From contig JAQGDQ010000142.1 in assembly GCA_030141605.1 (NCBI GenBank), positions 434,001 through 498,000 on the forward strand: a DNA stretch of 64,000 bases, given 5' to 3'. The translations under genes were made by a program, and so were the position numbers. Each line of letters starts with the position of its first letter. Within the stretch, counting starts at the first letter, position 1. Positions 1 to 64,000 of this stretch are shown here, one piece after another. Below the pieces are notes generated by a model, which saw only the letters and a list, made by a program, of their open reading frames with translations, was not told the DNA's origin and ran no database searches. This stretch comes from Tubiluchus corallicola (Eukaryota; Priapulida; Priapulimorpha; Priapulimorphida; Tubiluchidae).

Positions 1-43
1 GCAGACGCGTGGATTCAGTGGATTTCTTTGCTTATATTGCTGG
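1..43 (+). CDS. Possible exon end, PTB-like (partial, low confidence)
   Basis: The first 43 bases are open in one frame and end in a good splice donor (TGG|GTGAGT). The frame reads RRVDSVDFFAYIAG and ends in phase 2. Joined to the candidate exon at 2926-2992 it stays in frame, giving a pattern (FFAYIA, then FVCYVFEA about 12 residues on) that resembles the central beta strands of phosphotyrosine-binding domains (FxYIA ... CHVF). Resemblance to PTB proteins is from family knowledge; no gene can be named. The rest of the gene would lie left of the window, and I found no exon for the C-terminal helix. It may be a chance open stretch. Confidence 0.3.
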
Positions 44-109
44 GTGAGTTATCTCTTATATTAATATTCTTGGTATGGGCTTAATATATTTATTTATTTA
101 TATATATAT

Positions 110-182
110 AAGATTCGAGGCTACAGCTTCGACGAGGGCACCATTTGCGGCGATCTATACATCAAACGAAAGGTCTCGATCT
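110..182 (+). repeat. Dispersed repeat, copy 1
   Basis: About 73 bp beginning AAGATTCGAGG and ending GGTCTCGATCT, shared with 38546-38615 (about 80% identical by eye, including the run ATCAAACGAAAGGTCTCGAT). The following GC-richer stretch to about 345 is unlike its AT-rich surroundings and may be the rest of the same element. No coding capacity is seen. Confidence 0.6.
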
Positions 183-1605
183 AGTGTCGTGCCATTGATG
201 GTTTATTTTTTGAATTGGGCTCACCGGAAGGAAGGGGGGACGAAAAACCTCCAAAAATGGCCCTTTTTCGGCCGTTTTTTGCAAAAGTTATACGGCTGAG
301 ATGTAGAGAACGGGAACGGGCCGAGGGGGGTACTGGGTATGGATAGATAGCCCGTTCAGCGGTGGGTGTAGTATTTGTAATTAATGTACTGTAGGATTTT
401 GCAAGAAAACTGTCTGTTATTATGTCTGGTTTGCAAGATCATAAGTCTAAACTGTATTTACAGTCTAACGTGGTGCTTTCACACACTGATTGCTTTTTCC
501 CAAGCAATTTTAGCTACTTTTTCCGGTGCTACTACATGCTTAGCAAATCTCGCACAAGAAGCTCTATAATTCTTGCAAAAGAGAAACTGGGCTACAATAT
601 GCTTTGTCTGTCTTTTAAAAAGATGCTTATTAAACTGAATGTAGGCTGTCCAAAATCTGTTTTGGCGATTTCTTGCTAACTGCGTATAATTTGTGTAGCC
701 AGTTCTGTGAGATTACTGTTATTAGCTTGTAGATCGCAAGTTAAAGCAGTCGTTACTATGTAAAGTGCTTGCACATTATTGATTAAAACAGCAATTTCAA
801 TTTAATTATGTTTACATTTTTGATAAGCTACAGTAAGTTTTTGCTCAAAGACTCTCCATTTAGCGACGTTGAACATTTGACACGTTTTTCTCACTTAATG
901 AAGCATTTTTTACTTTAACGATGATTTTGTACTTTGCTCTCAGCCATTTTTTATTTTATCACCAAATTTTTTAGCTAATTTGAAGCATTAAAATGGTACA
1001 TATTGCATTATTCTGTTCTAAAACTACACCTAAACCCAACAGTACGATTATTATAATGTTTTTGCTTCCCGACTGACTACGAACTGTGTAAAGCGACATA
1101 TGTTTGCTGATTTATATGCCTCCAGACATCTGAGTTTAAACTTTATGCTAAGGAATTTTGTCTGCAACCTGTTGCAACAACAACTATATGAAATTGTCTT
1201 AAGGTCGTTCTGTGCAGGGCTTGGCTTTCACTATGCAGTGTTTAACTGCTAACTGGCTATATATAGGCTTCAACGTTAAGAAAAGAGATATCTAGCTAGA
1301 TATTGGTAAGAAAGAGAGATGGTTTCAAGTAAACAGAAAGAAATTAATCAGTAGAAATATGGATAAAACTCATAAAACGTTTAATTTATATGATTTATCA
1401 GCATTGATTTTTGCCTCTGGAACGAATCTCAATTCTTTTAGATTACTTTTTATAGAAGCCTTGGTTTCGTGTAACGATGTTTCGCTTAGCATCGCATTTT
1501 GCTGGAACGCATTAGCGTTGTTAAACAAGGACTTGCTGTATGATGATTTTATTACTAATACGCTATTTATTATTTGATTCATTCATTATTTCATGTTAAA
1601 TTGTT
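183..1605. other. No gene seen
   Basis: AT-rich sequence with only short chance open frames. Apart from the GC-richer patch up to about 345, I see no exon, RNA gene or repeat structure that I can support. Confidence 0.5.
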
Positions 1606-2210
1606 AAAGTAAAACAGGATGATTTTCATATCTTACCGAATATTGAAATACGGTAAAAGTGTACAATTTAAGACCTATAATAATGCCAAAGTGTTTTTGG
1701 TAATTAAATAATTGGTTAAAGACTTAATTAACGGCGGCTGAGCTCAATTACTGGTGACATCACAACTGAACATAATTTTCAACAGCACAAACATTCCACA
1801 AGCGTGTTGCACATGTTTGCGAAAGCAAAAATGGAAGTACGGTGCTACTGTATAACATTTAGTGTAATATAGAAAAACTCGGCAAATTTTAAGATAAAAA
1901 TTACAAGTTTACCACTGTGCTCATGCATGAGCTCTCGAACGTATGCACGACATCACAACTGAATACCTCTTGTGCAACGCGTTTCCGAGATGCTGGCGCT
2001 AGTGTCTTCTGTGTAGAGAATGGCAAAATGCATGTAACAGCGAATAACTAGCCACGCGAATGTGAAATTATCATTCCATAGTAATAACTCCTTAACATAA
2101 GTCATTCTTAAAAAAGTAGTATGTTTCCAAAAAGTAGTATGTTTCCGTTCAGTATTTTGTAGAGCAAATTGTTTTGAGTTATGAGCTACGATTGGGTCCA
2201 GTTTTCCCTT
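1606..2210 (+). mobile_element. 605-bp MITE family, copy 1
   Basis: This copy starts AAAGTAAAACAGGATGATTT and ends with the inverse of AAGGGAAAACTGGACC, giving an imperfect terminal inverted repeat of about 15 bp (AAAGxxAAACxGGA). Four more copies lie at 32051-32655 (same orientation) and at 42934-43528, 47801-48427 and 56129-56735 (inverted). It has no coding capacity. It looks like a non-autonomous DNA transposon; the superfamily is not identified. Confidence 0.75.
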
Positions 2211-2370
2211 AAATTTAGCTACAATTATGCTGAAATTTGAGTTATCTGAATAATCAGAAAGCACCATTTAATATTATATTGTAGCTTAATCCTTTACTTT
2301 GACTTGGTTTGATTTAAACCTCCTGTGACAAACCAAGTTTTTACAAATCACTACAAGTTATTTTCTGGTG

Positions 2371-2814
2371 CAGGGATGTTACCCAAAGGAAAATTTCATT
2401 TCGGTTTGCCGAATTATTACACTTTTGGTCCAGTTTCGTTTTCAGTTTACAGGCACAATCGACCGATAAATCAAAACATAATTTGAATAAAATCTGAATA
2501 ATTTGTGAAATATAGGCAGCAAAATATTTATAAAATAACGTCAGTTTTTTTGAAACTTCATGATCTTTAACCATAAACATTGTTCTATTTTTGGTTAGGA
2601 TTTTTTGCCTAGGTACATTAATCAAGCTTGTATCAGAGCAAATGTAAGCAAACAAGCAAAAACAAAGTACAAGTATTTTATTTATTTCAGAATTTTTCTG
2701 TTTTGATAGTAGTTGGTTTTGAAATATGATTTCGGTTCGGTTTCGTTTCGGAATCAGTCTCCTATGAAATTTCGGTTTTTTTGGTTGGCAGTTTCAGTTT
2801 CGGTAACATTCCTG
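2371..2814. mobile_element. Non-autonomous hAT-like element
   Basis: 444 bp bounded by inverted termini CAGGGATGTTACCCAAA and TTTCGGTAACATTCCTG. The flanking 8-mers TTCTGGTG and CTCTAGTG agree at 6 of 8 positions, as expected for an old 8-bp hAT target duplication. CAGGG-type ends plus an 8-bp duplication are hAT hallmarks. The interior has repeated TTTCGGTTTCG-like runs and no transposase. Confidence 0.7.
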
Positions 2815-2925
2815 CTCTAGTGGTCCATCTCTTCTTCACATGTCAGCCCTTCACTGATGGAAAGATCCAAATTTACCTATTGGGTGACTAATGAAATGTG
2901 TATTTTGCATTTGCTGACTTTTTAG

Positions 2926-2992
2926 GGAGACTTCGTGTTCGCTAGCCAAGAAATTTGTGTGCTATGTCTTTGAAGCTTCTTGTGATGAAGAG
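2926..2992 (+). CDS. Possible internal exon, PTB-like (low confidence)
   Basis: A 67-bp open segment is bounded by a pyrimidine-rich acceptor (GACTTTTTAG) and a donor (GAG|GTAGGC). Its phase fits the candidate exon at 1-43. It encodes ETSCSLAKKFVCYVFEASCD plus EE. The V-C-Y-V-F-E core resembles the C-H-V-F strand of PTB domains. A following in-frame segment with splice-like borders exists at about 4670-4734, but its translation is not PTB-like and I do not annotate it. If real, the gene runs towards the 3' end of the kinase gene, and the AATAAA near 7575 could be its polyadenylation signal. Confidence 0.3.
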
Positions 2993-5366
2993 GTAGGCGT
3001 TTGTTTCCTAAATAATCAATAAATAACTGATAAATAATTAAAAAAAATAATGTATTTAGATAATTATTGCTTCCTTACTTGGTGCTGTAAATCGTATATA
3101 AGGCAGTCGTAGTATAAAACTGACATAAAGTTTACTAAAACCAACATGTAAAGAAACTTTAGGAATCTTAAATTCAACTAAAACTAGAATACATTTCACT
3201 TTTATTAACCTTCTCAATGCTAAATGGTGGCTGCAAGATAGGAAATCAACTAAAAATTCACAAGTTTTTTTTCTTTTCCAGTCGAAGACGATTCTGTGTG
3301 CCATAGCACAGGGATTTGGACGAACCCATTGGTTCGTATAATAATCAGCTTTGCAAAGATGTGAATGAAGGAAGTCTATGCTAACTGAATTTATGCAGCT
3401 GGCAAAAATAATATTGTGATTGTAGAAGACATAGTGCTGCAAAATGGTTGTAACTTCAGCTGGATCTCTGGATTTTTGTCATATCATCTGCTTTCTCAAT
3501 CAAAGATGTTCGTGTTTGACTGTCGTGCATACGTCATAATTATGCATAATTGTTCACTGTAGAACTCTGTATAACTGCTTGGTATGCAGTTCATTTTTAA
3601 ATATCTATATGCAAGTTAATTAGAGGAGAGAAACGCATTGAGTACTTGCTGTTCAGAAACGTCTAGTCCCCAAGAGTTTTATAATCATTATGGCTGCCCA
3701 GTTGCAATGTTGCTTCGAGTGCTGCGTGTTATAGAATTAGGTGTGTTTAGATTCATTGTCTTAAGGATGCTTATAGTTTCTATTCTCTTACGTTCCACTG
3801 CTAAGACTTGAAGGAAAATAATTGTAAGAAGTTTGACTGAGAGAAGAATTACGTTGTGTATACATAGCTCTTGCTGCATAAGTAGTATAATTTTGTCATG
3901 CCTGTGTTATATTTGAAATGTGTAAGCAGTATTATTTCTTTGTATCTACATTCATATCTCTGTATTAGTTTTGAGCTTGAAAGAAAGAACTAGTCACTGA
4001 GTATATTGGATTTATTTTACTGTTATCACTTAAATTTAGAAAAATATAACACAGAAATTTGCAAAAAACTCTAGAAAGCATAAATCTAAAATATACTACC
4101 TCTGAAAAGAAATTTTCAGGCATGGTGGTTGCGCCATTCGTTTGAAAATCGTGACTTTTCGTAAACACGTCGTGGTTTTCCGTAAGCGCGCTACTTAAAC
4201 TAATTCAAACTTCTGAAACTTACCTAATGTTCAAGGGAAAATGTTACAAAATCAGTTATCTATTTTTTTAAAGCTTATGATACTTTTGACGAAGATTGAC
4301 AGTGCGCTACTTTTCTTCAAGACGAATGACGTCATTGGAAGTAGAATGGGCATTGAAATCCCGACTTTAAAGTTTTTTCATGCTTTTTTCCTTCTAAGTT
4401 TTTTTGTGAATGCTGAAATAAACCTGACTTCCCAGAAGGCTGGTCTTTACTTTAAGCTCTGCAGAGGTGGTCAGAAAGCACATACTCCACTAGTGCAGAT
4501 CTTTTTCACATCGAAAGCATTTTATGGCAGTGAATTCCATTTGCTCGTTTTGTGGCATTTGAGGCATTTTCTTGTTCCGTTTGAGCTTGTATATAATTTC
4601 TTTCCCATTAAATATTCACATGATGGTAGTGTGATTAAAGGTTGTGAAAATGTTCCGGTTTGTTTCTAGCCAGAGAACCAACTTCATGAAATTCGTCTGT
4701 TGTTCTGCATCAGCTCTTCTTCACGGTAATGTCTGTACAGATTTTGTCATGTGCATATGTGTAAATCACCATTTGATCACCTTGCATCATGGATTTCGTA
4801 TTTTGCTCCAGTTTATAAGGTTAAATTGATATTACTTTAAAATGAGTGCAATGACTGTATGAGGTTTGATTAACAACTTAAACATTATGCAAGTTATCTT
4901 AGATATTTTGCTTCTGAAAGTTTAGGAAAGTGACATCTAATTTCGTTTACTTTGAGCTTGTCTTGTACTTTATTTCGTTGGTCGTTGTTAAGAATGACTT
5001 CCTGTAGTTACAGAGTGAGTGTTTTCACATCTCAGAGACCAGTTCATTTCTGTGCTAAGTGAAACCTCTCAGTGTTGATGGGTCTTCTCAAGCTCTTTGG
5101 AAAAAGAGTTAGGGTTGCTAGTGTTTGAGCATTCAGATAAATTAGTTATCACCATATTATGCTGATTGGGACGACAGAACCTCGTAGTGCTAGATAATTG
5201 TTGCAGTAATTTTAATTTAACTTTATGAACATTGAGGTCGTTCAAGGGCTGAATACTGTAATAAAATTAAAATATGTAAAGTGACACTTTTAACACTCAT
5301 TCTTTAACATAAATTATTTGTTGTTATTTTTTATTAGTAGTTTTTAGTTGCTTTGACTAAAGTTTA
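2993..5366. other. No gene supported
   Basis: AT-rich sequence. An open frame on the plus strand at about 4241-4669 could encode 142 residues, but it has no recognisable domain and a skewed F/L-rich composition. A short segment near 4670-4734 has splice-like ends but no family resemblance. Confidence 0.4.
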
Positions 5367-5481
5367 CAATTCCCCACACACAAGAAATTAGTTCCAGAAA
5401 CGGATTAGTATTAGGGTTTGGATTAGAATTAGGGTTAGGATTAGGACTAGGGTTAGGGTATTTAATTTGTGTGGGGAATTG
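5367..5481. repeat. Interstitial telomere-like repeat inside an inverted repeat
   Basis: Between about 5405 and 5460 the plus strand carries degenerate units of TTAGGG/ATTAGG (for example ATTAGGGTTAGGATTAGG). The block is flanked by inverted arms CAATTCCCCACACACAAG and TTTGTGTGGGGAATTG. The arms suggest a small foldback element that captured or amplified telomere-like sequence rather than a chromosome fusion scar. Confidence 0.7.
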
Positions 5482-8294
5482 GAAACTCCTTCCATTGCTT
5501 TTACTGAGTAAGACACAGATCTGTATATTTTGTAGCTTTAGGAACGTGGGTTTTTTATTCCACGTTTCTGCATTCAAACTTCTACTAGTCAGTTCATTTT
5601 TTGTAAATTACCATCGTTGTTGCCCATGGTGGTAGTTATCTAGTCATACCTATGAAATGTTATTGGTGCCGTATGACTCAAACAGTGCTTGGCTTTCTCC
5701 TGTTTGTTACTTAAGGTCTATTCACATAGCAAACAAACCGTTTTGAAACTGTTTTGAAAACGATTTGCGGGTTCACACAGTAATCCAAAGCTTTTTCAAT
5801 ATTTTTCCATAAAAACATTTTGAAACCTACCTTGGAGGTTTCAAACAGTTTTGCAGGAAAAGCCTTGATGCCCATGACTGTGTGATTCGGTGTGAACACT
5901 CAAAGTTATTAATGCACTAATTATATTTCAATGGAATTGGTTTGAATTCATTTGTTTAAGCAGTTTTTTGACATTTTAATATAGTGAAGCAACTACATAT
6001 TCCAACAATTTCAAAATTTTTTATGTCTTTATGTCCATATTATTATAAAAATAATTAGAGTTTAGCTGGCATACTTCTCTGCAAATAGCTTTTAGGTTAA
6101 CAAAGGTTAAAGTTTATTATGCATAGTCAGCCTCAACAATTAGTAGGTCTCATCTGTGAAAAGCTAGAATTAAATAACCTAAAGGTTCATGTTAAACACT
6201 GATTAATCTTACAAAATTTTAAGTGGTTTAAGAAAGACTTAGCAGTAGAGTATGCGAGTTCTTATTGCTAGGTTATGGGTTCAAATCCTGACTGGCTAAA
6301 AAGATTTCGGCATTTATTCTTTATCGCTATCTAGCCCATTAAGCTAATTATGGTTTAACATAAATCGAGTGGATTTATTGGTTCTGCTTTTTCTCGAGAC
6401 CCTCGAGTACTGCGAACTTTTGAGGGACCATGACGGTGATTTGAGGACTAGGAGTAGAACTTTACTAGTGCCATACTGTTCATGTTGCTTGAGTTTAACT
6501 TACACTTGGAATGTGATCTGTCTTCATGCGTTTATGCAAATCTTTCTAACCGAGATGATTTTTGCTATCGAGGTGTCAAAAGTAAGATTTGTAAAAGAAT
6601 CTCTACTATATCTCAAAAACGGTTTATTTTGTATTCTTCAAATGCTAAACAACATTGAAATTTTTGTGTAAGTATATAATTATATATTAGCATTAATTTT
6701 AATATATTCATTTTAAAGGTGCTTATCAAAGACCAAAGACATTGTTAAGCGAGATATCGGTCACATAAGCGCACTTGAATGCTGTGTAGCTATTCGCTTT
6801 TAATTCATGGCAGTTTGCTTTTCATAGTTAGTGTGCCCACTGTAGCTAAGGACTTAGTGAATTATGAAAAATAGATAACGTGTTAGTATTTAAAATAAAT
6901 TAAGCAGTTGGATTGTTTAGAATTTTGACCATTTAATATTCAAGATAAACTAAATATCTGCTCTTACTTTTATGATTTGCTATTTCTGTCATTGTCAACT
7001 TTAGCGGCTAAGTTTAGAAATTGTAATTCTCTCACATGTGTGCTATAAATTAAAATACTTTATTCAATTTTCATGCTAGATGAATTAATCACGAATTTTG
7101 GTGTAATTTCTATAGTGTAATTACTGTTGCATATACATATGTAACTTATATACTTGTGAGATTTGAACTGCTTGCTTAATTTGCTTATGCCATTAATCAT
7201 GTTTTATTGAATTGTTGAACTAAAATATCATTTTACTATATTTGCTGTCCCGTTAAATGCCTTCAATTACCTGGATGTAATTTAGTCCATTGATTCTCTG
7301 TAAAATGGACCTGCTGAGTTTAATATTAGCATTTTTAACAATATATTTCAGTTCACACTTTGTTGACTTTGTATTTCTCATGCAAACCCGCATATTGCCT
7401 AACAGATGATACAGTTTTCCCCAGGCCCTGCTCTTAACGTATACATATCTTCTGGTACATAAATGTGAAAAGATGAGCCTTTACTAGCAGGCGCCTATGA
7501 ACAACATATTTAAGGAGATAATACAGTTAAGAAGATCTGCTTCGGAAGGCATGTTACCTTGCTTTGGTATTGTCAATAAAGCTATTATTCTAGATTACAT
7601 TATTTGTTTTAGTCATTTCATATGTCAGTATTAGTAAGAATTTGTGCATATTTTGCTTTTTTATTTTTAAAATTAAACATTACGTGGCTGCTATTATTGC
7701 CATGTAGTAGGAAAATCGGGGTGCAAAATAGTTCCTTTTCCACTATTTGTTAGCACCCAGATATGGGATTTTTTCCTATTGATACTTTTCGTTAGCCGGA
7801 TGCACTTGAATATTAATTATTTTGAAATAGTTATTAATACGGTATGTTAATTATTAACAGAAATGAAGTTTTTTTGGTGTACTATGTTAACTGTTAATTG
7901 GTGGCTTGTGGAACTTTTGTTTTAACTGTTAATCAACTGTGACTGCAAATCTCTTTGTGAATCTCGATGTAGTTCTGATATTGTTGCGTTCTTCTAATTA
8001 GTATCAATGCCATTTGATTAATTCTAATTCTGTGTTTTGGCTAGTGCTTCCAAAGTTCTTGTGCAGAAATCTCAGCTGTAGCAATTGCATCGTTTGTATA
8101 AAGCTGTAATTTTTGTGCGTTGTGATCTTTTTCCGTCGCTGTTTGTTAAATTATTTTACATTGTATTATGTGTATGTCATTATTAAGTATGTCGTTGTTA
8201 TTATCGATATAAGAGGACATAATAAACATCTTTATCTTATAAATCTTATCTAATTTCTCAAGGTGAATGTTTGTTTTATACATGGTGCGTGTGT
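5482..8294. other. Non-coding stretch with minor repeats
   Basis: There is no supported exon. A diffuse inverted structure at about 5715-5895 (ends TCTATTCACATAG and TTCGGTGTGAACA) may be an old MITE. AATAAA hexamers occur near 7575 and 8219 and could serve a plus-strand gene that ends here. The tRNA-like element at 6232-6298 is listed separately. Confidence 0.4.
6232..6298 (+). repeat. tRNA-like SINE or tRNA pseudogene
   Basis: A near-consensus pol III B box (GGTTCAAATCC, 6278-6288) lies about 30 bp after an A-box-like TTAGCAGTAGAG (6239-6250). I could not fold a convincing acceptor stem or CCA end, so this is better read as a tRNA-derived SINE fragment than a working tRNA. Confidence 0.45.
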
Positions 8295-8300
8295 TTTATT
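8295..8300 (-). promoter_or_regulatory. Candidate polyadenylation signal of the kinase gene
   Basis: AATAAA on the minus strand (TTTATT on plus) 43 bp after the stop codon of the kinase gene. Confidence 0.5.
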
Positions 8301-8342
8301 AACAATAACTTTACAGGATAAACAGTTCCTCTGTTCCAGATC

Positions 8343-11300
8343 TCAAGACTTCCCTAGGTCTGAATTGGTTGGTTTTTCCCGGCATTCGTCTACGGAACTT
8401 GTGGATGGGTCCTGTCGCACACGTTTAACTTTTCTTGGTTCTAATTTTGTCTGTCTCATTGTTCCCTTGATCAGATGCCTGATGAACGCTGGTCGTTCTT
8501 GTTGGATTCGCCTTCGTGCTTCTAGCGTGATTTTCCGCACCTCATAGCTCAACAGCCGCTTCCGCTCCACCGGATCCAGCATCTGTCGCCTCTTGGCACT
8601 TGCTGCTATTGCTGACCTGCCACCAAAGGTCTCGCGGAGTCCCTGAAATGCAAAGGTTGTGCAAAAATAACACAATGTAATGCAACAAACTGTGGATTTC
8701 ATGGGTGGATGAAGCAGCTGACCCCAGAGACAAAATTTAAATCACCAACGGATATATCAGGCTAGTTGGAATTAGTGTGTGTTGAGTTAATAGATCAATA
8801 ACACTAGTATTCACATTTCAACACACACTAATTCCAACTTTACCTATTGTGTATGCACTACTGTGCAAATATAGAAAAATTGTCATTTTCAAACAAGTTA
8901 AGTAACAGTGAAAGAACCATTATGTATAGGGGTTTGACGCATTGCTGTTCTGTTACTGCTTATAGGACAAGAAAACGTTTTACTAACATAATGCTAAAAA
9001 ATTTGTCTTGAAATTTTGCATCACTTACATGCTGTCTTATTGCATACAGAGCTTGCGTTAAGAGTAATACTGTATAAAACTTGTAAATTTAAACTCTTGC
9101 AGTGACTATTAGGTGCAGTCATTTTTCATTTTAACAGTAGGTCATTTGAAACGAGTCTACGTAACAATGCTTAAAGCTTGAAAAAATAATCACAGCATTC
9201 GTGACACACATTTCACTAATTAAGGAAAAGTATAATTACTTTATCTTGTCAATAGTATTAATAATGTGTTTTTTATGAGTTGGTGCTTCCTGAGAAGGTG
9301 AGTCATTTTACCAGTTGGTGCCGACATTCTAAATAACTAAGAATTTTCTAGTTACACAAGTCTTTCAAGCAGGTAAGCATAATGCCAAGTCAATGAAGTA
9401 ATGTAACTTTGTTTGGAAAGTTTTTGTGATGCACTTTAAAATTGTCTTCTCTTCCTAATTTCATTTGCTGCTAACTTTCTTCCACGATGGCATTATAGTT
9501 TAAAAGAATTTAGGAAGAACTTACTTTCAGCTCGTTTTCAATCTCAATCGCAGCTTGATCGAGCAGGTAGTTCCAGGTATTCTGCTGCAATAAATTCACC
9601 ATAGATGATGAGCAGGACTTTGGTCTTATTTTAGAGGCAACACTTGACGTTTCTCGAACAGATACTTCCGAGCCGGAGTGGCTGCTTGCAAGCAAAACTG
9701 CAAAATCATTTTTTGATTATATAAGCAGAAAATGGGTCTTAAATTAGCCACTTTATCATATTTCGTTATCTAAGTAAGATGACCAATTTTATATATTTTG
9801 TGTTCAGTGCAGCTTTCAGATACAGATAACAGAAATAAAAATAACTGCCAGCACCCACTTAAGCAAAGAAGTGGCTTTTATTTAGACACAGCTTCTGCAA
9901 CGTTTCGACACGGTTAAGGTCATGTTCATGCAACAATTCACCTAAATGAAAATACGGTGTAAAAATGTACAAAAGTCAACATTGTGACAGACAAACATGA
10001 CAAATACTAAAAAGTAAATGTACATATCACGTGCTACAAAACCAAATGACAGAAAAATAAAGTTATGTTATTCCAGCACAATTCATTCTCTAACTAATGC
10101 CTGACACAATGTTGATCTTTGTACATTTTTTCCACTGTATTTTTATTTACGTGGATTGTTGCATGAACATGACCTTAACCGTGTTGAAACGTTGCAGACG
10201 TTTGTGTCTGAATAAAAACCATGTGTTTGCTTAAGTAGATGCTGGCTGTAATTTTTATTTTAAGAGTTCGTTTTCCTCATCATCAATCAGATAATAGATT
10301 TTCAACTTGCGGTAGCTTTTGCTGCAATCTTACCGCAATAAAAGCGAAAATTGCTCCTGTAAAGGTCAGTCTAATGCTTAATACTATAATGACATTAATA
10401 ACTGTCATTCTGACAAAGCGCCAAAATTATTTGCTTGAAATTCCACAAATGTGAGGCAACATTTTCTGTCCTCAAATATTGTTTGACACTAGGGAAGACA
10501 TTATGAATTACCATTAATCTGGGAAGTAATTTTGTTCAAAGCTGGTCCGGTGATTCCATACAAGCGAGACTTGGAGCTGATGCCATCAGAAGCCTTCAAA
10601 CACAAATCTATGACTCTGTTCTTCGCACTGCTGTAGAAAACAACGTGAATATTAAAACGTCATGCAAGTCTGCTGATGTGGAACACACAATATCCTATTC
10701 CAAACTTGCGTTTTGAGCCGTGCTTTAAATAGGTACCATGTCTTCCAAGTTAAAAGGTAGGACTGTTAATGGGATTGTTAATAGGTATGATGAATAAGAT
10801 GAATGATCATCATGAATATTTGCAGGAGACTCTGCAGTCTGAAGAATGCTTTATGTGTAAGAATCAAATATTTGCTTGATTACTATTACTGTCAGCTCTT
10901 ACTTTAAAACTGGCAGGCCTATAGTTTAATCTGTTTTATTTGGGAAGTCTCTGAAATCAAATGTGTTAATTGCTGTTCAGCAGACTTATTGCAGCACGAT
11001 TGCTATTTGTGCTAAGAATTTGCTGTAGGCAAGATTGCTATGCATGCAGAAAACTTATCATAGCAAGATCATTATTTGTGCTAGGAATTTGCCGTAGCAA
11101 GATTTCTTTTGTCGATTACAACTATCTCTAGGTGTCAGTAGGTATAAGTGTGTGGTCATTGTCAAGACTATTGTCCCCATTCGGATAGGTAAACTAATCA
11201 TCTTCATGTTCATAATCACCGTTTGCAGCTCATAAACTCTATTTCTCCACTTTCAAGTTCTTTGGCACAATCGAGCATCTCTTTTTTGTTTCTTTTGACA

Positions 11301-14300
11301 TCCACTCACCAGATGACTTATGAATATGTGACACGTCTGCAAGCGCAGGACACAGCTGCAAGATTGCTACTTATGCATTAAATTTTTAGCAAATTTTTAC
11401 CTATGGCATTTTGCTACAGCTGTTAGCATATCGGTGACTCTGGTAGGTGGTCGTGGTTTGCCATAAGAGCGTTGTTCGCAGGCGAATCCATGCTCAATCT
11501 CTTGCAAGGTTTCAGGATGGCGGATCATTACTGTGGAACGAGCCTTTTGAACTGCAAGTGAGGAAATCTGATATTAAAAATGAATGATTTTCAAATGGAG
11601 TAAGAACTGCAGGCATTGCTGTTGCTAGATGATGGTGTAACTAGAGCAGCTGGTGCCAGGTTCAGATGCTTACCTGTCGTAACAGAGCTGGTGTCACTGG
11701 ATGATGGCTTAACTAGAGTAGCTGCTGTTAGGTTTAAATACTTACTTGTCATAACAGAGCTATTGTTGCTGGATGACGGAGTAACTAGAGTGGCTGATGC
11801 CAGGTTTAGATGCCTACCTGTAGTGTTGGTGTCAGTGGATGATGGTGTAACTAGAGTGGCTGATGCCAGGTTTAGCTGCCTACCTGTAGTGTTGGTGTCA
11901 CTGGATGATGGTGTAACTAGAGTGGCTGATGCCAGGTTTAGCTGCCTACCTGTAGTGTTGGTGTCACTGGATGATGGTGTAACTAGAGTTGCTGATGCCA
12001 GGTTTAGCTGCCTACCTGTAGTGCTGGTGTCACTGGATGATGGTGTAACTAGAGTGTCTGATGCCAGGTTTAGGTGCCTACCTGTAGTGTTGGCGTCACT
12101 GGATGATGGCGTAACTAGAGTGGCTGATGCCAGTTTTAAATGCCTACCTGTAGTGTTGGTGTCACTGAATGATGGTGTAACTAGAGCGGCTGATGCCAGG
12201 TTTAGCTGCCTACCTGTAGTGTTGGTGTCACTGGATGATGGTGTAACTAGAGTGGCTGATGCCAGGTTTAAATGCCTACCTGTAGTGTTGGTGTCACTGG
12301 ATGATGGTGTAACTAGAGCGGCTGATGCCAGGTTTAGCTGCCTACCTGTAGTGCTGGTGTCACTGGATGATAGTGTAACTAGAGTGTCTGATGCCAGGTT
12401 TAGCTGCCTACCTGTAGTGCTGGTGTCACTGGATGATGGTGTAACTAGAGCGGCTGATGCCAGGTTTAGTTGCCTACCTGTAGTGTTGGTGTCACTGGAT
12501 GATGGCGTAACTAGAGTGGCTGATGCCAGGTTTAGGTGCCTACCTGTAGTGCTGGTGTCACTGGATGATGGTGTAACTAGAGTGGCTGATGCCAGGTTTA
12601 AATGCCTACGTGTAGTGCTGGTGTCACTGGATGATGGAGTAACCAGAGTGTCTGATGCCAGGTTTAGCTGCCTACCTGTAGTGCTGGTGTCACTGGATGA
12701 TGGTGTAACTAGAGTGTCTGATGCCAGGTTTAAATGCCTACCTGTAGTGTTGGTGTCACTGGATGATGGTGTAACTAGAGTGTCTGATGCCAGGTTTAAA
12801 TGCCTACCTGTAGTGCTGGTGTCACTGGATGATGGTGTAACTAGAGTGGCTGATGCCAGGTTTGATGGCTTGTTCAACCAGTTGGAAGTCTTGATGTCTT
12901 TTATTCGGATTCTAACTGCAGGGTCACGACAGAGCATCTTGTGAACTAAAGTACGACAGTCTGGAAAAACAAAATTCAGCAACATCATTGCCAAATGTAG
13001 CATAGCTACATAATTCGAAATTCGTTTTTCAAAAAAAGGTCAAGAATGTAGTGTATGATAGCCTCGTTTGAGTAGCTGTGCCATAAATAATTATATTACT
13101 GTTATTATCTATATGGGCAACATATGGAATACTGGCACTGCAATAGAGAATACAGTATATATTGTAAACTAGGCTGAGATCCGCAACTCACTGGAAGACG
13201 TTATTATTTTGATGATTGTAACGGGACTGCCTAGACCGGTATCTATTTTACTACTGTCATCTTTTTTGTATAAGATTTGTTACTGTAGCGACTATCATGC
13301 AAACTTGGTCTGCTAAAATAGTATAAACTGACTTCTCATACAAAAATTTAATGTAGATGATGTACTGCATGACAATTTTAATATAAAAAAGCTTTAAAAA
13401 GTTGTTTAGATAAAAGCAGTTCCTGGCGAAACAGGCAATTTTTGGTGTCTCTACCTGTGAGCAAACGTCATGTGAATCACTGTGCACCGATGGTCAATAC
13501 TGCGTGAACACTGCACAAAGTGCTTCAATGTATTTGTTCAATAATTAGATAAGATGCTTGCCTTTTGTAAGTTCTTTTGTGAATTTCACAGGTTCCTTCA
13601 TTGATTCGCGCAGAATATCGCTGGATTGATCTTGAAATGGTAATTTTCCACACAACATTCCATACAGACACACTCCTAAATTAGAAAGAAACTGTAGAAA
13701 TAACGGCATGGTATGATATGTAGGAAACTTACGTTAGAGCCGTGTCTGTATGCTGTGCAGGGGCGTAGCTAGGTTGTAAAGTTAGAGGAGCAAGCACATA
13801 GAAGGCGCCATGACACATACCAAGCAATTTTTAACGCACTGATTATGCATTTTAGTTTTGAATTTAAAATCAAATCAAGGGCAAAATACCGTTTTAAAGG
13901 AAGTACATAATTGCCATTTTGTATTATTTTAAAATTAAAACGCAAAAAATTGCAGTAGGCTCATCAATCTCAAAACAATGAAAATATGTTATATTATTTA
14001 TTTATTTTAATTTTAAATGTAAAATGAAAACAAAACGAAGCCTATATTATGAAAAATGTATCCCGAAGGCACTACAACAGTGTCTTTCGTCCAGGGCTTC
14101 ATTCTAGCAAAGTCAGATAACTTTATTACAATTCCTTTCAGTAGCCAACTCTCTTTCAATGGAGAGCAAACCTAACCCAGGTAATTTATCCTCGTCCACG
14201 GCAGAACGAAGGTAGGACATTATCTGTTTCAGCCGACTAAAGGATTGTTCAGCTACAGCGCTAGGTGTTGGTACAATGTGGACAGGGTAGCATAAATGGA

Positions 14301-16906
14301 ACACATGTCACTGACAATCGTGAATTTAAATACATTGTTGATGGTCAGTTTCTCAACACTTGAATTTGACGCTCATTTCAAAAACATGGGAGGGATGTTG
14401 TTCAAATAAATAAAGTAATGGCTCCAGAAAATTCTTCCAGTGCTGTGCGATTTAAAAAACCAAACAAAAAAGATCCGACTTTTATCGCACAAGTGAACTA
14501 CAGAGTTAAAAAATTTGTTATAAAGGCGCCAATTTTGAAAAAATCTGCTCAGGGGTAACTGTTGCTCCCCTATTAGCTTACGCCAATGGCGCTGTGTACA
14601 AGTGATCTTGCTAACTACAAGATAATATTACAAACGACTGCTACATTCAATCTATTCGGAGAAAGAAATACTTCTGTAGTTGGCACGGAAAGAACTTTTC
14701 ACGTTCCGGTATGAAAAACAGCAATTCGTTCAAAATCGACATTAACAACCAGCGACAGGGATTTGTATCTTCACATATCAAACTTTTTGACAGTTGGATC
14801 AGAATTTAGCGAAAGTTTATACTGGGACAAAATTTCATAATATTGCAGTAAAAAAGTAAGACAGCTTTCACAACTAATGGAAATACTAACACAACTGCTT
14901 TTGAATTTACTATTCTCAAATAGCAATTCATAAAAGATCATATTTTTTTAACCGAAAACGCTCCTCGCTTTGACATTTAGTGGCTTTGTATGATAACAAT
15001 GTTTGTAATTAATCATGTCAATTAGTTAGTATATGCATTTCCATAAGTTATTATGGGAAGATCTTGGGTAGATACGCAGGGGAAAGAGTTAAGAGTTACA
15101 TCATTATTTAACCTCAGAGAAGCGTTCCATTGGTCTTTGACGAGAATGATGTCGTAGAAGTTAAACTGTATTTTTCTCAAGAAACGTGGACTTAAATTTT
15201 ACCAAACCAACTAACTAATGGGTTTACCCATGCTCCATACATCAGCTAGTTCGCCCGAATACTCTGTTTCCTCTAACACTTCTGGACAACCGTACACGTA
15301 TGAGCCACACCGGGTATTGAGTAAGTCCGAGTCAGTCTTCTTGCACGCAAAGCCAAAGTCTAAGCAAAAATAAAACATGTTTAAATTATTACTCATCATC
15401 ATCATCAAGAGCCTATTGCACCTGTTGTAGGATAGTCAGAGCTCTAAAATGAAAGAAATCTGCTCTCAAGGCAGTAAAATACAACAGTACTTCAGCGAAA
15501 AACTAGACAATACTGCTATCCCAGTAGCGTGTCAGACCACTTCCGGCGCTACTGTTAAACTATAATAATAGTGTATTAGCATTCTGTACTGTTTCTAACT
15601 AAATTAATTAGCAGATCGATTTCGGCGATTTTTCAATAACATACAGACAATGAAACTTTTTAAAACAGTTTTTCTGGTGAACTTGCATTTACTGTTAAAG
15701 AAACGTAGTTTTTCAACTACAAATTTCCACAAGAAAATGTAAGCGAACTCACCACAAAGCTTGAGTGTATTATTGGTGTGATCTAGCAAGATATTCTCCA
15801 GTTTAATGTCTCTGTGATACACACCCTGCTCGTGTAAGTAATTAACCACCTATCAAGGGACGCACAATAACGCAATTAATTCAAAAATACATGAACCCAA
15901 ATCGTATGCACACGAATCCTGACCAGTTAGTCTCTGCCATAAAATGTTGACCTTGACCTCTGGCCTTTAGTCTGTCATGCAGTGCAGAATTTGACCTCAG
16001 ACATTTAGTCAGTCAAGTGTTCATTCAAGTCACGTTGGTAAAACGTTTTCTTGGCTTGATATTTGTAACTCCAGCTTCAGTGACGTTTCATTTTGTAGTG
16101 ACCTTGACCTCTGCTTTTTATCTTCTTATTCGTGCACACTTGGAGAAGAACAGAAGGACTGGTGAAACGCTTTAATTAAGATTTTGTAACATTAGTTCAG
16201 GTGTCTCAGGAATTTTAGACAGACGGACGAACAAACAAAACTGAAAATTGTGATTACAGAGCTCCCATAAGAGACCTTAATAGGAACACCCTCGTTAAGT
16301 CTATTGAAATTATTCATTTTTAAATACAGACGAACAGATAGACAAAGAGAGAGAGAGATAAAGAAAGAATGGGCAAGAAATGGGGAGAGAAACGAGGGAA
16401 AGAGGGAGAGGTTTTATAAATATATACTATATACATTCTTACTTCTAATAGCTGTCTAAACATCCGCAATGCATCGATCTCCTCCAGAGGTCCATGCTCC
16501 TCAATTCGTGTGAGAAGATCACCATTTGCAACATACTCCATGATAATGTAGATGGCAGCATGTGTCTCAAACGCCTCGTAAATTTCTACCTGGGAGAAAG
16601 AACAGATTTAAGTTTTCGTACTTAAATTACTTCTCGCACTCAGGTGGCTTACGAGTTGTGCGTAGCAGTTATTGATTTTTAGTTGGTCATTATTTCAAGT
16701 ACAAACCCCACGAAAGTTACCTAACGCAATAAACCCCTATACTTACGACTCTAGGATGCCGAAGATTGTTTAAAATGTTAATTTCTCTCGTTACAAATTT
16801 CTTGATGATGGCTTTCGGTAAGCGTCGCTTGAAGATTATTTTGACTGCAACCTAAGAGAAAAAACAGGCTTCATCGTGCTATATAATAATATGTAATAAT
16901 AAAAGC

Positions 16907-17001
<95 letters not shown>

Positions 17002-17212
17002 TTACAACCCTGTTTTGACTTACTTCTTTATTCATTTTAACACTGTGAGCAATTTTAATTTTTGAGTAGCTGCTCTCTCCAATGGTTTTCCCCAGCTTGT
17101 ATCCATATCGTTCTAACACGTTGCGTTTCTTCTTATCAGGATGCCAGCTTTCTTCATGGTACACCAAAGCCAGGGTACCATCATCCACTAGCTTTACACA
17201 CGAATCGATCAT
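8343..17212 (-). CDS. TSSK-like serine/threonine protein kinase with repeat-rich C-terminal extension
   Basis: Eleven coding exons with matching phases: 17212-17024, 16851-16747, 16589-16443, 15849-15753, 15359-15228, 13675-13562, 12960-11674, 11551-11401, 10630-10512, 9697-9525, 8642-8343 (937 aa). The kinase domain starts near residue 38: glycine loop GKTIGESSYSK (middle glycine replaced by S), VAVK lysine, TREINIL helix C, YHRDIKLEN catalytic loop, DFG, CPE in place of APE, DVWSMG. GxSSYSK and the short N-terminus fit the testis-specific kinase (TSSK) family, which phosphorylates proteins in developing sperm; that role is inferred from family. After the kinase domain come about eighteen 22-24-residue repeats rich in S/T, then about 300 residues I cannot assign, ending in a basic region (RRRIQQERPAFIRHL). 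TSSKs are usually 270-370 aa, so the tail is unusual. The intron after exon 6 begins GC rather than GT. Confidence 0.85.
8764..8839. repeat. 76-bp perfect-arm hairpin in a kinase intron
   Basis: Arms AGTTGGAATTAGTGTGTGTT (then GA) and the exact inverse, 22 bp each, separated by about 32 bp. It lies in the intron between the last two coding exons. A very small MITE or a structured RNA element are both possible. Confidence 0.75.
9833..10263. mobile_element. Foldback element in a kinase intron
   Basis: Two inverted arms of about 150 bp flank a spacer of roughly 90-110 bp. Left arm landmarks: GCCAGCACCCACTTAAGC, GCAACGTTTCGACACGG, AAGGTCATGTTCATGCAACA. The right arm carries the same landmarks inverted (ATCTACTTAAGC, GCAACGTTTCAACACGG). 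Arm identity is about 85% by eye. There is no coding capacity. It sits in the intron between coding exons 9 and 10 of the kinase gene. Confidence 0.8.
11674..12860 (-). repeat. 66-bp coding tandem repeat array
   Basis: About eighteen units within coding exon 7 of the kinase gene. Sixteen have 66 bp (22 codons, consensus NLASATLVTPSSSDTNTTGR plus HL or QL); the two nearest the exon end have 72 bp. Every unit length is a multiple of three and no unit has a stop or frameshift. Each unit contains ACTACAG|GTAGGC, a consensus splice donor, at the same codon phase (phase 1); one unit has it mutated to ACTACAC|GTAGGC. The opposite strand is also open across the array, which follows from the low-complexity repeat and is not evidence for a second gene. 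Confidence 0.9.
13758..14588. mobile_element. Decayed hAT transposon with transposase remnant
   Basis: The left end is CAGGGGCGTAGCTAGG; the right end is TTAGCTTACGCCAATG, a degraded inverse. Flanking 8-mers ATGCTGTG and GCGCTGTG agree at 6 of 8 positions. Inside, the minus strand at 14304-14113 encodes a remnant of the hAT C-terminal dimerisation domain (AVAEQSFSRLKQIMSYLRS, followed by LSIERELA). The rest of the transposase is absent. It lies in a kinase-gene intron. A shorter relative is at 45260-45605. Confidence 0.8.
16908..16998. repeat. (CT)n microsatellite
   Basis: About 90 bp of nearly pure CT on the plus strand, beginning some 25 bp inside the first intron of the kinase gene. Confidence 0.95.
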
Positions 17213-24686
<7,474 letters not shown>

Positions 24687-25830
24687 ACGGGACACTCCTG
24701 AGATGAACGCTGCAAAGGTTTATGTTGAACATGCTGAACATTGCCATGGAAGTAAATTCATGTGCTAATGAATGAACGATTGTGCATGTGTAAGTCAACG
24801 GATGCTGAGATGTACTTGCTGTCCTGATGCTAACAGACAGTTTAGTTTGATAATGAATGTTATCCTCTTCAGCACAACCTTTTAACCTAGCAAATGTGTT
24901 TTACTCTCATGTGAACAGGAATGTGGTTTTTGTGAACTTGTTACTGGCGTGTGTCGTCAAGTCATGGCAACAAATACAGATAGAACTATATTATTATTTA
25001 ACTTCAATATGAAAAAAATCCTTTTCAATTTTTATGGTACTTATCAATTTTTTTAATATGCCAAAATTTTATAAATCGTACTGTATGCAGTTTTTATTTA
25101 CTGTAGTATCCTTGGGGCTGTCTGGTAGTCTGTTCAACACAAGTCGTTTGCTATTTTCTAAATAGCTCTCCATTTGCCTTAACCTAATGCATTTTTAAGT
25201 TATAACGTGTATTTCGCCTGGTACTAAACCCTTTACTGAAGACTTTTATGATGTGCTAAAATGATGAGTATTAAATAATTAATTAACATTTTCTTTAATT
25301 AACATTACGAACGTGACTTGTAAATATGGTAAGACAAAGACTCATTATGTGAATTAATATGTGCAGTAGTACTCAGAATTAGTGTGCTACACCACATTGA
25401 CAGATATATAATTATGTTTTGGCTCAAGCTTGTCGGGCCTTGCCAGAAGATTTTCAAATATAATTTTTTTGCATTGCTGAATGATTCATTTAACTTAAAA
25501 TAAAATTATAACTTTGAAAACAGAGGCTCGGGAGTCTAAAAATCCAATTTTAAAGAAGTGGCCATTATTTCAGATAAAGGCAATTAGCTTAGGTGTCCCA
25601 GAATGTCATAATCCAGCCTTGGTCATAGTGTTTTAACTATAAAAAGAATGTACTAAGTGATATAAGTAAACATATGTCATGAGGTTTGTTGGTATTGTGC
25701 TGACTACATGAGCTTGTGCATATTACTGTAATCATTTTTGCCTCCTGAGTTTCAGTTATAATTGTCTTTAATGGCATTTTATGTTGTCAGTTTTTGTGTA
25801 GGATAATGAATAAAGTTAAGTGACTGTCAT
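24687..25830 (+). other. UBALD 3' untranslated region
   Basis: AT-rich non-coding sequence from the UBALD stop codon to the polyadenylation signal at 25809-25814 (ATGAATAAAG). No other feature is seen. Confidence 0.55.
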
Positions 25831-26086
25831 AAATCTTACATTCTCGTCTCTTTGATGTAATTTCGTGTTTTTGTAATTGCTAGTGCACATTTGGCTTGTA
25901 AACCTAATTGCGAATTTATCTGGATTGTGGTTATTCTGTTAACCCAAGTTCCCACTAAATGTTTGCTAATTTACCATATTTCGCAGTTCCAGTGATTGAT
26001 GATGATCGCGAAAGGTCAAAGGTTAAGTGTACCAGGCATTGCATTTGTATACACTTGACAACGCCTTGCAGCCAATGCTATGTGTA

Positions 26087-26355
26087 GTTTAACAGTTAGC
26101 TAGAACCTTACCTAGTTCATTTTTTCCTGTTCCTAAGCAAGATGTTGCTAGTAAATCACTCTATGCACAGTCTATGCATAATTAAGTAAAGCCCACGTAA
26201 AACAACTGAAGTTACTAAACTAATGCAGCAGACGGCTTTGCTTTACTTACATGTCACATAATGGTTGTAGTTCAGACGTGTTGCTGTGGTACAGTTAACC
26301 TTTGACCTATAGCAACTGCGGTGGTGGTTAATAAAACTGTGGCTGTTAAAAATCC
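26087..26355. mobile_element. ~260-bp MITE family B, copy 1
   Basis: Shares about 75-80% identity by eye over its length with 58133-58390. Landmarks: AACAGTTAGCTAGAA at the left, CTAGTAAATCACTC, GCAGACGGCTTTG, ACAGTTAACCTTTGACCT at the right. Short inverted ends TTTAACAG and CTGTTAAA. Non-coding. Confidence 0.7.
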
Positions 26356-26400
26356 TTAAATATTTGGCTTGCAGTTTTGCAGATTGCAAATACCGCTTTG

Positions 26401-26559
26401 TGCGTTTTCGCGTATACTTTCGACTTGTAATTATGTGCTGCCATCTAGCACTAAGAAAACTGCGTAACGTACGGTTGAAAATGCAGTTCTGCACCCGGTG
26501 GCTTGTAATTAGGTGTTGCCATCTAGTGCTGAGAAAACTGCCTAACGTACAGTAATAAA
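26401..26559. repeat. 79-bp tandem duplication
   Basis: Two diverged units contain CTTGTAATTATGTGCTGCCA and CTTGTAATTAGGTGTTGCCA followed by TCTAGxxCTxAGAAAACTGC. Non-coding. Confidence 0.75.
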
Positions 26560-27085
26560 AATACTGCATTGAAGGTCAAATCTGGAGCTTCCATGTTAAC
26601 TCAGTGACTTAGTCTTGTGTTCGTAATATTAATAAGAGAATTATCAATATAGAAACACTTGGTGTAGTCTCTATTGACTAAATGGCGCGTGTTAGGTGAT
26701 ACACGATGAAGTTAATCCCACAGATTAGACAAGGCGAGCCGTAACAGTCTTATTCTTATTTTAGCTGCCGTACCTGACTTTACGCTTTTAGGTCTAGTCT
26801 TCTCAACAGACTAACCTTATAAGATATCATACAGTTAAAAACACCGTATCATCGATACAGTGCCTTAGTTCAACATTTTGACCAGAGTTTCAAAGTCCTA
26901 CTTTAGGTTGCAATTGCACTGAGCCAAAGAACTTTCAAAACAGTGAAAGTTATAGTCTAAGTCAGGCTTTCACGTTACTGTCAATCTTAGATAAAGCACA
27001 TATATATTAAACATTTAAGCATATATATTATTTAAAAAAATTAGGATCTTGAACTTCAGTTTTTGTTAAACTGGTTGCTGCTGAA
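26560..27085. other. Upstream region of the MAPEG gene, no gene seen
   Basis: No exon or repeat recognised. An in-frame TGA lies 36 bp before the ATG at 27086 unless an unseen splice acceptor intervenes, so the 5' untranslated exon structure is unknown. Confidence 0.4.
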
Positions 27086-31183
<4,098 letters not shown>

Positions 31184-32050
31184 AAAAAGTTCATGACTAA
31201 AAAGAAAAATGGTGAAATCGCTAACTACGAATAATATAAAATCACTTGAAATATGCATCTGGATTATTTGTATTGTATATGCAAAATACATAATGTGCGT
31301 TTGTTTTATTACTATTGTCATTTTTGTTGTTGTTGTTGTTATTATTACTGTTGTTGTTATTGTTGTTTATTTATACATATATTTTTGTTTTTCAACAAAG
31401 GTCATGCACCTCAAAATTTAACCAAATATCTTTTTTCTTTTCTTCTAAACTTTCCTTCTCTTTTTTCTTTTCTTTTTTTCTTTTCTTTTCTTTCCCTTTC
31501 TTTTCTTTCCCTTTTCTTCCCTTCCTTTCTCTTCTCTTCTTTTCATTTCTTACCTTTTGCTTTCCCTTCATTTTTTCTTTCCTTTACATTTCTTTTAATG
31601 TGGAGTTTTCATTTATCAAAAAAACAAAGGTTTAGATGCAGACGCAAGAAAAAATTAACAGCTAAAAAAGAAAAAAGAGGGAGACAGGGAATAAACATAA
31701 AAACAGAAGTATAAAATGACGTTAGTGAGCCACTGTCATACTTGAAAATTATTATTTTGATTTCTGTCCAGGTTTTTGGGATAAGCAATACTGGAAGAGA
31801 ATCACCAAGTAATACGCTCCTTATGTATTAATGCACTTGTAAGTACCTAGGCTTCTCCATCTAGGCATTTCAAACTCGACATGCAACTGGTCTTTTCTTG
31901 TCCTTTAATGTGTTTACGTCTCTACAGTGGTTTTAGTAAGAAAGTAAGCCTAATTGCAGCCAGATCTGCCTGGCCAAGCGTAACTTAGCTAGGTAAACCT
32001 GTGTAATTTCTAGTGTGCACCCTGCAAATCTTTGAAATTTTTAAATGTTT
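31184..32050. other. 3' region of MAPEG gene, no further gene
   Basis: Contains TTG/TTA-rich sequence at about 31318-31365 and a long TTTC-rich polypyrimidine tract at about 31430-31615. Hydrophobic open frames here are a by-product of pyrimidine bias. Confidence 0.5.
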
Positions 32051-32655
32051 AATGGAAGACAGGATGATTTTTCATATACTAACTCATTTTCAAGTACGGT
32101 AAAAAGTATACATTTTAACACCAATGATACTATAAAAGCGTTTCTGATAAGTAAATAATAGATTAAAATCCTAATTAACGACGGGCGAGCCAAACTAGTG
32201 ATGACATCACAAACCAACATAGGGTATTGCACAAGGGTATTGCACGTGTTTTCGAAAGTGAAAACTGAAGTTCAATGCTACTATAAGAGATTCAGTGTGT
32301 TGTAATAACACTCGGCAAGTATTAAGATAAAAATCCAAATTTGAAATTTACCGCTGTACTCACGCATGAGCTGTCGAACGTGTGCAGTTCGTCACAAACT
32401 AACACATGTGAACTGAGAAGTACAGCACCTGTTTTTGTGCAATGCGTTTCCGAAATGCAGGCGCTAGTGCCCGTCTAACTAGCGAATGGCGAAATGCATT
32501 GAACAGCTAAGACCTAGTGGCGCGAACGGAAATTGTGTTGGAGTGGTAATAATTGTTTTACGTAAGTCATTCTTTAAAAACAGTACGTTTCCTTTCAATA
32601 TTTTAAAGAGCAGGTTGCTTTGGCCTACAGTTTAACATTGCGTGCGGTTTTGCTT
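32051..32655 (+). mobile_element. 605-bp MITE family, copy 2
   Basis: Same orientation as copy 1. Left end GGAAGACAGGATGATTTTTC, right end GTGCGGTTTTGCTTT. Shared internal landmarks are GTGATGACATCACAA, GCATGAGCTGTCGAACG and the GGCGCTAGTGCC region. Confidence 0.75.
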
Positions 32656-33580
32656 TAATGATATCTTGATGTCTACTGTTTAGGGGATAAATTGTGTCAT
32701 CTAAAACATTGAGGTTGAGACTGTTAGTATTTAAAGTGTTATTGCTGAATTTGTTATTGTATCAGAGAATGAAATTATCCAACTATGCCTGACACGCAAC
32801 CAACATTAGTAAGTGGTCATCCAATGTAGATAGACACACGTGTTATGGTTGTCTAGCTGTCTGGAGCTGTGGATGCGCATTCCACTCATTTGACAAACTT
32901 TCCGAGGCTCTCAGATAAACTGTTTTGTAGTTTAAAACAATTGCCATAATCCGCCTGGTCACTTCACTTGCAAGTCGAAAATAATTCAATGAAGGTCAAC
33001 ACACCTTCATATAATGACGAAACTTGCTTTTTACTGACTAAAAACGCATAAAAAAGCCGCAAAGCCGGTTGTAAAAAAACAATGCATTTTTTTACTTCAC
33101 AGCCGAAAAGCCAACTTTTCCGTTGGTACTATTCAGAATTAAGCTACGACTATACTTCTTGTTGTTGCTTATTCCTGGTCAAGATATTTGAATATTTCCG
33201 GGAAGCATAAAACTTCAACTTTTGTAGGGTAATAATTTTGTAATTCGGCACCGCACTTTCTAACACCGGCCCTGAAAAAGGTTAACTTTTTACGTTGACT
33301 AACTGCAGTCTACTGTTCTTCGACTGCACTTATTTGTTGAGAAACGTTTTTGCTAACTATGCATGTTTGATCGCTTGGTGGAATGTGAGCCAATTCTGCC
33401 TGTCCAAGCGTAACTTAGCTAGATATGCCTAAAGCATTCCTCAATATAGTACACTGAACTTATAATACAATGCTTAAGTTGTGTCAGTAGCTCTTGTGGG
33501 TGATTTTGATTGTAGCGTCTGTTACTTTTGTGCCGTTGAGACCGTCTACTGCTGCTGTAAAAGCCCTAAAAGTGTAAACT
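32656..33580. other. Upstream region of UNC93A-like gene
   Basis: No exon recognised. The 25-bp run GCCTGTCCAAGCGTAACTTAGCTAG-like is shared by about 31968-31994 and 33397-33423, a short dispersed repeat. Confidence 0.45.
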
Positions 33581-35008
33581 ATGGAACTTGAAGCATCTGA
33601 TATGCAAACGACTGTGGCACCTAGTGGCCGCAATGGCAAATTGTGGAAGAAAAAACTGAAAGTGCTGAAGGACATTATATTAATCAGTGTTGCTTTTATG
33701 GTACTTTTCACGGCATTTCAATCTGTGCAGAACTTGCAGAGCAGCTTAAACCGAGACGAGGGATTAGGAGTGGCTTCGCTAAGTATCATATATGCCTCCC
33801 TGGTTCTCTCGTGCCTGTTCCTGCCTAATTTTGTCATCGATAGACTGGGTTGCAAGTGGACAATAGTCATTGCTATGTTGGTGTATGGATTGTACATGTT
33901 AGCAAACTTTTATGCATCATGGTATACTCTGGTTCCTGGTGCTATACTATTAGGCGCAGCAGGTGCCCCCTTGTGGTCTGCCAAATGTACCTATCTTACA
34001 GAAATCTCCCCGGAATATGCAAATTTAGAGGGGGTAACTACAGAAACAATTGTCAATCGATTTTTCGGCATTTTCTTCCTATTCTTCCAGAGTGGACAAA
34101 TTTGGGGAAACCTAATTTCCTCCTCTATATTTAAAGTTACGGCACCTAACGATACCATACCTGTGGAGGTAGCAATGTCTTACTGTGGAGCAGCGTTTGA
34201 TAGTTCTACTAGTGAGGGCAGCCTCAGCGATTTCAAAAACATTACAAACCCAAACTTGAAAAGACCACCTAACTCTCGGGTCATGCTTTTAATGGGAATT
34301 TATTTTGGCTGTGCAGTGGTGGCAGCTTTTATAGTAGGTGTCGGCGTTAACCCTTTGAAAAAGGACATGGGTAAAAACATAAAACGTGGAATAGATTTCA
34401 GTCTGTTCATTGCAACAGTCAAGCATTTAAAACATGTGGATCAGTTACTTCTTATACCTTTGACAATATACAGCGGTGTAGAACAAGCATTTATAGCTGG
34501 AGATTATACACTAGCATTTGTTTCGTGTAGCTTGGGTGTCCACATGGTGGGTTATGTGATGATTACTTTTGGAGTCACCGATGCTGCCGGGTCGTTTCTG
34601 TCAGGTCGGTTAGTGCAGTATGTCACTCGAATTCCCATTTTTACATTCGCATTCCTAGTTCATTCGGCAACAGCATTCGTTCTTTTATACTGGCGACCAG
34701 ATCCAAGCAAAATTGTCGTTTTCTTCATCCTGGCAGCTTGCTGGGGTCTCAGTGATGCAGTGTGGCAAACCCAGATCAATTCCTTGTATGGTGTTTTGTT
34801 TGGCCACAGTGCCACAGCAGCATTTGCAAACTACAGACTTTGGGAAAGTCTTGGCTTTGTGGCTGCATATGCTTACAGTAAATTCTTAAGTACCAAGGTG
34901 AAACTGTGGATTGTGATTGGCAACTTACTAGCAGGAGCTGTAGGCTATACTGTTGTAGAAATTAGATATTATGTAACTAAACAGAGAGACACTTATGAAC
35001 TGAAGTGA
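33581..35008 (+). CDS. UNC93A-like major facilitator family protein, intronless
   Basis: 475 aa in one exon, close to human UNC93A (about 457 aa). An in-frame TAA lies two codons before the ATG at 33581, fixing the start. The N-terminal cytosolic segment has about 30 residues, then VLKDIILISVAFMVLFTAF begins the first helix. Family signatures: LQSSLNRDEGLGVASLSIIY, LPNFVIDRLGCKWT, NFYASWYTLVPGAILLGAAG, APLWSAKCTYLTEISPEYAN, NRFFGIFFLFFQS, IWGNLISSSIF. About 11-12 membrane helices are visible with a loop near residues 180-235. UNC93A proteins are plasma-membrane solute-carrier-like proteins; related UNC-93 regulates a potassium channel in worms. Transport substrate is unknown. AATAAA at 35100-35105 follows 92 bp after the stop codon. 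A broken paralogue lies 3.7 kb downstream. Confidence 0.92.
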   Translation: MELEASDMQTTVAPSGRNGKLWKKKLKVLKDIILISVAFMVLFTAFQSVQNLQSSLNRDEGLGVASLSIIYASLVLSCLFLPNFVIDRLGCKWTIVIAMLVYGLYMLANFYASWYTLVPGAILLGAAGAPLWSAKCTYLTEISPEYANLEGVTTETIVNRFFGIFFLFFQSGQIWGNLISSSIFKVTAPNDTIPVEVAMSYCGAAFDSSTSEGSLSDFKNITNPNLKRPPNSRVMLLMGIYFGCAVVAAFIVGVGVNPLKKDMGKNIKRGIDFSLFIATVKHLKHVDQLLLIPLTIYSGVEQAFIAGDYTLAFVSCSLGVHMVGYVMITFGVTDAAGSFLSGRLVQYVTRIPIFTFAFLVHSATAFVLLYWRPDPSKIVVFFILAACWGLSDAVWQTQINSLYGVLFGHSATAAFANYRLWESLGFVAAYAYSKFLSTKVKLWIVIGNLLAGAVGYTVVEIRYYVTKQRDTYELK

Positions 35009-35099
35009 TAACAGTATTCTTTGATTTTGTCTGTTCATGTTTAAGTTTTCAGCACTGTCTCGTTTATTTCACTACTATCTTATTTGTTTACCATGTCTT

Positions 35100-35105
35100 A
35101 ATAAA
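35100..35105 (+). promoter_or_regulatory. Polyadenylation signal of UNC93A-like gene
   Basis: AATAAA 92 bp after the stop codon, followed by a GT/T-rich stretch (TATTGGGTTTTGTTTC). Confidence 0.7.
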
Positions 35106-36408
35106 ATATCTATGTCGTATTGGGTTTTGTTTCATTTTTCACACGTGCAAATCATAATTCCACCGTCCAGTAGCCTGGCTGTAGCCACTAAGCCATCTAC
35201 TTAATACAACGACAGCCTGTTGTTATTGTTGTCAAAATAAAAATTGTATTGCTTAATAATATTTTTTCTTTTCTTGTTTGCTGATGTCATAATAAGATCC
35301 GCATATAAGCATGTTATGTGCATAAAGTTAACTAATACCTCAAGGAATTCATAACGCCTTATGATATAATGTTCACTTTTCTTACACTTACAACAAATTA
35401 CACAAGCAAACTGAGATTCAGCAAAATGGTAAAAATATAGCTTTTGTTATGTGGTGTTTAGTATAACATAAAAGCTAACTATTTGACGTAGGCATCAACA
35501 GAATTTCCAGAGCATATCTCTGCATTTGATGCCTTGAAGAAAGTTTCTTTCTCATTCTACGATCTAGACAAAACTTCGTCAGTGGTCCCCTTATGGCAAA
35601 TGGTCGCAAAATTTCGATTTCCACAGCACTTCACCAAATGTAGTGTGTGTCTGTTACTACTGCCTACTAGGGGAAGGTCTGTAGCCATCCATTGACGAAG
35701 CAGACATATGTACTGAGCCATGCTCCAGGAGATACAGCGCGGATGGTACCAAGGTGTCACAGTTTTATATAAATTTGTGCCCCTGGTGACTTCGTGCCTA
35801 GACCAGAAACTCTGCTGCTGTCGTCCATGAACTCCATTAGGCTGCTGACAGTATAGTCCCTGCACTAACCTCTCAAGGGCTTCACAAGCAGTTTCGGATG
35901 CTTTTGCCCGTGCTTACCAATTTTTCAGTTAACTTTTCAGTCAATAAAATGAAGGTGCTATAACAGTCAACACCAGGTACCCCGAAACCTCCACTGCAAA
36001 TCAATGCTGCCATTAGTGCAATGATGCAGTGGAACAAGTCAGCAAGTACAAAACATTCAGAAACATCCATGGTAATATATATTTCCTTGACCAAGTGTTT
36101 ATATAAGCACACCCAAGCAGTTCATGTTTCTTTTGAAAAACTAACTCTGTCTGTCTTCTACAACTGTGATCTCGCTGGTGCTACTTAGTTCAAGGTATTC
36201 CACGTTGCTGTACCTCCATCAATGTTATATGGATGCACGTATGCACATGTTGATACAGACATCACATAAGTACCATATCAGAAGAAAGAATGGTTTCACT
36301 TTGCTGAACTTTGATGTATCCTTGACATGTGGTTGGATAACTATAGTCAACACTGAAAGTCTCAAGCTTACGCCCAAAATGAATCACCACCGAATCCGCC
36401 ATCCTGGT
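35106..36408. other. Intergenic, unidentified open frames on minus strand
   Basis: Two minus-strand open segments (about 36112-35882 and 35865-35557, different frames) have non-random-looking composition (C/H/W-rich in the second) and could be a decayed gene or transposon, but I recognise no family. Nothing else is seen. Confidence 0.3.
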
Positions 36409-37900
36409 GTTATGAATAAATTTCGGAATCATGAATTAAGTGATTAATTAATGAAGTTATCAACTTCATCAGATTATGTTGATAAAGAGACCTCCAAATT
36501 GGATCAGAGAAATTTATTAAGAAATATGTGAACTCACTTAGCTGGTAAAGCATATATTTATTGTAAGGCAAGGAATTATTGTCACAAGAGATGTGTTTAC
36601 AAGTAATAGAACAGGTGTTCATTTAGAGAGGGAAAGTTTGTCACAGGTGTTTGAATTTAAGAGAAGCGAAGCTGAATTTTATAACTTGAAGTAGTTAAGA
36701 GTATATACCTCCTGTAATGTAATGCGAGTTGCTGGACTATAATTGGGAAGGAGCAGGAAGAAGCTCATTTCTTGAACAGAAGTTTATGACCCAAGCGACG
36801 CGAGAATCAAAAGACGAAGCGGAGTTTCTCAGATGAGAGGCTACGCGACCTGGACATCTGGATGATCATAAACACCCAAGCCACAACAGAACCTTTGACC
36901 TATGGTGACATCTCGGGCGCGTTCCCGCGCAAAGCCATGAAGACTCCATTGGAGTATATAAGATTATGTACGGCAAGGGCTCGTGGTTAATCGTTAGGCG
37001 TCGCGAAGTGAATCGTCGTTCAGTCGTGAGTGAACAAGTTGCGGACCACGTGAGTCGTGAGTCAGGGAGAGAGGAGATCAAGTCTGGAGAGACTACAGGA
37101 ACTCTGAGAGAAGCAAGGACCGCTAGACCCAGCGTAGACAACTATCTGCGTCCTCAAAGAATTGAGCACTGGATCTGAGAATTGAGTCTTGCAACGGAAA
37201 CGGAATTGACCAATTGAACGGTTGTTATTGGTCATTCCACCAAGTTAAGTGAACTTAACATATCGTAACTTGAGAGCAACTCTGCATAGTAGCTTCATCA
37301 CAGTAATAGACACCTTAAGTGTGACGTGTAGTCGATTGTAATAATTGTTTCACATTGTAAATTAGCACCTTAAGTGCGAAGGGAGAAGAACTAGTTAAGG
37401 AAACCGTTTAGTGTCTCTGGGAGCTAATTATAAATTGTGAGCGTCTTTGGCGATTAAGTACATACATTGTAATTTAGCTAACTAAGAGTAATTGTTGTAA
37501 ACAATAAACGGATCTCGTTTAATCATAAATGATTAGTTCGAGTATGCTTAGAGGTGTCTCAGTAAACAACATCAAATTCTGTAAACGAGTCTAAGGATTT
37601 GCTGTGTACATTAAGTATTCTACGAGTTCAATTGCGGGAACTTTTGGTAGGTAGCTTTAGATTAAGACTCTTTCACAACGCGGAGTCGTAGAAACAATCT
37701 TGTGAAAAGGAATTATTGCTCTATAGATTTTATCTTAAGCTCTAGTAGCCGGGTTACGAATAACCTTTTAGCAATTAATGTATTAGAGGTGAATCCCTCC
37801 TTCAGTCTTAAGTCGAGTTGTATACGATCACATGCGTCAAATAAGAATCAATATTAATTAGGGAGATTAATATTGCACATTAAAGAGTGACTAAGATAAT
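36409..37900 (+). mobile_element. Possible solo LTR / retroelement leader
   Basis: This GC-richer block begins TGTTATGAATAAATTTCGG. It contains a TATA-like GAGTATATAAGATT at about 36952-36965, a following transcribed-looking leader, and AATAAACGG at about 37504. Start with TGTT, TATA box and polyadenylation signal in that order fit an LTR, but I find no clear CA end, no second LTR and no gag/pol nearby. Confidence 0.3.
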
Positions 37901-38545
37901 AAAGTGATAACTGGTACTTGGATCCAGGATCATTAAGAAGGAGATAATACTGGAACACCAACTGCGTGGTGATCAGAGGATGTCAGTAAACTACATCTCT
38001 CCAACCAGCTTCATTTCTCAGAGTTTAGCCGAAGGTCAGCAGATGAGAGGTGATCCAAAAAGCGCTACAATGATCACATCAAACACATCCTTGCCGAGTT
38101 CAATATTTCCTCTACCATCACCTGTCAATGGATGAAATCACTCATATGGCTAGACAGCGACATTGGTTACAGGATATCAAGCACAACACATGGTAGAAAT
38201 GAAATAATGACTATGTACTTGAAAAATGAAAAAAACCTGTCCTAAAGTACATATTTGTCAAGAATAGTGTCTTCGTCTAAATAGTTTTATTTTAACCCCA
38301 TGTCACAAGCTCCTTTGCACTTATGTTAGACTGAACTAAATTTTCCTTTTTTTCGTCTCATTATTGACATCAAGCAAGGAAACATGCGCAAAACTGAAAT
38401 CCATGAAGAGGCATTAGAGAGCCCGTGAAAAAGGTAACAAATTTCGTTTTACAAGTATGGTTTCCATATCGGCATAGCAAAAAACTTGATGAAATTAATA
38501 TCTCGTAATTAATTTCGAAGGTATGGACTTAATATGTACATATGT

Positions 38546-38615
38546 AAGACTCACGACAGCTCCGACAATGGTACCATTTTTGGCGATCTATATATCAAAC
38601 GAAAGGTCTCGATCT
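38546..38615 (+). repeat. Dispersed repeat, copy 2
   Basis: Matches 110-182 (AAGACTCACGACAGCTCCGA and ATCAAACGAAAGGTCTCGAT). It ends about 65 bp upstream of the point where similarity to the UNC93A-like gene begins. Confidence 0.6.
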
Positions 38616-38680
38616 GCACGCCTGTTTTTCAACTCTTAGATATCACTTTGACGATGACTTCAAATCACGACACTTATTCT

Positions 38681-39275
38681 AGGGTAAAAGCATAAAACGT
38701 GGAATAGCTTTCACTCTGTTTATTGCAACAGTCAAGCATCTAAGACATGTGGATCAGTTACTTCTTATACCATTGACAATATACAGTGGTATAGAGCAAG
38801 CATTTGTGGCTGGAGATTATACATTAGCATTTGTTTCGTGTAGCCTGGGCCTTCACATGGTGGGTTATGTAATGATTACTTTTGGAGTCACCGATGCCAC
38901 TGGATCATATCTATCAGGTCGGTTGGTGCAATATGTCACAAGAGTTCCCGTCTTCATTTTTGGATTCCTCATTCACTTGGCGACAGCGTTCTCTCTCTTA
39001 TACTGGCGACCAGATCCAAACAAAATCGTCGTCTTCTTCGTTCTTGCAGCTCAATTCTTTGTATGGTGTTCTATTTGGTCACAGTGCGACAGCAGCATTT
39101 GCAAACTACAGACTTTGGGAAAGTCTTGGATTTGTGGCATCATATGCTTATAGTACGTTATTGTGCACTAGAACTAAACTGTGGATTGTGATTTGCAACT
39201 TACTGACAGGAGCTGTTGGTTACACCATTGTTGAGATCAGATATTACGTGTTAAGAAGTTCTTGCAGAGTGACAA
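38681..39275 (+). pseudogene. Truncated, frameshifted UNC93A-like paralogue
   Basis: Highly similar to the last third of the UNC93A-like gene (34363-34985). Similarity starts abruptly at GGTAAAAGCATAAAACGTGG after TTATTCTAG, a possible splice acceptor. It reads in frame through VDQLLLIPLTIYSGIEQAF and GRLVQYVTRVPVF up to VVFFVLAA. There a 38-bp deletion removes the region encoding CWGLSDAVWQTQ and shifts the frame; after it the sequence continues in another frame (NSLYGVLFGHSATAAFANYR, then LWESLGF) to the homologous C-terminus. No 5' two-thirds is present. It is either a degraded tandem duplicate or the 3' exon of an intron-bearing paralogue. Confidence 0.88.
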
Positions 39276-39289
39276 CTGCACTTTCTGGC

Positions 39290-39615
39290 CTATCACAGTA
39301 GTGTAATTTTGCACCTTCTGACTCACGTAGTACTGTTATTTCATAGCTTCCGGCCGATGCAGTTGTGTGATTCCTTAGCTTCTGGCCACTTCTGCAGAAG
39401 TGTGTTTACGTAGCTCCTAGCTCACTGCAGTAGTGTGGTTCTGCAACTCGTAGATTTCTGCAGTAGTGTGGTTCTGTAGCTCCTCGTTCACTGCAGTAGT
39501 GTGGTTCTGTAGCTCCTCGTTCACTGCAGTAGTGTGGTTCAGTAGCTAGTAGTTTTCTGCAGTAGTGTGGTTCTGTAGCTCCTCGTTCACTGCAGTAGTG
39601 TGGTTCTGTAGCAGA
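39290..39615. repeat. 33-bp tandem repeat array
   Basis: About nine imperfect units of CTGCAGTAGTGTGGTTCTGT followed by AGCTCCTCGTTCA or variants. The array directly follows the UNC93A pseudogene and runs into the LINE remnant, with which it is open in frame on the minus strand (units reading ATEPHYCSERG). Confidence 0.9.
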
Positions 39616-39639
39616 ACAATTACTACATATCCTTATGAA

Positions 39640-39993
39640 AATATTAATAGGGTCATAGAACAACGGCATTTCAGTCACAATATCTTCATTATTTTTTAGA
39701 TTATTGGAAGTAGTATGGCCACTGTATTTAAGCTTGGGTACAACCAGCATCACCGTATCATTCAAGTGCACATGTCCTGGTATTGCTTGCCGCAGCTTAT
39801 TCGGCAAACAAATAGGCACTGATTTACCTGGACTGAAAATAACTTTGCTATTGGATGCAAGAATTTCACACCACTTTAGCAGTGATAGTATTGCTGTAAT
39901 AGAAGGACAAGTAGCAAGTGAAGCCAAACCATCTGCATATAAAATGTAGTTGATTTTCACGTTGCCTATAGAGCAACCAGGAAGACTGTTCAA
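39640..39993 (-). mobile_element. LINE reverse-transcriptase remnant
   Basis: The minus-strand translation contains INYILYADGLASLA, a damaged form of the YADD catalytic box, then SLLKWCEILA, KLKYSGHTTSNNL and DIVTEMPLFYDPINIFIRI followed by CSNCS. This is the palm-to-thumb segment of non-LTR retrotransposon reverse transcriptases (usual form KYLGH...D...E...LY...N.L.R.F..CS). The second catalytic Asp of YADD is Gly, so it is inactive. No endonuclease domain is nearby. Confidence 0.8.
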
Positions 39994-40019
39994 TTATATA
40001 GACAATTCGTCCCTGTACA

Positions 40020-40716
40020 CACTGGAAAAAATAATCATGAGTTTGGTAAAATTATGACAACAGAGCACTAAAAATGCATGCTAATTAATTTTATTAAAAC
40101 AATTTAGTCTTAATTTACAGCTATTTTGTCGTTTACCATTGAGTAAAAATCTATAAAATTCAACCAAATACTGATTTTGCTCGTAACTTTTTAATGTACA
40201 GTACCTATGTTTTAGGAGTCTTTATCCAACTATGTAGGACTATAGCTGCATGTACACAACAAAAAAAACTTTCAAAAGTAACATTTAAAGAACAGTAACT
40301 TTTCCAATATTGTAGAACCGAAAATCATTTTGAGATATGGTCTCTAATATGTACTTTATTATAATTTTAGTGCTCTCATTGTAATTTTATTCTTTTAAAT
40401 GTAGAATGTATTTTTATAAGTGTGTACAAATTTATGTGTAATATGCAATAATTTTAACTCGGTGAATAAATAAATTGTAACATCTAAAAAAATCACTAAT
40501 ACATATAGTCACATATGCCTGTGGAAACGGTTAATAGTCTAGCTAACTGCTTTCATTACGGCCATTATTATAATGGTACGGCTTGTGCTATTAACCCTTA
40601 GCAGATGGCGCGTTGTGCAAGCACATATCCTTAACTTTCAGCTTTTAAAATCCAAAAAGTCGTTCACTACTGATCCTCTTTCAGTTCACCAGCTGCTCAC
40701 AAACTTAATTGAGGTT
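40020..40716. other. 3' flank of ARSG gene
   Basis: AT-rich, no coding segment. A minus-strand AATAAA (TTTATT on plus, about 40387) may be the ARSG polyadenylation signal. Confidence 0.4.
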
Positions 40717-50483
<9,767 letters not shown>

Positions 50484-51179
50484 GATGAAAGTGCTATCAC
50501 GTAGTCTTTTCCACTGTTTGTTATTATAGTTTGAATTTTATATCACGTACTTTGACCTGGGAAAACATAATAATTATGGTACTGTATTATGTGTGACGTT
50601 TATGCAGCAGTACCTTCTTGCTTTGTTGGCTATAGATTATAAAAACCTCGTATGACGACGCATACAGTTAATATTTGCAGATTACAGCACGATTGGTGGT
50701 GCCTGGATGGATTGTTCACATACATATAGGTTTCAAGAATCAAAATACCAGTCATTGACAGTACTCTTCTAACGTAAGTCAGTAGTAAGTGCACATAGCT
50801 GTAAACTATAAAAATATAGGGTTATGTATTCCACAATCAAATTTGAGACTACTTTCGGCAGCTTGCGTAACTATTGCATGTAACTGCAAGTTAACTGAAT
50901 GACAGCTAAAGAGCAAAACTTTTGAGCATAGAGGTTTTTATATGACCGTGGTACAAGAAAATGTAATGTGGTACATATAAGGAAGAATAATCCTGCCAAT
51001 GTGTAGATAATTTCAGATCATATATTACCTAGTAGCTACTGTATCCTTTGTACGTGATCCTGGCATTATGATATCAAACGATCTTAAAGTTAATTTCTAA
51101 ATTAACTGTGTCGTAACTTCTAAAAAGCTAGTACAATTTTGAACATGTTATTTAGAATATTCGAAACTAGAAATGTTAA
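50484..51179. other. Upstream region of ARSG gene
   Basis: AT-rich with no coding segment. No clear core promoter element is recognised. Confidence 0.4.
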
Positions 51180-51760
51180 TGCACTTCTCGTGGCCTATAA
51201 GGCACGTGTCATATGTTATGGTATATTGCTCCTCTGCTTGGTCTCTATCCTATTATAGATATAGCGATATAGAAAGATATTTCACACGTAGAGTTTTCTA
51301 TAGATGCTATTTAAGCTATCTCACTCCGAGAGGCTTAAGTTACTAAGCTTAGAATCTCTTGAAGAAAGACGTCTAAAAACGATTTAGTCATGTGTTATAA
51401 TATCATACACAAAGAAATGGATTTAGACGCCGAAATGTTTTTCAGTCGTGCAATAGCCGATAACACTAGGCGGAACCATTCCCTAAAATTATATGTTAGA
51501 CGTGTTTCCAAAATTAGTTTTGCTCATTATTTGTCAAATCGCGTAGTACTTATATGGAATTCCTTACCATCACATATAAATGGACATCCTTTAGTGACTG
51601 CCATGAATGACAAATTATTCCGGAAGCGTTTAAATGCTTTGGATTTAAATCAGTGCTTATATTATAATAGGCACATGTAACCAAAATTTTTATTGTTTAA
51701 TATTATTTTAATTGTAAATAAAGCTGTAATGTTGTGTATTATACAAGGCGCACTTAAACA
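51180..51760 (+). mobile_element. LINE 3' end
   Basis: Upstream, with several stops and shifts, the plus strand reads LLVAYKARV, then LKLLSLESLEERRLKTI. An open frame at 51390-51680 follows with DNTRRNHSLKLYVRR and NRVVLIWNSLPSHI. This is the C-terminus of a non-LTR retrotransposon ORF2 (typical WNSLP near the end). AATAAAGC at about 51716 fits an element 3' end. It is 5' truncated. Confidence 0.8.
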
Positions 51761-52926
51761 GTCCATCCTTGTGCGTCTCTTCCGTACCCTATGACTATTT
51801 TTATTGATTGACAATGATTCAATGTTTTCATTTATCTTATTGTAATCGTTTTATGGGTGTCAAATAAGCTTAAACTTAAACATACAATAATATAAGTAAT
51901 GAAATAAGGTTAAAAATAAGGTTAATATCACCCTCCAACTTCTGATACGTTGTAGTTCTTTAGTTTAGAAGCCATCTCGCAAATTAAAATATTCCTGAAG
52001 CTATTCGCTACAGTGTAGCAGCAACTCATCGGTTATGCCTATTATAGTAGTAGGCTATGGTCTAATAACTTTTGGAGACTATTTTATTCTATGGCTTCCA
52101 TTATATTGCATGTATATATGTGCAAGTATAAATATTTTTATGTGTGTGTGTGTGCGCATGTGTGTGCGTGTGCGTGTGTGCGTGCATGTGTATTTATTTA
52201 CAACTACATATTTCATTCTGTATATAGCTTAGCTTAATTTGCCACATATTTATCCACAGAATTATAGTATTATTCATATAGTACTATTCATGTAGGTATG
52301 TACAGTATGTAAAATTTTTGTGTATGTTTGTGTAAATATGTTTCCTATAATTTCAAATTGTTTAGATTAACAGTGTACGTTTACATTCACCATTATATCC
52401 TATTGTTATTTTTCATCACTTCATTAAATTTTGTCCTGTATCAATATTTTTGATCACTGTACAATATATTATAAAGTTTAATATTAGAATAATGGCAACA
52501 TGAACAAGGCTTACCTTTGAGGTTTGGCAACGTGAATGTTAAAAAGCTAGTTATTAATGCTTATGTGTGTTTACAAGATGTATCTCTGAAGGATATGTGA
52601 AAATAACGATATTTTTATGTACGATTATGTACAATCGTTGTCATTTTTAAAAATTGTTTATTTTATGCATACTAATTTCTTTATTTTTTGTGTGTGTTTA
52701 TGCTAACTTTTCCTTGTTATATTTTGTGTATATGAATATATGTGCTGTATCTGTATGCAACGGTGCTGAATAAAAGAATAATAATAATAATATGTTCCTC
52801 TCGCATTTGGTTTTATATTGATGTATCTTGATGTAGTACTGTTACTAACCATGGCCATGTATGCGAAATAAAACGATTCTTATCTGGCAGTAGTATGGTT
52901 ATGTACGCTTATATACCAGGTTTATT
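51761..52926. other. Intergenic, no gene seen
   Basis: AT-rich; a (GT)n-like tract at about 52138-52190 and a short (AAT)n run near 52780. No coding signal. Confidence 0.5.
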
Positions 52927-53149
52927 AAGTGGCGTTTACGTAGCATCCGGATGCTGATGCGTTTTGGGCATGCGACGCCCGGTGCGAGATAGATAAAATT
53001 GGTTTATATTGTTTTCAATGCTCCCGTTTATGCAGCTTGCATATGCGTTATCCTTTTTCTGCAGTTACTTCCTATTGATTTTTTTCGCAGGCTATTCCGC
53101 AGTGGAAAACGCATCCGCATACGCATCCGGATAGAATAAAACGCCACTT
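52927..53149. mobile_element. 223-bp MITE, AAGTGGCGTTT ends
   Basis: Inverted ends of about 28 bp: AAGTGGCGTTTACGTAGCAT then CCGGATGC, and the inverse of AAGTGGCGTTTTATTCTATC then CGGATGCG. The element is GC-rich against its AT-rich surroundings and non-coding. Superfamily not identified. Confidence 0.75.
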
Positions 53150-53851
53150 GTTTTGTATTAGTATTGTTTTGCAAGCAGCTTTTGATGTGCAAAGTTTTCA
53201 ATTTTTCAGTAGCTTTTCTTCTGGCAAGGATTACGCAACGAAGGCTTCGTAAGTCACATTAATGGTTTCATTCAATTCTTCTGTGAAAAGCTACTGGTTC
53301 ACATTAATATCTACGTCTTCCTCCCGGGTAGAATTTGAAAGTGCCACACACAAATTTCACATTCTAAGTAACACGTTGTTAACTACTATCATGGTGTACA
53401 TTTTTTGGTAAAAATTCGTAAGTTTTCACAGCTTTTCCACACACTTTTCACATTTAGATTTCAATTTCCCAATCTGAGCCAGTTTAGACCAACGTGGTCT
53501 GTCACACGAGTACTGTAGAAAACTCTCCCAGCGATCTCTTAAAACACCAGATAGAACAGACAGCTGCTGGTGATTCCAAAACGGCTTACTGTGTTGGCGG
53601 ATTCTTTTTCGTTTTAATACATTCGTATTACGTTATATTAGTTTTTATATTTTTGTGTATAATAGCTTACTTTTTGCGCAAGTCGCGCTCTCTCTCTCTC
53701 TCTCTCTTACCAACACTACGTGCGAATAAAAACGGCTCACTTAGCAACATTCTAATGACACAACAATAATGTCACGCGCCATACAAAACACGTTTGCAAC
53801 AGTCAAAGTGCACTATCTGTTTTACCACAGTAGCCAGAGCCATTTCTTAAC

Positions 53852-54745
53852 ATGCCTGGAATACTGCAACATCAAGAGACGGAGAATCGTAGCGAGAATT
53901 ACGTCAATGGCAGACGTGACTCGACTAACAACCCTATATGTGAAATTTTGACAGAACTTGCAGTTTTATACGCCACGAGTTCTGTTGAAATAAATGAAGC
54001 ACAGCGACTGATTGATGACATACGTGAAGGTACAGATCATGCCAGGCAAATTCAATCCATTGGAGAAGCGCTAAAACCCACGAGATCGGTCAATTCTGCA
54101 GCTAAGGACCTTTTTTTACTCAATACAAGTTCTGTAGAAGCAACCGAAGCACATGTACCTGTCTTGACTGATAGCATACCCGAGAGCTATATAGATGAAA
54201 CACCACTCGTTGGAGGTCAGACTTTTAGTTCTACAGATAACGACCTTTGCAGCACTAGTTCACTAGAAGCAAGTGTAGAAGTTAGTGAAATACCAGTTAA
54301 AGATGTTACCGATTCATTGATGGATCTAAGCGTTAACGAAGCAGGAATAGTGAATTCACGCACTAATCGGGTAATACATAATATTTGTCCAATTGAAAGG
54401 CGCACGTCTGCCAGATTGGCTGGTCCTTCCCAGTTCTGTCGACCGCCAACATCAGGAATTCTCAAACGAAGACATCAAGAAGAGGATAGCATTTCCGAAG
54501 CGGCTGCAGTGTCGTCAAAGAGACGCAAAGTTTCTTTCGTGCCTCACGTCGAGGAAACCATTATTGATGACTACAATGGTGCCGTCATCACCAGCGGATT
54601 TCTGCCACTAAGGAGGCACGACAAAAAATGTTGCTTGAATAAAAATAATAATTGTAACATCGTCGAAGGTGCACATGAGGATGTATCCATAGTTGAAGAT
54701 GAAGTTTTAGATGATACATACGACACGTTCGAGTCAGCGTTCTAG
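53852..54745 (+). CDS. Unrecognised nuclear-looking protein with PP1-docking-like motifs
   Basis: 297 aa in one exon. An in-frame TAG lies 21 bp before the ATG, so either this is the start or a splice acceptor (GCCAG) lies just before it. I do not recognise the family. Residues 1-170 are polar and acidic with repeated SSVE..EA segments (43-51, 93-101, 136-143). A basic region follows: RRTSARLAG (183-191), PPTSGILKRR (198-207), KRRKVSF (223-229), a likely nuclear signal. GILK (202-205) followed 20 residues later by KVSF (226-229) matches the SILK and RVxF motifs used together by protein phosphatase 1 partners such as RIF1, KNL1 and Repo-Man. The C-terminus is acidic (EDEVLDDTYDTFESAF). Regular codon use over 894 bp with no stop in AT-rich DNA supports a real gene. 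PP1 binding is inference. Confidence 0.65.
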   Translation: MPGILQHQETENRSENYVNGRRDSTNNPICEILTELAVLYATSSVEINEAQRLIDDIREGTDHARQIQSIGEALKPTRSVNSAAKDLFLLNTSSVEATEAHVPVLTDSIPESYIDETPLVGGQTFSSTDNDLCSTSSLEASVEVSEIPVKDVTDSLMDLSVNEAGIVNSRTNRVIHNICPIERRTSARLAGPSQFCRPPTSGILKRRHQEEDSISEAAAVSSKRRKVSFVPHVEETIIDDYNGAVITSGFLPLRRHDKKCCLNKNNNCNIVEGAHEDVSIVEDEVLDDTYDTFESAF

Positions 54746-56128
54746 GTAGCAATACTGAAAGTGTAAAAATTGTATATTTTAATCTTATTGTAGATCTTGG
54801 CCCACGAAAATCGTTTTTGTTTTTCATTGTTTTATATGCTCTTTGTTTACGAAACTATTTTCCTTATTTGTTATTTGTGTGCGGCCAAATCTATCAAAAC
54901 TTCCAAGTGATTTATTGTTTTTCTTGTTTCTCAAGTTTGTTTACTTTGTTTACTAGAGTCACTCCAAACGTTCGGTACCTTTTCTCATTTGTATAACTTA
55001 CAGAGAAAATAGGAAACAATCATTTTAAGAACTCTGACCTACTGGCCAAAAACTGGTCAAGTCTGATTTACATAGCACACATCTGTAATGAATTATCTAC
55101 AGCTGGGCAAGGAAAACTAAAAGGAGATTGATCGTCAAGTAAAAAATATTAAGCTGGTAAGGAGGAGTACAAGAAAAACAATCCTCGAGGAAAAACTGTC
55201 CAACTCGAGTTAGAGCAACTATAGCATCAAGCAAAAACTACGAAAGCTGGGCGGAGACAACTGTAAAGGAAATAATCTCTAAGCACAAACTGTTCAAACT
55301 GGACAACTATAAAGAGAGTATTCACAACTGTATAAAATAGAAGACCTTTGATATGAACGTCTTTACCAAATCTGGTAACACGAGCTCCGATCTGTTACAT
55401 ATGTTCTTGATGTTGCCTTTATACAAAAATTATCTTAATATTTTTGTAAACTCGCACTAAGTAAGATACATATCTCCTGATACCACCCATTTTGCATTTG
55501 ATTTCTTTTAATTGACATGACCCTTCTCCCTTTGTAGTATAACGTGTCCTTTTAACCAATCACTGTTTTCCAGGAGTGTGAGTAGCTGACCCCCTCTGGG
55601 CTTTTCTGTCATTTCAAGAGTTTTATGCTGTATGAAATGGGGACTCTTGAGGTAATCTTAGTGCATGTCCAATCCATTGCAATCTTTATACTTGGATTTG
55701 TTTACTTTAAGGGTTGTTCTTCACCACATCATACAAGTCATCAATGTATATATTCCGTCAGGCCTATTTAATTCCCGAACTTTCTACCGAGACAGCGTCA
55801 ATTTCCTTCTTTTGTTTAACTTTTATTGTCCATAATTCACCATGATTCAAAAATACAGGTTCAACTAAAATTGAATGATGGTTAGGTTACTGTGGACTTA
55901 ATAATCGACTTTTTTTTTAAAAAAGCAACTCGATTACAGATTTCGTACATTCAGGTCCAAAATTGAATTGACATTTACATTTTTTTAAATTAATGACAGA
56001 GTGAAAAGGAAACGAAGCTGATTATAATCAGCAACATCGATAATCACTTCATGGCTACTTTAAGTGGGAAGAAAGGGTATTTTAAAGTGTATACCAAAGA
56101 ATTTTCCATACAACGTTATATATTACTT
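54746..56128. other. Intergenic, no gene seen
   Basis: 3' flank of the orphan gene and AT-rich sequence. I found no AATAAA close to its stop codon and no repeat structure. Confidence 0.4.
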
Positions 56129-56735
56129 AAAGCAAAACCGGACCCAATCTGAAACTGTAGGTTAAACAATCTATTCTTTAAAATATTGGCAGGATGTTAT
56201 TTTTTCAAAATGACCTACGTGAAAGAACTATTATCACACAAACACAATTTCACGTTCACGCCACTAGTTCTTCGCTGTTACATGCATTTCGCCATTCGAT
56301 AGTTAGACGGGCACTAGCGCCAAGCATTTCTGAAAGTGTTGCCCAAAAATAGGTGGTGTACCTCTCAGTTCAGATGTGTTGATTTATGACGAACTGCACA
56401 CGTTCGACAGCTCAAACGTGAGCACAGCAGCAAATTTGAAATTTGAATTTTTTTCTTAAAACTTGCCTAGTTCTAGTACAACATACTGAATATCTTACAG
56501 TACTTCAATTTTCGCCTTCTTAAACACGTGCAACGCGCTCATGGAATATTTTTGCCGTTGAAAGTAATGTTAGTTTGTGATGCATCAATAGTTGGGCTCG
56601 CCCACCGCTAATTAAGATTTTTATCTACTATTTAACTATCAGAAACGCTTTTGAAGTATTATTGATGTTAAAATGTATACTTTTGATTGTACTTGAAAAT
56701 GGGGTAGTATATGAAAAATCATCCTGGCTTCCTTT
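56129..56735 (-). mobile_element. 605-bp MITE family, copy 5
   Basis: Inverted; left end AAAGCAAAACCGGACCCAAT, right end ATCCTGGCTTCCTTT. These ends give the clearest view of the terminal inverted repeat (10 of 14 matching). Confidence 0.75.
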
Positions 56736-57599
56736 AATATTACGCTTACCTGTTTTCAAAAGCTTATGTAATTGAAAAATTCTTAGCAATTAAAAATATT
56801 CACGCCACCTGGTAAAACGGCACTCATCGCTATCCCAGTGTGCACCACTGACTCACCAAAACACATTATTGATCTTATTAACAATATAAAGTAATTTAAA
56901 CTTTTGCTTAGTTAGTACCGAATGCACTTGTAATGCTCTGATTATTTTTTTAAATTTTATGCAATGTTATCTAAGCGTATTTCTAAAAGTGCTTCAAACG
57001 ACTTACTGTTAAAATGGTTGCACCTAACGGTCATCGCGCGAGTTTAAATTTACTACTTTTATACAGCGTTACTGCTAACGCAAGCATTGTAGCCAGTAAG
57101 ACAGCATGTAAGTGATATAAAATTTCAAGATGAATTTCTTAAGCTTTTATTTATGAAGAGTGTTTTCTTGTGCTTTAATTAACACTGTTATTTAACAAAC
57201 TCGTCATGAGTTTTTTTTATCAAAGTTGTGTGACTGTAGTTTAGTGGTAGCGACAAGCATAAAGTTACAGAGATAACAGCACAAACACACAGATTTATTA
57301 ACTTTTAACTTTATTTCAACGTAAATCGTCAACTGTTTATTTTAACACTTAGAAACGCACAATGGCGCCAAGGCAAGAAAGCTGCCAAATTTCAGACAAC
57401 CATGAATGTATCAAAGTTTCAGAAAAAAGTTCATGAAAGAAGCATTCACGAGTTTCATGTGTCCATAATAATATGTAAAGAATGAAATAATGAATGAAAC
57501 GACAGACTTTCTGTCTGCCGTGCCATCACCACAATATCAGCAGTAACAGTATTTTCACATTAAAGAAGATTTACGGGAGCTTCGATACATGCCTTACGT

Positions 57600-57805
57600 C
57601 TGCGTTCAGACTAGCGAGTTTTCTCGCCAGTAACTCGCAAGCGTGTTCAGACTAGAGATCAAAATTTGCTGCGAGTTACTTTTTGAGAAGTGTCGAGAGT
57701 AACTCGCCGAGGCGTTCACACTAGACAGTAAATCAACTCGCGGCAACTGTCAGAGTTTGCAATTTCTTGGCGACAGACAAAAAAACTCGCTAGTCTGAAC
57801 GTGCT
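57600..57805. mobile_element. 206-bp MITE, CGTTCAGACTAG ends
   Basis: Inverted ends TGCGTTCAGACTAGCGAG then TTTT and its inverse ending CTAGTCTGAACGTGC. Subterminal GAGTAACTCG-type repeats occur in both orientations. The same end (GGGCACGTTCAGACTAG) reappears at 63974, cut by the window edge. Confidence 0.8.
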
Positions 57806-58132
57806 GTTAGTATGAGCACGTTCACTCCTTTGCAAGTGAACGAAATCTAACAACATTAAAGGCTTTAATTATCACACCCACGTAAAACAGAGATTCCTTA
57901 TCATGATAATAATTAAAGATTGGACATAATAAATAGATAATTAGATAAAAAGTTACAATTGGTTAAACAATTTCAACTATTTTTTAAGAGAAACTTTGAT
58001 TAAAAATTGTAACAATTTTCTTGGTCTAAAAAGGTTTAACATGCAGATAGTAGGTCAAATGAACAAAGAAATCATCCTATTTAATAAGCCATCTCACAAT
58101 TCCAGCGACCGATTCTACTGTAGTAGTAACAG
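57806..58132. other. Intergenic, no gene seen
   Basis: AT-rich spacer between two MITEs; nothing recognised. Confidence 0.5.
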
Positions 58133-58390
58133 TTTTAACAGTTAGCTAGAAGCTTGGTTAGTTCGTTTTTTCTTAGTCCTAAACAGGATCCTGCTAGTAA
58201 ATCACTCCACGCACACATTAATGCATAATTGAGTAAATTCCACGTAAAACAACAGAGGTTATTGAGCTGATGATGCAGACGGCTTTGTTTTACATACGTC
58301 ACATGACGGTTGTAGGTAAGATGAACTGCTGGGCTACAGTTAACCTTTGACCTGCAGCAACTGTGGGCGCGCACAGTGAAACTGTAAAAA
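58133..58390. mobile_element. ~260-bp MITE family B, copy 2
   Basis: Counterpart of 26087-26355 in the same orientation, with GTTAGCTAGAAGCTTGG, GCTAGTAAATCACTCC, GCAGACGGCTTTG and ACAGTTAACCTTTGACCT. Ends TTTTAACAG and CTGTAAAAA. Confidence 0.7.
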
Positions 58391-59901
58391 GGCTTATTAT
58401 AACTAGCACGTAATACTTTGAAAATTCTGATTACAACTTATAGTTTCGTACACTATAAGTTCCTTTTCATTGTGGCCCCACCTGTAGCTCTAGTACCTCT
58501 AGCTGCAAATCAAATGATGAAGGAAAAACCACACAGAAATAAACAGTGAAAAAAGCACGGGTCAAATTAAATTGACAAAATAAAACAATGTATTGACACA
58601 AGAATAAGAGATAGCAGAAACAAATAAATAAATATATATTAGGTGGCACAAAAAATGTGCCAAATTCATAGTCGTGATATTAAGGAAATAAGAAGAAAAT
58701 AAGGAAATCACATGAAAATTGTCAAGCTGAAGTTACAGACGCTTTTGGTATAAACACCAAAAATGTTAAGGTCAATCCCTAAAAGTTTTCTAAAAGTTGT
58801 TGTCTATGTAGTCGTTTAAGCTGAGATCATGCATAATAGCAGCAGCAATTTGTGAAGACTGATTGTCAAAAATTTACCTTTGCGGCAAAAATGCTGATGT
58901 TGAAAACTGATCTTAGGCCACTCCATGTGATAGAAACACAACATTACGTTATGCAACAACTAATGTACGTAATTCTGTACATATATCTACGATATGTACA
59001 ACAAAAATAAGTTATGAAGAATATATTTACAATGGAACGTTTAGTAATTAATATTTACACTAGTACCTCTGGATTAAATGCTATATTATATAAAATTAAA
59101 CTATGCACGACAGACTAAGATAATAATTTAACAATATAACTAGAATTGATGGTAAAATTTTGTATATAGTAAAATTCTAATCAATATAAGTAAAAGGCAA
59201 TAAAGATAATAAGAAAATTGGTACTAACTACGATAGCATGGGCTTTGAGAAAAAGTTATAAACAGGCCATTCAACATGGTTGTTAATAAAGAACACATGC
59301 ACAAATGTCCGTGTAATATTTACATAATACACAAAAACGAAGGACACCTATTTTACAACAAATCAGTAAATTTGTTTCCATTGTGGTGCTTCTGTTAACA
59401 GTCAAATGTGAACATACATAATTGACAACATAATCAAAGCCAGCAGATAATAAAAATAACAGATACATGTGCAAACGAGCCATGTAGTTTATAGGAATAG
59501 GAAAAACTAGGACTGCGTAGCAGCAGTTTATTAATTCATGTCTACCATTATCGTTGCTTTCCTTCTAGTAAAAAAATAAAGATCGCTTTAAAATTAATGA
59601 TAGTAAATAGCAACAAGTAATTATATACAGTTAGGAGCTATCCACATATAACAATATCAAATTTAGAGTAGGTAGGTGGCAGGAGATGTGATAATGCCAT
59701 TATAATGCAAGGTAGGTAGGTGATTTAGTCTTGATAAACATCTGACTTCACGTTTTGATGTGGAACAAGGAATGGTTGGATGTAATCGACCGCGAGGAGA
59801 AGGAATCTGCAAAATGGGTCAATGAGAATGAGTTCACCGATCTTGTGCTGTCACCGCCTTCACCCTCGATGACAGTAGAATCCATTGATGGTTTCCAGTT
59901 A
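58391..59901. other. Downstream region of ANKFN1-like gene
   Basis: AT-rich. The segment AATGCCATTATAATGCAAGG with flanking GGTAGGTAGGTG (about 59672-59722) recurs at about 60550-60602. A serine-rich minus-strand frame at about 59898-59748 ends at a MITE insertion point; it could be a remnant of a 3' coding exon, but no acceptor is seen. Confidence 0.35.
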
Positions 59902-60449
59902 CAGTGAGTCCTCACCCTTAACGACGCTAATGCATTCAAGCAAAACGAGACGTAAAGCAAAACTATCTTTCTTACCAATGCGTACCTCTTTCACTAAGGT
60001 TTAAGCCTAGGCAGCCATTAAACAATAAACACTGCAGAGTTAAAGCTAAGCTGAGGGAGCCTTGGAAATTTTATCATACCAGAGCACTGTATTATTTACT
60101 ACGTAATCTGGTTGCTATAGGAATTCCTTTGCACAAAGTTTGTTCACAGGTCTCGCTTGATAGAAATGGCAGCTAGTATAGTAGTCAACCGGGAAGTTAA
60201 AACATGTATAATAATTGCACTGTTTATGTTACTACTGCACTTTTAAAACAGAATAACGTAATATATGCCATGTTAATGCTTCAAATTAAGTAAAAAAGTT
60301 GTTGATAAATGAAAATTGGCTTTCAGCAAAGTACAAAAAATTGTCGTTAAAATGAAATGTGCATCATTAAGTGAAAAGAAGGTGTCAAATGTTCAGCATC
60401 GTTAAAACGAAACATCGCTAAAAGGGAGTCGTTAACCGAGAACTTACTG
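59902..60449. mobile_element. TA-flanked MITE (Tc1/mariner/pogo-like), copy 1
   Basis: 548 bp. Ends CAGTGAGTCCTCACCCTTAA and the inverse, finishing CGAGAACTTACTG, flanked by TA on both sides. A TA target duplication and CAGTxAGTCCTC ends fit the Tc1/mariner/pogo group. Same family as 61714-62432. No transposase. Confidence 0.75.
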
Positions 60450-60819
60450 TAATTAACGCAAATGATTACTGCTGCCTGTCCTTGGGAGAAGGAAGAATAA
60501 AATGTACAAAAATCTACATCGATGATGTGATATTAATATCAATATAAGGGGTAGGTAGGTGGTGGGGCTTATGATAATGCCATTATAACGCAAGGTAGGG
60601 AGGTCCTTGAAATCGGTCAAGAACTTGATATCATGGTATGTGGATGGCACCTTAGAGAATTCGGCATGTAGGGCAGTGAAAAAAAGATGAGTTTGACGGA
60701 TAAACAACAACTTCAAGCGTGGTTTCAAAAGTATCTGGTATGTTTCTCCCACTATATTTGCAAATCGACTTTGACCATCTGATGCTGTTAGGAGCTTTGA
60801 AAAGGCAACACCCTTCAAA

Positions 60820-60930
60820 CTGAAGCCACGGGCATTTTTGAGGCGGCAAAGCTTTCCAAACTGAAGCCATGGGCTATTTTGAGTAGGTGGAACTTTTTAA
60901 GCTGAAGCCACGGACTGTTTTGAGTAGGTG
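60820..60930. repeat. ~48-bp tandem repeat
   Basis: Three diverged units containing AAACTGAAGCCACGGGC and TTTTGAGTAGGTGG. Non-coding as far as I can tell. Confidence 0.65.
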
Positions 60931-61198
60931 GAGAAAAAGGTTAGCTAAAACTCTCAGTGCTTGAATCTTATTTGATTAACAGTTACTGAAAAAAAGAGAA
61001 ACAAAGAGAAGCAGACAACGTACATTTGATTATGAATAACACTGGAAAGCTAGCATACATAATCCAATAAACCACTGCTACTCAGCATTATTATAATTAT
61101 GGGAAAACACATTTTTTTAATTTACCTGGTAGAAAAAACTTGTAAATGGTTCAGTTGCACAGATGAATGTTCGTTGAACTCTATAATTGAAATGTTTG

Positions 61199-63742
61199 TT
61201 AAACTGCAGTAGCATTACCCTGTTCTATTGCTGCTAACAAATTGGTTTTGAGTCGTACAAAAAGCCTTCCTTTAGTCCAGGGATTCTGCAACTGCAGCGG
61301 TTGGTAGTCATCCCGTAGGCAGCGCTCTCGACTACCGATCACGGCCACCAGGCAGAAATCGTTGAGCTGTTCATCTGTGTAGTTAGGCGCTCCGGGACCC
61401 TTTGCCTGTGCTGCTTTGTTTAACTGTTGTACAACTAGATTTATGACTTCGCGGGAAGTCGTGCGCGGCGTCACGTGTAACTTCACGCTTGCTCCTTTAG
61501 CCAGGCCCGTATCGTAGGCAGCAAATATTCGCAGGATACCGGATGGTTTTGTGTCGGTATCTAGTAAGCTGATCTGCGGGATTATAGCATCATAAATTTC
61601 TGGTGCTGCAAGTAAGAAAAACAAAGAGTTAAAACAGTAAACTAGAGATAATGGAAAACTTCGTTTCATTGTATGCTATGTATTAAACAATTAATATTTT
61701 TAAATGTAAATTACAGCAAGTCCTCGCTTAACGATGCTAATGCATTCCAGAAAATGGGACGTTAAGCGAAACGTTGTTAAACGAAGCCAAGACTTTCATA
61801 GAAAGTAACGTAAAAGAACTGAGATACGTTTCAGAGACAGAAATCAATACTGCTTAAATCATACAAGTTAAACATTCTATGAGTTTTATAGAATGTCTTT
61901 CTGCTTGCCTGACACCACCTATATATTTTGCTTACTAATACCTAGCCATAGCAGTTTCTCTTTCATTAACATTTAATCCTAGTCAGCAGTTAACAGTAAA
62001 CACTGCAGAGTCAAAACCAAGCCCAGGGGCAACCTTGGGTATTTTGCCTACATACTTAGTCTAGTTGCTATACCACCAGGTTGGAGGCAAAATTCCTTGC
62101 ATACCGGTTAACAGTAAACAATGCAGAGTCAAAACCAAGCCCAGGAGCAACCTTGGGAATTTTGCCTACATACTTAGTCTAGTTGCTATACCAACAGGTT
62201 GGAGGCAAAATTCCTTGCATAAGTTTTCTCGCTGATCACTTGTTAGTTGATGCAAACCGCTAGCAGTAGTAGTAGCGTCAGTAGTCAGCCAGAAAGCAAA
62301 ACCATGTATAATTGCACTGTTTACATTACTAGCGCATCTTTAGAACAGAATAATTAGATAAAAATTTTGTTGATCAAATCGTAGTTAAAATGAAACGTCG
62401 TTAAACAGGAGCTGTTAAGCGAGGACTTACTGTACACACCTTTGCATTATGAATAAGATTGTTCTCTTACTATCGAAGGCCCAAATTTTGAAAAGCATAA
62501 GTTTTCACATACTCACAAACATGCCAGTGATATATTTTCATTTTTCATCATATATTTTGCATCATATATATTCATAGGACGTGATAACAATATGGGGGAT
62601 ATTACGTGTTTAAATATAAACGCTGATAAGAATATGACCAGGGCCCGGCATGTCGTTGGATTCGCAGGAAAATTTGCAAAAGAAACTTGCATTTGTGTAG
62701 AAAAAGTTCTAAAAGTTCATGAAGGAGTATAAGGTTGTACAAAAGTGATAATCTTGTAAAATTTTATGAAACATTTTTCGAAAGTTCTGCAAATTCATGA
62801 ACCTACCAGAATCATCAACTGGCGTCAGCGATAGTTGACTCGCACTAGAAGTAGGCGTAATCATGATGCGGTGATCCGACAGGGGGCTATCTTCAGGCGA
62901 GGGAGGCGGAGCATACAATACCCCCAGTGGTATACCACCCTTTAACTAGAAAAAAATTCTTTTAAAACGTATTCTGTAATGTAGTTATTTTACAATGTGA
63001 AGTGCTATTATCATTATTTTTACTTACAAGAAAGCTGCAATCTTTTAAGTACTTACTCTAAATGAAGGCTTATATAATATATAGTTAAAATTATAGTGCC
63101 TTAAAAAATTAAAATTGTCAAAATTGAAGTTCTCTGGTAAACATGGGTAATTAAGGAGATGACAATTAACATTTTAATGAGCCCATTAATTGAAGCAGCT
63201 TAAAAATGAGCCGATTCAAGCTGAAACTAGTTTTACTTATTTCTTATAAACAATTTTTATTCATAAAACCTTGCAACCAGAAATACTTTTTGTCACTAAC
63301 TAAAACGATATCAAAATTAGTTTTAAATGTTTTGAGTATCTAAACAATGAAACTTTTACACTAAAAATCATATACAAGTTATCACATCATAATGACTGAA
63401 AGAAGTTATTTCACGAAACCGATCCCTTGTAAACGTGTCAAGATTAAAAAGAACTGATTAGATTTGTTATAAAAAATCTTCATAAAGATGCTCATTTTAA
63501 CTTAAGTCAGCAATGAAGTCTATTTGGTCATTACGTTTCCAACACTAGTAAGTTCTAATAATTTGTGAGTTAATTACAGGTGATACAGGTAGAAATAGTT
63601 CGTTAACCTGTTTGTCACGAGCGTAGATTAGCGCGTCCATTATCCAACGTCTTCGCTTCCACGTATCATCTAGAAGAACCTGAAAGTCTAACAGCTGAGC
63701 GAGTTTTTCTCTTGCTGTTGCTAATTCTGCTGGTGAGAATGC
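61199..63742 (-). CDS. ANKFN1: ANKFN1/WAKE-like protein, C-terminal exons (partial)
   Basis: Three exons: 63742-63608, 62945-62807, 61605-61199; phases match and join to 226 aa. The 5' part lies beyond the window. The first encodes a helix (LAQLLDFQVLLDDTWKRRRW then IMDALIYARDKQ). The second is a proline/serine linker (APPPSPEDSPLSDHR, ITPTSSASQLSLTPVDDS). The third is a Ras-association-like ubiquitin fold with LRIFAAYDTGLAKGASVKLH, TPRTTSREVINLVVQQLN, CLVAVIGSRERCLRDDYQPL, NPWTKGRLFVRLK. This set resembles ANKFN1 (fly wide awake), a large ankyrin/FN3/RA protein of neurons that acts at membranes; RhoGAP20-type RA domains are the main alternative. The frame ends NATAV, a possible PDZ ligand, but a donor (CAGG|GTAATG) six codons before the stop means the end may instead be spliced onward. 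Confidence 0.72.
61714..62432. mobile_element. TA-flanked MITE (Tc1/mariner/pogo-like), copy 2, with internal duplication
   Basis: 719 bp. Ends CAGCAAGTCCTCGCTTAACG and its inverse AAGCGAGGACTTACTG (flanked by TA). Longer than copy 1 because an internal segment of about 119 bp (GTTAACAGTAAACACTGCAG to GGCAAAATTCCTTGCATA) is tandemly duplicated at about 61986-62222. It lies in the intron before the last ANKFN1-like exon. Confidence 0.8.
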
Positions 63743-63973
63743 CTAAAAATGAAAGAATTTTATAATATTTTGCAATAGTGTAATGCATTATAGTTAAATA
63801 ATCATTGCTATACGTTGAGCCAAAGTTAACTTCAGTTGCAAAGCATTAACAAATAAATGTTAAATAACTAGTTGTCAGCAGACCATTATCAATGCGCATT
63901 CTTCCAAAAATTTCCCAGAAAATCACCCAAAAGCAAAGAGAGCTATATAAAATGCATGTTACTGCATCTTTAA

Positions 63974-64000
63974 GGGCACGTTCAGACTAGTAAGTTTTCT
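63974..64000. mobile_element. Start of a CGTTCAGACTAG-type MITE, cut by window end
   Basis: GGGCACGTTCAGACTAGTAAG then TTTTCT matches the end of the element at 57600-57805. Confidence 0.6.

Follow-up and report, generated by a model that had tools for sequence, protein, structure and literature searches.

The window analysed here, a 64,000-nt stretch of a contig from the genome of Tubiluchus corallicola, carries on its minus strand a protein kinase gene that was modelled as ten exons sharing a single frame; its 5′ end, at 17245, is open, and its stop is the TGA at 8345-8343. At exon 7 the model runs into a minisatellite whose units carry candidate 5′ splice sites. The gene and the array comprise the following features, in window positions:

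17245-13562 (-): exons 1 to 6, encoding a CAMK-type (AMPK/MARK/TSSK-like) kinase by the exon model and kinase homology
17245-17024 (-): exon 1, 5′ end open
16851-16747 (-): exon 2
16589-16443 (-): exon 3
15849-15753 (-): exon 4
15359-15228 (-): exon 5
13675-13562 (-): exon 6
12960-12808 (-): exon 7 if the first array donor is used, comprising the kinase domain end and 18 codons of unit 1
12862-11628 (-): donor-bearing minisatellite made up of sixteen 66-bp units, two 72-bp units, and one incomplete unit, from the unit alignment
11662-11591 (-): partial 19th unit, without a donor, ending in TGA 11593-11591; the C-terminus if the array stays unspliced
11551-11401 (-): exon 8, acceptor CTCACTTGCAG/TTC, which needs a phase-1 donor and leaves in phase 2
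9684-9525 (-): exon 9 (model), acceptor GCAAG/CAG picked for frame fit
8642-8343 (-): exon 10 (model), terminal, with the TGA at its end

A composite translation without exon 2 was found to match PF00069 in Pfam (E = 6.3e-57), and the best solved chains for the kinase include MARK2, AMPK alpha-2, and TSSK6. With a Pkinase domain, the VAVK lysine, HRD (as HRDIK), and DFG in the model, the predicted product is a CAMK-type protein kinase, its subfamily not settled. Array unit 1 begins right after the end of the kinase domain. Downstream, exons 7, 8, 9, and 10 of the model share one frame up to the stop at 8345-8343; exon 8 is supported by good splice sites, an open frame, and a matching phase and not by homology, while exon 9 lends the model weak support since its acceptor was picked for frame fit. 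The peptides of exons 8, 9, and 10, as submitted, matched zero Pfam families; a search of the genome for relatives of these exons returned three matches, all to themselves, with no second copy of exons 9 and 10; and a single PDB match (E = 1) was obtained against solved structures. The 601-nt intron 6 apparently opens with a GC donor, AAG/GCAAGC (13562-13561), no GT being seen close to the required exon end. Our literature searches, which were aimed at precedents and not at the locus, found no account of this kinase gene.

A preliminary description of the locus had reported about eighteen units of 66 or 72 bp, and the unit alignment agrees: sixteen short units of 66 bp each (12862-11807) are followed by two long units of 72 bp each (11806-11735 and 11734-11663), together spanning 12862-11663. 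The short units depart from their consensus 40 times, at 14 of 66 sites, and the only change in unit length within the array is one of 6 nt. A genome search that scored the best candidates only found no copies of the unit elsewhere. The donors discussed below are:

12808-12807 (-): donor of unit 1, the first and exon-proximal one, CAG/GTAGGC, the predicted main end of exon 7
12610-12609 (-): donor of unit 4, CAC/GTAGGC, weakened, the one exception among the short units
11746-11745 (-): donor of unit 17, CAA/GTAAGT
11674-11673 (-): donor of unit 18, the last in the array, CAG/GTAAGC, strongest by U1 pairing

The CAG/GTAGGC donor, within CTACAGGTAGGC, was present in 15 of the 16 short units, with unit 4 differing (CACGTAGGC), and the two long units carry GTAAGT-type sites, both as first described. 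The claim that the donors split a codon behind its first base likewise held for all 18 array GTs, and this is the phase that exon 8 (11551-11401) requires. At least seven of the nine donor consensus letters were present in 17 of the 18 units. Pairing energies were calculated with a U1 5′ end seen in two of six fetched U1 loci, both on the plus strand, and came to -10.7 kcal/mol in 15 units, -11.0 in unit 18, -5.1 in unit 17, and -4.3 in unit 4, compared with -4.5 to -8.7 kcal/mol for the gene's eight other donors. Thus 16 of the 18 array donors pair more strongly than every other donor of the gene, the exceptions being units 4 and 17. On both strands of the window, -10.7 was reached by 0.29% of 7,596 GT sites, and the array contributes 16 of the roughly 22 that do so. 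Between the start of exon 7 and exon 8 there are 66 GTs, among which the only others with at least five consensus letters, CTGGTTACT, CTAGTTACT, and TAAGTATTT, all lie within the array, in a different phase from its donors and with U1 energies of -2.6 or weaker; a single GC site with six consensus letters (TAGGCAACT, -2.9) is also within the array and out of phase. The seven GTs upstream of the array and the three past unit 18 have at most four consensus letters. As no comparable donor lies outside the array ahead of the exon 8 acceptor, any use of exon 8 would require an array donor. The array is predicted to be a VNTR laid over a 5′ splice site, in that it adjoins a coding exon whose candidate donor lies in the first array unit; a donor in the same register is present in nearly all units. 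The common phase and register follow from the copying of one unit whose length is divisible by three.

Such an arrangement might generate a ladder of isoforms, with the donors of many units used appreciably and the resulting kinases differing by multiples of 22 residues in an S/T-rich linker, and in that case copy number would tune the linker length of a signalling protein. In favor of this proposal, which we consider unlikely, the donors are all in phase, 15 of them share an identical core in similar context, comparable donors ahead of exon 8 are found only in the array, and the frame is open across all units. Extra conservation of the donor 9-mer over the rest of the unit was not found among the short units, however (1 of 9 sites variable, against 14 of 66 for the whole unit; P = 0.38).

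The choice of donor has a large effect on the size of exon 7. Use of the first donor gives an exon of 153 nt and an intron 7 of 1256 nt, while use of the last gives 1287 nt and 122 nt, respectively; the unit 17 donor leaves an intron of 194 nt. Internal exons 2-6, 8, and 9 measure 97-160 nt, a range that includes the 153-nt form, which counts for the first donor and against a 1287-nt exon. The latter would be expected if the last donor (11674) were used and the whole array translated as a coding repeat, its copy number then being a linker length polymorphism; this is a doubtful reading in our judgment, although no donor in the gene pairs with U1 more strongly than the last one and the sole unit-length change, of 6 nt, fits it.

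Whether the array is translated was examined through its reading frames and substitutions. One frame is open across the array on each strand. The sense frame runs from the kinase domain to the TGA at 11593-11591; on the plus strand, an open frame of 446 codons occupies 11604-12941. Because the opposite strand is also open, reading the array as coding is an assumption, and an open frame as proof of coding was ruled out by this 446-codon frame together with 365 open codons that lie off-frame in a PDCL3 array described below. Variants among the 16 short units were as expected by chance, with 6 synonymous and 11 non-synonymous (P = 0.48), which speaks against a translated array. The older units (17, 18, and the leading 48 nt of the incomplete 19th) were each compared with the short consensus. 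Their pooled dN/dS-like ratio was 0.50, with P = 0.026 by Fisher's test and P = 0.046 by neutral simulation, a value that counts in favor of a coding repeat. This third-position bias hints weakly at translation, present or past, of the array, its final partial unit included. At least one stop arose in 51% of the neutral simulation runs, so the absence of stops says little. In the opposite frame the non-synonymous ratios were also low (0.11-0.58); its third positions are those of the sense frame, and for that reason it is not an independent control.

The bias in the partial unit and the frame open from the kinase domain to TGA 11593-11591 would also be consistent with a terminal exon, the major transcript leaving the array unspliced and exons 8-10, which have no homology support, belonging to a minor form or to nothing. 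We regard this as very improbable: 16 strong donors would go ignored, exon 8 has good splice sites and a matching phase, and the first AATAAA/ATTAAA past the stop (12000-8000 scanned) lies some 650 nt downstream, at 10940, on the far side of exon 8. Less credible still is splicing within the array, with a donor in one unit joined to the AG of a later unit so that whole units are removed in frame, as an exitron or by the route of intron gain through AGGT duplication. AG/GT is present in 16 of the 18 units (all except 4 and 17), removal of multiples of 66 preserves the frame, and fission yeast offers precedents in which an intron was gained by tandem AGGT duplication, with a 24-bp AGGT unit (PMC4974935, available text). 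The kinase gene resembles that case in the tandem copying of AG/GT inside a gene; unlike it, where working acceptors in the units are needed, its units have acceptors that mostly look weak. When scored with a profile of the gene's nine acceptors, by which left-out real acceptors reached 3.5 to 11.1 in eight of nine cases and -1.3 in one, the AG of ACTACAG did not rank among the ten highest-scoring AGs of the array. The top array AG, at 6.2, occurs in one unit, and the common CATCATCCAG site (10 copies) scored 1.4.

The whole 343.5-Mb genome was scanned for three copies of CAGGTAAGT spaced by gaps of 20-50 bp. This pattern gave 378 matches compared with 24 for the reversed string, while a permuted control string gave 9, in three arrays, and its reverse 13; single CAGGTAAGT sites numbered 5468 compared with 2250 reversed. 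Matches cluster within arrays, so array counts are far below match counts: the first 100 of the 378 places fall on 13 contigs (C5, C24, C88, C217, C236, C265, C357, C417, C482, C507, C557, C598, and C620; loci L042-L054) and represent 14 arrays. Location at an exon end was backed by two-sided homology in two of the 14, in a phosducin-like protein 3 (PDCL3) and an SLC1 gene, and seemed suggestive by eye for the arrays of L043, L045, and L053; exon-end evidence was absent for the other nine. Perfect donors per unit ranged from 0.37 to 1.14 across the 14 arrays, and hence not every array retains donors as the PDCL3 and SLC1 arrays do. Periods were divisible by three in six of 14, near the third expected by chance (a period of 27 was assumed for L044). 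At L048, two arrays of one 44-bp donor-bearing unit (4245-4470 and 5250-5690) point in opposite directions, with about 780 bp between them, and may be part of a mobile element.

The PDCL3 array (L042) consists of 33-bp units between two exons of its gene; 42 of its 46 units begin with GTAAGT, and the 46 were cut without frame change. When the flanking exons were joined at the first donor, with the next-exon acceptor TTTCAG/GCAACAG, the product aligned to 7nvm_P over 75 residues (E = 2.3e-20) without an insert at the junction, the single 3-residue gap lying upstream of it. Read past the first donor, the gene frame meets a stop after one codon, and the array itself has 365 codons open in a frame other than the gene's. 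The SLC1 array (L054) sits where an SLC1 exon ends (PF00375, 7.3e-20); its 54-bp unit is repeated 19.1 times and contributes 19 perfect donors. Its first donor, joined to the next exon (acceptor TTTCAG/CATAAC), gave a gapless alignment to EAAT1 over 110 residues (1e-46), and reading past that donor again runs into a stop after a single codon. Protein homology points to splicing from the first donor in both genes, with arrays of perfect donors retained behind such exons as predicted intron, within the limit that the frame forces the first donor there and does not do so in the kinase gene. The PDCL3 array (33 bp, 365 codons) combines an open frame with a period that is a multiple of three and with retained donors, so such features are no proof of an isoform device in the kinase gene. 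What the preliminary description had said of the donors' strength, their phase, and the need for one of them if exon 8 is used stands, but its step from donors in each unit to a ladder is not supported, as both arrays need their first donor yet retain donors in most units. For a translated array, a further difficulty is that the non-coding PDCL3 array is just as open.

Several published systems bear on the choice among repeated donors. One older paper concerns a minisatellite in a gene that we take to be IFI6/6-16. To go by its title (cited in PMC2572611), the minisatellite units provide several donors, and it is from this title that the kinase array's likeness, donors supplied by units, is drawn. 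In the available text on human ABCA7, the intron 18 VNTR, of 25-bp units that start with the donor GT, contains the exon 18 donor, and its first GT is the canonical one (PMC5954066). Retention of one unit was observed there and was unchanged with VNTR length, while VNTR length is associated with omission of the following exon, as measured on RNA (PMC5954066). The kinase array is similar in adjoining an exon and including its candidate donor; it differs in that the 25-bp ABCA7 unit breaks the frame whereas the 66/72-bp units keep it open, and in being known from sequence, whereas RNA effects were measured in ABCA7. Human precedents for the use of later donors, including the one-unit retention in ABCA7, lend the proposed ladder some support. 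Against it, in minigenes spliced under exon definition, with introns of 365 nt, the upstream member of a pair of identical CAG/guaagu donors was the only one chosen (PMC9225289, in the part available). The same source gives the stronger donor as dominant in 86% of two-donor genomic events and reports downstream donor preference in the LS class (PMC9225289), LS being taken here as a long upstream and a short downstream intron. With an intron 6 of 601 nt and an intron 7 of 122 or 194 nt (donors 18 and 17, respectively), the kinase gene could belong to this class, in which case translation of the whole array would be favored. In human duplicated genes, internal tandem repeats located at exon-intron boundaries were described as elements that can be either kept or spliced out (available text of PMC2812944); the kinase array is likewise a minisatellite at an exon-intron boundary, unlike those human paralogs in that their novel introns arose through cryptic sites, not copies of a native donor. 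Minisatellites on exon-intron boundaries, some with donors in their units, are thus already known from human genes in these sources. In the available portions of the cited minisatellite papers, we found no precedent for an in-frame period combined with phase or for several donor-bearing arrays in one genome.

The reading we prefer, at slightly better than even odds (roughly 0.52), is that the minisatellite grew from the exon 7 donor, that mainly the first donor is spliced, and that the array is removed as intron. The array would have arisen when the junction of exon 7 and intron 7 was duplicated in tandem, the short unit consisting, to judge from the anatomy, of about 54 nt of exon end and 12 nt of intron start; since the unit spans both, every unit has a copy of a real 5′ splice site. 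Given that exon 8 is used, it would be joinable only through one of these copies. The spliceosome most likely picks mainly the first, at 12808/12807, giving the 153-nt exon 7, and the array probably leaves within the 1256-nt intron, as the two sister arrays and the published splicing data suggest. That this donor is the one mainly used, with in-frame leakage possible, we put at about even odds. Phase and period hold the frame open, so that splicing from the second or third donor would lengthen the protein by 22 or 44 residues and leave it unbroken; such leakage to later donors may happen occasionally and need not explain donor persistence, because units that copy one another can keep their donors. 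The recurrence of donor-bearing arrays in this genome speaks for the preferred reading as a whole. Counting for the first donor are the PDCL3 and SLC1 homology, the identical-donor minigenes (PMC9225289), and ABCA7 (PMC5954066), as far as the available text of the latter two goes. Counting against it are the greater U1 strength of the last donor, with stronger donors dominant in 86% of events, and the downstream preference of the LS class (both PMC9225289, available text), while the ratio of 0.50 in the older units (P = 0.046) counts against the array being intron.

It is also conceivable, though we hold it unlikely, that minisatellites often arise on 5′ splice sites in this genome and that chance phase and period have made the kinase array a graded isoform device. 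If so, 17 good, nearly identical in-frame donors would be chosen among by position alone, and changes in copy number would alter the proportions of the linker lengths. Together with the PDCL3 and SLC1 arrays, the kinase array offers a natural experiment in spliceosomal choice among 18 to about 40 near-identical donors, and the three carry a warning for gene prediction, namely that an open, donor-bearing tandem array behind an exon need not be coding.

Elsewhere in the window, a long UNC-93-like reading frame was noted at 33578-35005 (+), with a partial second copy at 38683-39150 (+) (PF05978). A frame at 39409-39993 (-) appears reverse-transcriptase-like by eye, with no Pfam match, and enters a 33-bp tandem repeat of ATEPHYCSERG-like units at 39392-39612. 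Two sulfatase-like exons (PF00884) were found in 43641-50537 (-), of which 48807-49073 scored above the Pfam cut-off and 50235-50537 just below it, and the frame at 43641-44057 (-) seems by eye to repeat a stretch.
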